Shown piece after piece: positions 1 through 64,000 of a stretch of 64,000 nt of DNA. The notes beneath the pieces are model-generated. The model had not been told where the DNA came from and ran no database searches. It saw only the letters and a list, made by a program, of their open reading frames with translations. The DNA is taken from contig NZ_CP150660.1 of assembly GCF_038023995.1 (NCBI RefSeq), positions 246,501-310,500 on the forward strand, given 5' to 3'. The translations under genes and the position numbers were made by a program. This DNA comes from Polaribacter atrinae. GTDB taxonomy: Bacteria; Bacteroidota; Bacteroidia; Flavobacteriales; Flavobacteriaceae. Positions within the stretch are counted from its first letter, which is position 1. Each line of letters opens with the position of its first letter.

Positions 1-64
1 ATCGAAAAGATTTCGCATTTGGGATTGTTGCTTTATCGTAAACTGATAAATTAGTTGTAGCCAT
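1..64 (-). CDS. ribH: 6,7-dimethyl-8-ribityllumazine synthase, N-terminal fragment
   Basis: Only the first 21 codons lie in the window; the gene runs off the left edge. The peptide starts MATTNLSVYDKATIPNAKSF, which matches the usual opening of flavobacterial lumazine synthase just before its conserved FGIVV strand. The enzyme makes the riboflavin precursor lumazine in the cytoplasm. The ATG at 62-64 is the only plausible start. The neighbouring order, with a TPR membrane protein and then divergent recF, is common in the family and supports the call. The catalytic region is not visible. Confidence 0.8.
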   Translation of the reverse strand, partial: MATTNLSVYDKATIPNAKSFR

Positions 65-140
65 ATTTTTAGTATTCAGTTAGCAGTTCTCAATCTTCAA
101 TAAGTTATTGCCTACTGTTACACTGAGAACTGCAAACTAT

Positions 141-905
141 TTAGTTAGCGTATTTTGCTGCTGCTATATATTTTTCTATATCTCTACCTTGGTCAGATTT
201 AGAATAGTTTTCTTTAATTTCTGTAAATAAAGTTTCTGCTTTACCAAAATTCTTTAACTCCATAGCAATTTGACCTGCTTTAAATAAGTATAATGGCGTA
301 GTAAATTCATTATTTTTTTTATTTGCTGCTTTTTCATAGTAATCTAAAGCATCTTCTGGTTGATTAATGTCTGCAAATGCATCTCCAATAGCACCAATAG
401 AAACAGGTCCTAATAATTCATCATCAGAATCAAATTTACTTAAATACTCAATTGCTTTGTCATATTTTTTCATTTGTAAATAAGAAACACCTGCATAATA
501 GTTTGCTAAATTTCCAGCATCTGTTCCGCTAAAAGAATCTGCGATGTCTAAAAAACCATATTTACCATTTGCTCCTTCTAAACCTAAAGTTAATAAAGAA
601 TCTACTCCAGAACCTGCAATTGCTGCTTCATTAAAATATTTTCTAGGAAAAGCTAACTCATTAGTTGCTTCTGTTTCATTTGGTTCAACGATATATTTAG
701 TGTAGCCTAAATAAGCTAAAAACAGTACAACAACTGTAATTAAAGCTAAAAACAAAGGTTTATTGTTTTTTTCAATCCATTGTTCTGATTTAGAAGCCGT
801 TTCATCTAAAGTATTTAATACTCCAGCTGTTTCGAATTCAGATTCATCAATTTGATTTTCTACTTGTTTACTTTCTGCCTTATATTTTTTCTTGTAAGTT
901 GCCAT
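141..905 (-). CDS. membrane-anchored tetratricopeptide repeat protein
   Basis: A 254-residue protein. I choose the ATG at 903-905 (MATYKKKYK), preceded by an AAGGAAAC stretch, rather than the frame's upstream extension. A charged cytoplasmic head (1-50) is followed by one membrane helix (about 51-68, LFLALITVVVLFLAYLGY) and an exported helical region with TPR-like units, such as LANYYAGVSYLQMKKYDKA near 137-155 and a second near 195-230. The shape resembles YfgM-like periplasmic TPR proteins, which act as chaperone or envelope scaffolds, but the specific role is unknown. It lies 76 bases upstream of ribH on the same strand and probably shares its transcript. Confidence 0.8.
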   Translation of the reverse strand: MATYKKKYKAESKQVENQIDESEFETAGVLNTLDETASKSEQWIEKNNKPLFLALITVVVLFLAYLGYTKYIVEPNETEATNELAFPRKYFNEAAIAGSGVDSLLTLGLEGANGKYGFLDIADSFSGTDAGNLANYYAGVSYLQMKKYDKAIEYLSKFDSDDELLGPVSIGAIGDAFADINQPEDALDYYEKAANKKNNEFTTPLYLFKAGQIAMELKNFGKAETLFTEIKENYSKSDQGRDIEKYIAAAKYAN

Positions 906-1020
906 TGTTTCCTTAAAAATTAGTGGCGACAAAAATAGTTTTTTTAATTGGATTTTAAAAGCGGATAATTCGCTAAATTTTCAATAATTTGCAAAACGTT
1001 TTCAATATCAAAATTCATCC

Positions 1021-2100
1021 ATGTATTTACAGAAAATTTCTTTACTTAATTTTAAAAATATAGAGTCGCAAACTTTTGATTTTCAGCAGAAAATAAATTG
1101 TTTTGTGGGTAATAATGGTATCGGAAAAACAAATGTTTTAGACGCTATTTATTACTTGTCTTTTACAAAAAGTTACTTTAATTCAGTCGCAGTTCAGAAT
1201 ATTAGGCATGGTGAAGGTTTTTTTATGATAGAAGGAGACTATCTTTTAAATGATAGAAATGAGAAAATTGTTTGTAGTCTAAAAAAAGGTCAAAAGAAGG
1301 TTTTAAAGAGAAATGGAAAAAGTTACGAGAAGTTTTCTGAACATATTGGACAGCTACCATTGGTTATTATTTCTCCTGCAGATAGAGATTTGGTTACAGA
1401 AGGGAGTGATACAAGAAGAAAATTTATTGACGGCGTAATTTCTCAACAAAATAAAAGCTACTTAAAAGATTTGTTGTCTTATAATAAGGTGTTAACTCAA
1501 AGAAATGCGTTGTTAAAGTATTTTGCAGCAAATAGAACTTTTGATGCTTTAAATTTAAGTGTGTATGATGAACAGCTTTCTGATTTTGGAACTCGTATTT
1601 ATGAAGTTAGAAAAAGTTTCTTAGAAGGTTTTATTCCGATTTTTAATGAAAAATATCAAACAATTTCTGGTGATAAAGAACATGTCAATTTGGTTTATAA
1701 GAGTCAGTTGCATGATTTTTCTATGAAGCACTTATTAGAGAAATCATTGGTAAAAGATAAGATTATACAGTACACCACTTCAGGTATACATAAAGACGAT
1801 TTAAGTTTTGATATTGGCGAGTATCCTATTAAAAAATTTGGTTCACAAGGGCAGCAAAAGTCATATTTAATCGCTTTAAAGTTAGCTCAGTTTGAGTTTA
1901 TTAAACAACAATCTAATGTGACTCCTATTTTATTGTTAGATGATATTTTTGATAAATTAGATGAAAACAGGGTTTCTCAAATTATAGATTTGGTGAATAA
2001 TGATGAATTTGGACAAATATTTATTACAGATACTCATTTTGAAAGAACAGAGAATATCTTAAAACAAGGAAGTAAAGAATATCAGATTTTTAAATTATAG
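1021..2100 (+). CDS. recF: DNA replication and repair protein RecF
   Basis: A 359-residue SMC-like ATPase that binds gapped DNA and helps load RecA in recombinational repair. The Walker A motif GNNGIGKTN is at residues 30-38, the ABC-type signature FGSQGQQKS at about 274-282, and Walker B ILLLDD with a D-loop near 303-315. The length is normal for RecF. It is divergent from the TPR gene and is followed by a DUF721 gene, an order seen throughout the Bacteroidota. The ATG at 1021 begins directly with the conserved first strand ([14 protein letters not shown]). Confidence 0.96.
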
Positions 2101-2162
2101 ATTTCTGTAGTTTAAGAATAACAAATTTAAAATATACGACAATCCAATAATCTAAAATAAAA

Positions 2163-2459
2163 ATGGCAAAAAGAGAAAATGATTCCTTTTCTATAGAAGA
2201 TTTAATGAAAACTTTTATCAAGGAAAACAACTTGAGTAAAGGAATGCAAAAAATTAAAATTGAAGAAACTTGGATTAAGATGATGGGACCGGGTGTTGCC
2301 AATCATACTACTTCTGTAAAATTGCAAAATAAAACATTGGTTATTCAGTTAACGTCTTCTGTTTTACGTGAAGAGTTAAGCTACGGAAAAGATAAGATTG
2401 TAAAAATGATGAATGAAGAAATTGGCGATGATGTAATTTCTAAATTGATGTTAGTATAG
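2163..2459 (+). CDS. DUF721 (DciA-like) protein
   Basis: A 98-residue basic protein of the DUF721 family. In other bacteria the family member DciA helps load the replicative helicase. The visible core is the KH-like segment around WIKMMGPGVANHT (about 39-51), followed by a beta-rich part (LVIQLTSSVLREELSY). It lies 62 bases after recF on the same strand, the classic recF-DUF721 association. A helicase-loader role in this organism is inferred from the family and was not seen directly. Confidence 0.85.
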   Translation: MAKRENDSFSIEDLMKTFIKENNLSKGMQKIKIEETWIKMMGPGVANHTTSVKLQNKTLVIQLTSSVLREELSYGKDKIVKMMNEEIGDDVISKLMLV

Positions 2460-2488
2460 TTTTTATTAACGGTTTATATAATAAAGAT

Positions 2489-2523
2489 AAAGCAAAATAT
2501 GTGTACTATATTTTGCTTTTTAT
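2489..2523 (+). terminator. hairpin terminator after recF-DUF721
   Basis: Perfect 12-base arms (aaagcaaaatat at 2489-2500 and atattttgcttt at 2508-2519) with a 7-base loop and a T-rich tail, 30 bases after the DUF721 stop codon. Confidence 0.7.
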
Positions 2524-2543
2524 AAAAAAAAAGTCCCAAAAGT

Positions 2544-3074
2544 TTATAAATTGTTTTTAAATATGATAGGATGATATTTTTGTGCAAACAAGTCAGTATC
2601 TTTTTTAGATATGCTACTCGGGTATGTCATTAATAATAGTTGTAAAGCAGATTGGTCTTTTCTTAAAGGAGGCATTTTATAAGAATGTAGATTTAATTTA
2701 AAACCTACTTTCTCATAAAATTTTATTCTACGTTCATTCAGTTTGCAAGTAGGTAGTTCTACTTCTAGTATTATTGGTTTGTCTTCTTTGTCTATAAATA
2801 TATTTAGAACTAATTTTCCAAGGCCTTTATTTCTATGTTTTGTAGCTGTCGCAAAATGATCTATATATCTACAAGTATCCAAATCCCACCATAATATAAA
2901 TCCCATAAACTGTTTTTTTTCAATTAAAACTTCAAAATGATACATCTCGTTCTCTAAGACCAAAGATTGATCTTCTATAAACCTTCGTTCTTCAATAGGG
3001 AAAGCGTCTTCGTAAAGTCTCCAAGCTTCTTTAAAATAAGTGTCAGAAGTGTTTTTAAGCCTTAATAGTTTCAT
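2544..3074 (-). CDS. GNAT family N-acetyltransferase
   Basis: A 176-residue GNAT-fold protein. The acetyl-CoA binding motif A is HRNKGLGKLVLNIF (about 82-95), with the usual later element ERRIKFYEKVGFKLN. These enzymes transfer an acetyl group to an amine; the substrate cannot be told here. It is a monocistronic gene convergent with DUF721. Confidence 0.85.
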   Translation of the reverse strand: MKLLRLKNTSDTYFKEAWRLYEDAFPIEERRFIEDQSLVLENEMYHFEVLIEKKQFMGFILWWDLDTCRYIDHFATATKHRNKGLGKLVLNIFIDKEDKPIILEVELPTCKLNERRIKFYEKVGFKLNLHSYKMPPLRKDQSALQLLLMTYPSSISKKDTDLFAQKYHPIIFKNNL

Positions 3075-3438
3075 GAGTTAGGTTGTCTTTTTTGATGTAA
3101 AAATTTAATTATACGTTTAAATAACTAAAATAGTGTATTAATCAAGAGTAGTATGGTTTCGAAAGGTGTTGTTTAGTATGGTGTTTTATTTTTGATAGTA
3201 TCATTTGATATTATTAAATGTACAACCGTTAATTCAAACAATAAAATGAAGTGGTATTTTTAAATTGGGATAATTATTATAATATAAATCGTGTATGTAA
3301 CGATTTAAAAGAAAAGCTAGTTTAGTTAAAGTTTTAAGGATAATATAAACTTTAAAACACACATTTCAAACAAAAAAAACTCGTAACAATTGCGTTACGA
3401 GTTTTATAAAAATATTTTATTAAGAATTTTATCAATCC
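3075..3438. other. intergenic region, 364 bases, no gene seen
   Basis: A+T-rich spacer between the GNAT gene and ndk. It holds the ndk terminator near its right end, a short direct repeat tagtatggt (near 3149 and 3175) and a weak 7-base hairpin (aaagttt/aaacttt near 3330-3355). No open frame with coding character was found on either strand. Confidence 0.6.
3376..3405 (-). terminator. terminator of ndk
   Basis: Perfect 12-base inverted repeat, aaaactcgtaac (3376-3387) and gttacgagtttt (3394-3405), with a 6-base loop. It lies 34 bases beyond the ndk stop, with a T-run on the minus strand. Confidence 0.8.
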
Positions 3439-3858
3439 TTAAAATTGGTCTCTTCCAGAAAAGTGAAAGTTTCCTTCAATTTCTGCATTTTCATCAGAAT
3501 CAGAACCATGCACAGCATTTTCTCCCATAGAAGTTGCGTATAATTTTCTAATAGTTCCTTCTGCAGCATCTGCTGGATTTGTAGCTCCAATTAAGGTTCT
3601 AAAATCTTCTACAGCATTTTCTTTTTCTAAGATTGCAGCTACAATTGGTCCGCGTGTCATGAATTCTACTAACTCACCAAAAAACGGACGCTCGTTATGC
3701 ACAGCATAAAAAGTTTCTGCATCTGCTTTTGTCATTTGAGTTTTCTTTAAAGCTACAATTCTAAATCCTGCAGCATTAATTTTTTCTAAGATAGCGCCAG
3801 TATGTCCGTTTTCTACAGCATCTGGTTTAAGCATTGTAAATGTTCTATTTGTTGCCAT
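3439..3858 (-). CDS. ndk: nucleoside diphosphate kinase
   Basis: A 139-residue enzyme that balances nucleoside triphosphate pools by phosphate transfer through a phospho-histidine. The catalytic His117 sits in the signature [13 protein letters not shown], and the N-terminal [16 protein letters not shown] strand is typical. The length is normal. It is a single gene with its own hairpin terminator. Confidence 0.97.
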
Positions 3859-3968
3859 TTATTGACTTTAGTTTTAATGGTTAATTTGTAAAAGCTTGTT
3901 GTTAAGCCTTTCATAAATTTGGCGCGAAATTACACAAATTTTTTAATTATATTGTATATTCGCTGATT

Positions 3969-4997
3969 ATGATTTTAAAAGGATTTGAAGAGTTAAAGGG
4001 CTTTCTTGGTAAATCGAGAAATATTGTAATTGTAGGGCATAGAAATCCGGATGGAGATGCTATGGGCTCTACATTGGCTTTAAAACATTATTTAGATAAA
4101 AAAGGACACAATGCAACTGTTGTTGTGCCAAATGAATATCCAGAATTTTTACATTGGTTACCAGGTTCAGAGACAACATATCGTTTCGATTGGCAAAACA
4201 ATCAATCTCAAAAAGCGATAAATGCATCAGAGCTTATTTTTCTTTTAGATTTTAATACGTTGCATAGAGTAGGTTCTGATATGCAAAAAACGTTAGAAAA
4301 ATATCCAAATGATTTTGCGATGATAGATCATCATCAACAACCAGATGATGTAAAATATATGTATTCTGATGTTACTATTTGCTCAACTAGCCAAATGGTG
4401 TATCAGTTTATAGAGATGAATAATGATTTAGACTTAATTGATGCAGCAATTGCTACTTGTTTATATACAGGTATCATGACAGATACTGGGTCTTTTCGTT
4501 TTAGATCTACCACAAGTACAACGCACAGAATTATTGCAGCTTTAATTGATAAAGGTGCAGAAAACGATAAAATACATAATAATGTATATGATGCTAACTC
4601 TTATAATAGATTACTACTATTAGGGCAAGCATTAAGTAATTTACAAATTTTACCAACGTATAATACCGCTTATATTACGTTATCTTCTGAAGAAAAAAAG
4701 AGATTCGATTTTCAAAAAGGAGATACAGAAGGTGTTGTAAATTATGCACTTTCTTTAAAAGGAATTGTTTTTGCTGCAATTTTTATAGAAGATAACGAGC
4801 AAGGACTTGTAAAAATATCTTTCCGTTCTAAAGGAGCTTTTTCTGTAAATAAGTTTTCTAGAAATCATTTTTCTGGAGGCGGACATGACAATGCTGCCGG
4901 AGGAAGATCTGATGTGTCAATGGCAGAAACAGTGACCAAATTTGTAAGTTTATTACCACAATATCAAAAAGAATTAGAAGCTTCTTATGAAAATTAA
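3969..4997 (+). CDS. nrnA: DHH-family phosphoesterase, NrnA type (oligoribonuclease / pAp phosphatase)
   Basis: A 342-residue DHH/DHHA1 enzyme that degrades short RNA oligonucleotides and dephosphorylates 3'-phosphoadenosine 5'-phosphate. Metal-site motifs are GHRNPDGDAMGS (His24, Asp28, Asp30) and the DHH in MIDHHQQ near 117-120. The C-terminal substrate-binding motif is SGGGHDNAAGG. It opens a co-directional run with gldI and further isomerase genes, and its 3' end overlaps the gldI start by 11 bases, suggesting translational coupling. Confidence 0.93.
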   Translation: MILKGFEELKGFLGKSRNIVIVGHRNPDGDAMGSTLALKHYLDKKGHNATVVVPNEYPEFLHWLPGSETTYRFDWQNNQSQKAINASELIFLLDFNTLHRVGSDMQKTLEKYPNDFAMIDHHQQPDDVKYMYSDVTICSTSQMVYQFIEMNNDLDLIDAAIATCLYTGIMTDTGSFRFRSTTSTTHRIIAALIDKGAENDKIHNNVYDANSYNRLLLLGQALSNLQILPTYNTAYITLSSEEKKRFDFQKGDTEGVVNYALSLKGIVFAAIFIEDNEQGLVKISFRSKGAFSVNKFSRNHFSGGGHDNAAGGRSDVSMAETVTKFVSLLPQYQKELEASYEN

Positions 4998-5520
4998 TTT
5001 TTTAATTCTTGCGTCAATCCTGTGTTTGGGTTGTGCAAAAGTAGAACCTAGAAGACCAATAAATCCTACAAACTCTACAACCATATTAAAAGAAACCATA
5101 GAGGAGTCTATAAAGTTAAATGCTTTAGAAGAGGATAAGATTATAGATGTCATTAAAAAAGATTCTACAAAAACGTATCAAGTTTCGCCTAATGGTTTTT
5201 GGTATGCTTATATCAACAAAATAGAAGAGGATACACCAACTCCTAAAGTAGGAGATATTGCAACAATAACTTATAATATAACTGATTTACAAGGGACTGT
5301 CATATACAGTGAAGCAGAATTAGGAACAAAAGAATACAAAGTAGATAAAGAAGATTTTATTTCTGCACTTCAAGTAGGAATAAAGTTGATGAAAGTTGGA
5401 GAAACCATTACATTTGTCATTCCGTCTTACAGTGCATTTGGTATTTCTGGAGATGGAAATAAAATTGGAATCAATCAATCAATTAAAAGTACAGTAACAT
5501 TAATCAATATAAATAAGTAA
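4987..5520 (+). CDS. gldI: gliding motility-associated FKBP-type peptidyl-prolyl isomerase, GldI-like lipoprotein
   Basis: A 177-residue FKBP-fold lipoprotein with an export signal ending at Cys16 (ILASILCLGC). FKBP elements include PKVGDIATITYNITD and the late VGIKLMKVGETITFVIP strand. In Flavobacterium, GldI is needed for gliding and is thought to fold periplasmic motility or type IX secretion proteins. Coupling to nrnA and two further isomerase genes matches the family's gene order. The name rests on similarity and context; gliding itself is not shown. Confidence 0.87.
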   Translation: MKINFLILASILCLGCAKVEPRRPINPTNSTTILKETIEESIKLNALEEDKIIDVIKKDSTKTYQVSPNGFWYAYINKIEEDTPTPKVGDIATITYNITDLQGTVIYSEAELGTKEYKVDKEDFISALQVGIKLMKVGETITFVIPSYSAFGISGDGNKIGINQSIKSTVTLININK

Positions 5521-5522
5521 AA

Positions 5523-6251
5523 ATGAAAGTAGTAAAAAGTGTTTTAGCAGTAGCAGTTGTTGCATCTATGGTTTCTTGTGGTAACCAAGTAAAAGAAGTA
5601 AAATCTTTAGAAACAGAAATAGATTCTGTAAGTTATGCAATTGGTTTAAGTATGTCTGGTCAATTAAGATCTGGTTTCGAAGAAGTAAATAAAGATATTC
5701 TTACACAGGCTATTAGAAATGGTTTAGATTCTACTAATTTATTAATAGATGTTAAAGATATTCAGAATGTAATTAGCCCTTATTTTCAAAAGAAACAAGC
5801 AGAGCAAATGAAAGAGCAGCAAGAAAAAGCAGCTAAAGAAGCAGAAGCTAAGTTTGGTGAAAATAAAAAAGCAGGGATTGACTTTTTAGCAGAAAATAAA
5901 ACTAAAGAAGGTGTAATTACTACAGATAGTGGTTTACAATACATCGTTTTAAAAGAAGGTAACGGAGATAAACCAGAAGGACCTACTGCAAGAGTTAAAG
6001 TTCACTATCATGGAACTAACATAGAAGGTAATGTTTTTGATAGCTCTGTAGATAGAGGTACGCCTGCAGAATTTGGATTAAACCAAGTAATTAAAGGTTG
6101 GACAGAAGGTGTACAGTTGATGAGTGTTGGTTCTAAATACAAATTTTTTATACCTCAAGAATTAGCTTACGGAGCACAACAAAAAGGTGCAGAAATTAAG
6201 CCATTTTCTACATTAATTTTTGAAGTAGAATTATTAGAAATTAATAAATAA
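5523..6251 (+). CDS. FKBP-type peptidyl-prolyl isomerase lipoprotein (Mip-like)
   Basis: A 242-residue protein with a lipoprotein signal (ASMVSCG, acylated Cys19). The helical FKBP_N dimerisation region (about 28-110) includes DSVSYAIGLSMSGQL, and the C-terminal FKBP domain (about 140-242) contains VKVHYHGTNIEGNVFDSS and LAYGAQQKGAEIKP. It probably acts as a periplasmic prolyl isomerase and chaperone. It starts 2 bases after the gldI stop, so it is in the same operon. Confidence 0.93.
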   Translation: MKVVKSVLAVAVVASMVSCGNQVKEVKSLETEIDSVSYAIGLSMSGQLRSGFEEVNKDILTQAIRNGLDSTNLLIDVKDIQNVISPYFQKKQAEQMKEQQEKAAKEAEAKFGENKKAGIDFLAENKTKEGVITTDSGLQYIVLKEGNGDKPEGPTARVKVHYHGTNIEGNVFDSSVDRGTPAEFGLNQVIKGWTEGVQLMSVGSKYKFFIPQELAYGAQQKGAEIKPFSTLIFEVELLEINK

Positions 6252-6259
6252 TACACTTG

Positions 6260-7423
6260 ATGAAGAATTTAAAATACTTAATAGCATTTGTTGTTTTATT
6301 AACAGCATGTAGTACTACACCAGAAAAGTATAAAGGACTTAATGATGGAGTTTATGCTGAAATTTTAACCAATAAAGGAGAAATTTTAGTAGAATTATAT
6401 GCAGAAGATGTACCAATGACAGTTGCAAATTTTGTTTCTCTTGTAGAAGGAACAAATAGTAAGTTAGTAGATTCTTTAAAAGGTAAAAACTTTTATGAAG
6501 GCATTATTTTTCATAGAGTTGTAGATAATTTTGTAATTCAAGGTGGTGGTTTTACTGCCAATGGAAGAAAAGACGCAGGTTATGTTTTTGGTGATGAATT
6601 TCCAAAGAGTGAAGATGGAGATTTAATGTACAGACATGATGATAAAGGGATTCTTTCTATGGCAAATAGTGGACCAACAACCAATAATACTCAGTTTTTT
6701 ATTACTCATAAACCAATTCCGCACTTAGATGGTAAACATGCCGTATTTGGTAAAACAATTATAAATGCTCTTCAATTAAAAGAATTAAAAAGTAAAATTA
6801 AAGATTCTTTACAGTTACATAAAGCAATAGATTCTACAAGAATGGCTGTTGTAAATAGTATTGTGCAAAAAGATACTATTTTATCTGTAAAGATTCTTAA
6901 ATTAGGTGCAGAGGCAAGTAGCTTTAACGCTTCAGAAGTTTTTGATACTCAATTAGGAGATTTTGAAAATTTAGAAAAAGGTAAAAAGAAAGCAGAAGAG
7001 GAAGTTGAAAAAGCAAGATATGCGAATTACTTAGTTGAAAAAGCAGCTTTTTTAGCAGAAATGGATGAAGCAAAAGCAGAAAAAACATCTTCTGGACTAC
7101 GAATTTTAAAATTAAAGAAAACTTCTGGTAAAAAAATTGTAGATAACAAACCTCTGTCTATTAACTATACATTGTATACAGCAGATGGTAAAAAAATTCA
7201 ATCTACCGCAGAAACTAGTGGAGCTCCTTTTGTATGTCAGTTAGATGATGCACAAAGACCTATGATTGCAGGTTTTAAAGAAGGTGTTTTAACCATGAAT
7301 GAAGGAGAAAAGGTGCGTTTATTTATTCCTTATTATTTAGGATATGGTGAAGAAAAATATGGTCCTTTCCCTGCAAAATCAGATTTAGTTTTTGAAGTTG
7401 AAGTTTTAAAAATAGGAAAATAA
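6260..7423 (+). CDS. cyclophilin-FKBP fusion peptidyl-prolyl isomerase lipoprotein
   Basis: A 387-residue exported protein whose start is the ATG at 6260, just after a TTG. The lipobox is LLTAC (Cys17). A full cyclophilin domain (about 28-200) shows FYEGIIFHRVVDNFVIQGGG and NSGPTTNNTQFFIT. A coiled linker follows, then an FKBP domain (about 280-387) with INYTLYTADGKKIQS and YYLGYGEEKYGPFP. Two unrelated prolyl-isomerase folds in one lipoprotein imply a heavy-duty periplasmic folding factor. It is co-directional with the two preceding isomerase genes. Confidence 0.92.
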   Translation: MKNLKYLIAFVVLLTACSTTPEKYKGLNDGVYAEILTNKGEILVELYAEDVPMTVANFVSLVEGTNSKLVDSLKGKNFYEGIIFHRVVDNFVIQGGGFTANGRKDAGYVFGDEFPKSEDGDLMYRHDDKGILSMANSGPTTNNTQFFITHKPIPHLDGKHAVFGKTIINALQLKELKSKIKDSLQLHKAIDSTRMAVVNSIVQKDTILSVKILKLGAEASSFNASEVFDTQLGDFENLEKGKKKAEEEVEKARYANYLVEKAAFLAEMDEAKAEKTSSGLRILKLKKTSGKKIVDNKPLSINYTLYTADGKKIQSTAETSGAPFVCQLDDAQRPMIAGFKEGVLTMNEGEKVRLFIPYYLGYGEEKYGPFPAKSDLVFEVEVLKIGK

Positions 7424-7424
7424 T

Positions 7425-7991
7425 TTGTTAGATACTATTATACCTTTAGATAAAGACCTATTAATTTTCCTAAACAGTTTAGGGAGTGAACAATGGGACC
7501 CGTTATGGTTGGTAATTACCAATCAACTTTATTGGAGCCCATTGTTTATTCTTATTTTTTATTTAACAATTAGAGCTTTTGGGTGGAAACGTGGTGGATT
7601 TATGATTCTATCTATGATTTTATTGGTCGGGTTTTCAGACCAATTTACCAATCTAATAAAAAACTCTGTACAACGTTTACGCCCTAATAACGATCCAGAA
7701 ATAAAACATTTATTAAGAACTCTAATTACCCCTCAGAGTTATAGTTTTACATCTGGTCATGCTTCTACATCAACATTTTTCTCTGTATTTGTTGTTTTAC
7801 TTTTAAAAGATAAATACAAGTATATTTATTTTGTCTTATTTTGGCCATTAGTCTTTGCTTATAGTAGGTTATATTTAGGAGTGCATTTTCCTCTAGATAT
7901 TATTGTAGGTGTTATAGTTGGTGTCACTTTAGCCAATATATATTACTTCTTTTTTAAGAAGGTAGATAAGAAACTTTTTCCGAATAAGTAG
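7425..7991 (+). CDS. PAP2-family membrane phosphatase
   Basis: A 188-residue integral membrane enzyme with about five helices. All three PAP2 signatures are present: KNSVQRLRP, SFTSGHAST and SRLYLGVHFPLDI. Such enzymes dephosphorylate lipid phosphates such as undecaprenyl or phosphatidylglycerol phosphate at the periplasmic face. The only in-frame start downstream of a stop is TTG at 7425, one base after the preceding gene's stop, so it is the last gene of the run. The substrate is unknown. Confidence 0.9.
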   Translation: MLDTIIPLDKDLLIFLNSLGSEQWDPLWLVITNQLYWSPLFILIFYLTIRAFGWKRGGFMILSMILLVGFSDQFTNLIKNSVQRLRPNNDPEIKHLLRTLITPQSYSFTSGHASTSTFFSVFVVLLLKDKYKYIYFVLFWPLVFAYSRLYLGVHFPLDIIVGVIVGVTLANIYYFFFKKVDKKLFPNK

Positions 7992-8042
7992 AAAACAGTA
8001 TTACTTCATTTGTATTTATCCGATAATTATCGGAGTAGAAAG

Positions 8043-8139
8043 GCATGTAAAATTAGATACTATTTAAAATATTACAAATCAGTTTTGTTAATGCTTAATT
8101 AGTGTTGTAATTTAATACTTCTAGTGAATATTTACATGC
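8043..8139. repeat. long imperfect inverted repeat
   Basis: Terminal 9-base arms gcatgtaaa (8043-8051) and tttacatgc (8131-8139) enclose a second inner pair, attacaa/ttgtaat, so the 97 bases can fold as a nested hairpin. It resembles a small non-coding palindromic element; its origin is unknown. Confidence 0.4.
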
Positions 8140-8265
8140 TAATTGTAAATTTTAAACAGAAACAATTACCTTCCCAAAATTCTTTTTTGAATTTTAGTTT
8201 TAGAAACTGCTTCTAACTTTAGTTGCTAAACTAAAAGAATACGTAAAGATGATGTGGCTCTAGAG

Positions 8266-8317
8266 AAACACCTGTATGATATTTACTATATATCACTTGA
8301 TTATTAGGTGTTTTTTA
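8266..8317 (+). terminator. possible hairpin terminator upstream of pheT
   Basis: Arms aaacacct (8266-8273) and aggtgttt (8306-8313) followed by T residues. The loop is long (32 bases), so the call is weak. It could end read-through from the PAP2 run. Confidence 0.35.
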
Positions 8318-8421
8318 CAATAATATTGGGGTTTTGAAGCACTAAAATATTAATTTTAAAAGTATTCAAAATAAACTTTCGTTTTTAGAATTAAAAAGGA
8401 TGATAAAAAGTAGATTTTGAG

Positions 8422-8429
8422 TAAATTTG
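8422..8429 (+). promoter_or_regulatory. -7 promoter box of pheT
   Basis: TAAATTTG fits the Bacteroidota -7 consensus TAnnTTTG, 28 bases before the pheT ATG. No clear -33 TTG at the proper spacing was found. Confidence 0.45.
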
Positions 8430-8456
8430 CAGTTCACAAACCCGGAATAAAATAAT

Positions 8457-10883
8457 ATGAAAATATCATACAATTGGTTACAACAATTTTTACAGATAGA
8501 TTGGGAGCCTGTTAAAACAGGAGAATTGTTAACTGATTTAGGATTAGAGGTGGAAGGAATTGAAACCAAAGAATCTATAAAAGGAAGCCTAAAAGGAATT
8601 GTTGTTGGTGAAGTTTTAACTTGTGTACAACACCCTAATGCAGATCGTTTAAAAGTAACTACAGTAGATTTAGGTCTAGAAAAACCTGTACAAATTGTCT
8701 GTGGTGCGCCTAATGTTGCAGCAGGACAAAAAGTGCCAGTAGCAACTATTGGAACTACTTTATATGACGAGAAAGGTGACGGCTTTAAAATAAAAAAAGG
8801 AAAGATTAGAGGAGAAGAAAGCCATGGAATGATTTGCGCCGAAGATGAATTAGGTTTAGGTAAAGGTCATGATGGAATTTTAGTCTTAGATGAAGAATTA
8901 AAAACAGGAACGCCAGTTGCAGAAGTTTTTAAAATAGAAACAGATTATGTTTTCGAAATAGGGTTAACACCTAATAGGTCTGATGCAATGAGCCATTTTG
9001 GTGTTGCAAGAGATTTACGTGCAGGTTTAATTCAAAAAGATATTAAATTAGAATTGATATCTCCATCTGTAAGTAATTTTCATGTAGATGAAAGAACACT
9101 TCGCGTTGATGTAGAAGTAGAAAATAAAGAATTAATTCCTCGTTATTGTGGAATTACAATTACAGATATTGAAGTAAAAGATTCGCCAGAATGGATACAA
9201 AATAGGTTAAAAGCTATTGGCTTAACACCTAAAAATAATATTGTAGATATTACAAATTATGTATTACATGAATTAGGGCAACCTTTACATGCTTTTGATG
9301 CTCAGAAAATAAAAGGAAATAAAATTCTTGTAAAAACATTAGAAGAAGGTACAAAGTTTACCACTTTAGATGAAGTTGAAAGAGAATTATCATCAGAAGA
9401 TATTATGATTTGTGATGGAGATTCTAATCCACTTTGTATTGGTGGTGTTTTTGGAGGTTTACACTCTGGAGTTACAGACCATACAACATCTATATTTCTA
9501 GAAAGTGCTTACTTTAATCCTGTTAGTGTTCGTAAAACAGCAAAAAGACATGGTTTAAACACAGATGCATCTTTCCGTTTTGAACGTGGAATAGATATTA
9601 ATACCACAGAATATGCTTTAAAAAGAGCTGCTTTGTTAATCGAAGAATATGCAGGAGGTAAGTTAGCTTCAGATATTTCTGATTTTTATCCTGTTAAGAT
9701 AGAAGATTTTCAAGTCTTTTTATCTTACGAGCATGTTTATAGATTAATCGGGCAGGAGATTCCAAAAGAAACCATTAAAAATATTTTAGCTTCTTTAGAA
9801 ATTAAAATAAATAGTGTAACAAATGGTGGTCTTGGTTTAACAATACCTTCTTATAGAACAGATGTACAGCGTGAAGCAGATATTATTGAAGAAATCTTAA
9901 GAGTATATGGTTACAATAATATTGAATTTTCGCACAAATTAAATACATCAATTTCTTTTGATTCTAACAAAGAAACAAAGATTGAAAATGTTATAGCGAA
10001 CCAATTAAGCGCTTTAGGTTTTAATGAAACCATGGCTAATTCTTTAACAAAGCCAGAGTATACATCCTTGTCAGAGAATATAAATGAAGAAGCGAATGTA
10101 GAAATGTTAAATCCGTTAAGTAACGATTTAAAAGTACTACGTCAATCTTTATTGTTTAGTGGTTTAGAGTCTGTTGGTTATAATATCAATAGAAAAAATA
10201 ATTCATTACAATTTTATGAGTTTGGTAAAACATATCATAAATACAGTGATAAATACGAAGAAAACAAACATTTAACACTTTTTGTTACCGGTAACAGAAC
10301 TAAAGATAGTTGGAGTGTTGCTAGTAAAACTACTGATTTCTTTTACTTAAAAGGGATTATAACTTCTTTATTAAGTAGATTAGGTATTGATAAAGTTAAA
10401 TCGTTACCATCTAAGCAAGATGTTTTTTCTGAAGGAATTTCTTTTGGTTTAGGAAAAATAAAATTAGTAGAATTTGGTGTCGTTAAAAATTCTTTATTAA
10501 AAGAATTCGGAATTAAGCAAGAGGTTTTATTTGCTGATTTTAATTGGGATACTATTTTAAAATTAGTAGGAAATAAAAATGTTAAGGTAAGTGAACTTCC
10601 TAAATTCCCTATTGTAAAACGTGATTTAGCCTTGTTATTAGACTCTAAAGTATCTTTTAATGAAGTGTACAACTTAGCTTTTCAAGCGGAAAAAAGCCTA
10701 TTAAAAGAAGTAGATTTGTTTGATGTTTACGAAGGTGATAAATTGCCAGAAGGGAAAAAATCGTATGCAGTTAGTTTCTTATTACAAGACGAAACAAAAA
10801 CTTTAGCAGACAAACAAATAGATAAGATAATGCAAAAATTACAGCAATCTTTCGAGAAGAATTTAGAAGCTGTTTTAAGATAG
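8457..10883 (+). CDS. pheT: phenylalanine--tRNA ligase beta subunit
   Basis: An 808-residue large subunit of the alpha2beta2 enzyme that charges tRNA-Phe. Domains in order are: an N-terminal helix; the OB-fold tRNA-binding domain (about 40-150, with VCGAPNVAAGQKVPVA); the B3/B4 editing domain (about 200-400); B5 (about 405-475); a catalytic-like core (about 480-700); and the C-terminal anticodon-binding FDX-ACB domain (about 715-808, with PKFPIVKRDLALLLD). The length is normal. pheS is not in the window. A strong terminator follows. Confidence 0.97.
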   Translation: MKISYNWLQQFLQIDWEPVKTGELLTDLGLEVEGIETKESIKGSLKGIVVGEVLTCVQHPNADRLKVTTVDLGLEKPVQIVCGAPNVAAGQKVPVATIGTTLYDEKGDGFKIKKGKIRGEESHGMICAEDELGLGKGHDGILVLDEELKTGTPVAEVFKIETDYVFEIGLTPNRSDAMSHFGVARDLRAGLIQKDIKLELISPSVSNFHVDERTLRVDVEVENKELIPRYCGITITDIEVKDSPEWIQNRLKAIGLTPKNNIVDITNYVLHELGQPLHAFDAQKIKGNKILVKTLEEGTKFTTLDEVERELSSEDIMICDGDSNPLCIGGVFGGLHSGVTDHTTSIFLESAYFNPVSVRKTAKRHGLNTDASFRFERGIDINTTEYALKRAALLIEEYAGGKLASDISDFYPVKIEDFQVFLSYEHVYRLIGQEIPKETIKNILASLEIKINSVTNGGLGLTIPSYRTDVQREADIIEEILRVYGYNNIEFSHKLNTSISFDSNKETKIENVIANQLSALGFNETMANSLTKPEYTSLSENINEEANVEMLNPLSNDLKVLRQSLLFSGLESVGYNINRKNNSLQFYEFGKTYHKYSDKYEENKHLTLFVTGNRTKDSWSVASKTTDFFYLKGIITSLLSRLGIDKVKSLPSKQDVFSEGISFGLGKIKLVEFGVVKNSLLKEFGIKQEVLFADFNWDTILKLVGNKNVKVSELPKFPIVKRDLALLLDSKVSFNEVYNLAFQAEKSLLKEVDLFDVYEGDKLPEGKKSYAVSFLLQDETKTLADKQIDKIMQKLQQSFEKNLEAVLR

Positions 10884-10914
10884 ATTTAGAATAAAATTTA
10901 AACATAAGTCATTA

Positions 10915-10944
10915 AAAAACCATCTCATATGAGATGGTTTTTTT
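10915..10944. terminator. pheT terminator
   Basis: Perfect inverted repeat with 14-base arms, aaaaaccatctcat and atgagatggttttt (10915-10942), ending in T residues, 31 bases after the pheT stop. Confidence 0.85.
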
Positions 10945-10976
10945 AATTCAATAATTCAAATATTTATATATGAAAT

Positions 10977-11020
10977 CAGGTTACAAGGCTGCTATCATCT
11001 ATACCTTTTCAAGTACCCTG
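10977..11020. ncRNA. compact structured RNA candidate between pheT and lipA
   Basis: A 44-base island, richer in G+C than its surroundings. The outer arms caggttac (10977-10984) and gtaccctg (11013-11020) pair at 7 of 8 positions, and the inner arms aagg (10985-10988) and cctt (11004-11007) pair fully. It lies beyond the pheT terminator and before the lipA terminator, so it belongs to neither mRNA in an obvious way. On the minus strand a TATTTTTG box directly precedes it. A relation to known flavobacterial RNA motifs such as Flavo-1 is only a guess; strand and function are unknown. Confidence 0.4.
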
Positions 11021-11080
11021 CAAAAATAATACATTATTTAAGAATATGTAAATTAAATAGTCTTTTTATCTTTATATAAT

Positions 11081-11110
11081 AAAAAAACGACCCTATTTTA
11101 AGAATCGTTT
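11081..11110 (-). terminator. lipA terminator
   Basis: On the minus strand, aaacgattc pairs with gggtcgttt (9 pairs including two G-U) around an 8-base loop, followed by a T-run. It lies 56 bases past the lipA stop. Confidence 0.6.
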
Positions 11111-11165
11111 ATTTTTTAACACTAAAATTAAAAATAATTAGCTAATCTTTATCAACTATTAAGTT

Positions 11166-12035
11166 TTAAACAGCGTGTTTATGTGCTTTATATGAAGAAC
11201 GAACTAAGGCGCCACTTTCTACAAACATAAAGCCCATTTCTAACCCTAAAGTTTCGTATTTTTTAAATTGATCTGGAGTAATAAATTCTTGAACAGGTAA
11301 GTGCTTTTTAGTTGGTTGTAAATACTGACCAATCGTAATAATATCACAATTTACTGCACGTAAATCTTTCATGGTTTGTATTACTTCTTCTTCTTTTTCT
11401 CCTAAACCAAGCATTAAACCAGTTTTAGTACGCATTCCTTTTTCTTTTAAGTATTTTAAAACACCTAAACTTCTGTCGTATTTAGCTTGAATTCTAACTT
11501 CACGTGTTAATCTTCTAACGGTTTCCATATTATGAGAAACTACTTCAGGATGCACCTCTATAACTCTATCTAATTGTTTCGTGTTTCCTTGAAAATCCGG
11601 AATTAAAGTTTCTAACGTTGTATTTGGGTTTGCTCTACGAATTGCATCTACAGTTTCTGCCCAAATAATAGAACCACCATCTTTTAAATCGTCTCTATCT
11701 ACAGAAGTAATTACAGCATGTTTAATGCTCATTAATTTTATAGAACGCGCCACTTTTTCTGGTTCATCCCATTCTACAGTATCTGGTCTACCGGTTTTTA
11801 CACCACAAAAACCACAAGAACGAGTACAGGTATTTCCTAAAATCATAAATGTTGCAGTTCCTTCTCCCCAACATTCTCCCATGTTTGGGCAGCTACCACT
11901 AGTACAAATAGTATTTAGTTTATATTTATCTACCAAAGTTCTTAGTTCTGTGTATTTTTTACCAACAGGTAGTTTTACACGTAGCCATTTTGGTTTTTTA
12001 ACTTTCTCAGGAAGTATTACAGATTCTATTGCCAT
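11166..12035 (-). CDS. lipA: lipoyl synthase
   Basis: A 289-residue radical SAM enzyme that inserts two sulfurs into octanoyl groups on carrier domains to make lipoate. The auxiliary cluster cysteines are C44, C49 and C55 ([12 protein letters not shown]). The radical SAM cysteines are C70, C74 and C77 (CTRSCGFC). The C-terminal SSYKAHK serine region, a ligand of the auxiliary cluster, is present. The length is normal. It is a single gene with its own terminator. Confidence 0.97.
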
Positions 12036-12146
12036 TTTCTATTGAATTTGAAAAACAAAGATACAAAGGAAAAAATAAAAAAGTAGGGTTCTAAATTGAA
12101 GTATTAAACTTGTTTTATAAGAAATAATGAGATGTTGAATTTTCTT

Positions 12147-12299
12147 CTAGAAATGTCCGGTTAAACCCGCCTTAAAATGTTCCCAATCAGAAATTATAGC
12201 TTTAAAAATAATAAAAGAAACTACAGCAATTAAAGTAGTTATTCTTAAGTTATTCTTGTCTTTTTTAGAGATGGAGTTCTTTTTCTGTTTTGTTGTCAT
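12147..12299 (-). CDS. 50-residue single-helix membrane protein
   Basis: A small gene starting at the ATG at 12297-12299. It has a highly basic N-terminus (TTKQKKNSISKKDKNN), one hydrophobic helix (about 18-36, ITTLIAVVSFIIFKAII) and a conserved-looking tail (SDWEHFKAGLTGHF). Similar short proteins ending in DW-x-x-F-K-x-G occur beside this sigma-factor type in Flavobacteriaceae, from general recollection. It sits 53 bases downstream of the sigma gene on the same strand. Function unknown. Confidence 0.65.
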   Translation of the reverse strand: MTTKQKKNSISKKDKNNLRITTLIAVVSFIIFKAIISDWEHFKAGLTGHF

Positions 12300-12352
12300 T
12301 ACAAGTTTTTTATAAAAATAAAGAATTAATTACAAAAACATTGGTATATAGT

Positions 12353-12916
12353 TTAAGATTTTTTAATAATCTCTGCTAATAACTTTTTTGCTCGCAATAA
12401 CTTTACCTTTACGTTGTTCATAGGTTCGTTAATTTGCTCGGAGATTTCTTTGTAAGAAAGTTCTTGAAAATAACGCAACTGAATTACTTCTTGGTATTTA
12501 GGTTTTAATTGTTTGATGTCTCTTAACAATTTTGCTAAATTTTGTTCGGTAATAATTTTATCTTCTGGTGTTGGGCTTTCATCTACCACTAAATAAGCCC
12601 TTTCTTCTTGTTCTTTAGAAGTGTCTGTAGCGATAGAAATATTTTTCTTTCGTAATAAATCAATATGAACATTATTAGAAATGGTGATTAGCCAAGTTTT
12701 AAAAACGTACTGTTCATCAAAAGTATTAATCTTATCAAATGCTTTAGAAAACGTTTGTATGGTAATATCTTCTGCTTCGTTTTCGCTTTTTGTTCTTTTT
12801 AATTGATAATTATAAACGGCAGACCAATAGGTATCCAATAAGTATCTAAATGCAGATTGATTTCCACTTTTAGCTTTTGTAATATTAATTTTAAGTTTCT
12901 GGTCGCCTATTTCCAA
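12353..12916 (-). CDS. sigma-70 family RNA polymerase sigma factor (ECF type)
   Basis: A 187-residue ECF sigma factor. Region 2 runs from about 20 to 95 (ENEAEDITIQTFSKAFDKI and FKTWLITISNNVHIDLLRK). Region 4 is near the C-terminus (LKPKYQEVIQLRYFQELSYKEISEQI). Its start overlaps the end of the glycosyltransferase gene by 10 bases, so the two are translationally coupled. No anti-sigma gene is adjacent, apart from the possible small membrane protein downstream. The regulon is unknown. Confidence 0.93.
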   Translation of the reverse strand: MEIGDQKLKINITKAKSGNQSAFRYLLDTYWSAVYNYQLKRTKSENEAEDITIQTFSKAFDKINTFDEQYVFKTWLITISNNVHIDLLRKKNISIATDTSKEQEERAYLVVDESPTPEDKIITEQNLAKLLRDIKQLKPKYQEVIQLRYFQELSYKEISEQINEPMNNVKVKLLRAKKLLAEIIKKS

Positions 12917-14010
12917 TGATTTGGTTTTGAAGACAAATTAGTAATAAATATTGAAAAGTGAAATATTAGTAATCCAATTTCTAAAAAAGGCAATACATAA
13001 GTAATCGTTGGTTCTTTTAATTTTTTAGCAGAAAAACCAATCACAATAAATTGAACCAAATAGTACGTTAAAAATATTGCTAAAACAGGTTTCCAAGGAT
13101 AAAATAAAAATAAGGAAATTGCTAATAGATACAATAATACTTTAGACACAAAGAATAAGCCTAAAAAGAATTTATGCTTCGGTTTATAGTATTTTACTGT
13201 AGATATATGTCTTCTTTTTTGTTGAAACCATTCTTTAAAACTTTTAGGAGCAATCGATTCTGTAAAACTTTTTTTAGAGATAGAAAAAGTAGTATTTTCT
13301 TTGTTGGCTGCATCTTGTATAAACAAGTCATCGTCACCCGATTTAATGTGTATGTGATTTATAAAACCTTTTACATTAAAAAACTCAGATCTATGATACG
13401 CTAAATTACGTCCAACTCCCATATATGGAGACCCTAATTTTGCATAACTAAAATATTGAATTGCGGTTAATAAGGTTTCAAACCGAACAAATAAATTGAC
13501 TAATAATTTTTCTTTTTTATATTTCCCATACCCTAAAACAATCGTTTTTTCAGCATTGAAATTTTGAGACATTTCAGAAATCCAATGTTTAGAAACAGGT
13601 TTACAATCTGCATCTATAAATAAAAGATGTTCATTTTTAGCTCCTTTTATACCTAATGTTAAAGCGTATTTTTTATTGCCCCAAAAAGCTTCTATATTTT
13701 CAACATTAATCACTTTAATATTCGAATGTTCTTTTTCAAAAGATTCCATTACTTCTAATGTTTCATCAGAAGAAGCATCATTTATTAAAACAACATCAAA
13801 ATTAGAATAATCTTGATTTAAAATAGACGGTAAAAATTCTTGTAAATTTTTAGCTTCATTTTTGGCACAGACAATTACAGTTATAGGAATATCTAAGGCG
13901 TTTTTTTGATCCTTTTTATTATCGAATAAAAAAGAAGAAAAAGAGAGATAGTAAATAATTTGTATTGCTGTAAATACTACAAAAGCGTAGAAGAGTACAG
14001 ATAATATCAT
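12907..14010 (-). CDS. family 2 glycosyltransferase, membrane-bound
   Basis: A 367-residue protein with an N-terminal membrane helix (about 5-25) and a GT2 catalytic domain (about 40-250). Visible motifs are INDASSDETLEVM, the metal-binding LLFIDADCKP, a late GDDDLF acid site and the processivity-type FQQKRRH motif. Two or three C-terminal membrane helices follow (about 285-355). It probably transfers a sugar to a lipid or envelope polymer. It is transcribed with the sigma factor, and the small Cys-rich membrane gene lies 13 bases upstream. Confidence 0.9.
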   Translation of the reverse strand: MILSVLFYAFVVFTAIQIIYYLSFSSFLFDNKKDQKNALDIPITVIVCAKNEAKNLQEFLPSILNQDYSNFDVVLINDASSDETLEVMESFEKEHSNIKVINVENIEAFWGNKKYALTLGIKGAKNEHLLFIDADCKPVSKHWISEMSQNFNAEKTIVLGYGKYKKEKLLVNLFVRFETLLTAIQYFSYAKLGSPYMGVGRNLAYHRSEFFNVKGFINHIHIKSGDDDLFIQDAANKENTTFSISKKSFTESIAPKSFKEWFQQKRRHISTVKYYKPKHKFFLGLFFVSKVLLYLLAISLFLFYPWKPVLAIFLTYYLVQFIVIGFSAKKLKEPTITYVLPFLEIGLLIFHFSIFITNLSSKPNHWK

Positions 14011-14023
14011 TTAAAAAAGAGAA

Positions 14024-14227
14024 TTAGTTGTGTTGCGTATCTTCGCAAGAATCAAATTGATCTGGAGTCTTTCCACAAAAACCACAAGATTCCCCTGTTT
14101 TGTTTAACATAGGGTTTTGGCTAGCACAAGTTCCTGCAAATTTACCATCTTTTTTTGCCCATATTTTTATAGCAATTCCTGCTACTGCAAGTGCTAATAA
14201 ACCTAAAGTAAGAAATAATAATTTCAT
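14024..14227 (-). CDS. small Cys-rich membrane or secreted protein
   Basis: A 67-residue protein: an N-terminal membrane helix (about 2-23), then a short domain with four cysteines in GTCASQNPMLNKTGESCGFCG and a fifth later. The spacing suggests a metal or disulfide site. Close relatives are found across Flavobacteriaceae as uncharacterised membrane or secreted proteins. It probably heads the operon with the glycosyltransferase and sigma gene. The function is not known. Confidence 0.8.
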   Translation of the reverse strand: MKLLFLTLGLLALAVAGIAIKIWAKKDGKFAGTCASQNPMLNKTGESCGFCGKTPDQFDSCEDTQHN

Positions 14228-14364
14228 AATAAAAATTTGATCTACAAAGATACAAATTCTTATTTTCTTTTTTTTAAATCTACTACAAATCTTTTTGTAG
14301 AGTGACTTTATAAAGATATAAGTGTCCTATTTTTTGAATACTAAATTTTAACAAAAAAAATAAT

Positions 14365-15195
14365 ATGGAAACGACAACAGAAGCTTTAAAAAATTTTTAC
14401 CATTCAATTTCTTCAGGTTTAGGTAACTGGGGTCTTCAATTAATAGGAGCTCTTGCTGCTTTAATTATTGGACTTTGGATTATCAGGATGATTATGAAAG
14501 GAATCTCTAAAGGGTTTGAACAAACAAAATTAGATGAAACTTTACAACCGTTTCTATTAACAACTATTGGGTTTTTATTAAAACTTTTATTAATTATTTC
14601 TATAGCAGGAATTGTAGGATTACCTATGGCTTCTTTTGCAGCTTTATTAGCTGGTGTTGGTTTAGCAATTGGAGCAGCTTTTAATGGCTCTTTAGGGCAT
14701 ATTGCCTCTGGTGTAATGTTGCTTATTTTTAAACCTTTTAAGGTTGGCGATTTAATTAAAACAAATGGTGCTTTTGGTTTTGTAAAAGAGATTTCTGTTT
14801 TTGTTACTGTTATAGAAACGTTTCAGAATGAAACAGAGATCATTCCAAATTCGGCAATTACTTCTAATAAAATAACCAATTTAACTAAAATAGGAAATTT
14901 ACGTATCGATATGCCTTTTGCTATTAGATATGGTTCGGATATTGCAAAAGCAAAACAAATTGTTTTAGATGTCCTTAAAAAGGATAAAAATGTATTACAA
15001 GAAGGAGCAAGTGCACCAAGAGTAGCTGTAAATAATTTAGGTGTTAATAGTGTAGAACTGCTAGCGTTGCCTTATGTAAATTGTGAAAACTATTGGGATG
15101 TTTATTGGGATACAAGACAAGAAATTGTAGAAGCTCTTGGTAATGCAAACTACGAAGCACCTTTACCACAGCGCGTTGTTACCATGACAAAATAA
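14365..15195 (+). CDS. small-conductance mechanosensitive channel (MscS family)
   Basis: A 276-residue channel that releases solutes on hypo-osmotic shock. Three membrane helices (about 20-110) end with the pore helix GVGLAIGAAFNGSLGHIASG. The cytoplasmic beta domain begins KPFKVGDLIKTNGAFG, and an alpha/beta vestibule follows to residue 276. The length equals that of E. coli MscS. It is monocistronic and followed by a hairpin terminator. Confidence 0.94.
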   Translation: METTTEALKNFYHSISSGLGNWGLQLIGALAALIIGLWIIRMIMKGISKGFEQTKLDETLQPFLLTTIGFLLKLLLIISIAGIVGLPMASFAALLAGVGLAIGAAFNGSLGHIASGVMLLIFKPFKVGDLIKTNGAFGFVKEISVFVTVIETFQNETEIIPNSAITSNKITNLTKIGNLRIDMPFAIRYGSDIAKAKQIVLDVLKKDKNVLQEGASAPRVAVNNLGVNSVELLALPYVNCENYWDVYWDTRQEIVEALGNANYEAPLPQRVVTMTK

Positions 15196-15218
15196 ATTAT
15201 AAATACATAATATATAGA

Positions 15219-15248
15219 AAAGACTGTTTTAAGAAGCGGTCTTTTTTT
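15219..15248 (+). terminator. terminator after mscS-type gene
   Basis: aaagactg (15219-15226) pairs with cggtcttt (15237-15244) around a 10-base loop, with a following T-run, 24 bases after the stop. Confidence 0.7.
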
Positions 15249-15279
15249 GTATGTTTACTTTTTTAATTAGTAATCCCCT

Positions 15280-15858
15280 TTGAGCTAAGAATCTTTTTTA
15301 ATAGAATTAAAAGCCGGAAAACAAGCTGCATTTAGTCAACTTTTAGATCAATATCAGCAGAAAGTTTTTGGTACCTGTATTTCCTTTATACCTAATAAAG
15401 AAGATGCAGAAGATGTTGCGCAAGAAGTTTTTTTAGAAGTGTTTAAGTCGATACATAAATTTAAAGGAGATTCTAAATTGTCTACTTGGATTTATAAAAT
15501 AGCCACTAATAAGTGTCTAGAATTTATCAGAAAAAAGAACACGAAAAAAAGATTTGCGTTTATGCAAACTATTTTAGGAAATGAAATCCCTTTAGATAAG
15601 ACGAGTTATTTTACAGAAGTAAATCATCCAGGTGTTTTACTAGAAAATCAAGAAAAATCTACCATTATCTTTAAAGCCATAAATACCTTACCAGAAGCTC
15701 AAAGAGTAGTTTTTACGTTGGCTAAGATAGATGATAAAAGCTATCAAGAAATTGTAGAAATTACAGGTAAAAGTTTGTCTTCTGTAGAGTCTTTAATGTT
15801 TAGAGCAAAGAAAGGATTGCAAGGTAAATTAGAAAATTTTTATAAAAATGAAAGCTGA
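15280..15858 (+). CDS. ECF sigma factor with in-frame TAA near the start
   Basis: The reading frame encodes a complete ECF sigma factor. Region 2 begins around 15300 (IELKAGKQAAFSQLLDQYQQ, then EDAEDVAQEVFLEVFK), and region 4 lies near the end (LPEAQRVVFTLAKIDDKSYQ). No ATG, GTG or TTG exists between 15289 and the GTG at 15439, which would remove half of region 2. A TTG at 15280 is followed one codon later by TAA (15286-15288), where Lys AAA would be expected. Either the gene uses a rare start such as ATA at 15301, is mutated, or carries a base-call error. It is followed by a membrane protein and a Spy-like gene, the usual cassette. Confidence 0.75.
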
Positions 15859-15982
15859 TAAAGCTTTTTAATTTAATTAGTAAGTTGATCTAAAAAAAAA
15901 TATATAGAAAAAATAGAAAGCTACGCAAGTTTTTATAATTTATTGCATCTAAATAAATAACATTGTTTTAAGAAGACAAAAA

Positions 15983-16306
15983 ATGAAAAGTAAAAAAGAT
16001 ATAAACCAGCAAGTAGATGATACTTTTAAATCATTAGATAACATTAAAAAAGTTGAAGTAAATCACTTTTTTAAACATAAAGTTTTACAGAAAATACAAG
16101 CTGAAAAGGACGAGAAACAGGTTGTTTTTTCTTGGTTTACACCACAATTACAATTAGCAACTTTAAGTATTGTTTTGTTATTGAATATCAGTACTATTTT
16201 TTATGCTTTTAACAATTCGACACAAAGTTCAGGTTCAACCTCAGATATTAAAACGTTTGCGCAAGAATACTCATTACAATCAGATAGCAGTTCTATTTTA
16301 AATTAA
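15983..16306 (+). CDS. single-helix membrane protein, possible anti-sigma partner
   Basis: A 107-residue protein with a lysine-rich cytoplasmic half (about 1-52), one membrane helix (about 56-77, ATLSIVLLLNISTIFYAF) and a short Ser-rich exported tail. Its position between an ECF sigma gene and a Spy/CpxP-like gene, and its topology, suggest an anti-sigma or sensor subunit. No recognised anti-sigma domain is visible, so the role is inferred from context. It begins 124 bases after the sigma gene. Confidence 0.7.
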   Translation: MKSKKDINQQVDDTFKSLDNIKKVEVNHFFKHKVLQKIQAEKDEKQVVFSWFTPQLQLATLSIVLLLNISTIFYAFNNSTQSSGSTSDIKTFAQEYSLQSDSSSILN

Positions 16307-16311
16307 AAGTT

Positions 16312-16818
16312 ATGAAATCAAAATTACTTCCTATTCTTCTAATCTTGTTACTACTATTAAATGGAGTGCTTATTTTTATGTTGGTAAAAAAACCACATGA
16401 AAATCAAAGAAATAATCCGACGAGAAATTTTTTAATGGAACAATTAAGTTTTAGCAAAACTCAAAAAGCATCATTTAGAACATTAGATGCAGCTCATAGA
16501 GAAGTTATGAGATCTTTAGAAAATGAAATTAAAAATCAAAAAGATTTCTTATTTGAAGGTTTTAATAAAGAAGATTTTAAGATAGACTCTTTAACTGCTA
16601 AAATTGGAGCTTTACAAGCTAAAAAAGACATAGAAGTTTTTTCTTTTTTTAAGCAAGTAAGAAAGCTCTGTACTGCAGAGCAAGTGCAAAAATTTGATAA
16701 GATAATTAAAGAAGCTATTAGAGGTGGAGAAAGAATGCCTCCAAATGATAGAAGAATGCCACCAAATGAAGGAAGAATGCCTCCTCATGGAGATGAAAGA
16801 ATGCCTCCTCCAAGATAA
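16312..16818 (+). CDS. Spy/CpxP-like periplasmic sensor with C-terminal MPP repeats
   Basis: A 168-residue protein with an N-terminal signal or anchor helix (about 4-25). A helical core (about 40-140) carries a degenerate LTxxQ-type motif (LSFSKTQKASF), as in periplasmic Spy/CpxP and heavy-metal sensor proteins. The C-terminus holds four short units of RMPP plus Asn, His or Pro, rich in Met and Pro, which could bind copper or silver. It starts 5 bases after the previous stop, so it is in the sigma operon. Metal binding is inference. Confidence 0.8.
   Translation: MKSKLLPILLILLLLLNGVLIFMLVKKPHENQRNNPTRNFLMEQLSFSKTQKASFRTLDAAHREVMRSLENEIKNQKDFLFEGFNKEDFKIDSLTAKIGALQAKKDIEVFSFFKQVRKLCTAEQVQKFDKIIKEAIRGGERMPPNDRRMPPNEGRMPPHGDERMPPPR
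16732..16815 (+). repeat. tandem MPP-coding repeat
   Basis: Four imperfect units of about 18-24 bases containing agaatgcctcc or close variants lie at the 3' end of the Spy-like gene. They encode Arg-Met-Pro-Pro with variable linkers. Confidence 0.7.
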
Positions 16819-16891
16819 TTTTTTTACAACGTATTAAACTTTTTTTATTTGTAGCTACTCGTAATTTTTTTAAATATAAACATAAATAATA

Positions 16892-17665
16892 ATGATATTT
16901 AAGAATCAAAGTGCCGTAGTATTATCAATTTTTACATTTCTTGCTATTTTTGCATGTACTTCATCTACCGATGTAGAAGAAGAAGCGGAAGTAGAAGTAA
17001 CAACAGACTATGATATTACACCTGTTTTAACAATGTTTGATAATATAGATGCAATTACATACGCATTAAATGGTAATACAGTAACATTTACAACTACAGA
17101 TGTACCAAATCATACAAGTCCTTATTTTGAAACTTCAAATGATTTATACGAAGCATATAATGGTACAAACACTGATTGGAACAAGAACCCAAATGTTATA
17201 GCAGAGCAAAATGTAACCATTACAATTCCTTTAAATCCTTCTGCTGCTACAATAAATCAAGCAACATCTTTAGGTCCAATTGGTATTACTAGAAATGGTA
17301 TTGTGTTTTATAATCAATATGCAGGTCCTAATGAGCAAGTATTAACAGATGAAATCAATTCTTTTGATCAATATTTAGGGCATCCAACAGGAACTAACCA
17401 GTATCATTATCATATAGAACCAACGTATTTAACTGCAAAATACGGTTCTGATTCATTTTTAGGATTATTAGCAGATGGATTTCCGGTGTATGGACCAACA
17501 GAAAATGGAAGCACAATTACAAATGCAGATCTAGATGATTTTCATGGTCATACAACTGCTACGGTAGATTTTCCTGATGGAATTTATCATTATCACATAA
17601 CTACAGAAGCGCCATACATTAATGGAAATGGTTTTTATGGGACTCCAGGTAATATAAGAAACTAA
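16892..17665 (+). CDS. YHYH domain lipoprotein
   Basis: A 257-residue lipoprotein (IFACTSS, acylated Cys near 22) with an acidic linker. The YHYH domain (about 60-255) carries the two diagnostic motifs TNQYHYHIEP and DGIYHYHITTEAPY, plus HGHTTATVDFPDG. The His clusters suggest metal binding, but the family is uncharacterised. It is co-directional with the Spy-like gene upstream and a YwqK-like gene 5 bases downstream. Confidence 0.88.
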   Translation: MIFKNQSAVVLSIFTFLAIFACTSSTDVEEEAEVEVTTDYDITPVLTMFDNIDAITYALNGNTVTFTTTDVPNHTSPYFETSNDLYEAYNGTNTDWNKNPNVIAEQNVTITIPLNPSAATINQATSLGPIGITRNGIVFYNQYAGPNEQVLTDEINSFDQYLGHPTGTNQYHYHIEPTYLTAKYGSDSFLGLLADGFPVYGPTENGSTITNADLDDFHGHTTATVDFPDGIYHYHITTEAPYINGNGFYGTPGNIRN

Positions 17666-17670
17666 TTTTT

Positions 17671-18273
17671 TTGAGAAGTTTACTAACCTTTGTAGTAATA
17701 TGTTTCTTTTTTGCTTCTTGTGATAAAAAAATACAAGAGGAAGAAAGTATTGATTCTTTGGATAAAATTATTATTCCTTCTATAGAAAAAAACAAAACAG
17801 ATGCAAATTTTACACTTAAAAACGGAATTCTATTTTTTGACAATATCCCTTATTCCGGAATTGTAAAAGAATTTTATCCTGATGAAAAAATAAAATCTAC
17901 CTCAACATATTTTCAAGGCAAAAAACACGGATCTTTTTTAGGGTTTTATGCAAACGGAAACAAATGGTTTCAACGTACTTATACCCACGGAATAAAAACA
18001 GGAATTCATAGAGGTTGGTTTGATACAGGGAAAGTTATGTTTGAATATCATATAAGCGATAAAGGAGTTTATGAAGGAAGTGTAAAGGATTGGCATTATA
18101 ATGGGCAATTAGCAAAACATTTTAATTTTGTGGATGGTAAAGAAACAGGAAGCCAAAAAATGTGGAATGCTAATGGTAAAATAAGAGCAAATTTTTATAC
18201 AGTGAATGGTGATAGACATGGTTTAATTGGTTTAAAAAACTGTGTAAGTGTACTTAAAATAGAGAATGAATAA
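17671..18273 (+). CDS. YwqK-like / MORN-repeat lipoprotein
   Basis: A 200-residue lipoprotein with signal RSLLTFVVICFFFASC. It is followed by repeated beta-hairpin units such as GSFLGFYANGNKWFQRTY and GSVKDWHYNGQLAKHFNF, typical of the YwqK antitoxin/MORN-variant fold, which usually serves as a surface scaffold. The only sensible start is TTG at 17671, just after the YHYH stop. Its end overlaps an upstream ATG option of the SCO gene. Function unknown. Confidence 0.8.
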   Translation: MRSLLTFVVICFFFASCDKKIQEEESIDSLDKIIIPSIEKNKTDANFTLKNGILFFDNIPYSGIVKEFYPDEKIKSTSTYFQGKKHGSFLGFYANGNKWFQRTYTHGIKTGIHRGWFDTGKVMFEYHISDKGVYEGSVKDWHYNGQLAKHFNFVDGKETGSQKMWNANGKIRANFYTVNGDRHGLIGLKNCVSVLKIENE

Positions 18274-18922
18274 CATGAAAATTAAATCGATATTTCTACT
18301 TATCATTATCTGTATTTCTTGTAAAAAAGAAGCAGATATAGATAAATCTAAAACACTACCCTTTTATAATTCAGAAGATTTTACGCCAGAATGGATTTCT
18401 CCTTCAGACTTAAAATATAAAGAGATTCATACAATTGCTCCGTTTGAATTTACAAATCAGAATGGAGAAAAAATCACCAATAAAGATTTTGAAGGGAAAA
18501 TTTATATAGCAGATTTCTTTTTTACAACGTGTCCTAGTATTTGTACCATTTTAGCTAAAAATATGGGTGCAATTCAAGAACTATATAAAGAAGACAATGA
18601 TATAATGTTACTATCACACTCAGTTATGCCTTGGGTAGATTCTGTAGAGAAAATCAAGGAATATGCAACAGAAAAAAAGGCTATTCATAATAAATGGCAT
18701 TTAGTAACTGGCGATAGAGAAGAGATATACAACATTGCAAGAACTTCTTATTTTGCAGATGAAGATTTTAAAAAGACAAAAGATGAAAGTGAATTTATTC
18801 ATACAGAGAATTTTGTATTAATAGATAAAAAAGGGAGAATTAGAGGTGTCTATAATGGAACTTTATCGTTAGAGGTTCAGCGTTTAAAAAGACACATAGA
18901 AATTCTTAGAAGAGAAAATTAG
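18266..18922 (+). CDS. SCO family copper-binding lipoprotein
   Basis: A 218-residue thioredoxin-fold protein with lipoprotein signal (IICISC). The Cu-binding motif CPSIC lies in FFTTCPSICTILAKN, and the conserved downstream His is in EFIHTENFVLID. SCO proteins deliver copper to cytochrome oxidase or act as thiol reductases. ATG at 18266 overlaps the previous stop; ATG at 18275 is equally possible. It ends the operon before a strong terminator. With YHYH and the Met-rich Spy-like protein, it suggests an envelope metal or redox theme. Confidence 0.92.
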   Translation: MNNMKIKSIFLLIIICISCKKEADIDKSKTLPFYNSEDFTPEWISPSDLKYKEIHTIAPFEFTNQNGEKITNKDFEGKIYIADFFFTTCPSICTILAKNMGAIQELYKEDNDIMLLSHSVMPWVDSVEKIKEYATEKKAIHNKWHLVTGDREEIYNIARTSYFADEDFKKTKDESEFIHTENFVLIDKKGRIRGVYNGTLSLEVQRLKRHIEILRREN

Positions 18923-18942
18923 TTCACCTATAAGTACCAAAT

Positions 18943-18977
18943 AAAAAGCCTTGTTAATTCGTTAACAAGGCTTTTTT
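18943..18977 (+). terminator. strong terminator closing the sigma-SCO operon
   Basis: Perfect 15-base stem (18943-18957 with 18962-18976) capped by a TTCG tetraloop and ending in six T residues, 20 bases after the SCO stop. Confidence 0.92.
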
Positions 18978-19058
18978 GTTAAAGTAAAGTTAACGTGCAC
19001 AAGTTTTTTAAAAGAGTAACATCTAAAGATATATATAAACTTAATAAATAGATTCAAA

Positions 19059-19352
19059 ATGAAAAATTCAGTAAATAAAGTAATTGGTACTTTCTCGTTA
19101 GTTTTATTAATTTCTACAGCAACTTTTGCACAACAAGGTAATTCTGATGAAAAACCAAAAGGACCTCCAACATTTAAACAACTTCTAAAAGAATTTGATG
19201 CCAATGAAGACGGTAAAATTTCTCAAAAAGAAGTAAAAGGACCTTTGGCAGAAGATTTTAAAAAAATAGATATCGATGAAGATGGTTTTATTTCAGAAAA
19301 AGAATTGAAAAATGCTCCGAAACCAGAGAGAAGAGATAGACCAAGAAATTAA
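19059..19352 (+). CDS. secreted EF-hand protein
   Basis: A 97-residue protein with a signal peptide (FSLVLLISTATFAQ, cleavage near 25). Two canonical EF-hand calcium loops follow, DANEDGKISQKE (about 48-59) and DIDEDGFISEKE (about 71-82), with a basic tail. It lies directly before the cotH-like gene, an association common in Flavobacteriaceae. It probably binds calcium in the periplasm or at the surface; the partner is unknown. Confidence 0.88.
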   Translation: MKNSVNKVIGTFSLVLLISTATFAQQGNSDEKPKGPPTFKQLLKEFDANEDGKISQKEVKGPLAEDFKKIDIDEDGFISEKELKNAPKPERRDRPRN

Positions 19353-19389
19353 TAAAAAAACAATGCATTAATCAATCAAACAATTAATT

Positions 19390-20807
19390 ATGTAAAATTA
19401 TAAAACACAATTATTCTCATTATTTATTACACTTTTTATTTTTTCGTGTACAAGTGATGACGTTTCTGATGTTGTAACAGATGATACAGATGATAGCGAA
19501 GAAGTTGCTGTAGTAATAGATGATACAGATTTTGAAGCTACAGATTGGACAGATGCTACACATAGTAAAAATGTGGATGCAAATATTAGTGAAGTTTTTG
19601 AAGATAACACAGTAAAAAGGTTAGACTTTGTTATTACAGAGGCTCGTTGGCAAACCATGTTAGATGATATGGAAAACCTTTACGGCACATTCGGTGGAAG
19701 TTCTGAAGGTGGACCGGGAGGCCAAGGCGGTGGTGTTGTTTCAGTAGATATCGATGAAGATCCAATTTTTGTGCCAGGAGAAGTGTTTTATGAAGGAAAA
19801 GAATGGTATAGAGTTGGTTTGCGTTTTAAAGGAAATTCAAGCTTAAAAGTAGTTGGGAAGCAGGTATTTTAAAATTATCATTCAAATTAGATTTTGATGA
19901 GTTTGAAGATGATTATCCACAAATAAAAAATCAACGTTTTTACGGAATTAAGAAATTAAGTCTTAAAAATAATTATGATGATAGCTCTATGTTAAGAGAA
20001 AAAGTAGCTACAGATGTATTTAGAAATGTAGGCTTAGTTGCTTCTCATACCGCTTTTTATACTTTATATGTAGATCATGGAGATGGACCACAGTATTTTG
20101 GATTGTATACTTTAGTAGAAGAGGTAGATGGTAGTGTTTTAGAAACTCAATTTGCAGATGATGACGGTAACCTTTACAAGCCAGATGGTGATGCAGCAAG
20201 TTTTGCAAGTGGTTCTTTTGATGAAGATGAATATGTAAAGAAGAACAATGAAGATGAGGCAGATTTTTCTGGTGTACAAAGCCTTTTATCAATTATAAAC
20301 GACGGTACAAGAACTACAGATCCTGAAGCTTGGAGAACCAATTTAGATGCTGTTTTTGATACAGACATCTTTTTAAAATATTTGGCAGTAAACACAGTGG
20401 TTCAAAATTGGGATACGTATGGTAGAATGACACATAACTATTTCTTATACAATGATCCGGCTACGAGTAAATTAACATGGATTCCTTGGGATCATAATGA
20501 AGCTTTACAAACTGGTAAAATGGGAGGTTCTTTACCTTTAAATTTCTCTGGCTTAACAGCGTCTCAATGGCCTTTAATCGGATATATGTATCAAGATGAG
20601 GTTTATAAAGAAAAGTATGATGCGTATGTAGAAGAGGTTATAAATGGTGCGTTTAATGAAAGTACAATTCAGGCTTTATATACAAGTTATGCTGCTTTGG
20701 TAGAAGAATATGCAACATCAGAAGTTAGTGGGTATACTTTTTTAAATAGTAGTTCAGATTTTCAATCGGCAGTTAGCCAGTTAAAATCACATGCTACAAT
20801 GGTTTAA
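19390..20807 (+). pseudogene. CotH kinase-like lipoprotein gene with nonsense codon and frameshift
   Basis: The region encodes a full-length (about 470-residue) CotH-family surface protein in two frames. ATG at 19390 is followed at once by TAA (19393-19395), where Lys would fit a lipoprotein signal (NYKTQLFSLFITLFIFSC). The frame then runs open to 19872, with DFVITEARWQTMLDD and VGLRFKGNSS. One A is missing in the A-run 19845-19848. The other frame continues with SWEAGILKLSFKLDFDEF, KKLSLKNNYDDSSMLREK and the kinase-like IPWDHNEAL to 20807. CotH proteins phosphorylate secreted proteins in spore-formers; here the substrate is unknown. Two lesions imply a decayed gene or sequence errors. Confidence 0.82.
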
Positions 20808-20852
20808 GTAAGAACTCTGTAAAACAATTAATTGTAGATATTAAAACATTAA

Positions 20853-20894
20853 AATTAGAAATATAGTATTCGGGGGAGTATTATATTTCTAATT
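20853..20894. repeat. inverted repeat downstream of cotH-like gene
   Basis: Perfect 13-base arms (20853-20865 aattagaaatata and 20882-20894 tatatttctaatt) around a loop containing ggggg. It sits directly before the terminator and could be an mRNA 3' stabiliser. Confidence 0.5.
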
Positions 20895-20896
20895 CT

Positions 20897-20926
20897 AACC
20901 TCATCATTAATTTGATGAGGTTTTTT
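20897..20926 (+). terminator. terminator after cotH-like gene
   Basis: aacctcatc (20897-20905) pairs with gatgaggtt (20914-20922), followed by T residues that touch the murB stop codon. Confidence 0.8.
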
Positions 20927-21935
20927 ATGCAATAATATTTACCTCAATTTCTAAAGAAATACCAAATTTACTAAAGATGGTTTCTTTTATTTTTTTAGCA
21001 AGCTGATAAATCTCTTTCCCAGTGGCATTACCATAGTTAACTAAAACCAAGGCTTGTTTTTCATGAACGCCATAATTGCCAAAACGTTTTCCTTTAAAAC
21101 CTGCTTGTTCTATTAACCAACCTGCAGGAACTTTAACTTCAGTATCAGAAATTTTATAACTTGGTATGGTTGGAAAGTCTTTTTGTAGCTCTAAAAACTG
21201 AGTGGTAGTAATTATAGGATTCTTAAAGAAACTACCGCTGTTTCCTATTTGCTTCGGATCTGGAAGCTTCGATTTTCGAATAGCAATTACAGCATCAGAA
21301 ATATCTTTTAAAGTCGGTTTGTGTATATTTTTAGATGTTAATTCTGTTTCTATAGCTCCGTATGAAGAGTTTAGGTTATGATTGTTTTTTGTCAACTTAA
21401 AACTGACAGAAGTAATAATATATTTCCCTTTTTCTTCATTTTTAAAAATGGAGTTTCTATAACCAAAATTACAAACTTCGTTAGAAAACTGAACTAGTTT
21501 ACCTGTTTCAATTTCTAATGCTTCTACTTTTGTAATGGTATCTTTTACCTCTACGCCATACGCACCAATATTCTGAATAGGGCAGGTGCCTACGTTACCC
21601 GGAATTAATGATAAATTTTCTATACCACCATAGTTTTCAGAAACACACCACAAAACAAATTCATGCCAATTTTCACCAGCATTTACTGTAATGTATGCAG
21701 CGTTTTCATTTTCATTATCAATAGAAATTCCTTTAATATCTATATGAACCACTAGTTTTTCAATATCTTTTGTAAGCAACATATTACTTCCACCAGAAAT
21801 TAAAAAGAGGTCTTTTTCAACTTTTAAAAGTTGTTGTAATTGATATACAGAATCAACAGAAATAAAACGTTTTGCATTAACAGAAAGACCAAACGTATTG
21901 TAATTTTTTAGTGATATGTTTTCTTGAATATTCAT
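20925..21935 (-). CDS. murB: UDP-N-acetylmuramate dehydrogenase
   Basis: A 336-residue FAD enzyme that reduces enolpyruvyl-UDP-GlcNAc to UDP-MurNAc for peptidoglycan. The start is ATG at 21933-21935 (MNIQENISLKNYNTFGL), the standard family opening; an in-frame extension to 22010 is not needed. FAD-binding motifs are SGGSNMLL and LSLIPGNVGTCPIQNIGAYG. The catalytic Ser is in GNSGSFFKNP and the final Glu in ISLEIEVN. It is a type I MurB length. Confidence 0.96.
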   Translation of the reverse strand: MNIQENISLKNYNTFGLSVNAKRFISVDSVYQLQQLLKVEKDLFLISGGSNMLLTKDIEKLVVHIDIKGISIDNENENAAYITVNAGENWHEFVLWCVSENYGGIENLSLIPGNVGTCPIQNIGAYGVEVKDTITKVEALEIETGKLVQFSNEVCNFGYRNSIFKNEEKGKYIITSVSFKLTKNNHNLNSSYGAIETELTSKNIHKPTLKDISDAVIAIRKSKLPDPKQIGNSGSFFKNPIITTTQFLELQKDFPTIPSYKISDTEVKVPAGWLIEQAGFKGKRFGNYGVHEKQALVLVNYGNATGKEIYQLAKKIKETIFSKFGISLEIEVNIIA

Positions 21936-22013
21936 TTGTTTTTTCAAAATTTTGAGTTGAGGTCTTGATAGTTCCCTCATATAATTTTCGAATACTGTTT
22001 TATGTGCCAAAAA

Positions 22014-22433
22014 TTAAATGTAATCTTCTTTAATTTTTGCCAAATACTTTTCACTTATTTTTTTTGTGTTCTTATAAAACATTCTGAAAACAATCAATGA
22101 AATAATAATTGTGTAAAGAAGAAATAATTTTATACTTGAATATAATAACAAAAATAAGAGCGATGGAACGATTCCTACTAGTAAAGAAATGAAAACAAAT
22201 TTAATACAATTACTAAATAGTTTTATTGTAATTCCATCATTATTTTCTGTTAGTATTAGCTTAGAGTTAATTAGAATATTTTCTTTATGACGTTGAATTG
22301 TAAATGGAACTTTTAAAACAATTTCATTTAAAAACTCAATAGTATTCGATTCAGATGTATACTTATTCCAACGCTGTACAAATGTATTTCGTGTAATATT
22401 ATCAATTTGTATTTCAGCCATTTTTACTTTCAA
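22014..22433 (-). CDS. unknown two-helix membrane protein
   Basis: A 139-residue protein; ATG at 22421 (MAEIQIDN) is also possible. The N-terminal half looks soluble (WNKYTSESNTIEFLNEIVL). Two membrane helices follow (about 80-118, FVFISLLVGIVPSLLFLLL and LFLLYTIIISLIVF), then a basic tail. No recognised domain. It lies upstream of murB on the same strand and is followed within the cluster by another unknown membrane gene. Confidence 0.6.
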   Translation of the reverse strand: MKVKMAEIQIDNITRNTFVQRWNKYTSESNTIEFLNEIVLKVPFTIQRHKENILINSKLILTENNDGITIKLFSNCIKFVFISLLVGIVPSLLFLLLYSSIKLFLLYTIIISLIVFRMFYKNTKKISEKYLAKIKEDYI

Positions 22434-22595
22434 AGGATCAGGTTTTTATAGTGCTAAAGTTAGTTTATTGAAGCTAGTTTGGAGTCTTTAAAAGTTAGGA
22501 AATAAATTCAACATCACTTTCAGAAATTACTAGTATATAGAATTAGTACTATTCATATAAAGTTTATCAAAGCTCTTTTATGAAATGCTAAGAAT

Positions 22596-23024
22596 TCAAT
22601 TTTCAGAATATATTTGGTCGATTCTTGTTTTTATAGAATTGTTTAAATTATTTTTTTTAAGACTTAATCTTCCCAATCCCCAAATTTCACTTTCAATAAT
22701 GACAACCGTCTTTATGAGTTCATTATTGACCATTCTTTCAAGAGAAATTTTTTTCTTGATTTTAGTGTAAATCCCTAAATTTAAAACGGAAGATAAATTA
22801 ACTTTAAACCTTGAATCATTTTTTAATGTAGTTTCTTTTACACTCCAAAAAATTCCTTTACTATGAGTATCAATTTTTGTAGTTGAACCATTTATGTTTT
22901 TCTCATTGATACTATTCTGAGTTTCAATATTTGTATGAGCTTTAAAATAAGCAATAGGACTATAGAAAAGGAATAATAACATTCCGATAAAAATCAATAT
23001 TCCTTTGCGTTTTTTTGAATTCAT
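22596..23024 (-). CDS. unknown protein with N-terminal membrane anchor
   Basis: A 142-residue protein with a basic start, one hydrophobic helix (about 8-26, GILIFIGMLLFLFYSPIAYF) and a polar, mainly exported region without recognisable motifs. A short frame on the opposite strand is only a shadow. It lies between another unknown membrane gene and a GNAT gene, all on the minus strand, which looks like accessory DNA. No function can be assigned. Confidence 0.55.
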   Translation of the reverse strand: MNSKKRKGILIFIGMLLFLFYSPIAYFKAHTNIETQNSINEKNINGSTTKIDTHSKGIFWSVKETTLKNDSRFKVNLSSVLNLGIYTKIKKKISLERMVNNELIKTVVIIESEIWGLGRLSLKKNNLNNSIKTRIDQIYSEN

Positions 23025-23113
23025 AGTTACATTTTTTCTAATTGATTTTTATGTTTTAGTTAGCGTTGTTATAACGTGTTTCTAAGAATGAATTTACTCA
23101 CTTTAGATTACTA

Positions 23114-23632
23114 TTACTCATATTTAAGAAACATTATATGATTAGGGTTTGATTTTGTTTCTGATAGTTTGAAGCTATATTCTCCTACAATTTTATATCC
23201 GATTTTGGTATAAAAATTTATAGCAGTTTGGTTTTCTGTCCAGACTGCTAACCAAATACCTTTCTGATTATTTTTTTTTGACAATTGAATATTAAATTCT
23301 AATAGTTTAGCACCAAGTTTTTGTCCGTAGAACTCTTTTAGAAGGTATAAACGGTCTAATTTTGTAACGTTTAACTCATTAATATCTTGGTTAGCACAGC
23401 TCAATTCTATTTTAGAATACCCAGCAACGATATCATTAGAGTAAATAAGATGATATTGAACCTTAGTATTCTCAAACTCTTTAGATATACTTTCTTTATT
23501 GTAAGTCTTAGAAATAAAACTATTCATGTCTTCTACTGAAGCACTATGTCCATGAGATTCTAAAAATGCTTTTTTTCCAATTTCTGCAATTAATTCTGCA
23601 TGCTCAATACCTACTTTTACTATTTTAATCAT
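23114..23632 (-). CDS. GNAT family N-acetyltransferase
   Basis: A 172-residue GNAT protein. Motif A is LYLLKEFYGQKLGAKLLEF (about 93-111), with the usual NQTAINFYTKIGYKIVGE near 135-152. The overall layout resembles spermine/spermidine or RimI-like acetyltransferases; the substrate is unknown. It stands alone, with a terminator on its upstream side that belongs to the next gene. Confidence 0.88.
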   Translation of the reverse strand: MIKIVKVGIEHAELIAEIGKKAFLESHGHSASVEDMNSFISKTYNKESISKEFENTKVQYHLIYSNDIVAGYSKIELSCANQDINELNVTKLDRLYLLKEFYGQKLGAKLLEFNIQLSKKNNQKGIWLAVWTENQTAINFYTKIGYKIVGEYSFKLSETKSNPNHIMFLKYE

Positions 23633-23694
23633 TCATTTAAAATTTCTTAGTTTTTATGTTCAATTTGCTTATTTAGCTTTATTAACTAATAAAC

Positions 23695-23734
23695 AAAAAG
23701 CACTCACAGATAGAAAATCCATGAGTGCTTTTTT
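23695..23734. terminator. terminator of the aminotransferase gene
   Basis: aaaaagcactca (23695-23706) pairs perfectly with tgagtgcttttt (23722-23733) around a 15-base loop. It lies 33 bases past the aminotransferase stop (minus strand). Confidence 0.8.
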
Positions 23735-23766
23735 ATGATATTATAGCTAGGTAACTATTGTTATAA

Positions 23767-24957
23767 CTAGTTTTTATACACTTTTAAAGCTTCTCCTAAA
23801 ATTTCTACAGATCTAATTAAATCACTTTTGTTTAAAACATAAGCCATTCTAATTTGGTTTTTACCTTCACCTTCCGTAGAATAAAATCCGCTTGCAGGTG
23901 CTACCATAACGGTTTCGTTATTCAAATTAAAATCTTCTAATAACCATTTTGCAAAGTTATCAGAATCTTTAATAGGCAACTCAGCAACACAGTAAAAAGC
24001 ACCTTTTGGGTTGGCAACTTTTACTCCTTCAATTTTATTCAACTCTGCAATTAAAGTATTTCTTCTGTCTACATATTCTTCTTTTACATCATCAAAATAT
24101 TGTTGAGGAGTATCTAAAGCAGCTTCACTGGCAATTAATGCGTATGTTGGTGGACTTAAACGTGCTTGGGCAAATTTAATAGCTGTTTTTATAAAATCTT
24201 CGTTTTTAGAAACAATACAACCAATTCTTGCTCCACACATACTATAACGTTTAGAAACAGAATCTATAATAATAGAATTTTGCTCTAAACCATCTAAGGC
24301 CATTACAGAAGTATGTTGTAAACCATCGTAGGTAAATTCTCTATACACTTCATCAGCAATTAAAAATAAATCATGTTTTAAAACAATTTTCTTTAATTTC
24401 TCAATCTCTTCTTTTGAGTATAAATATCCGGTAGGGTTACCGGGGTTACAAATTAATATTGCTTTGGTTTTTTTTGTGATTAATTTCTCAAAATCTTCAA
24501 TTTTTGGCAATGCAAAATTATTTTCAATTTTAGAAATTACAGGAACAACTGTAACTCCAGAAGCGGTAGAAAATCCGTTGTAATTTGCGTAAAATGGTTC
24601 TGGGATTATAATTTCATCTCCCGGATCTGTAATACTACCAATAGTAAAAAGCAAGGCTTCAGAACCACCAGTTGTAATTACAATATTGTCTGCAGTTACA
24701 TTAACATTGTGTTTTTTATAATAAGAAACAAGTTTGTTTCTATATTCTTCAGAACCTTCAGAACGTGCATACGCTAATGTTGTAATTGTATTGTTTTTTA
24801 CAGCATCTAAAGCAACTTGTGGTGTTTTTATATCTGGTTGACCTATATTTAAATGGAATACTTTAACACCTCTTTTTTTAGCATCTTCGGCATATGGTAC
24901 CAATTTTCTAATTGGTGATTCTGGCATTTTTAATCCTTTCTTAGATATTGCAGGCAT
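23767..24957 (-). CDS. pyridoxal-phosphate aminotransferase, class I/II
   Basis: A 396-residue fold-type I aminotransferase, most like aspartate/aromatic aminotransferases. The PLP lysine is in IDSVSKRYSMCGARIGC (about 236-252). The cofactor-contacting motifs NPGNPTGYLYS and IADEVYREF precede it, and the C-terminal substrate Arg is in NQIRMAYVL. It transfers amino groups between amino acids and 2-oxo acids; the exact pair cannot be read from sequence. Monocistronic. Confidence 0.93.
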   Translation of the reverse strand: MPAISKKGLKMPESPIRKLVPYAEDAKKRGVKVFHLNIGQPDIKTPQVALDAVKNNTITTLAYARSEGSEEYRNKLVSYYKKHNVNVTADNIVITTGGSEALLFTIGSITDPGDEIIIPEPFYANYNGFSTASGVTVVPVISKIENNFALPKIEDFEKLITKKTKAILICNPGNPTGYLYSKEEIEKLKKIVLKHDLFLIADEVYREFTYDGLQHTSVMALDGLEQNSIIIDSVSKRYSMCGARIGCIVSKNEDFIKTAIKFAQARLSPPTYALIASEAALDTPQQYFDDVKEEYVDRRNTLIAELNKIEGVKVANPKGAFYCVAELPIKDSDNFAKWLLEDFNLNNETVMVAPASGFYSTEGEGKNQIRMAYVLNKSDLIRSVEILGEALKVYKN

Positions 24958-25106
24958 AATTATGGTTTAAATATTTGTGTATGCGAATTTCCGAAATATT
25001 TTTTACTTTAAAGAGTATATTAAAGAAACTTTAACGCTGATACTTGACAGTGTAAATAGGTTAAAATCTTAAGTTGTATCTTCTACAGGTTCTAAAAACA
25101 AGCAAC

Positions 25107-26444
25107 TTGATAAAAATATATGCTCTTATAATAGCTTCATTTTTATTTTCATTGACAGCTAATTCTCAAACGGCTTTTAGATTTAATGAAAAAAATAAGC
25201 ATAGCCAACAAATTAAATTTAGGTTGATTAATAATTTGATTGTAATTCCTTTAGAAATTAATGGTAAAGAATTGTCGTTTATTTTAGATACTGGAGTTAA
25301 TAAAACTATTTTATTTAATTTATCAGAAAAGGATAGTGTTAGTTTGTTAAATACCACAAAAGTTAAGTTACGTGGTTTAGGTAATGGGGATGCTGTAGAT
25401 GCTATTATTTCTACAAATAACACTTTTAAAATAAAGGATTTAGTAAGTAATAATGAAACTGTTTATGTTATTCTAAAAGATTTTTTTGATTTATCGAGTA
25501 AAATGGGAACAACTATTCATGGAATAATTGGGTATCGTTTATTAAAAAATACAATTATAAAAGTTAACTATAAAACACAAAGAATTTATTTTTATAATCC
25601 TAAAACTTATACCTACAAGAAGTGTAAAAAATGTGAAACAATTCCGTTTCAATTTCATAGAAAGAAACCATACATAGATGCTAAAGTTCGTATAGATACT
25701 GTGGGAAGTAAATTTGTAAACGTAAGATTATTAGTAGATTCAGGTGGTAGTGATGCTATGTGGCTTTTCGAAAACTCTAAAAGAGCGATTAAAACACCAA
25801 AACGTTTTTTTAACGACCTTTTGGGAGAAGGATTAAGTGGGCCTATTTATGGAAATAGAAGTAGAGTTCCTAAATTTAAAATGGGGCGTTTTGTAATTGA
25901 AAATCCTACAGTTTCTTTTTTAGATTCTGTCTCTACACACAATGCAAGAAAATTTAAGGAAAGAAATGGTAGTGTTGGTGGCGGTGTATTAAGTCGGTTT
26001 AAAGTTTGGATTGATTACCCGAATAAAATAATCACTCTAAAAAAGAATGGTTCTCTTAATTCGGGGTTTAATTATAACATGAGTGGTTTAGATATAGTGT
26101 ATAACGGAAAACAATTGGTAAAAGAAGAAATAGCAGAAAAACATAAGAATGTTAATGATTATGAAATGCCTGCTAATAATTCGGTTTCTTTTGTAACCAA
26201 ATATTCCTTTAATTTTAAACCGTCATTTATGATTCGTCGTGTGGTTAAAAACTCAGCTGCTGAAAAAGCAGGTTTATTAAAAGGTGATGTAATTCTTAAA
26301 ATAAATGGAAGACAAGCACACGACTTAAAGCTGGATGATATTATCTATAAATTTCAAGAAAGGGTTAAAAAGAAAATTCGAATTACAATTAAACGCAATG
26401 GCGTAAAAATGGAATTCGAATTTCGATTAGAAAAAAAAATATAG
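25107..26444 (+). CDS. retropepsin-like aspartyl protease with PDZ domain
   Basis: About 445 residues. No ATG fits; TTG at 25107 starts a clean signal peptide (IKIYALIIASFLFSLTANSQ), and TTG at 25074 is the alternative. Two aspartyl half-sites are visible, FILDTGVNKTILF and LLVDSGGSDAMWLF, in a clan AA double-lobe arrangement. A C-terminal PDZ domain follows (MIRRVVKNSAAEKAGLLKGD and LKINGRQAHDLKL). It is probably a periplasmic protease or peptide-binding protein. It is divergent from the aminotransferase. Confidence 0.85.
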   Translation: MIKIYALIIASFLFSLTANSQTAFRFNEKNKHSQQIKFRLINNLIVIPLEINGKELSFILDTGVNKTILFNLSEKDSVSLLNTTKVKLRGLGNGDAVDAIISTNNTFKIKDLVSNNETVYVILKDFFDLSSKMGTTIHGIIGYRLLKNTIIKVNYKTQRIYFYNPKTYTYKKCKKCETIPFQFHRKKPYIDAKVRIDTVGSKFVNVRLLVDSGGSDAMWLFENSKRAIKTPKRFFNDLLGEGLSGPIYGNRSRVPKFKMGRFVIENPTVSFLDSVSTHNARKFKERNGSVGGGVLSRFKVWIDYPNKIITLKKNGSLNSGFNYNMSGLDIVYNGKQLVKEEIAEKHKNVNDYEMPANNSVSFVTKYSFNFKPSFMIRRVVKNSAAEKAGLLKGDVILKINGRQAHDLKLDDIIYKFQERVKKKIRITIKRNGVKMEFEFRLEKKI

Positions 26445-26445
26445 T

Positions 26446-26850
26446 TTAAATATCTGTTAAGATACTTTTATCTTTCTCTAAAGAAAGTTCTTTATTTACA
26501 AAACCTCTAATTTTAATCATCTTTCTAGGATTCTTAGCATTAGAGAAAACTGTAATTGTTTTAGAGAAGCCACCAACTCTTTTGGTATCATAAGAAACTT
26601 TAATTTCTCCTTTTTGTCCTGGCATAATAGGTTGTTCTGGTTTTTTTGGCACCGTACAACCACAAGAAGATTGAATGTTTTTTATAATTAAAGGTTGGTC
26701 TCCAACGTTTGTAAAAACAAAAACTCTTTCTCCATTAGAAGCTTTATCAATTTTACCATAGTTAATTGTTTCCTCTTCAAATTTAAATTCTTGAGCGTTT
26801 ATAGAAAAAGAAATAAAGAATACAACTAATAATGTTCCGAAGGTTTTCAT
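26446..26850 (-). CDS. DUF1573 exported protein
   Basis: A 134-residue protein with a signal peptide (TLLVVFFISFSINAQ). One DUF1573 immunoglobulin-like domain (about 25-115) carries the hallmark SSCGCTVPKKPEQPIMPGQK and the strand GGFSKTITVFSNA. The family is widespread in the Bacteroidota with no assigned function; the Cys-Gly-Cys could form a disulfide or metal site. It is convergent with the protease, with a one-base gap. Confidence 0.88.
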   Translation of the reverse strand: MKTFGTLLVVFFISFSINAQEFKFEEETINYGKIDKASNGERVFVFTNVGDQPLIIKNIQSSCGCTVPKKPEQPIMPGQKGEIKVSYDTKRVGGFSKTITVFSNAKNPRKMIKIRGFVNKELSLEKDKSILTDI

Positions 26851-26935
26851 AATAAATGTTTTATACTGTAAAATTAAGACTAATAATTTGTTTTAAAAAA
26901 TCAACTACTAATTTTCTCTACAAAATAGATAATTG

Positions 26936-26943
26936 TACTTTTG
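26936..26943 (+). promoter_or_regulatory. -7 promoter box of valS
   Basis: TACTTTTG fits TAnnTTTG, 30 bases before the valS ATG; no good -33 element seen. Confidence 0.4.
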
Positions 26944-26973
26944 CTAACTATATTACAAAAACAATACCAAAGT

Positions 26974-29610
26974 ATGACAATTCCATCTAAATATGATGCA
27001 AGCCAAGTAGAAGATAAATGGTACGACTACTGGATGAAAAACAACTATTTTCATTCTACGCCAGATGAAAGAGAGCCTTATACAATTGTAATTCCGCCGC
27101 CAAACGTTACAGGGGTTTTACACATGGGACACATGTTAAACAATACCATACAAGATGTATTAATAAGACGTGCACGTTTGTTAGGTAAAAATGCATGTTG
27201 GGTTCCCGGTACAGATCATGCATCTATTGCTACAGAAGCAAAAGTGGTTGCTAAATTAAAAGAGCAAGGAATTACTAAAAACGATTTAACGCGTGAAGAG
27301 TTCTTGCAACATGCCTTTGATTGGAAAGATGAATACGGAGGTAAAATTCTGGAACAATTAAAGAAGCTTGGTGCTTCTTGCGATTGGGAAAGAACTGCTT
27401 TTACAATGGATCCAGAAATGTCTGAATCTGTAATTAAAGTTTTTGTTGATTTATACAACAAAGGTTTAATTTATAGAGGGTACAGAATGGTAAACTGGGA
27501 TCCAGAAGCAAAAACTACACTTTCTGATGAAGAAGTAATTCATGAAGAAAGACAAGGAAACTTATACTATTTGCAATATAAGATTGAAGGATCTGATGAT
27601 ACTTTAACCATTGCAACTACAAGACCAGAAACTATTTTTGGAGATACTGCAATTTGTATCAACCCAAATGATGAGCGTTTTACGCATTTAAAAGGTAAGA
27701 AAGCAATTGTACCTTTATCAAATAGAGTAATTCCTATTATAGAAGATGAATATGTAGATTTAGAATTTGGTACAGGTTGTTTAAAAGTAACGCCTGCACA
27801 CGATGAAAATGATAAGAATTTAGGAGACAAGCATAAATTAGAAGTAATTGATATTTTTAATGATGATGCTTCTTTAAATTCCTTCGGATTACATTATCAA
27901 GGAAAAGATCGTTTTGTTGTAAGAAAAGAAATTGCAATAGAATTAGAAGAAAAAGGCATTTTAGTAAAAACGGAAGTTCATACAAATAAAGTAGGAACAT
28001 CAGAAAGAACAAAAGCTGTTATAGAACCAAGATTGTCTGATCAATGGTTTTTAAAGATGAAAGATCTTGCACAACCTGCAATTGATGCAGTTTTAGGTGA
28101 AGATGCAGAAATCAATTTATATCCAAAGAAATTTGAAAACACATACCGTCATTGGATGGAAAATGTGCGTGATTGGAATATTTCTCGTCAACTTTGGTGG
28201 GGACAACAAATTCCTGCTTATTTCTACGGAGACGGAAAAGAAGATTTTGTAGTTGCAGAAAATATTGATGATGCTTTAGTTTTAGCAAAAGAAAAAACAG
28301 GAAATACTTCGCTGTCGGCGTCCGACCTTCGTCAGGATGAAGATGCTTTAGATACGTGGTTTTCTTCTTGGTTATGGCCAATGTCTGTTTTCGATGGAAT
28401 TAGAAATCCAGAGAACGAAGAAATTAAATATTATTACCCAACAAACGATTTAGTTACCGGACCAGATATTTTGTTTTTCTGGGTTGCAAGAATGATTGTT
28501 GCAGGTTATGAATATAAAGACGAAAAGCCTTTTAACAATGTGTATTTAACTGGTTTAGTTAGAGATAAACAAAGACGTAAAATGTCTAAATCTTTAGGGA
28601 ACTCGCCAGACGCATTAGGATTGATTAAAGCTTATGGAGCAGATGGAGTAAGAGTAGGTCTTTTATTAAGTTCTGCTGCTGGAAACGATTTAATGTTTGA
28701 TGAAGATTTATGTCAGCAAGGAAAAGGGTTTGCAAATAAAATTTGGAATGCTTTCCGTTTGATAAAAGGTTGGGAAGTAGATGCAAGTTTACCACAACCA
28801 GAAACTTCTAAAATTGGTTTAGAATGGTATGAGGCAAAGTTTCAAAAAACGTTAGCAGAAATAGAAGATCATTTCTCTAAATACCGTTTGTCTGATGCTT
28901 TAATGGCAATTTACAAACTAATTAATGATGATTTTTCTTCATGGTTATTAGAGATTGTAAAGCCTGCTTACCAACAACCAATAGACAAGCAAACGTTTGA
29001 TGCTATTATAGAAGTTTTAGAAAACAACTTAAAAGTATTGCATCCATTTATGCCATTTTTATCAGAAGATATTTGGCAATACATTGCAGATAGAACACCA
29101 GAAGAAGCTTTAATTATTGCAAAATATCCAGTAATTAAAGATTTTGATGCGAAGATTATAGAAGATTTCGAATTTGCAACAGGAGTTGTATCAGGAATTA
29201 GAACCATCAGAAAAGATAAAAACATTTCTTTTAAAGATGTGGTAGAATTGTTTGTAATAGATAATGACAAAAGCACTAAAGAATTTGATGCTGTTATTCA
29301 GAAATTAACAAATACATCAGTTATAAACTATGTTTCAGAAAAAGTAGAAGGGGCATCATTTAGAGTAAAATCTAATGAATACTTTGTACCAATTTCTATA
29401 GAAAATATAGATGTAGAAGCTGAAATTAAAAAACTAGAAGGCGAACTTAAAAGAGCTGAAGGTTTTTTATTCGGAATTACAAAGAAGTTATCTAATGAAC
29501 GTTTTGTAAATAATGCACCAGAAAAAGTGTTGGCTTTAGAACGTAAAAAAGAAGCAGATACAGTAGCAAAAATTGAAACTATTAAAAGTAGTTTGAGTTC
29601 GCTACAATAA
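26974..29610 (+). CDS. valS: valine--tRNA ligase
   Basis: An 878-residue class I synthetase that charges tRNA-Val. The start is ATG at 26974 (MTIPSKYDASQVEDKWYDYW). The HIGH motif appears as GVLHMGHMLNN (about 45-55) and KMSKS as RRKMSKSLGNSPD (about 535-547). The CP1 editing domain lies between (about 200-390, TIATTRPETIFGDTAI). A helical anticodon domain and the C-terminal coiled-coil arm (EIKKLEGELKRAEGFLFG) follow. Normal length; strong terminator downstream. Confidence 0.97.
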   Translation: MTIPSKYDASQVEDKWYDYWMKNNYFHSTPDEREPYTIVIPPPNVTGVLHMGHMLNNTIQDVLIRRARLLGKNACWVPGTDHASIATEAKVVAKLKEQGITKNDLTREEFLQHAFDWKDEYGGKILEQLKKLGASCDWERTAFTMDPEMSESVIKVFVDLYNKGLIYRGYRMVNWDPEAKTTLSDEEVIHEERQGNLYYLQYKIEGSDDTLTIATTRPETIFGDTAICINPNDERFTHLKGKKAIVPLSNRVIPIIEDEYVDLEFGTGCLKVTPAHDENDKNLGDKHKLEVIDIFNDDASLNSFGLHYQGKDRFVVRKEIAIELEEKGILVKTEVHTNKVGTSERTKAVIEPRLSDQWFLKMKDLAQPAIDAVLGEDAEINLYPKKFENTYRHWMENVRDWNISRQLWWGQQIPAYFYGDGKEDFVVAENIDDALVLAKEKTGNTSLSASDLRQDEDALDTWFSSWLWPMSVFDGIRNPENEEIKYYYPTNDLVTGPDILFFWVARMIVAGYEYKDEKPFNNVYLTGLVRDKQRRKMSKSLGNSPDALGLIKAYGADGVRVGLLLSSAAGNDLMFDEDLCQQGKGFANKIWNAFRLIKGWEVDASLPQPETSKIGLEWYEAKFQKTLAEIEDHFSKYRLSDALMAIYKLINDDFSSWLLEIVKPAYQQPIDKQTFDAIIEVLENNLKVLHPFMPFLSEDIWQYIADRTPEEALIIAKYPVIKDFDAKIIEDFEFATGVVSGIRTIRKDKNISFKDVVELFVIDNDKSTKEFDAVIQKLTNTSVINYVSEKVEGASFRVKSNEYFVPISIENIDVEAEIKKLEGELKRAEGFLFGITKKLSNERFVNNAPEKVLALERKKEADTVAKIETIKSSLSSLQ

Positions 29611-29631
29611 TTTTTTTTTTTTTAATATTAT

Positions 29632-29669
29632 AAGCCCATGAAAATTAAGTTTTTATGGGCTTTTTTTTA
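29632..29669 (+). terminator. valS terminator
   Basis: A 13-pair stem (29632-29644 with 29650-29662, one G-U) and a long T-run. Confidence 0.88.
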
Positions 29670-29790
29670 TTTTATAAAAAAAAATGAATTTTTAAGGTAG
29701 GGTATTTATAAACTGAGTTGTTTAAATAATAGAAGTAACATTAAATAACTAAATAACCGCTATAGGTTATATCATTTAAACTAATTAATT

Positions 29791-30657
29791 ATGAAAAAAT
29801 TTATTATACCTGTTGTAGCAATATCGTTAATGGCAACATCTTGTGTTTCTAAAAAAAAGTATGTAACGCTAGAAAATCAGTATATTAATACAAAAGGAAC
29901 GCTTCAAAAAACTACTTTAGAAAAAGAAGCACTAGAGGGGAAATTTGCTAAAATTGAAAGTAGGGTTGCTGATTACAATGAAAAAATTAATTCACTTAAA
30001 AGTGATAATTCAAGCTTACAAGATGCTAATGATGTTAAGTTAGATATGGTTGGTAAAACAGCTGTTATTTCTAATAAGACAAGAGAGAGAATGAGAGAAA
30101 CTTTATCAAAAGTAGATCCGGCAAAGTTAGCAAAAGCTAAAACTTTAAAAGATTCTTTAAACCTTGCCATTTCTTATAATTTAAAAAATAAGTTTGATAA
30201 TTCTGATTTAACAGATTCTGATGATTTAAATATAGACATTGATCAAACGGTAGTAATGATTTCTGTTTCTGATAAATTATTATTTAACAACGCAAGTTAT
30301 AGAGTTAAAAATGGTGCTTATGGTTTAATTGAAAAATTAGCGGCAGTTATAAAATCTGAACCAAGTATGGATGTAATGATTGAAGGACATACAGATTCTA
30401 GAACAATTAACAATGCTGTAGTACAAGATAACTGGGATTTAAGTGTAAAGAGAGCTACATCTATTGTACGTCTTTTAGAAAGTAAATATAATATTGAAGG
30501 AAGTAGGTTAATTGCTGCAGGTAGAGGTTCTACAATGCCTTTAGTAGAAAATACGACTAATGATAATAGAGCAAAAAATAGAAGAACTAGAATTGTAATT
30601 TTACCAAATTTAGATAAATTCTTTGCTTTATTAGCAGATGATCAACTTTCTGAATAA
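29791..30657 (+). CDS. OmpA-family lipoprotein
   Basis: A 288-residue lipoprotein (LMATSCVSKKKY, acylated Cys18) with a coiled coil (about 25-75, repeated Leu/Lys/Glu heptads). The C-terminal OmpA peptidoglycan-binding domain (about 165-280) includes MIEGHTDSRTINN, WDLSVKRATSIVRLL and NRAKNRRTRIVILP. It probably tethers the outer membrane to the cell wall. Single gene with its own terminator. Confidence 0.92.
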   Translation: MKKFIIPVVAISLMATSCVSKKKYVTLENQYINTKGTLQKTTLEKEALEGKFAKIESRVADYNEKINSLKSDNSSLQDANDVKLDMVGKTAVISNKTRERMRETLSKVDPAKLAKAKTLKDSLNLAISYNLKNKFDNSDLTDSDDLNIDIDQTVVMISVSDKLLFNNASYRVKNGAYGLIEKLAAVIKSEPSMDVMIEGHTDSRTINNAVVQDNWDLSVKRATSIVRLLESKYNIEGSRLIAAGRGSTMPLVENTTNDNRAKNRRTRIVILPNLDKFFALLADDQLSE

Positions 30658-30715
30658 GAAAATTGTATGAAAAAGGAAGAGTTTAGGAAAAGGAAAAGTG
30701 TAGTATTAAATAGTG

Positions 30716-30745
30716 AAAAGCTCCTTGTTAAAGGAGCTTTTTTTA
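30716..30745 (+). terminator. terminator after OmpA-family gene
   Basis: aaaagctcctt (30716-30726) pairs with aaggagctttt (30731-30741) around a 4-base loop, then T residues. Confidence 0.85.
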
Positions 30746-30816
30746 TGTAATAAATAATCCACTTTTTATTCGTAGATAATAAAAACAAGAATAAAAGGTG
30801 CTTTTATAATTTTATT

Positions 30817-31815
30817 TTAAGCTAAAATCGAATTAATTCTAGCCAATTCTTCTTCAGAAAAAATAGTATTTTCAGTAGCCTTTAAACTATCTAAAATCTG
30901 TTCAGTTTTACTAGCTCCAATTAATACAGACGTAATTCTATCATCTTTTAAAATCCAAGAAATTGCCATTTGTGCTAAATTCTGATTTCTGCTTTTAGCA
31001 ACTTCATTTAAAGCTTTAATTTTAGGCAACATTTCCATCACTTTATCCGTTTTTAAATAACGACCATCTTTAACAGCTCTAGAATCTTTAGGCAATCCGT
31101 TAATATATTTATCGGTTAACATTCCTTGTGCTAAAGGAGAAAAACAGATTGCACCAACTCCAGAGTTTCCTAATAAATCTACCAATCCGTCTTCTATCCA
31201 ACGATCAAATAAACTATATCTTGGTTGATGAATTAAACACGGAGTTCCTAAGTCTTTTAATATTTTAAATGCCTTTTCAGCTTCTTTAGGCTGATAATTA
31301 GAAATACCAACATACAAAGCCTTTCCTTGTCTTACCATTAAATCTAAAGCCCCCATTGTTTCTTCTAATGGAGTATCTGGATCTGGTCTGTGATGATAAA
31401 AAATATCAACATACTCTAAGTCCATTCTTTTTAAACTTTGGTCTAAACTAGAAATTAAGTATTTCTTGGAACCAAAATTTCCATAAGGACCTTCCCACAT
31501 ATCATAACCTGCTTTCGATGAAATAATCAATTCATCTCTATATTTTTTAAAATCCTTTTTTAAGATTTTACCAAACGTTTTTTCTGCAGAACCATAAGGC
31601 GGTCCGTAGTTGTTTGCTAAATCGAAATGTGTAATTCCATTATCAAAGGCACATTTTAATAAATTTCGAGCATTATCAAAATCATCATTTTTACCAAAGT
31701 TATGCCATAAACCTAAAGAAAGTTCAGGTAAAAGCAAACCGCTATTTCCTGTTCTTCTGTAATTAATTTTCTTATAGCGATTTTCATCTGCTATGTATTT
31801 TTGTTTTATACTCAT
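30817..31815 (-). CDS. aldo/keto reductase, glyceraldehyde 3-phosphate reductase type
   Basis: A 332-residue NADPH-dependent (beta/alpha)8 barrel. Catalytic tetrad regions are FDLANNYGPPYGSAE (Asp, Tyr), ISSKAGYDMWEGPYG (Lys) and IFYHHRPDPDTP (His). The opening YRRTGNSGLLLPELSLGLWH matches the YghZ/Gpr group, which reduces L-glyceraldehyde 3-phosphate and methylglyoxal. The physiological substrate is inferred from family. Single gene. Confidence 0.92.
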   Translation of the reverse strand: MSIKQKYIADENRYKKINYRRTGNSGLLLPELSLGLWHNFGKNDDFDNARNLLKCAFDNGITHFDLANNYGPPYGSAEKTFGKILKKDFKKYRDELIISSKAGYDMWEGPYGNFGSKKYLISSLDQSLKRMDLEYVDIFYHHRPDPDTPLEETMGALDLMVRQGKALYVGISNYQPKEAEKAFKILKDLGTPCLIHQPRYSLFDRWIEDGLVDLLGNSGVGAICFSPLAQGMLTDKYINGLPKDSRAVKDGRYLKTDKVMEMLPKIKALNEVAKSRNQNLAQMAISWILKDDRITSVLIGASKTEQILDSLKATENTIFSEEELARINSILA

Positions 31816-31901
31816 TATATGAAAAAATATTTTTTTAAACCAAAAAGTTGTTAAAAAATAAGTACTTTTTAGTAGTTAGTTGCTAAATTGGCAACTGAAA
31901 C

Positions 31902-34817
31902 TTAAAACTGTTTACTAAATTTATGCAATGCTTCTTTTAATATAGTTATTGGGTGTTTTGCAACACGTTTTGTTCCATCAAAAATTTGATGTCTACAACT
32001 TGTACCTGCGGCAACAATTTGTGTTTCTTGGGGTGTATTTCTTATTTTTGGAAACAAAGTATCTTCACCAACTTGCATAGAAACTTTGTAATGTTCTTTT
32101 TCATATCCAAAAGAACCTGCCATTCCGCAACAACCAGAATTGATAATTGTAACTTTATAATTTTCTGGAATGTTTAAAATCTGAAAACTTGCATGCGTAC
32201 CTGACAATGCTTTTTGATGGCAATGTCCGTGTATTTTTAAAGTTTTAGCGGCACTTGTAAATAGAGAGGTATCAATATTTCCTTTCTCTAGTTCTTTTGC
32301 TAAAAACTCTTCGAACGTAAAACTGTTTTTTGCAATTTTTTCTGCGGATGCTTTATCATCAGCTAAACGAATATATTCGTCTCTAAAGCCTAAAATTGCA
32401 GAAGGTTCTACACCTAATAACGGAGTTTCGTCTGTTATAATGTCTTTAAAAATAGCAACATTATTATTACAAATTTGTTTCGCTTCTTTTAAAAATCCTT
32501 TAGAAATATGACTTCTTCCACTTTCATCGTGGGCAACGGTTTTTACTTCATACCCTAATTTTTCTAATAAAATAACGGCATCTTGTCCAATTTCTGCATC
32601 GTAAAAGTTGGTGAATTCATCATTAAATAAATAAACCGCTTTTTTAGATGTTTTTGGGTGATGCTTCTTTAACCAACTATCTAAAGTCTGATTCGCTAAT
32701 TTAGGTACAGAACGTTCTACAGCAACTCCTAAAACCTTTTTAGCAAGTGTAGAATTGGTGAAGAAGTTAGTAATAGAAGGAAAAGCACTTCCTAATTTAT
32801 TGTATTTGGCATTGTTTGCAAACATTTTGTTTCTAAAAGAATAACCATTTGCTTCTTGATATTGATATAAAAACTCTGCTTTCATCGTAGCAATATCTAC
32901 ATTACTTGGGCATTCTGATGCACAAGCTTTACAACTTAAACAAAGGTCAAAAACTTGTTTTAATTCTTTATGATTAAATTTATTTGTTTGGTCTGAGTTT
33001 GTTAAAAACTCACGCAAGGTGTTTGCTCTTGCTCTTGTAGTATCTTTTTCGTCTTTTGTAGCTCTGTAACTTGGGCACATAGTTCCGCCGGCTTCTACAG
33101 GTTTTCTACAATCTCCAGAACCATTACATTTTTCTGCTAATTTTAAAATTCCTTCACTATCAGAATAATCTTGAATGGTTTCTATCGTAGGTTCATCTCT
33201 ATCAATTTCATATCGCAGGCTTTCATCCATCGCAAAAGCATCTGTAATTTTACCTTGATTAAAAACGTTGTTTGGGTCAAATGCTTTTTTAAGGCGTCTT
33301 AATAATTGATAATTTTTATCACCAATCATTATAGGTATAAACTCTGCACGCACAATTCCGTCTCCATGTTCACCAGAAAAAGAACCTTTGTATTTTTTGA
33401 CTAATAGTGCCGTTTCTGTGGTAATTTTTCTAAATAAAACTACATCTTTCTTTTTCTTTAAATTTAAAATAGGACGTAAATGCAATTCACCAGCACCTGC
33501 ATGTGCATAATACACCGCATTTTGTTGGTATTTCGCCATAATTTGGGTAAACTCTTCTATATAATTTGGCAAATCTTCTAAAGCAACTGCAGTGTCTTCT
33601 ATACAAGCAACTGCTTTATTATCGCCAACAATATTTCCTAAAGCACCTAAACCAGCTTTACGTAAGTAATGTACTTTAGCAATATCTGCTCCGTACACTT
33701 TTGGATGATGATATCCGAAATTATTTTTTTCTAAATCGGCAATTAGTTTATCTGCTAAAATCTCTGTTTCTTCAATGGTATTTGCAGAAACTTCTAACAT
33801 TAAGATAGCTCCTGGATCTCCTTGTAAAAAGAAACGATTTTTAGCTAATTCTCTGTTGTTTTTTGTACAGTCTAAAATAGTTTTATCCATCAATTCACAA
33901 TTATACAAATTGTGATTCATAGCAATTACAGTAGCTTTTAAACTTTCGTTGATGGTTTTAAAATGCGTACAAACCATGATGCTTTCAGTAGGAGGAAGCT
34001 CATCTAATTGCAACGTAATTGATGTTGAAAAAGCCAAAGTACCCTCACTACCCGTTAATAGTTTTGCAACGTTTATAGTTGGTGATGTTCCTCCAAATAA
34101 ATCAGAAGTTAACAATTCATCAACCGCATAACCGGTACATCTTCTGTGGATGGTTTCTTTAGGAAATTCATTTTTTATTTCTTGTTGATTTTCTGTAATA
34201 GAAAGTTCATCAAAAAGATGCTTATAAATTTTTCCTTCTTGGGTATTTTCTTTTGTTTTTTTAATGAACTCTGCAGAAGTAATATCTTTAAAAATTGCAG
34301 TGCTTCCATCACTTAAAATAGCATCAACTTCTATTATTTTTTCACGTGTTGTTCCGTATTTTATAGAAGTACTTCCAGAAGAATTGTTACCAACCATTCC
34401 GCCCATCATACATCGGTTAGAAGTAGAGGTGTTTGGTCCGAAAAACAAACCAAAAGGTTTTAAGTATACGTTTAAAGAATCTCTTACAACTCCGGGTTGT
34501 ACCGTAACTGTCTTTGCTTTTTCATCAAAAGAAATAATCTTAGTAAAATGCTTAGAAACATCTACTACAAGTCCATCACCAACACATTGTCCTGCTAAAG
34601 AAGTTCCGGCAGTTCTTGGTATTAATGTAATTTTATTTTTTGTAGCGAATTCAATTAAGGTTTTAATGTCTTTTTCATTCTTTGGAAAAGCAACCGCTAA
34701 AGGAATTTTACGATATACAGAAGCATCTGTAGCGTATAAAGTTTTGTGTAAATTATCAAAAAAAACATCACCAGAAAGTGAGTTACCTAAATTTTTTAAA
34801 GTAGTATTGTCTATCAT
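31902..34817 (-). CDS. FAD-linked oxidase / Fe-S oxidoreductase fusion (D-lactate/glycolate dehydrogenase type)
   Basis: A 971-residue cytoplasmic or membrane-associated dehydrogenase. The N-terminal FAD_binding_4 domain (about 20-240) includes PRTAGTSLAGQCVGDGLVVD and GNNSSGSTSIKYG. An FAD-oxidase C domain follows (about 270-540, ending SGEHGDGIVRAE). Then comes a ferredoxin segment with CLSCKACASECPSNVD (about 640-655), and a CCG-type domain with HGHCHQKAL and SGCCGMAGSFGYE. The fusion joins GlcD-like and GlpC-like modules, as in Dld-II enzymes oxidising D-2-hydroxyacids. The substrate is not determined. Confidence 0.9.
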   Translation of the reverse strand: MIDNTTLKNLGNSLSGDVFFDNLHKTLYATDASVYRKIPLAVAFPKNEKDIKTLIEFATKNKITLIPRTAGTSLAGQCVGDGLVVDVSKHFTKIISFDEKAKTVTVQPGVVRDSLNVYLKPFGLFFGPNTSTSNRCMMGGMVGNNSSGSTSIKYGTTREKIIEVDAILSDGSTAIFKDITSAEFIKKTKENTQEGKIYKHLFDELSITENQQEIKNEFPKETIHRRCTGYAVDELLTSDLFGGTSPTINVAKLLTGSEGTLAFSTSITLQLDELPPTESIMVCTHFKTINESLKATVIAMNHNLYNCELMDKTILDCTKNNRELAKNRFFLQGDPGAILMLEVSANTIEETEILADKLIADLEKNNFGYHHPKVYGADIAKVHYLRKAGLGALGNIVGDNKAVACIEDTAVALEDLPNYIEEFTQIMAKYQQNAVYYAHAGAGELHLRPILNLKKKKDVVLFRKITTETALLVKKYKGSFSGEHGDGIVRAEFIPIMIGDKNYQLLRRLKKAFDPNNVFNQGKITDAFAMDESLRYEIDRDEPTIETIQDYSDSEGILKLAEKCNGSGDCRKPVEAGGTMCPSYRATKDEKDTTRARANTLREFLTNSDQTNKFNHKELKQVFDLCLSCKACASECPSNVDIATMKAEFLYQYQEANGYSFRNKMFANNAKYNKLGSAFPSITNFFTNSTLAKKVLGVAVERSVPKLANQTLDSWLKKHHPKTSKKAVYLFNDEFTNFYDAEIGQDAVILLEKLGYEVKTVAHDESGRSHISKGFLKEAKQICNNNVAIFKDIITDETPLLGVEPSAILGFRDEYIRLADDKASAEKIAKNSFTFEEFLAKELEKGNIDTSLFTSAAKTLKIHGHCHQKALSGTHASFQILNIPENYKVTIINSGCCGMAGSFGYEKEHYKVSMQVGEDTLFPKIRNTPQETQIVAAGTSCRHQIFDGTKRVAKHPITILKEALHKFSKQF

Positions 34818-35147
34818 TATTTACTATTGAAAAGTAAGAATATGTAACAAATATGCGAATAAAAAACTCATTATTTCTATCTCGAAAAACTTCTTTGATA
34901 ATTTTTATCGATTCTATAAAAAATGATTTAAAAAACTGCTAATTTGAAAGGGTAAAAAAATGATATTTATAAATTTTGGCTATTTCTATGAATACGAATG
35001 ATACTAGGTTTTAAAAAGTATCTTTGTAAAATATTATTTAGCATATAATTGGATACATATTGTTGTTAAATTTTTTCTATTTTATTTTAAAAAACTTGAA
35101 TTGCAGATATAAAGTAACTGCAATTTCATATAATACCATATAAATTA
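34818..35147. other. divergent intergenic region, 330 bases
   Basis: A+T-rich spacer between two divergent genes. A TATCTTTG -7 box at 35019-35026 could serve the methyltransferase with a leader of about 115 bases. No coding frame or RNA gene was recognised. Confidence 0.5.
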
Positions 35148-36215
35148 ATGAGTTCAGAGATACAATTACACAAACCAACACCAATTCGTTTAGGGGAAGA
35201 CCTAATAAAATTCGATAGCAATACAGATGTAAGAGAAACGTTGTATGCAATGAGAGAAGGTAAATCGGTTTTAATTACTGAATTTTATAGTAACGGAATG
35301 TTACTTTTAAAAGAGCTGCAAAAACATTTAAAAATCCGTTTGCCTAATAAAACAATTAAAGAGCAACACGCGTTTCGTACGGAATATCATAGGCTTTCTA
35401 ATTTAATTTTATTAAAAATTGTAAATCAGAAAGTAGCTGTAGATAAGGCACCAAAAATCGGTTGGTTTGATACATTGTATGCAAATAAAAATGACTTTTT
35501 ATTAACGTTTCCAGAAGTGCAACGTTTAAATAGTACTTGGCAAAAGTATGATAAAGGAATTAAAGTGCCCGTTTTAAGAAACAAAGTACATCCTTATTAT
35601 GGTGTTTATTTTCCTACTCGTTTTGATCATTTAACTTTGTTTGATAATTGGTTAAAACGTTATGAAGGTGCTAAAAAATCTGCAATAGATGTTGGTATTG
35701 GTAGTGGAGTATTGTCTTTTCAGATGGTGCAACATGGTTTTCAGAAAGTTTTTGGTACAGATACAAACCCAAATGCTATTTTAGGTTTAAAAGAATTTAT
35801 GGGAGATACAAAGTTGTCTCGTAAAATAGAAGTGAATTACGGAAACCTTTTTGCAACTATAGAAAAAGAATCAGAATTGATTGTTTTTAATCCGCCATGG
35901 TTGCCTTCAATTTCTAATGAAGAAAATATAGATGAAGCTGTTTATTATAACAAAAACTTGTTTCCTAAGTTTTTTGCTGATGCAAGTAATAAATTGGCTG
36001 AAGGAGGGAAGTTAGTCGTTTTATTTTCGAATGCTGCAGAAATTAAAAATCTTACAAAGGAAAATCCGATAGAAAAAGAATTGGCAAAAGGAATTCGTTT
36101 TAAACTAGAAAAGTGTTTCAAGAAAACGATTAAACCTCCGGTTGATAAATCTAAAAGAAATAAAAAAGTAACCGTTTTAGAAGAAGCACAACTTTGGGTA
36201 CTGACTAAAGTTTAG
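35148..36215 (+). CDS. class I SAM-dependent methyltransferase, PrmC/RsmC-like
   Basis: A 355-residue protein. An N-terminal region (about 1-170) without clear motifs precedes a Rossmann methyltransferase domain. SAM motif I is SAIDVGIGSGVLSFQM (about 179-194), motif II FGTDTNPNAILGL, and the catalytic motif IV is NPPWLP (about 248-253), typical of N-methyltransferases acting on protein glutamine or nucleic-acid bases. The target is unknown. The final codons (QLWVLT) recur in a duplicated block downstream. Confidence 0.87.
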   Translation: MSSEIQLHKPTPIRLGEDLIKFDSNTDVRETLYAMREGKSVLITEFYSNGMLLLKELQKHLKIRLPNKTIKEQHAFRTEYHRLSNLILLKIVNQKVAVDKAPKIGWFDTLYANKNDFLLTFPEVQRLNSTWQKYDKGIKVPVLRNKVHPYYGVYFPTRFDHLTLFDNWLKRYEGAKKSAIDVGIGSGVLSFQMVQHGFQKVFGTDTNPNAILGLKEFMGDTKLSRKIEVNYGNLFATIEKESELIVFNPPWLPSISNEENIDEAVYYNKNLFPKFFADASNKLAEGGKLVVLFSNAAEIKNLTKENPIEKELAKGIRFKLEKCFKKTIKPPVDKSKRNKKVTVLEEAQLWVLTKV

Positions 36216-36367
36216 CATATTATTTGTCATTTCGACTTTAGGAGAAATCACATAAGGATGATCACATTAAATGTGTCAGCTTTGTGTGATTTTTCTTTTT
36301 GATTGAAAAGATAAAACTACATGTTGGTTTTTTATTTTTAATACTTTTGAGCAAGACATTTTTAAGA
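36184..36367. repeat. tandem duplication, copy A
   Basis: This roughly 185-base block starts inside the last codons of the methyltransferase (caactttgggtactgact) and ends at gacattttta. It is repeated with substitutions at 36383-36553. It includes an internal palindromic element beginning ttgtcatttcgac and a retained tcagc...tgtgatttttct segment. Confidence 0.65.
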
Positions 36368-36382
36368 TTAGATTAATATAAG

Positions 36383-36553
36383 AAACTCAACTTTGGGTTT
36401 TGACTCATACTACTTGTCATTTCGACGATAGGAGAAATCTCCTTACAGTGATAACACCAAATTGATCAGCCTTATGTGATTTCTCTCTTTGGTCGAAAAG
36501 ATAAACCTCATGTAAATATTACCATTAAAGACTTCTGCGATAAGACATTTTTA
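36383..36553. repeat. tandem duplication, copy B
   Basis: Second copy: caactttgggttttgact (still reading QLWVLT, with synonymous changes), ttgtcatttcgacgatagg, gatcagccttatgtgatttc and gacattttta. It ends over the stop codon of the convergent MFS gene. Copy B therefore carries a relic of the methyltransferase 3' end, and copy A a relic of the MFS 3' end. Confidence 0.65.
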
Positions 36554-37726
36554 CGAATAAACTTTTTTTCTCGAATAAGTAAATAAACCCAAAACAGGAC
36601 CAACTGCCAATAGCAGATAAATAAGGTTAGAATCCGTAGTTTCTGTATAGCTACTTATCAATTGAATGCTAACAATAGTAATTGCAAAACCAATACAATT
36701 TACTATGGTAAGCGCAGTTCCTTTATTTTTAGAATCTACATTTTGAGCAACTAACGTAGAGAATAATGGCGAATCTGCAATAACAACCATTCCCCAAAAG
36801 AGTAAAAAGGCAATAAACAGGTTTTCATTAGATAGTTGAAACATAAACGGAGCAACAAGACAACAAATACAAGAGAAAAATAAAGCCAAATAAGCAATGT
36901 TTTTAGGGCCATATTTTTCTGATAAATAACCAGCTATCACACAAGATATACTTCCTATTCCAATAATAAAAAACGATAATAGAGGAATATTAAAATGAGT
37001 GTTCGTATGTGAATCCGCATAGACTTTTAAAAGAATAGGCACAAAAGTCCAAAAGGTATAGAGCTCCCACATGTGTCCGAAATAACCAAAAGCAGCTTTT
37101 CTAAATTGAGTATTTTTAAATATTGAAAAACAAATGGTAATATCTAGTTTTTTTCCAGCAGTTCTATAAGGTCCATTGGGTACAAAAAGCAACATCAATA
37201 ATCCGCCAAAAGCGGCTAAAGTAGAGATGGAAATTATAATTGTTTTCCAAGAATATTCTTGCATTAAGTCTTTTAGTAAATGAGGTAAAGCAGTTCCTAA
37301 AACCAAGGCTCCAACTAAATAACCTAAAGATTTACCTAGTCCTTTGTTAAAGTAATCTGTGGCAATCTTCATGCCTACAGGATAAATTCCAGCTAAGAAA
37401 AATCCGGTTAAAAACCGCATACCTATTAAAGTAAGAAACGTTTGATTTTCAAAAATAAGTCTCAAATTGAAAAATGCCCCTAAAATTGCACAGAAAAAAA
37501 ACACTTTAGATGGCGAAAAACGGTCTGCAATGGTAAATAAAGCAAATACCAAAGTTCCGATAATAAAGCCAAATTGCACTGCAGATGTTAAATAACCTAA
37601 TGCAATATCACTTAAATTAAAACTAGTTACTATATCGGTCATTACTCCGTTGCTTGCAAACCAGATTGAGGTACAGTAAAATTGAGAAATAATAATTATT
37701 GGAAGAATGTATTTTGATTTGCTCAT
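36551..37726 (-). CDS. major facilitator superfamily transporter
   Basis: A 391-residue membrane protein with about 12 helices. MFS features include ITSPS-type loops after helix 2 (FTIADRFSPSKVFFF), the helix 4-5 segment FLAGIYPVGMKIATDYF and a second-half equivalent YLSEKYGPKNIAYLALF. It resembles nitrate/cyanate-type or generic MFS permeases; the substrate is not predictable. It is convergent with the methyltransferase, and its stop codon lies in the duplicated block. Confidence 0.88.
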   Translation of the reverse strand: MSKSKYILPIIIISQFYCTSIWFASNGVMTDIVTSFNLSDIALGYLTSAVQFGFIIGTLVFALFTIADRFSPSKVFFFCAILGAFFNLRLIFENQTFLTLIGMRFLTGFFLAGIYPVGMKIATDYFNKGLGKSLGYLVGALVLGTALPHLLKDLMQEYSWKTIIISISTLAAFGGLLMLLFVPNGPYRTAGKKLDITICFSIFKNTQFRKAAFGYFGHMWELYTFWTFVPILLKVYADSHTNTHFNIPLLSFFIIGIGSISCVIAGYLSEKYGPKNIAYLALFFSCICCLVAPFMFQLSNENLFIAFLLFWGMVVIADSPLFSTLVAQNVDSKNKGTALTIVNCIGFAITIVSIQLISSYTETTDSNLIYLLLAVGPVLGLFTYSRKKVYS

Positions 37727-37810
37727 AAAGAAAACGAAAGTACTATAAAGGAAGCAATAATCAATTAAAAAAATTTTGCCAGTTCATTAGAATCTCTATC
37801 TTTGATTTTG

Positions 37811-38668
37811 ATGAAAAAAGTAAAAATCATAGAATGTCCTCGTGACGCAATGCAAGGAATAAAATCTCATTTTATTTCTACAGAGCAAAAAGCATTGTAT
37901 ATAAACTCCTTATTAAAAGTAGGGTTTGATACAATTGATTTTGGCAGCTTTGTTTCACCAAAAGCCATTCCGCAAATGCGAGATACGGCAGCTGTTTTAT
38001 CAAAATTAGACTTGTCTAAAACACAAAGTAAACTGTTGGCAATTATAGCCAATGTAAGAGGTGCAAATGATGCTTCTCAGTTTGAAGAAATAGATTATTT
38101 AGGATATCCTTTTTCAATATCAGAAAACTTTCAAATGCGTAACACGCATAAAACAATACAAGAGTCTATAGAAACCTTAGATGCTATTTTAAATATTGCA
38201 GATAAAACCAATAAAGAAGTAGTTGCGTATTTGTCTATGGGATTTGGAAATCCGTATGGAGATCCTTGGAATGTAGAAATAGTAGGTGAGTGGACAGAAA
38301 AATTGTCTAAAATGGGCGTTAAAATATTATCGCTTTCAGATACTGTGGGGACTTCTACGCCAGAAGTAATAGACTATTTATTTAAGAATTTAATTCCGCA
38401 ATATCCATCTATAGAATTTGGGGCACATTTACACACTACGCCAGATAAATGGCACGAAAAAGTAGATGCAGCTTTTAAAGCTGGTTGCAATCGATTTGAT
38501 GGAGCGATTAAAGGCTATGGCGGGTGCCCAATGGCAAAAGATGAATTGACTGGTAATATGCCAACGGAAAAGTTGCTGAGTTATTTTACAGCTCAAAAAG
38601 CAGATATAAATTTAAAACCAATGAGTTTTGAAAGTGCTTATAACAAGGCTTTAGAGACTTTTATTTAG
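37811..38668 (+). CDS. hydroxymethylglutaryl-CoA lyase
   Basis: A 285-residue TIM-barrel lyase that splits HMG-CoA into acetyl-CoA and acetoacetate in leucine degradation. The start is ATG at 37811 (MKKVKIIECPRDAMQGI). Metal and substrate residues are in ECPRDAMQG, LSDTVGTSTPE and the EFGAHLHTTP histidines. The signature loop is GYGGCPMAKDELTGN with the active-site Cys. HMG-lyase is the best call; a related DRE-TIM aldolase cannot be excluded. Single gene. Confidence 0.9.
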   Translation: MKKVKIIECPRDAMQGIKSHFISTEQKALYINSLLKVGFDTIDFGSFVSPKAIPQMRDTAAVLSKLDLSKTQSKLLAIIANVRGANDASQFEEIDYLGYPFSISENFQMRNTHKTIQESIETLDAILNIADKTNKEVVAYLSMGFGNPYGDPWNVEIVGEWTEKLSKMGVKILSLSDTVGTSTPEVIDYLFKNLIPQYPSIEFGAHLHTTPDKWHEKVDAAFKAGCNRFDGAIKGYGGCPMAKDELTGNMPTEKLLSYFTAQKADINLKPMSFESAYNKALETFI

Positions 38669-38742
38669 AGTTACTAACATTTTTCTTAATGTTTTAGAAC
38701 AGCAAATTTGAATAAAGGCTCAATGTTTTATCAAATTGTAAC

Positions 38743-38770
38743 ATGTCACCTTGAGCGCAGTCGAAAAGGT
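38743..38770. repeat. short dispersed flavobacterial intergenic repeat
   Basis: The string tgtcaccttgagcgcagtcg plus aaaagg is a motif I recognise from many intergenic sites in Flavobacteriaceae genomes. Only one copy is seen in this window. Function unknown. Confidence 0.5.
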
Positions 38771-38808
38771 TATTGCTCTCTTTTATTACAAATTATAACT
38801 GAATCAAA

Positions 38809-40314
38809 ATGAAATTCACAAAATCACTTCTATACTTTTTATCAATCTTATTTTTAGCATCTTGTAATAAAGATGATCAGAAAATTGATTTTACTTTTCT
38901 ACAATTAAATGATGTGTACGAGATTGCACCGATACAAGGAGGGGAATATGGTGGTATGGCAAGAGTAGAAACTGTGCATCAAGAATTATTGCAAGAAAAC
39001 CCAAATACGATGCTTTTTATGGCGGGAGATTTTTTAAATCCGTCTTTACTAGGAACCATAAAAGTAGACGGAGAAAGAGTACGAGGAAAACAAATGGTTG
39101 AGGTAATGAATGCTATGAATTTCGATTTGGTAGCGTTTGGTAATCATGAGTTTGATATTCCGCTAGAGGATCTTCAGAAAAGATTAAATGAAAGTAATTT
39201 TCCTTGGATTTCTGCCAACGTAAAACTAAAAACAAAAGAAGCTGCTATTCCTTTTTACAAAGAAGTAAATGGTCATAAAGAACATGTAGGGGAAACATTT
39301 GTTAAAGAATTTTCTGATGCTGATGGAACAAAGATTAAAGTAGGTTTTATAAGTGTTTGCATTCCGTCTAACCCAAAAGAGTTTGTAGAATATGGTAATA
39401 TGTTTGTAAAAGCAAGAAGTTCTTATGCAGCTATTAAAGATTCTGTAGATGTTGTTTTTGGTTTAACACACGTTAAAATTAATAATGATAAAAGAATTGC
39501 AAAGTTAATACCAAATTTACCGCTAATTATGGGTGGTCATGAACACACCAATTCTTATGATACGGTAGGAGATGTAATTATAGCAAAAGCAGATGCTAAT
39601 GCAAAAACAGTATATGTACATAGAATTTCTTATGATAAGAAAACAAAGAAAACGATTGTAAAATCTGAATTAAAAGAAATTAATGCAACGATAAAATCGG
39701 ATGAAAAAGTAGGAGAAATCGTTAACAAATGGCAAACTATTTTAACTGCAAAAATTAAAGAAGTTATTAAGAATCCGGATGAAGTTATTTTTGAAGCTAA
39801 AACACCTTTAGACGGTAGAGATACACCAATTAGAAGTACCCAAACAAATTTAGGTGTACTGATTACAAAAGCGATGTCTTTTGGGTATAAAGATGAGGTA
39901 GATTGTGCGTTGGTTAATGGTGGTTCTATAAGAATAGATGATCAACTAAGTGGGCATATTACCGCAGTAGATATTTTTAGAGTGTTGCCTTACGGAGGCG
40001 AAGTTTTAAAAGTAGAAATTAAAGGAAGATTATTAAAAAGAGTGTTAGATTATGGGGTTTTGGCTGCAGGAAATGGCGCTTATTTACAACGCTATAATGC
40101 AGAAAAAGTAGGGGATACTTGGATGATTAAAAACCAAAAGTTAGACATCAACAAAACGTATACGGTTGCTTTTTCTGACTATTTATTAAAAGGGTTTGAT
40201 ATTCCTTTTTTATCCGAAGAAAACAAAGAAGTGCTTTCTATTTATACACCTAAAGCAGAAGAGCTAAGTTTTGATATTAGAAAAGCAGTAATAGCATATT
40301 TAAAATCATTGTAG
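38809..40314 (+). CDS. 5'-nucleotidase/metallophosphatase lipoprotein
   Basis: A 501-residue lipoprotein (LFLASCNKDD, Cys19). It has an N-terminal calcineurin-like metallophosphoesterase (about 25-260) with GDFLNPS, FGNHEFD and GGHEHTN, and a C-terminal 5'-nucleotidase domain (about 310-490) with VDCALVNGGSIR. The first metal motif reads LQLNDVYEI; a Tyr stands where many family members have the metal-binding His of NDxHG. It probably hydrolyses nucleotides or sugar nucleotides in the periplasm. Confidence 0.9.
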   Translation: MKFTKSLLYFLSILFLASCNKDDQKIDFTFLQLNDVYEIAPIQGGEYGGMARVETVHQELLQENPNTMLFMAGDFLNPSLLGTIKVDGERVRGKQMVEVMNAMNFDLVAFGNHEFDIPLEDLQKRLNESNFPWISANVKLKTKEAAIPFYKEVNGHKEHVGETFVKEFSDADGTKIKVGFISVCIPSNPKEFVEYGNMFVKARSSYAAIKDSVDVVFGLTHVKINNDKRIAKLIPNLPLIMGGHEHTNSYDTVGDVIIAKADANAKTVYVHRISYDKKTKKTIVKSELKEINATIKSDEKVGEIVNKWQTILTAKIKEVIKNPDEVIFEAKTPLDGRDTPIRSTQTNLGVLITKAMSFGYKDEVDCALVNGGSIRIDDQLSGHITAVDIFRVLPYGGEVLKVEIKGRLLKRVLDYGVLAAGNGAYLQRYNAEKVGDTWMIKNQKLDINKTYTVAFSDYLLKGFDIPFLSEENKEVLSIYTPKAEELSFDIRKAVIAYLKSL

Positions 40315-40472
40315 TAGTATTATTTGTAAAATAAATACATGTGTTTATAAAGCTTGTATTCTAGTTTTTTAAGGCAGCAATTTATACGGTTTCTATAGAG
40401 ATTATTTTAAAGCAAGTTGTTGTTGTAGAAAAAACTAACCTTTATTTAACGTTAAAATTCATATATTATTTG

Positions 40473-40480
40473 TAAATTTG
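40473..40480 (+). promoter_or_regulatory. -7 promoter box of guaB
   Basis: TAAATTTG fits TAnnTTTG, 26 bases before the ATG. The -33 region lacks a clear TTG. Confidence 0.45.
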
Positions 40481-40505
40481 CACGCAATTATATCTTAATT
40501 GCAAC

Positions 40506-41981
40506 ATGACAGCACACGACAACAAAATTTTAGGAGAAGGATTAACATATGACGACGTTCTTTTAGTCCCAGCCTTTTCTGAAGTACTTCCAAGAGAAGT
40601 AAGCATTCAAACAAAATTTACTAGAAATATTACAATCAACGTTCCTATTGCATCTGCTGCTATGGATACCGTTACAGAATCTGCATTGGCAATTGCTATT
40701 GCAAGAGAAGGTGGTATTGGTGTTTTACATAAAAATATGACTATTGAGCAACAAGCGAAAGAAGTTAGAAAAGTAAAACGTGCAGAAAGCGGAATGATAT
40801 TAGATCCGGTAACTTTGCCTTTAACGGCTGTTGTTTCTGAAGCGAAGGCAAACATGAAAGAACATGGTATTGGAGGAATTCCTATTGTAGATGACAATGG
40901 TATCTTAAAAGGAATTGTTACAAATAGAGATTTACGTTTTGAGCATAATGGGCAAAGACCAATTGTAGAAGTAATGACTAGCGAAAATCTAGTAACTGCT
41001 TCTGTAGGAACTTCTTTAGGTGATGCCGAAAAAATTCTTCAGAATTATAAAATAGAAAAACTTTTAATTGTTGATGAAGATTACAAATTAAAAGGATTAA
41101 TTACATTTAGAGATATTACCAAAGTAACTCAAAAGCCAATTGCTAACAAAGATTCTTTTGGTAGATTAAGAGTTGCAGCTGCGTTAGGTGTTACTGGTGA
41201 TGCTGTAGATAGAGCAGAAGCTTTAGTAAATGCAGGTGTAGATGCTGTAATTATAGATACTGCCCATGGTCATACTAAAGGTGTGGTAATGGTTTTAAAA
41301 GCAGTAAAAGCAAAGTTTCCAAACTTAGATGTGGTTGTTGGTAATATAGCAACTGGTTCAGCAGCTAAATATTTAGTAGAAGCAGGAGCAGATGCCGTAA
41401 AAGTTGGTATTGGTCCAGGTTCTATTTGTACTACAAGAATTGTTGCAGGAGTTGGTTTTCCTCAATTTTCTGCAGTTTTAGAAGTTGCCGCAGCTATTAA
41501 AGGTAGTGGAGTACCAGTTATTGCAGATGGTGGAATTCGTTATACAGGAGATATTCCTAAAGCAATTGCAGCCGGTGCAGATTCTGTAATGTTAGGTTCT
41601 TTATTGGCCGGAACAAAAGAATCTCCAGGAGAAACCATTATTTACGAAGGAAGAAAATTCAAATCTTATAGAGGGATGGGATCTGTAGAAGCAATGAAAA
41701 AAGGTTCTAAAGACAGATATTTCCAAGATGTAGAAGATGATATTAAAAAATTAGTTCCAGAAGGTATTGTAGGTCGTGTTCCTTATAAAGGAGAATTAGC
41801 GGAAAGTATTCACCAATTTATTGGAGGTTTACGTGCAGGTATGGGATACTGTGGTGCTAAAGATGTAGAAACATTAAAAGAAACAGGACGATTTGTAAGA
41901 ATTACCGCAAGCGGAATTAATGAAAGTCATCCTCATGATGTTGTTATTACTAAAGAATCTCCTAATTATAGTAGAAGATAA
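40506..41981 (+). CDS. guaB: IMP dehydrogenase
   Basis: A 491-residue enzyme converting IMP to XMP in guanine nucleotide synthesis. The catalytic barrel opens with [20 protein letters not shown]. Two CBS domains are inserted (about 95-205). The active-site Cys loop is [15 protein letters not shown] (about 300-314), with the flap [10 protein letters not shown] and the later Arg-Tyr region. Normal length. Its own promoter and terminator indicate a single-gene unit. Confidence 0.98.
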
Positions 41982-42002
41982 AGAGCTTTCTTCTAAAAAT
42001 AT

Positions 42003-42038
42003 AAAACCGAGTAAATTTAATTTACTCGGTTTTTTTTA
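42003..42038. terminator. bidirectional terminator between guaB and thioesterase gene
   Basis: Near-perfect inverted repeat of 13-15 bases (aaaaccgagtaaat with atttactcggtttt) with T-runs usable in both directions. Confidence 0.85.
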
Positions 42039-42061
42039 TGACCTAAATAATTTGATAAATA

Positions 42062-42610
42062 TTATTTTAATTCAATTTTAGCATTGCTTTCTTCTAATAG
42101 ATGTATGTACTCATCTACTTTAAATACTTTACTATTAAATCTAGAAGTTCTATTTCGTCCTTCACTTTGCCTCGTAATACTTCTAGCAAAACGTCTTACT
42201 TCATCTTTAGTCGTTAAGATAATACCAGGAACAGGAGTACTTTTTCCGTCATCATCTTTTGCAACCATGGTAAAATAAGAAGAGTTACAATGTTTTGTTT
42301 CTCCGGTTCTAATGTTTTCAGAATCGACACGTAAACCAACAACCATAGATGTTCTACCCGTAAAATTGATAGACGCTTTCATGGTTACCAATTCTCCAAC
42401 TTCAATAGGATTTAAAAAATCTACCTTATTTACAGAAGCAGTTACACAATAATTTCCAGAGTGTTTAGAAGCACAAGCAAATGCAATCTGATCCATTAAG
42501 TTTAAAATATAACCTCCATGAATTTTACCACTAAAATTAGAGTTAGATGGTTTCATCAACTCCATAATTTTTACTTGTGATTCTTTAATATGTTTATATT
42601 GTTTATTCAT
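42062..42610 (-). CDS. acyl-CoA thioesterase, hotdog fold
   Basis: A 182-residue hotdog thioesterase of the YciA/BFIT group. The active-site region is FSGKIHGGYILNLMDQIAFA (about 24-43), with later strands VDFLNPIEVGELVTM and GRTSMVVGLRV. It hydrolyses acyl-CoA to free fatty acid and CoA; chain preference is unknown. The basic C-terminal tail includes RSITRQSEGRNRTSRF. Convergent with guaB. Confidence 0.9.
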   Translation of the reverse strand: MNKQYKHIKESQVKIMELMKPSNSNFSGKIHGGYILNLMDQIAFACASKHSGNYCVTASVNKVDFLNPIEVGELVTMKASINFTGRTSMVVGLRVDSENIRTGETKHCNSSYFTMVAKDDDGKSTPVPGIILTTKDEVRRFARSITRQSEGRNRTSRFNSKVFKVDEYIHLLEESNAKIELK

Positions 42611-43110
42611 AATTTCGTTTTATACTTATAACTACTAGAGCCTCTATAGCTTAATATTTTGGTTCGTATTTTATATTTCTAAAAAGCTAAATTATCAATT
42701 TATTTACGCTATTAAATAAAAAAGAGTATTTATTATATATTATTAGGCATTTCTTAGTGAAATGGAATAATTATTACGGATTATTTATTTCAAATATATA
42801 AAATTATACAATAACTTGTTGTGTCGTGCTAATTTTAAAGAACTTTAGAAATCCGTATTTAAGTTATTTTTGATAAAAAATGCTGAGAAAACTGATTTTG
42901 AAGTTAAAATTTACTTGAATTTATAGAAATATATAAAAAAGCAGCACCTAAATTTTATGATATGTTAATGTCCGAAGAAATAAAGTTTTAGAATAGTATA
43001 AAAAAAGTGCTGTTTTATTTGAGACTTGATAAAAACGAATTGTAATTAATAGAATTCGTATTTTTTATGCTCATTTTAAATTAAATTTGTGGCACTTTTA
43101 AAAAGATAAA
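42611..43110. other. intergenic region, 500 bases, no intact gene
   Basis: Strongly A+T-rich. It contains an inverted pair aaaagcagcac (near 42938) and gtgctgtttt (near 43006). Between and around them is a 25-codon open stretch (about 42915-42992, reading EFIEIYKKAAPKFYDM and more) with coding-like composition but no start and an upstream stop. This may be a gene relic. A TAAATTTG -7 box at 43082-43089 precedes the next gene. Confidence 0.5.
43082..43089 (+). promoter_or_regulatory. -7 promoter box
   Basis: TAAATTTG, 22 bases before the ATG of the GlmU-like gene. Confidence 0.4.
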
Positions 43111-44286
43111 ATGAATTATATTCTATTTGATGGAGATGTTAGAAACGCTCTATTACCTTTTACCTATACAAAACCAGTTGCAGACATAAGAATAGGAATA
43201 TTAACCATTAGAGAAAAATGGGAAACACATTTAGGGCTAACTACCACAACTATTACAGAGGAATATTTAGAAGAAAAATATCCGATGGTAGAAATGGAAG
43301 AAAATATATTGATAAATGCTTCATTTTGTCCGACAGAGAGTTTGGTTGAAAAAATAAAGAATTTATCAAAAAATGAAGCTATTTTTAAAGGTGAAGATGT
43401 AATTGCTTTTTATACTTCTGATTCTCAGGAAGAAGTGAATTTTGATGAGTATACTCAAATTGAGTTTGAAGAAGACTTGATTCAAATTAAAAATACGTGG
43501 GATATTTTTTCTTTAAATGACAAAGCGATTCAGCAAGATTTCGATTTAATTACAGAAGGAAGAGAGTCTGCTCCTATACCTGAAGGAACAAGGTATTTGA
43601 ACAAAGAAAATATTTTTATTGAAGAAGGTGCAGAAATTACTTTTGCCACTTTAAACGCATCTACAGGACCAATTTATATTGGTAAAGATGCTGTTGTGAT
43701 GGAAAATTCAGGAATTAGAGGTCCTTTTGCAATGTGTGAAAAAGCGGTTGTAAAATTAGGAACTAAAATATTTGGAGCAACTACTTTAGGGCCTTATTGT
43801 AAAGTAGGAGGAGAAATCAGTAACACTGTTTTATTTGGATATTCAAGTAAAGGGCACGATGGTTATTTAGGAAATTCTGTAATAGGAGAATGGTGTAATT
43901 TAGGTGCAGATACAAACAACTCTAACCTTAAAAATAATTATGATGAGGTAAAATTATGGGATTATCAAACAGGTAGATTTGCAAAAACAGGCTTGCAGTT
44001 TTGTGGTCTAATGATGGGAGATCATTCTAAATGTGGAATTAACACGATGTTTAATACAGGAACAGTAATTGGTGTAAGTGCCAATGTTTTTGGAAGTGGA
44101 TTTCCAAGAAATTTTATACCTTCTTATAGTTGGGGAGGAGCTTCTGGTTTTACAGAATATAAAACAAATAAAGTTTTTGAAGTTGCAGAAGTTGTAATGA
44201 AACGTAGAGAAATGGTTTTTGAAGAAATAGATAAACGAATTCTAGAACACGTTTTCGAAGAAACAAAACAATATAGAAATTACTAA
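43111..44286 (+). CDS. GlmU-family sugar-nucleotidyltransferase-like protein
   Basis: A 391-residue protein. The N-terminal half (about 1-190) is a degenerate nucleotidyltransferase domain (LFDGDVRNALLPFTYTKPVA; the normal GxGTRM loop is absent). The C-terminal half is a left-handed beta helix with hexapeptides such as ITFATLNASTGPIYIGKDAV and GTKIFGATTLGPYCKVGGEI. It matches the putative GlmU-type protein that is conserved in the Bacteroidota. Catalytic competence is doubtful because of the divergent nucleotide loop. Single gene. Confidence 0.85.
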   Translation: MNYILFDGDVRNALLPFTYTKPVADIRIGILTIREKWETHLGLTTTTITEEYLEEKYPMVEMEENILINASFCPTESLVEKIKNLSKNEAIFKGEDVIAFYTSDSQEEVNFDEYTQIEFEEDLIQIKNTWDIFSLNDKAIQQDFDLITEGRESAPIPEGTRYLNKENIFIEEGAEITFATLNASTGPIYIGKDAVVMENSGIRGPFAMCEKAVVKLGTKIFGATTLGPYCKVGGEISNTVLFGYSSKGHDGYLGNSVIGEWCNLGADTNNSNLKNNYDEVKLWDYQTGRFAKTGLQFCGLMMGDHSKCGINTMFNTGTVIGVSANVFGSGFPRNFIPSYSWGGASGFTEYKTNKVFEVAEVVMKRREMVFEEIDKRILEHVFEETKQYRNY

Positions 44287-44340
44287 AAAGTTTTTAGTTG
44301 CAGTAAGTAGTTCGTTTTTATTGAAAACGGTTACCAATTT

Positions 44341-44379
44341 AAGTGTGATAGTAACTCGTAAGTGAGATCTATCACACTT
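44341..44379. repeat. hairpin downstream of GlmU-like gene
   Basis: Perfect 11-base arms aagtgtgatag (44341-44351) and ctatcacactt (44369-44379), with an inner ctc/gag pair. It has no strong T-run, so it may be a weak terminator or an mRNA end-stabiliser. Confidence 0.5.
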
Positions 44380-44416
44380 GTTGTTTAGTAAGTAGATTTA
44401 AAATGAAAACAGGACT

Positions 44417-44448
44417 TCACGAGCGGGACGCTCGCGATAGCGGGAGAC
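44417..44448. repeat. GC-rich palindromic intergenic repeat
   Basis: A 30-base GC-rich island in A+T-rich DNA containing gagcgggacgctc, a perfect 5-base hairpin with a 3-base loop, then cgatagcggga. I recognise the string from other flavobacterial intergenic regions as a dispersed repeat; one copy here. Confidence 0.5.
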
Positions 44449-44511
44449 TATAATCATAGCTCTTACTTTAAATAGAGACTGAATAACTACACACTAAATA
44501 CGGCAAACTAT

Positions 44512-46956
44512 TTAATATGCATCCACATCCGTAATAAATCGGATAGGTCTAAAATCTTTAACAGCTTCAAAAGTATTTTTAATCTTTTGAAGTTGTTTTT
44601 TTGTTTGTGCTAAGTTTTGTTTTGGCGGAATTTTAATAACAATATTCTTAATATATTGATTTCTAACTCTAGAAACTGCTGGAGCTGTTGGTCCTAAAAC
44701 ATGCTCTCCAAAAGAACTGTATAAAGCCTTAAATAGCCAATTTACACCACTATCAACTTTGTTATAATCTTTGTGCTTTAAGGTGATTTTTATCAACCTA
44801 AAATAAGGCGGATATTTATATTGCCAACGTTCTTGTAATTGTTCTTTATACATCTCTGCATAACTTGTAGTAGATACTTGCTGTAATATTTGATGATGCG
44901 GATTGTAGGTCTGTATGGCTACATTTCCTTGTTTTTTACTTCTTCCAGATCTTCCAGAAACCTGTACCATCATATCATACGCGCGTTCATGAGCTCTAAA
45001 ATCAGGAAAATTTAGCATCGAATCGGCATTTATAATTCCTACTAAAGTAACATTTTCAAAATCTAACCCTTTAGAAAGCATTTGAGTTCCTACTAAAACA
45101 TCAATTTCTTTGGCTTCAAAAGCACCAATTATTTTTTGATATCCATATTTTCCACGCGTAGTATCTAAATCCATTCTTCCTATTTTATGATTAGGAAAGA
45201 GTTGCGTTAATTCTAACTCAATTTGCTCTGTACCAAAACCTTTATTGTCTAAAGTGTTACTTCCACAAGCTCCACAACTGTTAGGCATAGAACGTTGATA
45301 ATTACAATAATGGCATCTCAATTCGTGTCTAAATTTATGATACGTTAAACTCACATCACAATTAGGACATTCAGGAGATACTCCACAAGTATTGCATTCT
45401 ACAACAGGGGAAAATCCACGTCTATTTTGAAACAAAATCACTTGCTCTTTTAGATCTAAAGCTTCCTGAATCAGTTTTAGCAAACGATCAGAAAAATGAC
45501 CAGTCATTTCCTTTTTTCGCTGTTTTTCTTTAACATCAATTAATTCAATTTTTGGCAATTGCACATTTCCATGACGGCGATTCAACTCTACAAAACCATA
45601 TTTATTTTGTTGGGCATTAAAATAGCTTTCTAAAGATGGGGTAGCAGAACCTAATAATATTTTAGCCTTGTGAATTTTGGCCAAAACAATAGCAGAATCA
45701 CGTGCATTGTACCTTGGTGACGGTTCAAATTGTTTGTAAGACGTTTCGTGTTCTTCATCTACCACAATTAAACCTAGATTAGAAAAAGGTAGAAATATAG
45801 AAGAACGTGCACCTAAAATAATTCTTGCTTTCGGTTTGTTTTCTAGAACATTATTCCAAACTTCTACACGTTCATTCATAGAGTATTTAGAGTGAAAAAC
45901 AGAAATTTGCTCACCAAAATAAAATTGTAAACGCGTAATAATTTGTGTGGTTAACGCTATTTCGGGCAACAAGAATACTACTTGTTTTCCTTGGTCTAAA
46001 ACTTCTTGTATTAACTTTGTATAAACCTCTGTTTTACCAGAACTTGTAATTCCGTGTAAAAGCGTAACGTCTTTTTCTTTAAAGGTTTCCTTGATTTCTA
46101 AAAGTGCTTTTTCTTGAAATTCATTTAGTACTTTTAAATCATTTGTATCTCCGTTAAACTGAATTCTATCTGTTTGAATGTGGTAAAATTCAAAAATATT
46201 TTTATCGACTAAAGATTTTAAGATGGTTGCAGAAACTTTTGCTTTTTCTTCTAAATCTTTCGCTTTTATTGGTTTTTTAGAAGTTGATAACTGAAAATAT
46301 CCTAAAACGGCTTCCCGTTGTTTTTTGGCTCTAGACAATTCTTCTAATAACTTTCCTAAAGAATCATCCGAAGAATAATCTGCATGTAAACGAACATATT
46401 TTACCAATTTTGGTTTATATTGTTCGTAAATTTCTTCCTTAATGATTATGGCTTCTTTTTTAATTAAAGAGTTAATAATAGGCATTACTTTTTGCTTTCC
46501 TAAAATAGCAATTACTTGATGAATGGTCAATTGAGATTGATGCTGTAATGCTTCAAAAATTAAAAATTCATCATCTGTTAAAATAGCATCCTCAGAGAAT
46601 TCTTCATTTTTATTGATAACACTTTCACTTTCTAACAAAAATGCAGAAGGCAAAGCAGCTCTATATACATCACCTAAAGAACACAGATAATAACTAGAAA
46701 TCCATTGCCAATGTTTTAACTGCAACTCATTTACCAAAGGTACTTCATCTAAAATCTGATGAATTTCTTTGGCCTCATATAACGTTGGTTTAGTTTGGTG
46801 AATGTTTAAAACCAAGGCAGAATACATTTTCGATTTTCCAAAAGAAACCGCAACACGCATTCCTTTTTTTAGAAAATTAGCTTCGTCTTCAGTAACAGAA
46901 TACGTGAATGTTTTCTGTATAGGAATGGGTAGTATGACGTCTATAAAATGTAGCAA
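44512..46956 (-). CDS. priA: primosomal protein N' (replication restart helicase PriA)
   Basis: An 814-residue superfamily 2 helicase that reloads the replisome at stalled forks. The N-terminal DNA-binding domain begins HFIDVILPIPIQKTFTY. Walker A is GITSSGKTEVY (about 303-313) and Walker B VVDEEHETSYKQ. Eight zinc-binding cysteines lie between about 525 and 570 (CNTCGVSPECPNC, then CHYCNYQRSMPNSCGACG), followed by helicase motifs V and VI. The start is TTG at 46954-46956; no ATG fits the conserved N-terminus. Confidence 0.96.
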   Translation of the reverse strand: MLHFIDVILPIPIQKTFTYSVTEDEANFLKKGMRVAVSFGKSKMYSALVLNIHQTKPTLYEAKEIHQILDEVPLVNELQLKHWQWISSYYLCSLGDVYRAALPSAFLLESESVINKNEEFSEDAILTDDEFLIFEALQHQSQLTIHQVIAILGKQKVMPIINSLIKKEAIIIKEEIYEQYKPKLVKYVRLHADYSSDDSLGKLLEELSRAKKQREAVLGYFQLSTSKKPIKAKDLEEKAKVSATILKSLVDKNIFEFYHIQTDRIQFNGDTNDLKVLNEFQEKALLEIKETFKEKDVTLLHGITSSGKTEVYTKLIQEVLDQGKQVVFLLPEIALTTQIITRLQFYFGEQISVFHSKYSMNERVEVWNNVLENKPKARIILGARSSIFLPFSNLGLIVVDEEHETSYKQFEPSPRYNARDSAIVLAKIHKAKILLGSATPSLESYFNAQQNKYGFVELNRRHGNVQLPKIELIDVKEKQRKKEMTGHFSDRLLKLIQEALDLKEQVILFQNRRGFSPVVECNTCGVSPECPNCDVSLTYHKFRHELRCHYCNYQRSMPNSCGACGSNTLDNKGFGTEQIELELTQLFPNHKIGRMDLDTTRGKYGYQKIIGAFEAKEIDVLVGTQMLSKGLDFENVTLVGIINADSMLNFPDFRAHERAYDMMVQVSGRSGRSKKQGNVAIQTYNPHHQILQQVSTTSYAEMYKEQLQERWQYKYPPYFRLIKITLKHKDYNKVDSGVNWLFKALYSSFGEHVLGPTAPAVSRVRNQYIKNIVIKIPPKQNLAQTKKQLQKIKNTFEAVKDFRPIRFITDVDAY

Positions 46957-47506
46957 ATGACTTATTTTTAGGTATTTGTAATTTTCTTCTTAAAAGAAGT
47001 CTTTAAATTTTGATAAAAGACTTCTAGATCTCTTGTTATTCTTAATTCGGAATGACATTAATAATCAAAATTACATAAAATTTAGTATATTTTTTTGATA
47101 AATAGCTAAAGTTCTATTTTAGAATTGTTAGAATGATAAATCTTTATTTCTGTAAAGGTTCTAGTTTTTTTCTGAGCTTTAAAAAGATAACTTTGTAGCT
47201 CGTTTTAGGGTTATTTTTTTATTACTGAGGTTTATCATAAAAACGATTTTATTAAAAGGGTAACTTTGATACTTGTTTCAAATTAATACCTAAATTTAAC
47301 CTCTGTTAGCTTAAAAAAAATCTAAAGTTTAAAAAAGGCTCTTGTTAAAAATAAACGAAGAAATTACTTGTTTTAACAGCTGTCTATTTATTAATAAAAT
47401 GAGATAGATTTATTTGTTATAATTTACTACTACATTGACTTCTGCCAATGAAGGCACACATTAAGAACGGAATAAGAATACGAATTATGAAGATTATTTT
47501 TGCAAA
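46957..47506. other. intergenic region, 550 bases, no gene seen
   Basis: A long A+T-rich spacer between divergent priA and trkH. It has a 10-base hairpin (agaagtcttt 46995-47004, aaagacttct 47016-47025), a cggaatgacatt fragment like dispersed family repeats, and two TAACTTTG boxes (47188-47195, 47261-47268) that could drive trkH with a long leader. No RNA gene was recognised. Confidence 0.5.
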
Positions 47507-49255
47507 ATGAATATTGCTTTTAAAAAAATATATAAGACTGCATTTTGGGCAAGTGTTTTAGGGTTGTTTGCTTTTATTTTTCATTTTGGTTTTGAGCAAT
47601 CTATTTTTGTACAGCAACTAATAGATGGCTTTTACTTTTTAGTAATTGCATTAGGCTTAACATCTACTTTTGTAAGGTATTATGAGAATCCGCATCTTTT
47701 AAAAAGAAATGTTGTGGTCTTTGACCTCCTTTCTATCGGATATTTATTAGGTATTATTTATATGTATTTGTTTGTTGGTGAATCCTTTCAGACAGATTTA
47801 GTTTTAGACAATCCGTTGTGGTTGGTTTTTGCGGTTATTTTATCGTTTATAAGAGAGTTTTCTGAACTGAAATTAAACATGAATAGAATTTATTTTAATC
47901 CTGCTCAGTTATTTATTTTAAGTTTTTTAACCATCATCTTTTTAGGTTCTTTATTATTGATGATGCCAAAAGCAACGTATAATGGTTTGTCTTTTATAGA
48001 TGCTTTATTTACGTCTGCAAGTGCCGTTTGTGTTACAGGATTGGCTGTAGTAGATACAGGTTCTTATTTTACCGTTTTTGGGCAATCTATCATTTTGATT
48101 TTAATTCAAATTGGTGGTTTGGGTATTTTAACTTTTGCGAGCTATTTTAGTTATTTCTTTAAAGGTGGTAGTACGTATGAGAATCAATTAACGTTAAGTG
48201 AAATGACCAATTCACAAAGAATTGGAGGTGTTTTTAATACCTTAAAAAATATTATTGTAATTACTGTAACGGTAGAGTTAATTGCCGCCATACTAATTTA
48301 TGTTTCTTTAGATGATGCCTTAGTAACCAATTTTGTAGACAAAGCATTTTTCTCTATTTTTCATGCTATTTCTGCTTTTTGTAACGCAGGTTTTTCTACG
48401 TTAAGTAATAGCATTTATGAGGTTGGTTTTCGTTTTAATTATCCTTTACAACTGGTAATTATTGCTACTTTTTTTCTTGGGAGTTTAGGGTTTCCTATTG
48501 TAGTAAACCTCTTAAAATATTTAAAACATGTTATTCTCAATTTTTTCAAGTTTCAATCTTATAGAAAAACTTATAAACCTTGGGTGCTAAAAATTAACAG
48601 TCGAATTAATTTAGTTACTACTTTGTCTCTTACAGGTATTGCCTTTATACTTTTCTTTATTATAGAATTCCATAATACTTTAGAAGAACATTCGCTTTTT
48701 GGTAAAATGGTGAATGCTTTATTTATTGCAACCACACCAAGAACAGCCGGTTTTAATTCGGTAGACATGACTGCTTTATCATTACCAACAATCATGATTA
48801 CCTTTTTATTAATGTGGATTGGAGCTTCGCCTGCATCCACCGGAGGTGGTATAAAAACCAGTACTTTTGCCATTGCCACTTTAAACATATTAAGTTTGGC
48901 AAAAGGAAAAAACAGAATAGAAGTATACCGAAGAGAAGTTGCAGATATTTCTGTAAAAAGAGCATTTGCCACTATAGCACTTTCGTTAATTGTAATTGGT
49001 TTTGGTATTATGCTGATTACCATATTTAACCCAGAACTAGGGTTGTTAAAAATCGCTTTCGAAAGTTTTTCTGCTTATAGTACTGTTGGTTTAAGTTTAG
49101 GTATTACGTCTAGTCTTGGTACGGCAAGTAAGTTGGTTGTAATTGCTATTATGTTTATAGGAAGAGTAAGTATGCTTTCTATAATGGTAGCCGTTTTTAG
49201 AAAAATTAAACATAAAAATTATCGCTACCCAAGCGAAGAAATAACCATAAACTAA
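47507..49255 (+). CDS. trkH: TrkH/KtrB-family potassium uptake channel subunit
   Basis: A 582-residue membrane protein with N-terminal helices and the four M1-P-M2 repeats of SKT transporters. The P-loop filter segments are SAVCVTGLAVVDT, SAFCNAGFSTLSN, TPRTAGFNSVDM and SAYSTVGLSLGIT, each with the filter glycine. It imports potassium, gated by the RCK protein encoded 4 bases downstream. A TATTTTTG box lies only 4 bases before the ATG, so a near-leaderless transcript is possible. Confidence 0.95.
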   Translation: MNIAFKKIYKTAFWASVLGLFAFIFHFGFEQSIFVQQLIDGFYFLVIALGLTSTFVRYYENPHLLKRNVVVFDLLSIGYLLGIIYMYLFVGESFQTDLVLDNPLWLVFAVILSFIREFSELKLNMNRIYFNPAQLFILSFLTIIFLGSLLLMMPKATYNGLSFIDALFTSASAVCVTGLAVVDTGSYFTVFGQSIILILIQIGGLGILTFASYFSYFFKGGSTYENQLTLSEMTNSQRIGGVFNTLKNIIVITVTVELIAAILIYVSLDDALVTNFVDKAFFSIFHAISAFCNAGFSTLSNSIYEVGFRFNYPLQLVIIATFFLGSLGFPIVVNLLKYLKHVILNFFKFQSYRKTYKPWVLKINSRINLVTTLSLTGIAFILFFIIEFHNTLEEHSLFGKMVNALFIATTPRTAGFNSVDMTALSLPTIMITFLLMWIGASPASTGGGIKTSTFAIATLNILSLAKGKNRIEVYRREVADISVKRAFATIALSLIVIGFGIMLITIFNPELGLLKIAFESFSAYSTVGLSLGITSSLGTASKLVVIAIMFIGRVSMLSIMVAVFRKIKHKNYRYPSEEITIN

Positions 49256-49259
49256 TATT

Positions 49260-49943
49260 ATGAAATATATTATTGTAGGACTCGGAAATTTTGGAGGTCC
49301 GTTGGCAGAAAAACTAACTACGCAAGGAAATGAAGTGATTGGGATAGATAGCAATATGGCAAAAGTAGAATTGTATAAAGAAAGAATTTCTCATACTATT
49401 TGTATGGATGCTACGGATGAATCTACTGTTTCTGGATTGCCATTAAGTGATACCGATGTGGTTATTATCGCCTTTGGGCAAGACCAAGGAGCCAATGTTA
49501 TGACTACCGCATTGTTTAAAAATTTTCAAGTAAAACGATTAATTAGTAGGGCGATAAATCCGTTGCACGAAAAAGTTTTAAATGCCATTGGTATTGAAGA
49601 AATTGTACATCCAGAAGAAGAATCTGCAGAGCGTTGGGCTAAAAAATTATGTTTAACAAATGTGGTAGATTCGTTTGAGTTAAGTGCAGATTATAGCATT
49701 ATTGAGGTAAATATTCCCGAAAGATATATTGGAAGTACAATTAAGGAAATTCAGCTTCGTAGAAAATACAATATCTTAGCGTTAACTACCATTAAAAAAA
49801 CAAAAGTAAAATCTCTTGTTGGTAGATCTAGAAATGAAGAACAAGTACAAGGTGTAATCGCACCAAATACTGTTTTAAATGAAAATGATATTTTAGTAAT
49901 CTATGGTGCTAATAAAGATTTAAGAAAATTCACCAATAAATAA
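49260..49943 (+). CDS. trkA: TrkA/KtrA-family RCK regulatory subunit
   Basis: A 227-residue cytosolic regulator with a TrkA_N Rossmann domain (about 1-125, IVGLGNFGGPLAEKLTTQG and the acidic IGIDSN end of strand 2) and a TrkA_C domain (about 140-225). It binds nucleotides (ATP/ADP or NAD(H)) to gate the adjacent TrkH channel. It follows trkH by 4 bases. A single RCK unit fits the Ktr arrangement better than the double-length TrkA. Confidence 0.95.
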   Translation: MKYIIVGLGNFGGPLAEKLTTQGNEVIGIDSNMAKVELYKERISHTICMDATDESTVSGLPLSDTDVVIIAFGQDQGANVMTTALFKNFQVKRLISRAINPLHEKVLNAIGIEEIVHPEEESAERWAKKLCLTNVVDSFELSADYSIIEVNIPERYIGSTIKEIQLRRKYNILALTTIKKTKVKSLVGRSRNEEQVQGVIAPNTVLNENDILVIYGANKDLRKFTNK

Positions 49944-49981
49944 CCCAAAAGAAGCGATAATTGCTCTTTTAAATTCTAAAA

Positions 49982-50551
49982 ATGGACACAAATACAATCT
50001 ATATAAAAAACATGGTTTGCCCACGTTGTGTGGATGTGGTAAAAGAAATTTGTGAAGATTTACAGATCTCTATTCAACATCTTCAATTAGGGAAGTTAGA
50101 AAGTACTACCGTAATAAATGATGCTTTAAAATTGGAATTGGATAGCCGTTTAAAAAAGAGAGGTTTTGAGTTACTAGAGGATAAAAATCAAAAAATAATA
50201 ACGCAAATTAAGGCGTTAATAGTTACACAAATACATCATTCTAAAGAATCTTTAAATATCAATTTTTCAGATTATATTTCTGATGAATTACATCATGATT
50301 ATGCTTCTCTTAGTAGGCTTTTTTCTTCTGTAGAAGGGATTACTATAGAACGTTTTATTTTAAAGCAGAAAATAGAGCATGTAAAAGAACTCCTTTTTTA
50401 CAAAGAATATTCGCTTTCAGAAATTGCTATTCAAATGAATTATAGCAGTGTAGCACATCTTTCAGCTCAATTTAAAAAAGAAACGGGTATGTCTCCTTCT
50501 CAGTTTAAAAAGATGAAAGATCCTAAGCATCAACCTTTAGATTCGCTTTAA
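49982..50551 (+). CDS. HMA-like domain fused to AraC-type regulator
   Basis: A 189-residue protein. The N-terminus (about 1-65) looks like a heavy-metal-associated domain, with the metal-binding CxxC in NMVCPRCVDVVKEIC. The C-terminus (about 95-185) is an AraC helix-turn-helix pair (YSLSEIAIQMNYSSVAHLSA and FKKETGMSPSQFKKM). Its position 102 bases before a copper ATPase suggests it senses copper and activates the operon. The fusion of sensor and DNA-binding domains is clear; its ligand is inferred. Confidence 0.88.
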   Translation: MDTNTIYIKNMVCPRCVDVVKEICEDLQISIQHLQLGKLESTTVINDALKLELDSRLKKRGFELLEDKNQKIITQIKALIVTQIHHSKESLNINFSDYISDELHHDYASLSRLFSSVEGITIERFILKQKIEHVKELLFYKEYSLSEIAIQMNYSSVAHLSAQFKKETGMSPSQFKKMKDPKHQPLDSL

Positions 50552-50568
50552 GTAAAAAAGCATAAAAT

Positions 50569-50626
50569 CAGAATTATACAAATGATACTCATAATTCTGT
50601 AACAAATTAGATATACAGTCGCTGTA
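50569..50626. promoter_or_regulatory. two dyads upstream of copper ATPase gene
   Basis: cagaattat (50569-50577) / ataattctg (50591-50599) form one inverted repeat, and tacag-tcg-ctgta (50614-50626) another. They lie in the spacer between the regulator and copA, where an activator site or attenuator would be expected. Confidence 0.4.
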
Positions 50627-50653
50627 CTTTTCTAGTACAATAAAAGTAATATC

Positions 50654-52867
50654 ATGAAAGAAGAATATAAAGTAGCTGGTATGACGTGTGCATCATGCGC
50701 TATCAGTATAGAATCTTATTTAAAACCACAAGAAGGAGTTATTGACATTGCTGTAAATTACCCAAATCAATCTGTAACCATTTCATATGACGAGAATATT
50801 ATTCCGTTGGAAACTATTGGGAATAAAGTTAAAGAAATAGGTTTTAAATTGATTTTAGGCACAAAAGAAGATACTAAAAAAGAGTTTGAAGCCTTAGAAG
50901 CAAAAAGATTAGCAACCCTTAAAAAGAAGTTGATTTTCGCCGCAATCTTTTCGGTGCCTATTTTTATCATGTCTATGTTTTTAATGGGTAAAATACCGTA
51001 TGAAAATTGGATTATGATGGCGCTTGCACTACCTGTTTTATTTTATAGTGGCGCAGAGTTTTATACCATTGCATGGAAAAGGTTAAAGAGTTTTTCTACA
51101 AATATGGATACGCTGGTGGCATTAAGTACCGGAATTGCCTTTTTGTTTAGTGTGTTTAATACCGTAAATCCGCAGTATTTTTTAAGTAAAGGTTTGGTGC
51201 CTCATGTGTATTTCGAATCGGCAGTAATTATTATTACTTTAATTTTATTAGGACGTTTTTTTGAAGAGAAAGCAAAAAGTAAAACCTCTTCTGCCATTAA
51301 GAAATTAATGGGTTTAAAACCTAAAAAAGTAACCGCCATTAGAAATGGAGAAGAAAAAGTAATTTCTTATGATGAAATTCTAAAAGGAGAATTGATCATT
51401 TTAAAACCTGGAGATAAAATACCTGTAGACGGAAAAGTAAAAAAAGGAACTTCTTTTATAGATGAAAGTATGATTTCTGGAGAACCGATTCCGGTAGAAA
51501 AAATGAAGGGAAGCAACGTTTTTGCAGGTACGATCAATCAGAAAGGATCTTTAAGAATTATTGCTACTAAAATTGGCGATGAAACTTTACTATCTCAAAT
51601 TATTAGATTGGTAGAAGAAGCACAATCTAGCAAGCCTACCATTCAGAAATTGGCAGATAAAATTGCAGGTATATTTGTGCCTATTGTAATTGGTTTAGCG
51701 GTTGTAACTTTTGTTTTATGGTATTTCTTAGGGCCAGATCCTTCTATAACCTACGCATTATTAACACCAATTACTGTTTTAATTATTGCTTGTCCGTGTG
51801 CGTTAGGTTTGGCAACTCCAACCGCTTTAATGGTGGGTATTGGTAAAGGAGCACAACAAGGAATTTTAATTAAAGACGCGCAAGCATTAGAAACTGCTTA
51901 TAAAATTGATACTTTAATATTAGACAAAACAGGAACCATCACCGAAGGGAAACCAAAAGTAACCGATTTAATTTGGGATAAAAATGCAGTTTCAACCGAG
52001 TTAGAGAAAGTGGTGTTTGCCATAGAATCAGAATCAGAACATCCTATTGCAGAAGCAATTGTGGCACATTTAAAAACGATAGATACAGAAAGTGTTCCCA
52101 TCGATTCTTTTACAAGTATTACCGGTTTGGGTGCAGAAGCAACCTATAAAAACGAACTATATAGAATAGGGAATGAGAGTTTAATGATTCAAAAGGAAAT
52201 TACAATTCCTACCCAATTGAGTGTAAAAGCAAATAGCTTAAAATCAGAAGCAAAAACAGTGGTGTATGTAGCACATAAAAACACCGTAGTTGGTATTATT
52301 GCAGTGGCCGATAAAGTAAAAGAAACAACGCTTGCTGCCATTGAGAAACTACAACAAATGGGCATAGAAATACACATGCTAACTGGCGATAATGAGCAAA
52401 CTGCAAAAGCAATTGCCAACAAAGTTGGGATAAAAAACTATCAAGCAAATGTAATGCCTGCAGACAAAGGTGCTTTTGTTAAAGAACTACAAGCACAAGG
52501 AAAGGTAGTTGCGATGGCGGGAGATGGCATCAATGACTCGCATGCTTTGGCGCAAGCAGATGTTGGTATTGCTATGGGAAGCGGAACAGATATTGCTATG
52601 GAAAGTGCAGGAATCACGTTAATGCATTCCGATTTAAAACAGATTTCTAAAGCGATTCAATTGTCTAAAGCAACGATGAAAACTATTAAACAGAATTTAT
52701 TCTGGGCATTTATTTATAACCTTATTGCCATTCCTATTGCGGCAGGAGCATTGTATCCCATCAACGGATTTTTATTAAACCCAATGATTGCTGGGGCAGC
52801 AATGTCTATGAGTTCTATATCTGTACTCTCTAACAGTTTAAGATTAAAAAATAAAAATATTAATTAA
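50654..52867 (+). CDS. copA: copper-type heavy-metal P1B ATPase
   Basis: A 737-residue membrane ATPase. One N-terminal HMA domain (GMTCASCAISIE, about 9-20) precedes the membrane helices. The actuator loop has SGEPIPVEK. The intramembrane metal site is CPCALGLATP (about 378-387), the phosphorylation site DKTGTITEGKP, the P1B-specific ESEHPIAEAI, and the hinge GDGINDSHAL. The CPC motif and Tyr/Asn/Met-Ser-rich last helices (NPMIAGAAMSMSS) fit Cu(I) export. It is paired with a regulator upstream and a chaperone downstream. Confidence 0.95.
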   Translation: MKEEYKVAGMTCASCAISIESYLKPQEGVIDIAVNYPNQSVTISYDENIIPLETIGNKVKEIGFKLILGTKEDTKKEFEALEAKRLATLKKKLIFAAIFSVPIFIMSMFLMGKIPYENWIMMALALPVLFYSGAEFYTIAWKRLKSFSTNMDTLVALSTGIAFLFSVFNTVNPQYFLSKGLVPHVYFESAVIIITLILLGRFFEEKAKSKTSSAIKKLMGLKPKKVTAIRNGEEKVISYDEILKGELIILKPGDKIPVDGKVKKGTSFIDESMISGEPIPVEKMKGSNVFAGTINQKGSLRIIATKIGDETLLSQIIRLVEEAQSSKPTIQKLADKIAGIFVPIVIGLAVVTFVLWYFLGPDPSITYALLTPITVLIIACPCALGLATPTALMVGIGKGAQQGILIKDAQALETAYKIDTLILDKTGTITEGKPKVTDLIWDKNAVSTELEKVVFAIESESEHPIAEAIVAHLKTIDTESVPIDSFTSITGLGAEATYKNELYRIGNESLMIQKEITIPTQLSVKANSLKSEAKTVVYVAHKNTVVGIIAVADKVKETTLAAIEKLQQMGIEIHMLTGDNEQTAKAIANKVGIKNYQANVMPADKGAFVKELQAQGKVVAMAGDGINDSHALAQADVGIAMGSGTDIAMESAGITLMHSDLKQISKAIQLSKATMKTIKQNLFWAFIYNLIAIPIAAGALYPINGFLLNPMIAGAAMSMSSISVLSNSLRLKNKNIN

Positions 52868-52879
52868 AAATAAAAAAAG

Positions 52880-53092
52880 ATGACAATCGTAAAATACAAA
52901 ACAAATATCCATTGTGGAAGTTGCATTAAATCTGTAACGCCTGTGTTAAACAATTTAGACAATATAGATTTATGGAAAGTAGATTTAGAGCACGATGATA
53001 AAATTTTAGAAGTAACCATAGATGATGAAGATAAAAACAGCGTAGTAGAAGCTGTAAAAAGTGCTGGTTTCGAAATTGAAGAAATTCAATAA
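52880..53092 (+). CDS. HMA copper chaperone (CopZ-like)
   Basis: A 70-residue ferredoxin-fold HMA domain with the metal-binding pair in NIHCGSCIKSV (Cys at about 12 and 15), followed by a normal beta-alpha-beta pattern. It starts 12 bases after the copA stop, so it is in the same transcript. It likely carries Cu(I) to CopA. The start ATG is at 52880. Confidence 0.88.
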   Translation: MTIVKYKTNIHCGSCIKSVTPVLNNLDNIDLWKVDLEHDDKILEVTIDDEDKNSVVEAVKSAGFEIEEIQ

Positions 53093-53132
53093 CAAAACCA
53101 ATGGCGCATTTGTACTTTTTGTAAATCTAAAA

Positions 53133-53230
53133 TGTCAATTCGAGTGATTTTGAGGTACGAAAAATTGTATCGAGAACAATTTGATAACTTAAAATAGGTA
53201 TTCTCGATACAAATTTTACGCATTGCAATT
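53133..53230. repeat. dispersed flavobacterial palindromic element
   Basis: The left part (gtcaattcgagtg, tgaggtacg, ttgtatcgagaa at 53165-53176) and the right part (ttctcgatacaa at 53201-53212, then attttacgca) form an imperfect long hairpin with a perfect 12-base core. The same wording occurs in many Flavobacteriaceae intergenic regions, from recollection. Confidence 0.55.
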
Positions 53231-53310
53231 GTAGAATTTTCCAGAATTAACAAATACTCTAGATGTTAAAGAAGAGTATGTATAAGTGCTATTTTATGTA
53301 AATACATTGT

Positions 53311-53349
53311 AAAGGCTCAAAACACAATTACGTTGTTTTGAGCTTTTAT
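53311..53349 (+). terminator. terminator-like hairpin before permease gene
   Basis: gctcaaaac (53315-53323) pairs with gttttgagc (53335-53343), flanked by aaa/ttt pairing and a T-rich tail. Confidence 0.65.
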
Positions 53350-53414
53350 TTTATAAGGAAATTTGCTACTGAATCCTTTTATAAAATTTACCTTTATACT
53401 TTAAATCACTACAA

Positions 53415-54692
53415 ATGAATAAAAAAATAGGATTAAAAGAAGCAATATCTATTGGCGTAGGCGGAATGGTAGGTGGTGGAATTTTTGCAGTTCTTGGTCT
53501 TGCGGTATCACTTGCAAAAGGCGGAACACCTATTGCCTTTTTATTGGCAGGAATTTTGGCTTTAATAACTTCTTACAGTTACGTAAAACTCTCAATAGCG
53601 TATCCAAATAGGGGAGGAACGGTAAAGTTTATCAACCAAGGATTTGGTAAAACGGTGTTTAGTGGTGCAATTAGTAATCTTTTATGGGTAAGTTATATTA
53701 TAATGCTTTCTCTTTATGCATCTGCATTTGGTTCTTATGCACCTAATTTATTAGAAATTACACATCATAAAACCATCGATTTTCATATTTATGCGAGTGG
53801 TATCATTGTTTTGGCAACTGTAATAAATTATTATAGTGTTGCTGTGGTGGGTAAAATAGAAGCTTATGCTGTTGTTATTAAACTGATCATTTTAATTGCG
53901 TTTATTTTTATTGGAGGTTACGGGTTAATAGGGAATCCAGAACTGACGCAATTGGCAGTGACTAATTGGGAAGCTCCTATTAAATTATTTGCAGGCGGAA
54001 TGGTTATTTTTGTGGCGTATGAAGGCTTTGAGTTAATTGCAAATGCAGCGCCAGATATTATCAATCCAGAAAAAAATATTTCTAGAGCTTATTACATCTC
54101 CGTTATTTTTGTTATTATTTTGTACATTATTATTGCCATTGTTACGGTGGGTTCGCTTCCTTTTTCAAAAATTGCTACGGCAGAAGATTATGTTTTGGCA
54201 GAAGCCGCAAAACCAATGTTAGGACAAATTGGTTTTTCTATAATTACAGTGGCGGCTTTAATTTCAACCTTTTCGGCAATCAATGCTTCTTTGTTAGGTG
54301 CTGGTCGTGTAAATTATGAAATTGCACAAGATGACGAACTCGATCATCATTTTTTAGCAAAATTATGGAACCAACCTATTGGGTTATTGGTAACCGCTAT
54401 TGCGACTTTAATTCTTGTAAATATTCTAGATTTAGAAAGCATCTCTACAGCAGGTAGTGTTGGGTTTTTACTTATTTTTGGTATTGTAAATTTTGTTGGT
54501 TATAAATTGTCTAAAAACACAGGGAGCAATAAAGTAATTCCGTTAGTTGGTTTTGTTTTATGCATGGTTGCCACCATTATTTTAATAAACCAACAGTACG
54601 AAACGAATCTATTGGGCGTACTCATTTCTATTTCAATTATAGGTTTTTGCTTTATAGCGGAATGGATTTATAAAAAAACAGAAAAAAAATAA
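53415..54692 (+). CDS. APC-family amino-acid permease
   Basis: A 425-residue membrane protein with about 12 helices. The first helix has the unwound APC motif SIGVGGMVGGGIFAVLG (about 11-27). A conserved helix 6 region, GGMVIFVAYEGFELIANAAP (about 197-216), and NPEKNISRAYYISV follow, as in amino-acid transporters of the LAT/APA groups. The substrate is unknown. It is separated from the copper genes by a terminator, so a functional link is not implied. Confidence 0.9.
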   Translation: MNKKIGLKEAISIGVGGMVGGGIFAVLGLAVSLAKGGTPIAFLLAGILALITSYSYVKLSIAYPNRGGTVKFINQGFGKTVFSGAISNLLWVSYIIMLSLYASAFGSYAPNLLEITHHKTIDFHIYASGIIVLATVINYYSVAVVGKIEAYAVVIKLIILIAFIFIGGYGLIGNPELTQLAVTNWEAPIKLFAGGMVIFVAYEGFELIANAAPDIINPEKNISRAYYISVIFVIILYIIIAIVTVGSLPFSKIATAEDYVLAEAAKPMLGQIGFSIITVAALISTFSAINASLLGAGRVNYEIAQDDELDHHFLAKLWNQPIGLLVTAIATLILVNILDLESISTAGSVGFLLIFGIVNFVGYKLSKNTGSNKVIPLVGFVLCMVATIILINQQYETNLLGVLISISIIGFCFIAEWIYKKTEKK

Positions 54693-54858
54693 AGGAAGAT
54701 AAAAAAGACTTCTTCGTAAAAACGATATAAAAACCTTCAATCTCTGTAATAGTTGCAGTTAAGTTGGAGGTTTTTGTTTGTGTGATTGTTGTTTTTGTAA
54801 AACGAGAAGTTTGTTTTTAAAGAGTGTTATTTAAATGTTGATAAACAGTTGTTTAATA
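54693..54858. other. spacer between permease gene and the two-gene unit
   Basis: Contains the permease terminator. No coding frame. Confidence 0.6.
54729..54776 (+). terminator. permease terminator
   Basis: aaaaaccttcaa (54729-54740) pairs with ttggaggttttt (54764-54775, one G-U) around a 23-base loop, followed by a T-rich tail. Confidence 0.7.
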
Positions 54859-54890
54859 ATTGATTTTTTATGGTTAAAAAACTAACTTTG
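54859..54890 (+). promoter_or_regulatory. promoter of the pentapeptide/nucleotidyltransferase unit
   Basis: TTG (54860-54862) and TAACTTTG (54883-54890) are separated by 20 bases, a close fit to the Bacteroidota -33/-7 promoter. The start of transcription would be near 54897, giving a leader of about 65 bases. Confidence 0.6.
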
Positions 54891-54895
54891 CTAAT

Positions 54896-54932
54896 GACGA
54901 TTATAAGTCATTTAACCGATATTATAATAGTC
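54896..54932 (+). promoter_or_regulatory. dyad at the predicted transcription start
   Basis: gacgattataa (54896-54906) and ttataatagtc (54922-54932) are inverted repeats matching at 10 of 11 positions, positioned right at the likely +1. It could be a repressor operator or a 5' hairpin. Confidence 0.4.
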
Positions 54933-54961
54933 TTAAGTTATATTGTATTTAAGGAAAATCA

Positions 54962-55903
54962 ATGAATAAAATAATAAAACAATTTTGGAATTTAGATGAA
55001 AATCAATTTAATCGAAAAATTGTATCTCAAGAAGAATTTTATACTGCCATGAAAAGTGCAGATGATTTTAGGGATTTTGTTTATTGGCCAGAAGAGTTAA
55101 TCCCTGAAAAAAAGGATGAATACAAAATAGAAAACAAAACTTTCACTAATTGCAGTTTTGCATTTACAACATTTGAGAATTTAACTTTTCAAAACTGCAA
55201 ATTCAATAACTGTAAATTTAATCATGCTAAAATATTGAGTTGCAGATTTCATGATTGTACTTTTGAATATGTGAATATGTTTAAAGTGACTGTCAAAACA
55301 ACCTATTTGGAACCAAACTCATTTAGAAATATTATCCCAAGTATTAGAGCTTTATCAGGAAGTTTTAAAAACGCAAATATGTGTGTAACTTTCTTTCAGG
55401 AAGTACTTGACAATTCAAAAGATGAAGGCCAGCCTGAACACACGAAAAATGCAGATTATCATTTCAAAAAATGGAAAGGTTTAAACTATTTTCAAAAAAG
55501 ATTTTTTCCAGAAAAAGATAGTAGACGAACTTCAAATTGGATGTTTGTGAAGAAGTTTTTCCCAAACTTAAGTCTATATTTTTTAACAGGTTATGGATAT
55601 AGAATACTAAATTTCCTAGTTGTATTTATACTAGGTTTTAGCTTTTTCTCTTATAAAAATTATTTAAACTGGACGGAATATGGTTTAGTCCAAAAAGATT
55701 TAGCAATAGATTCTTTTAACCCGTTAGAACCTAATTTGACATCCACTCTCTATTATACTTTGGATTGTACGACAAAACTTGTCGATTCTCAGTTTCAAGC
55801 ATGTACAGACTATGGAATGGGGTGGCTAGCCGCTCAAAGTTTGTTTGGCTTCTTTCTATTAAGTGCTTTATTAACAATAATCATAAACAAATTTGTACGA
55901 TGA
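54962..55903 (+). CDS. pentapeptide-repeat protein with channel-like two-helix domain
   Basis: A 313-residue protein. Residues about 55-115 form a short pentapeptide-repeat section (FTNCSFAFTTFENLTFQNC, CKFNNCKFNHAK). A linker with a Trp/Phe-rich amphipathic stretch follows. The C-terminus has one membrane helix (about 217-235, FLVVFILGFSFFSY), a pore-loop-like segment (STLYYTLDCTTKLVD, where channel relatives have TT-x-G-x-G-D), and a final helix (about 292-310, SLFGFFLLSALLTIIINKF). The layout resembles ion_trans_2 channels with pentapeptide sensors, but the filter is degenerate. Its stop overlaps the next start in ATGA. Confidence 0.75.
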   Translation: MNKIIKQFWNLDENQFNRKIVSQEEFYTAMKSADDFRDFVYWPEELIPEKKDEYKIENKTFTNCSFAFTTFENLTFQNCKFNNCKFNHAKILSCRFHDCTFEYVNMFKVTVKTTYLEPNSFRNIIPSIRALSGSFKNANMCVTFFQEVLDNSKDEGQPEHTKNADYHFKKWKGLNYFQKRFFPEKDSRRTSNWMFVKKFFPNLSLYFLTGYGYRILNFLVVFILGFSFFSYKNYLNWTEYGLVQKDLAIDSFNPLEPNLTSTLYYTLDCTTKLVDSQFQACTDYGMGWLAAQSLFGFFLLSALLTIIINKFVR

Positions 55904-56787
55904 AAAATTATAGCGTTGCAATATTCGGTAGCTCATTAAGAGCCGATTTTGATAAGTATAGCGATAGAGATTTATTAATCGTAGCTGATGACTTCGATAC
56001 TTTAGATAAATTAAAAGTAGAATATTCTAAAGATGATTGGTCGATTTCTTATTACACATACTCAAAGCTTAAATATTTATCAAAAAGCGGTAGCTTATTT
56101 ATTAAACATTTACAAAATGAGTCAAAAATATTTATTGATAAAACAGGTAGATTAGACAAAATTATTTCTGATTTCAAACCAAAGAACAATTACAAGAAAG
56201 ATATTCAAGATTGCGAAAACTATTTTGATATTATAAAAACAATTCCAAAAACGAACTTAGGTTTTGCTTGGTTCTGTGATAGTCTTTACGTCGGGTTGAG
56301 AAATTATTTAGTCTTTAAAAATGCAGAAAATGAAATTTTTGAATTTTCATATATAAAACTTTTAGAAAGGCTGAAAGAACAAAGAAAAATAAATCAGTCT
56401 GATGTTGAAATCTTGAAAGAATTAAGAGTTGTAAAAAGAAACTACAGAGACGAAATTCTTGACGAACTACCTTCTTTAGGTTTTATTCAAAAAGTAATAC
56501 CAATTCTAAATGCTATTGGATTATTAGAAACAGTAAATATTGTTGATTCTTTAACATTTCAGAATGTTGTGGAAAAATCAATTATAAGAAAAAAATTCAA
56601 TCCATACCAAAGGTTGAGATTAGTAGAAGGATATTATTGCTCTCAAGAATTAAATATTCCTAAGTTGAAAAAAATAATTAGTAATCCGCAATTTTATGCT
56701 TCAAAAATGAAAGATAATAAACTTACTATGAGTTTAATAACAAGTATGAAAAAACTCCACATAACTAAGGCTATAGCTAATGCCTAG
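55900..56787 (+). CDS. minimal nucleotidyltransferase with C-terminal helical (HEPN-like) domain
   Basis: A 295-residue protein starting at ATG 55900, overlapping the upstream stop by four bases. The Pol-beta-type nucleotidyltransferase motif is FGSSLRADFDKYSDRDLLIV (about 8-27): GS followed by the Asp-x-Asp pair. A typical later segment is SGSLFIKHLQNESKIF. Residues about 95-200 are helical, with FAWFCDSLYVGLRNYLVF and LRVVKRNYRDE, reminiscent of HEPN partners but lacking the catalytic His. It might modify RNA, protein or nucleotides; coupling to a membrane protein is distinctive. Confidence 0.78.
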   Translation: MKNYSVAIFGSSLRADFDKYSDRDLLIVADDFDTLDKLKVEYSKDDWSISYYTYSKLKYLSKSGSLFIKHLQNESKIFIDKTGRLDKIISDFKPKNNYKKDIQDCENYFDIIKTIPKTNLGFAWFCDSLYVGLRNYLVFKNAENEIFEFSYIKLLERLKEQRKINQSDVEILKELRVVKRNYRDEILDELPSLGFIQKVIPILNAIGLLETVNIVDSLTFQNVVEKSIIRKKFNPYQRLRLVEGYYCSQELNIPKLKKIISNPQFYASKMKDNKLTMSLITSMKKLHITKAIANA

Positions 56788-56946
56788 CTAGTTGTTTATA
56801 AGTGTTTATGAAGTTTACTTAAATTTTTAAGTTTGGTTTATAAAGATAAAATCAAAAAATTTTATAGCTAGGGATTATTTGAAAGTTAGGTACTTTTAAT
56901 AACCATTCTAACCATAGCCGAGACATTAGAAAAAAACAAGAAAAAG

Positions 56947-56991
56947 CCTTCAATAAATAGAATAAGATTCAGTTTATTGAAGGTGTTTTTT
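56947..56991 (+). terminator. terminator of the two-gene unit
   Basis: ccttcaataaa (56947-56957) pairs with tttattgaagg (56973-56983), followed by tgttttttt. Confidence 0.8.
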
Positions 56992-57043
56992 GTATAATTA
57001 AGCGGAGAGCCTTTACTTTCTAAACATTCTCAAGCAAACAAGT

Positions 57044-57128
57044 CTAGCCCTGATTGAAGCAATTGTTTGAGCTCTTTTTATTCTTTTTTAGAATAAAAAA
57101 GCGAGTGCGGAAAGCAGGAAATAGCTTC
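57044..57128. repeat. conserved flavobacterial intergenic element
   Basis: Begins ctagccctgattgaagc and ends gcggaaagcaggaaatagct. In the middle is a hairpin (ctttttattc 57074-57083, gaataaaaaag 57091-57101). I recognise these end sequences from many Flavobacterium-group intergenic regions, usually just after genes. Here it abuts the 3' end of the minus-strand NTP-transferase gene and may be its terminator. Confidence 0.6.
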
Positions 57129-57137
57129 TAATAAAAA

Positions 57138-57929
57138 TTAATAAAGAGCATAGGTAACTTCTTCTTCAGCAGCTACTGGAAATAATTTTTCTGCTTCTGC
57201 TAAATCTAAAATAGTATCTACTTCGTACCAAGGTTTTTCATCGAAAGATACAGCTTCGAATGCTAGCGTTTTTTCGGCTACTAAGCTTGTAAAAACGGTT
57301 TCGTAATAAGCGTTTACGTTTCCGGCTTCAATATATTGATTCAGTTTTTTGGTAACTTCTTGCCAAGATTCTAAAGAGAAACTATAAATATTTACGGTTT
57401 TATAGCGCGTTTCTGTATACGGTTCTGTGGTGCCTGGTTGAAACTGTATTACCTCGTTTTGGTCATTTAAAGTTACGGTAGTTCCATTTAACCAAGGTTG
57501 CATTTTTGCTACGGCAATTCTATTTGGATACCTCATGTGGGTTAATAGAGCGGTGTCTAAAACCAAGTCGCTCTCTAAAAGTACAAAAGGTTCTTTAATG
57601 CTGTTACGAGCCATCCAAAGTGAATAAATATTGTTGGTGGTTTTGTATAGCGGACTGTGTATGTACTCGATACTTAAACCGTCTGTTTGGTTGCCTAAAA
57701 AGTCTACAATACATTCTTGTTTATAACCAGTTACAATAACAAGACGCGTAAAACCTTGGTCTTTTAAATTGGTTACAAGACGCGCTAACATAGATTCTTC
57801 GCTAACTAAGGTTAGGCATTTTGGAGCATCTTTTGTGATTGGAAAAAGACGACTTCCGGTTCCGGCAGCTAACAATAATGCTGTTGTAATAGGTTTGTTG
57901 TTCTTAGGGCTTTTTAAAGTACTATTCAT
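57138..57929 (-). CDS. NTP transferase (LicC-like phosphocholine/sugar cytidylyltransferase family)
   Basis: A 263-residue nucleotidyltransferase. The nucleotide loop is LLLAAGTGSRLFPITKDAPK (about 19-38), the metal Asp lies in LLESDLVLDTALL, and a later Lys/Asp region is WYEVDTILDLAEAEKLF. The pattern with ALLLAAGTGSRL and YKQECIVDFL fits choline-phosphate cytidylyltransferases or nucleotide-sugar synthesis enzymes; the substrate is not certain. Single gene on the minus strand. Confidence 0.85.
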   Translation of the reverse strand: MNSTLKSPKNNKPITTALLLAAGTGSRLFPITKDAPKCLTLVSEESMLARLVTNLKDQGFTRLVIVTGYKQECIVDFLGNQTDGLSIEYIHSPLYKTTNNIYSLWMARNSIKEPFVLLESDLVLDTALLTHMRYPNRIAVAKMQPWLNGTTVTLNDQNEVIQFQPGTTEPYTETRYKTVNIYSFSLESWQEVTKKLNQYIEAGNVNAYYETVFTSLVAEKTLAFEAVSFDEKPWYEVDTILDLAEAEKLFPVAAEEEVTYALY

Positions 57930-58284
57930 GCAATGGTGATTTGTTCTCCTCTAAAAAAAACACAAAGATTTCTTATAAACCTTATCGTTTTAATGAGTTG
58001 AGATGTAATCTATTTTATTGAGGGTTTAAGTAAAAGTGTGTGATTTGTTCTTATAATAATATAGGAATCAAATTTTAAATAAGTGTGCAAATTTACGTCC
58101 TAAACAGAGTATTTGCAAGTGTTATTTAGCATATTTATTATTGATAAAAAATGAATGATAAATAAGTCTGTTTATAAAATTAGATAAAGAATAATGAAGT
58201 TTTTGGAACGATAAAATTACCTATTTGTAGGTATAAAACGTGTTTGCCATTAAATTATATTTGAATTCTAATTTAAAATCTGCT
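57930..58284. other. intergenic region, 355 bases, control region
   Basis: Divergent spacer. It contains a palindrome (58218-58233) and a TATATTTG box (58256-58263) directly before a small lipoprotein gene. Nothing else recognised. Confidence 0.5.
58218..58233 (+). promoter_or_regulatory. possible operator of small lipoprotein gene
   Basis: Perfect inverted repeat tacctatttgtaggta (6-base arms, 4-base centre), 22 bases upstream of a TATATTTG -7 box (58256-58263) and 52 bases before the ATG. Confidence 0.4.
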
Positions 58285-58575
58285 ATGATGAAAAAAACTA
58301 AAATGTTACTATTATCAATTTTAACGCTTATTTCAATATCCTTTTTTAGTTGTGAAGAACTGTTTGGAGAGGAGGAAGAGGAGACTGCTGTAGATTCAAT
58401 TTCTTGCACAGGCTATGTTGGTCCAAATAATATTGATAAACAGTATGACTACCAATGTCAAGCTGCTTATGTTTACAAATGCAATGGTAATACAGAGGCT
58501 TTAAAACAACAATGTGCTTATTATAAGCAGTTGCAAAAAGAATTAAATTTACCTGATTGTGATTATTGTGATTAA
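58285..58575 (+). CDS. small Cys-rich lipoprotein of unknown function
   Basis: A 96-residue protein (or 95 from ATG 58288). The signal peptide ends at SISFFSC, followed by an acidic stretch (ELFGEEEEETAVD). The mature domain has seven cysteines after the lipid Cys in SCTGYVGPN, YQCQAAYVYKCNG, QQCAYYKQL and PDCDYCD. The spacing suggests paired disulfides. No family recognised. It has its own promoter-like box, dyad and terminator, hence an independent gene. Confidence 0.75.
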   Translation: MMKKTKMLLLSILTLISISFFSCEELFGEEEEETAVDSISCTGYVGPNNIDKQYDYQCQAAYVYKCNGNTEALKQQCAYYKQLQKELNLPDCDYCD

Positions 58576-58607
58576 AAAAAAGCCTCTCAATATTGAGAGG
58601 CTTTTTT
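58576..58607. terminator. bidirectional terminator between lipoprotein gene and lon
   Basis: A perfect 32-base palindrome (aaaaaagcctctcaat/attgagaggctttttt) directly between convergent stop codons. Confidence 0.9.
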
Positions 58608-58610
58608 AAA

Positions 58611-61064
58611 TTATACTAATTTCTTAGCATTCTTAACTTTTTGCTTTGTAAGTGCAATTTCTATGACTTCTCTCATTTCGGAAACATAATGAAAAGTCAT
58701 GCCTTTTAAGTAGCTTTCCTTTATTTCTAAAATGTCTTTTTCATTTTCTTTACACAAAATGATTTCTTTAATATTTGCTCTTTTAGCTGCTAATATTTTT
58801 TCTTTAATTCCGCCAACTGGTAACACTTTTCCACGTAAAGTAATTTCGCCAGTCATGGCTAATTTGTTTTTAATTTTACGTTGTGTAAAAGAAGAAACTA
58901 AAGAAGTTAACATGGTGATACCTGCACTTGGTCCGTCTTTTGGCGTTGCGCCTTCTGGTACGTGAATATGTACATTGTATTTTTCTAAAATTTCTTGTTT
59001 AATACCAAATTCTTCTGCGTTCGATTTAATGTATTGTAAGGCAATGGTTGCAGATTCTTTCATTACATTTCCTAAATTACCTGTTATAGAAAGGTTTCCT
59101 TTTCCTTTAGATAAAATAGATTCTATAAATAAAATATCTCCACCAACACTTGTCCACGCTAAACCAGTAACTACACCAGCAACATCATTGTTTTCGAATT
59201 TATCTCTAAATCTTGGTGTTCCTAAAATAGATTCAATTTTTTCTGATGAAATAGCGATGTCATATTCTTCTTCTAAAGCGATAGATTTAGCTGCAAAACG
59301 TACCACTTTGGCAATTTTCTTTTCTAAACCACGTACTCCAGATTCTCTAGTATATCCTTCTACTATTTGCTCTAATTGTTTTTTACCTAACTTTAAATGT
59401 GCCGTTGTTAAACCATGCTCTTTTAATTGTTTTGGTAATAAATGTCTTTTGGCAATTTCTATTTTCTCTTCAATAGTATATCCAGTAACATTTATAATTT
59501 CCATTCTATCTCTTAATGCCCAAGGAATTTGCCCCAAGTTATTGGCAGTAGCGATAAAAAGAATTTTAGATAAATCGTACCCAACTTCTAAGTAGTTATC
59601 GTAAAAAGATTCATTTTGTTCAGGATCTAAAACTTCTAACATTGCAGAAGAAGGATCTCCTTGATGGCTGTTGCTTAGTTTGTCTATTTCATCTAAAACA
59701 AAAACAGGGTTAGAAGTTCCGGCTTTTTTTAAGTTCTGAATTAAACGCCCTGGCATAGCACCAATATATGTTTTTCTGTGTCCTCTAATTTCTGCTTCAT
59801 CACGCAAACCACCTAAAGACATACGTATATATTTACGTCCTAATGCTTCTGCAACAGATTTTCCTAAAGATGTTTTACCAACTCCTGGAGGTCCGTATAA
59901 ACAGATAATTGGCGATTTCATATCTCCTCTTAACTTTAAAACCGCTAAGTGTTCTATAATTCTGTCTTTTACTTCTTCTAAACCAAAATGATCTCTATCT
60001 AAAACCTTTGTAGCAAATTTTAAATCGAATTTATCTTTAGAATAAATGCCCCAAGGTAACTCTAGCAACAATTCTAAATAGCTTCTCTGAACACCATATT
60101 CAGCCGCTTGCGGATTCATTCTTTTTAAACGATTGATTTCTTTTTCAAACGTTTCTCCAACTTCTTTATTCCATTTTTTAGTTTTAGCTTGCTTGCGCAT
60201 TTCTTCTAACTCTTCGTCATTAGAAACACCACCAAGTTCATCCTGAATGGTTTTTAATTGTTGGTTTAAATAATATTCACGTTGTTGTTGGTCTAAATCT
60301 TCGCGAGTTTTAGACTGAATATCATTACGTAATTTTAATTTCTGAAGTTCTTTATTTAGGTTTTTTAAGGCTAATAAAGCACGCTCTTTTAAATTATCTT
60401 TTTCTAAAATAACTTGTTTTTGCGCTACAGATAAATCCATATTAGATGAAATAAAATTCACCAAAAACGAATCTGATTTTATGTTTTTAATCGCAAAAGA
60501 AGCTTCGCTAGGTAACATTGGGTTTTCCTTTATTACCTCTAAAGCTTGTTCTTTAATAGATTCTATAATTGCTTCAAATTCTTTTTCATCATCTACACTT
60601 CTGTCTTCAATAGCTTCTTTTACAGTAGCTTTTAAATACGGTTTGTCTTGAATAATAGTGTCAATTTCGAAACGTTTTTTACCTTGTATAATAACGGTTG
60701 TGTTACCATCAGGCATTTTTAAAACCCGTAAAATTTGTGCTACAACTCCCGTTGTGTGTATGTCTTTTAAAGTAGGTTTTTCTTCTTCTTCATTTCTTTG
60801 TGCAACAACACCAATTACTTTATCGCCTTTGTTTGCATCTTTTATTAATTGAATAGAAGCATCTCTACCGGCTGTAATAGGAATTACAACACCAGGAAAC
60901 AATACGGTATTTCTTAAAGGTAAAATTGCTAAAACTTCTGGAACACTTTCCTTATTAATAATCTCTTCATCTTCTGGTGTCATTAACGGAATTAATTCAG
61001 AATCTTCATTCAACATATTTTGTAGCGACAAATTGTCTAAATGCATTATTTTTGGTTTGCTCAT
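58611..61064 (-). CDS. lon: ATP-dependent protease La
   Basis: An 817-residue cytoplasmic AAA+ serine protease that degrades damaged and regulatory proteins. Its parts are: an N-terminal substrate domain (about 40-235, [18 protein letters not shown]); a coiled coil; AAA+ Walker [11 protein letters not shown] (about 390-399) and Walker [11 protein letters not shown]; and the protease domain with catalytic Ser in [13 protein letters not shown] (about 708-720) and the Lys about 43 residues later. Normal length. Single gene with a terminator. Confidence 0.98.
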
Positions 61065-61255
61065 TTGTTATATCTCTGTCATACTGACATTCATTTTAAT
61101 AAAATGTAAAATCAATATCAATTCGTTATTTTTAGTTTATTGATATTTAGTAAGTTAATTAAAAATTTTCTAAATCTCTAATATATAAAAACAATTGTTA
61201 TGCCAAGGTTCTATTGATAGAATTCCTTTTCTATTATAAATTTTTAAAATAGTAG

Positions 61256-61263
61256 TAACTTTG
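61256..61263 (+). promoter_or_regulatory. -7 promoter box of DUF2200 gene
   Basis: TAACTTTG fits TAnnTTTG, 16 bases before the ATG at 61279. Confidence 0.4.
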
Positions 61264-61278
61264 AATAAAACTTTAAAA

Positions 61279-61641
61279 ATGAAAGATACCAGCCATCATG
61301 ATGAGCGAATTGCAGAGATGAAATTTTTTTCTGTGTATCCTCATTACGTAACCAAGATAGAGAAAAAGGGGAGAACTAAAGAAGAATTACATCAGGTAAT
61401 TGAATGGTTAACGGGTTATAATGAAAGCAAGTTAAAGGAATTAATTGAAAGTAAAGTAACCTTTAAAACTTTTTTTAGTGGAGCTACTTTAAACCCAAAT
61501 GTTCATTTAATTAAAGGAGTAATTTGTGGGTATAGAGTAGAAGAAATTACCAATACTTTAACACAGCAAGTACGTTATTTAGATAAGTTGGTAGATGAAC
61601 TAGCGAAAGGACGTAAAATGGAAAAAATAATACGTCTTTAA
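61279..61641 (+). CDS. DUF2200 protein
   Basis: A 120-residue soluble protein; I choose ATG 61279 ([14 protein letters not shown]) over the TTG at 61261. It matches the DUF2200 family through [34 protein letters not shown] and [20 protein letters not shown]. The family is common but uncharacterised. It is convergent with the following methyltransferase, with a one-base gap. Confidence 0.88.
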
Positions 61642-61642
61642 T

Positions 61643-62308
61643 TTAATACATCTTGTAAAGTGTGGTTGTAATAACACCTTTGTTGTCTTCTAAAATATAA
61701 GACAATATTTGTTTCTTTTCTTTAATTTTTAAATTTAAAGGTGCTGCTAATAAGTCAATTCCGCTTTGTTTTTTAATTCGGATTCCTTGTCCGGAAATAA
61801 TATCTTTATTGGGTGTAAAGTCACCAAAAGGCAAGTGTTCTGTAAGGATGATGTATTTGTAATTGATTAATTTTTGGACTACATTTTGTACTTCTTTGTT
61901 AGATAAATGTTGCAACACTTGTCTTAAAATAATACAATCTGCGTTTGGTAAATGATCTGTAGCAATATCTAAACATTCGAATTCTAAATTGTCTGCTTTA
62001 AAGTGTTCTTTGTTATATGCTATTAATTCAGAAACAATATCTACAGCGATGTATTTCTGAGTAAGTTTTACAAATTTTTGACCAATATTAAAATCTCCAC
62101 AGCCTAAATCTAAAACGGTAATTGGGGTTTTAAAAGAAGTTAAAAAAGAGGTAACAGTATCTATATAAGGTTGTATTATTTCTGGTTGATGTGAGCCAGA
62201 ACCAGAATAAAATTCAGAATTATTAGTTCCCCAAAGTTTCATTTTATAAACCTGATCCATAGCGTCTTTTGTAGGCCAAGGTTTTTTGATTTTTTTCTTC
62301 TGGTTCAT
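61643..62308 (-). CDS. class I SAM-dependent methyltransferase
   Basis: A 221-residue Rossmann methyltransferase. Motif I is VLDLGCGDFNIGQKF (about 65-79), followed by the acidic end of strand 2 (AVDIVSELIAYN) and the post-motif CIILRQVLQHLSN typical of small-molecule methyltransferases. The substrate is unknown. Single gene; the next gene upstream (cutC) is on the same strand 138 bases away. Confidence 0.87.
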   Translation of the reverse strand: MNQKKKIKKPWPTKDAMDQVYKMKLWGTNNSEFYSGSGSHQPEIIQPYIDTVTSFLTSFKTPITVLDLGCGDFNIGQKFVKLTQKYIAVDIVSELIAYNKEHFKADNLEFECLDIATDHLPNADCIILRQVLQHLSNKEVQNVVQKLINYKYIILTEHLPFGDFTPNKDIISGQGIRIKKQSGIDLLAAPLNLKIKEKKQILSYILEDNKGVITTTLYKMY

Positions 62309-62446
62309 TATTTAATTTCTTCAATTTTTATTGATAAAAAGTAGATAAACTTTTCTTATGATATGCGGAAAAGAAACTATTTATTTCAATTGTATAAGGC
62401 TTTATTAGTAACGCAACATTAATTATTTCTTTATTAAAAAAATATA

Positions 62447-63151
62447 TTATGTACTTTTTATTACTTTTAAAATTTCTTTAATAGTTTCCTTATCTGAAAT
62501 AGTTTGAGGGGTATTTCCAAAGAAAAAACTTCTTTCTGTACTAATAATTTTTGATGCGGATGCATGAATTTCTTTAAAACCAGCTTGTTTAAATAGATAA
62601 GTATTTTTTTTGTTGATACCGCTTCCAGGAAGAATTATCAATTTGTCTTTTGCTAGTTTTTGTAATTCTTTTAGGAGCTCAATTCCGTTTTCTGCTTTCT
62701 CTTGTTGACCAGAAGTAAGTATACAATCAACTTTTAAAGCGATTAATTGTTTTAATGCTTCTTGTGGGTTTTTAACACAATCAAAAGCTCTATGAAATGT
62801 AAATGACAAGGGTTTAGAAAGTGAAATAAGTTCTTTTGTTCTTTCTATATCAATAGAGTCATCATTATTTAAAACACCTGAAACTATACCGTTAAAACCT
62901 AGCTTTTTACAGAGTTTTATGTTTTCTTTCATTAATAAAAACTCGTCATCAGAATAATAAAAATTTCCGCTTCTTGGTCTAATTAAAACATTCGTAACAA
63001 TGGTTAAATCTTCTGCTATTTTTTTTAATAGTCCAAAAGAAGGTGTAATTCCGCCAATAGATAATTCAGAACAAACTTCAATTCTATCTGCGCCAGCTTT
63101 TTGTGCATTTAATGCAGACTGATAAGAGTTTGCGCATATTTCTAGTTTCAT
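62447..63151 (-). CDS. cutC: copper homeostasis protein CutC
   Basis: A 234-residue TIM-barrel protein of the CutC family. The opening LEICANSYQSALNAQKAGAD and the motif VLIRPRSGNFYYSDDEF (about 55-71) are diagnostic, with later TFHRAFDCVKNP and ILPGSGINKKN. The original link to copper tolerance is disputed, and the biochemical role is not settled. It is distant from the copA module of this window. Confidence 0.93.
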   Translation of the reverse strand: MKLEICANSYQSALNAQKAGADRIEVCSELSIGGITPSFGLLKKIAEDLTIVTNVLIRPRSGNFYYSDDEFLLMKENIKLCKKLGFNGIVSGVLNNDDSIDIERTKELISLSKPLSFTFHRAFDCVKNPQEALKQLIALKVDCILTSGQQEKAENGIELLKELQKLAKDKLIILPGSGINKKNTYLFKQAGFKEIHASASKIISTERSFFFGNTPQTISDKETIKEILKVIKST

Positions 63152-63569
63152 AGGTTTTTAATTTAGTTTTAAAAATAATATTATTTAGAAATGCTGTTTT
63201 TATCTAGTGATTGTATAACAATGTTTGATAGTAGCTACTTTAAAAGATGACAAACGTAACAAAAAAAGAGGATTTACACGCTTAGACAATAAAAAAATAT
63301 AAATGTAAGTTTGTTGTGTGGTCTAGAATTCAGTAAAATTAAAATTTTTCTTTTTGTAGTTAATGCATCAATTTATCAAAATAATTTATTTTTTAGAATT
63401 TGTAACTTTTAACGATACATTAGTTGCTGAGTAAATATTTACAAGAAAAGACTTGTAAGTAGTGTTTAAATTTTTTTTATCCATTCTATTTCTTAATAAA
63501 ACACTATTTTTATTTTATAAAACTGTCACAAATTAAAAACAGTTTAGTCTATAGAGTACAACCGTTTTA
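63152..63569. other. intergenic region, 418 bases, hairpins only
   Basis: No coding frame. Several small inverted repeats occur: palindrome gtaaatatttac (63431-63442), tagtgttt/aaacacta (63460-63467, 63499-63506) and aaactgt/acagttt (63520-63526, 63539-63545). The last lies just upstream of the sigma gene and may be a regulatory site. Confidence 0.5.
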
Positions 63570-64000
63570 TTGGAAACTAATCAACCACATATAACCAAAC
63601 TTATAAAACGCTGCAAAAAGTTAGATAAAAACGCGCAGTTAGATTTGTACAAAGCTTATTACCAAGCAATGTACAATACTGCTTATCGTATTTTAAAAGA
63701 CAGTTTTGAAGCGGAAGATATTATGCAAGAAGCGTTTTTAACGATTTTTACAAAGATGGATAGTTATAAAGGAGAAGTAACCTTTGGAGCTTGGTTAAAA
63801 AGAATTGTGATTAATAAAAGTTTAACCCAATTAAAGAAGAACAACCGATATCAAGAAGTAAAGATGGAAGTAATTCCTGATGATGAAGTAGCAGAAGAAC
63901 TAATTGATTATGCCAATTTAAAAGCAAAAAGTGTGTTGAGTTGTTTGCAGAATTTAAAAGAAAATTACAGATTGGTTTTAACCTTACATTTAATAGAAGG
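63570..64000 (+). CDS. ECF sigma-70 factor, truncated by window end
   Basis: The first 143 codons of an ECF sigma factor running off the right edge. The start is TTG at 63570 (METNQPHITKLIKRC); no ATG is available upstream. Region 2 is clear (AYYQAMYNTAYRILKDSFEA, EDIMQEAFLTIFTKMDSYKG, FGAWLKRIVINKSL). Region 4 begins near the end (CLQNLKENYRLVLTLHLIEG). Partners lie outside the window. Confidence 0.88.
   Translation, partial: METNQPHITKLIKRCKKLDKNAQLDLYKAYYQAMYNTAYRILKDSFEAEDIMQEAFLTIFTKMDSYKGEVTFGAWLKRIVINKSLTQLKKNNRYQEVKMEVIPDDEVAEELIDYANLKAKSVLSCLQNLKENYRLVLTLHLIE

Follow-up and report, generated by a model that had tools for sequence, protein, structure and literature searches.

A divergent Hailong-like gene pair with mosaic inheritance in Polaribacter atrinae

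In the stretch of Polaribacter atrinae DNA analysed here (64,000 nucleotides, hereafter the window), a gene for a pentapeptide membrane protein is directly followed by a gene for a small nucleotidyltransferase, and the question raised by this locus is whether the enzyme controls the membrane protein and whether the two act together in defence. As argued below, we consider it highly probable that the two genes form a phage-defence system of the Hailong type, though a divergent one, in which a signal made by the HalB-like enzyme would shut a HalA-like channel until a phage removes that signal. The two genes and the putative signals around them lie in the window as follows.

54722..54784, + strand: terminator-like hairpin 3' of the permease gene (fold -22.4 kcal/mol, z -6.6).
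54860..54890, + strand: promoter-like TTG-N20-TAACTTTG (pattern match, weak evidence).
54962..55903, + strand: halA-like gene, 313 aa, pentapeptide part plus predicted two-helix membrane domain (NF051894, Foldseek 9nyi).
55900..56787, + strand: halB-like gene, 295 aa, nucleotidyltransferase (NF051895 E 2e-19; Foldseek HalB matches).
56936..56994, + strand: terminator-like hairpin 3' of the pair (fold -22.6 kcal/mol, z -8.5).

The 295 residues of the second product are counted from an internal ATG, the list of open reading frames giving a longer reading with a TTG start. The first-pass annotation of this DNA had described an ATGA start/stop overlap between both genes, which we found at 55900-55903, as well as terminators on both sides of the pair and a near-consensus promoter. 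Stable terminator-like hairpins do fold on both sides, and none of 200 shuffles was as stable as the hairpin at 54722-54784 and none of 200 as that at 56936-56994; a simple terminator scan listed neither of them. The left-hand hairpin stretch is common to two relatives (aligned in genomes G034 and G039). The promoter did not hold up. The TTG-N20-TAACTTTG pattern at 54860, which we take to be the Bacteroidota-type promoter consensus, is no better than chance: it was present in 8% of 2000 shuffles of the 269-base intergenic stretch and showed no excess over the whole window (16 found versus a mean of 19 in 40 shuffles). The second box of this site is altered in G034 and G039, and no sigma-70-type site was found in the intergenic stretch 54693-54961.

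The product of the second gene is homologous to HalB, the nucleotidyltransferase of Hailong. Its annotation as a Pol-beta-type nucleotidyltransferase was confirmed by a match to PF01909 above the Pfam cut-off (22.2 versus 21 bits), and HalB (NF051895) was its sole NCBIfam match at E<=1, at a score that misses the equivalog cut-off (70 versus 190 bits). By sequence alone the solved HalB matched this protein with E 0.0012, and with E 2e-21 when a seven-row profile was used that already contained a canonical HalB (L006). Among 14 control genomes, 5 also gave weak matches to the HalB profile. AlphaFold2 models of both proteins of the pair were built with four sequences each as input. The HalB-like model reached a pLDDT of 73 and a pTM of 0.74, with values below 50 for residues 11-23 (the active-site loop) and 251-295 (the end), and Foldseek returned 13 PDB matches at E<=0.001, every one of them a HalB chain (TM-score 0.54-0.67, normalised to the target). 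Two further features were located within the gene.

55963..55971, + strand: catalytic Asp pair D22/D24 (SDRDLL), from the alignment to 9dbj and 9dbi.
56449..56784, + strand: C-terminal part with the conserved block KFNPYQRLRLVEGYYCSQ, residues 184-295, from the comparison of four HalB-like proteins.

The catalytic residues are conserved. D22 and D24 are the equivalents of HalB D21 and D23, which are mutated in PDB entry 9dbi (D21A/D23A), and the Asp pair and a GS motif are invariant in all eight HalB-like proteins aligned. R176 was considered as the counterpart of HalB R164 (mutated in 9dbj) and dropped, the canonical HalB L006 having no Arg there in the alignments used. At its other end the protein departs from HalB: the four long HalB-like proteins that we compared (295-306 aa, versus 211 positions of the HalB model) carry a conserved C-terminal extension, with residues 184-295 being 66-97% identical among them. 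Compared alone with the PDB, this C-terminal part gave nothing convincing (best E 0.98), and an extended HalB was not described in the literature searched, outside of which the primary Hailong paper lies.

The product of the first gene, a putative channel protein, has the following parts.

55127..55312, + strand: pentapeptide part, residues 56-117 (Pfam and NCBIfam matches, strands in the model).
55604..55669, + strand: predicted membrane helix 1, residues 215-236 (AlphaFold2 model).
55736..55774, + strand: predicted pore helix, residues 259-271, with TTKLVDSQFQ at its end (AlphaFold2 model).
55808..55894, + strand: predicted membrane helix 2, residues 283-311 (AlphaFold2 model).

A pentapeptide section coupled to a two-helix membrane domain was what the first reading of this gene had claimed, and both parts were recovered, the membrane domain as a prediction: the protein matched PF13599 with E 4e-6 (27.2 bits, below the cut-off of 38), and the model places two predicted helices around a short one. 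By hydropathy, helix 2 was marked in all four HalA-like proteins compared, and helix 1 in those of the window and Marivirga only and not in those of Tenacibaculum and Tamlana. The best NCBIfam match was HalA (NF051894, E 8e-11), confined to the pentapeptide stretch and far below the equivalog cut-off (41.7 versus 250 bits). This profile is unspecific, as it matched in 5 of the 14 control genomes and in a further pentapeptide gene of the window's genome (E 1.2e-7), and by sequence other pentapeptide proteins outscore the solved HalA (9nyi) as matches of the HalA-like protein. The AlphaFold2 model (mean pLDDT 61, pTM 0.41) had as its first Foldseek match 9nyi, the complex of HalA with oligodeoxyadenylate, with E 2.3e-9, a probability of 1.00 and 337 columns, at a TM-score of only 0.3; the remaining two fold matches at E<=0.001 were SV2A and a pentapeptide protein. 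The predicted order of helix, pore helix and helix is shared with two-helix potassium channels such as Kir2.2, which are found among weak fold matches (Kir2.2, Kv3.1 and KCNQ1 chains, E 0.01-0.03; 3spi, E 0.017, probability 1.00). Potassium channels carry a TVGYG-type filter motif, whereas the HalA-like protein lacks such a filter and has TTKLVDSQFQ in its place.

The Hailong defence system was reportedly presented by Tan et al. in Nature in 2025. It is cited as a published 2025 system in passages of PMC12657230, PMC12265719 and PMC13275509, so that calling a pair of this kind undescribed was too strong. According to the passages of PMC12657230 and PMC12265719, single-stranded DNA oligomers (oligodeoxyadenylate) suppress the Hailong effector until they are removed by a phage exonuclease, and a passage of PMC13275509 has the HalA ion channel blocked by poly-dA adducts of HalB. 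Immune systems in which a nucleotide signal suppresses the effector rather than activating it are few among those known; Hailong belongs to them, and a passage of PMC12265719 names three. In Hailong as in the window, a pentapeptide membrane gene adjoins a Pol-beta nucleotidyltransferase gene, and the top match of either window protein, by NCBIfam as well as by fold, is a Hailong protein (PDB 9nyi, 9dbh, 9dbi and 9dbj). Since the scores of both stay well under the curated cut-offs and the C-terminal part of the HalB-like protein is conserved, we filed the pair, from its sequences, as a Hailong-like variant and not as a Hailong equivalog.

For the nature of the signal, the sign of the control (inhibitory), the trigger and the anti-phage effect we infer the following. 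The HalB-like nucleotidyltransferase would produce a nucleotide signal all the time; by analogy with Hailong this is probably oligodeoxyadenylate, short and single-stranded. As long as the signal is present, the HalA-like pentapeptide channel would stay closed in the membrane. An infecting phage would remove the signal, for example by exonucleases, upon which the channel would open and the cell would be stopped. The earlier proposal of an enzyme that controls a membrane effector in defence thus stands as far as the profile and fold matches to Hailong and a genomic slot of defence type (see below) carry it; its novelty does not.

In order to follow the spread of the pair, genome contigs were scanned once for the long form of HalB with two short peptide patterns, a basis on which relatives can be missed. 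Among 78 pattern stretches three relatives were confirmed, in Tenacibaculum pelagium, Marivirga arenosa and Tamlana fucoidanivorans; Tenacibaculum and Tamlana belong to the Flavobacteriaceae and Marivirga to a different class, Cytophagia. In all four loci (the window, L036, L037 and L038) halA and halB adjoin with the ATGA overlap, and the surrounding open reading frames, compared by eye, differ among the four. Within the family of the window, 5 of 397 genomes matched the HalB-like protein at E<=0.001, two of them over its full length (G000 and G264; by ORF translations the pair of G264 is that of the Tamlana record). The HalA profile matched at E<=1e-4 in 101 of the 397, and among the best candidates of each genome (at most five, so that a weaker HalA in a pentapeptide-rich genome could be missed) only G000 and G264 had a full-length protein. 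Full-length HalA-like and full-length long HalB-like proteins, with the same restriction on HalA candidates, thus occur in the same two of the 397 genomes, and the two genes are paired in every full-length case found; they are not homologues usually found apart. Five other HalA-profile matches with longer frames were inspected by eye and set aside, none having the two-helix channel domain beside a nucleotidyltransferase.

Nor does the pair look like a core locus of its relatives, as no HalB-like gene was matched in 57 genomes of the same genus, 13 of which are less than 90% complete. In a class sample of 395 genomes three matched the HalB-like protein, with full length in the window's own genome only. 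A phylum-wide search with the HalB profile matched 66 of 395 genomes at E<=0.001, of which only G604 was above the cut-off; the others were not counted as HalB, because the profile had also matched in 5 of 14 control genomes, and most of them span 20-45 positions of a general motif. No relative was confirmed in viral contigs, either by a scan with the HalB-like protein or by one with a two-row alignment (4 and 106 pattern stretches), and a tblastn search of phage and plasmid records with the HalB-like protein returned nothing at E 1e-5, so that travel on phages or plasmids is not supported in those collections. Partial HalB matches with stops were seen in G425 and G342. A stretch in G238 (C1:3341358-3341666) matches HalA in its membrane part only (E 4.7e-5); the frame is broken by five stops, and the stretch is possibly a decayed copy or a chance match.

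Other Hailong-like arrangements were seen. In three genomes (G340, G778 and G870) a HalA-like and a HalB-like gene are followed by a third, overlapping open reading frame.

L003:497-2398, L008:540-2267 and L075:658-2425: three-gene Hailong-like loci.

Pentapeptide-membrane and HalB-like genes adjoin in these loci as in the window, whereas their HalB is short (211-213 aa, without the long extension) and a gene of 96-100 aa is added. The third open reading frames align with one another and had no convincing NCBIfam match. Upstream of the L003 set lies an open reading frame that resembles a type I restriction specificity subunit. The HalB of G604 mentioned above is encoded at L079:6582-7442, and among the open reading frames of at least 100 aa on its 10,088-base contig no HalA-like one was seen.

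The inheritance of the pair is horizontal and mosaic. Between HalA-like proteins identity was 75% for window and Marivirga and 38-44% for the five remaining pairs, and between HalB-like proteins it was 91% for Marivirga and Tamlana, 80% for window and Tenacibaculum and 74-78% for the four remaining pairs. Accordingly, the best HalA tree groups the window with Marivirga, whereas the best HalB tree groups the window with Tenacibaculum and Marivirga with Tamlana, and with these four taxa each tree was rejected by the data of the other (AU p 2e-18 and 5e-8). This strong conflict indicates that the two halves were reshuffled between species. At the DNA level, halB of Marivirga and that of Tamlana are 91-98% identical from about codon 60 on and 73-86% in the windows before, a jump of which recombination inside halB is the simplest reading; the halA genes of the same two genomes are 45-67% identical. 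A 16-base sequence upstream of halA is common to Marivirga (L037) and Tamlana (L038). As a cassette signal or multi-copy repeat it was rejected, being present in a single copy in both genomes and absent from the other four searched; its reversed control occurred once in G039.

The mosaic bears on the strongest of the rival explanations, a system like the type VII toxin-antitoxin MntA/HepT, in which the nucleotidyltransferase would silence the channel by attaching nucleotides to it directly and no diffusible or bound oligonucleotide would be involved. MntA attaches nucleotides to a HEPN toxin, and both systems set a small nucleotidyltransferase beside a protein that it may silence; furthermore, the HalB-like proteins of the three-gene loci match MntA weakly (E 5.6e-4 and E 9.5e-4, the third E 0.0023). 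The window pair, however, has a pentapeptide membrane protein instead of a HEPN partner and its enzyme has no MntA match at E<=1, where HalB stands alone, and HEPN and MNT structures appear among the fold matches of its model only at E 2.2 or worse. HalB-like proteins with 74-91% identity are paired with HalA-like proteins of which most share only about 40%, a contrast more in keeping with a common signal than with one specific substrate protein. We therefore regard direct attachment as improbable, and a single type of enzyme seems to work with channels that differ widely, as would be expected of a common signal more than of a close fit between two proteins.

The sign of the control cannot be read from sequence alone, and nucleotide-gated channel effectors exist. 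An activating, CBASS-like system, in which the phage would switch the enzyme on and its product would open the channel, could also draw on weak PADLOC matches of the HalB-like protein to the candidate systems PDC-S09 and PDC-M05A (best E 6.7e-4). The PDC-S09 matches, however, span about 30 residues of a general motif, no CBASS-named family was found among the PADLOC and NCBIfam matches, by which test the window protein is no CD-NTase synthase, and both closest structures are Hailong proteins, in which, going by the passages cited above, the product inhibits. We hold such activation to be very improbable and retain the Hailong-type reading, with a channel that the signal would keep shut.

We also analysed the place of the pair in the genome, which is a slot shared with defence-type genes.

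54890..57011, no strand: cargo segment, where homology to two same-genus relatives stops and then resumes.
57042..57125, + strand: Flavo-1 RNA (RF01705) at the right slot edge (52.4 bits, gathering 42).

In the junction alignment homology to G034 and G039 ends at about 54889 and returns at about 57012-57035, and blastn against the two same-genus relatives placed the left ends at 54888 and 54894 and the right starts at 57012 and 57092. The slot is flanked in the window, G034 and G039 by the same permease and NTP-transferase genes, and the Flavo-1 RNA lies at the same right-edge position in both relatives (L069 and L070). Among 58 genomes of the genus the NTP-transferase was found at 68% identity or more in 8 and the permease at E<=1e-100 in 15, and only the window's genome, G034 and G039 were on both lists; seven other NTP-transferase regions exist, and in two (G034 and G039) of the five examined the permease lay nearby. 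In G034 the slot is occupied by a single open reading frame (1272 aa; L070:4936-8754) that carries an nSTAND3 domain (PF20720, 40.6 versus 27.2 bits). That of G039 holds an sce7726/sce7725/HEPN-RES set that reads away from the same left edge (L069:8875-11797) and is a possible defence set; its sce7726 also matches PADLOC cll with E 4e-18. By eye, G039 also has a MarC-type gene left of the edge and, in the slot, genes for a catalase, an OxyR-type regulator and an ankyrin protein (L069:5564-8702). The last three were also seen together, by eye, on the HalB contig of G604 (L079:271-3550), a grouping that may be coincidence.

Ten neighbours of the pair between 43 and 62 kb were scanned with PADLOC, which matched three of them: an 814-aa protein (labelled Cas3b and PDC-M16A), Lon (BrxL and others) and a 221-aa methyltransferase-like protein (mad2). 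These were taken as general ATPase, protease and methyltransferase matches, and clear defence genes were absent from the ten, so that a defence island is not supported. A stress or signalling pair outside defence, with a role unrelated to Hailong, would suit these neighbours and the empty phage and plasmid records, and is nevertheless extremely improbable given the patchy spread over two classes and the defence-type genes in the slot of the two relatives.

Collectively, the kind of system is known, and this variant of it is divergent, with its two halves mixed between species. A branch that lies under current detection cut-offs suggests that effector-suppressing nucleotide systems are undercounted, and nature itself provides a test of whether a signal or a protein contact links the two, in that channel halves are exchanged while the enzyme behind them is conserved. 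The HalB extension is a clear target for finding further control of the signal. As a tentative possibility, the long forms may make up a distinct Hailong-like branch in which the extra conserved domain of HalB alters what the signal is, how it is attached or what triggers it. In such a branch the two halves would be exchanged between species by recombination, so that one type of enzyme could serve very different channels through the signal that they share.
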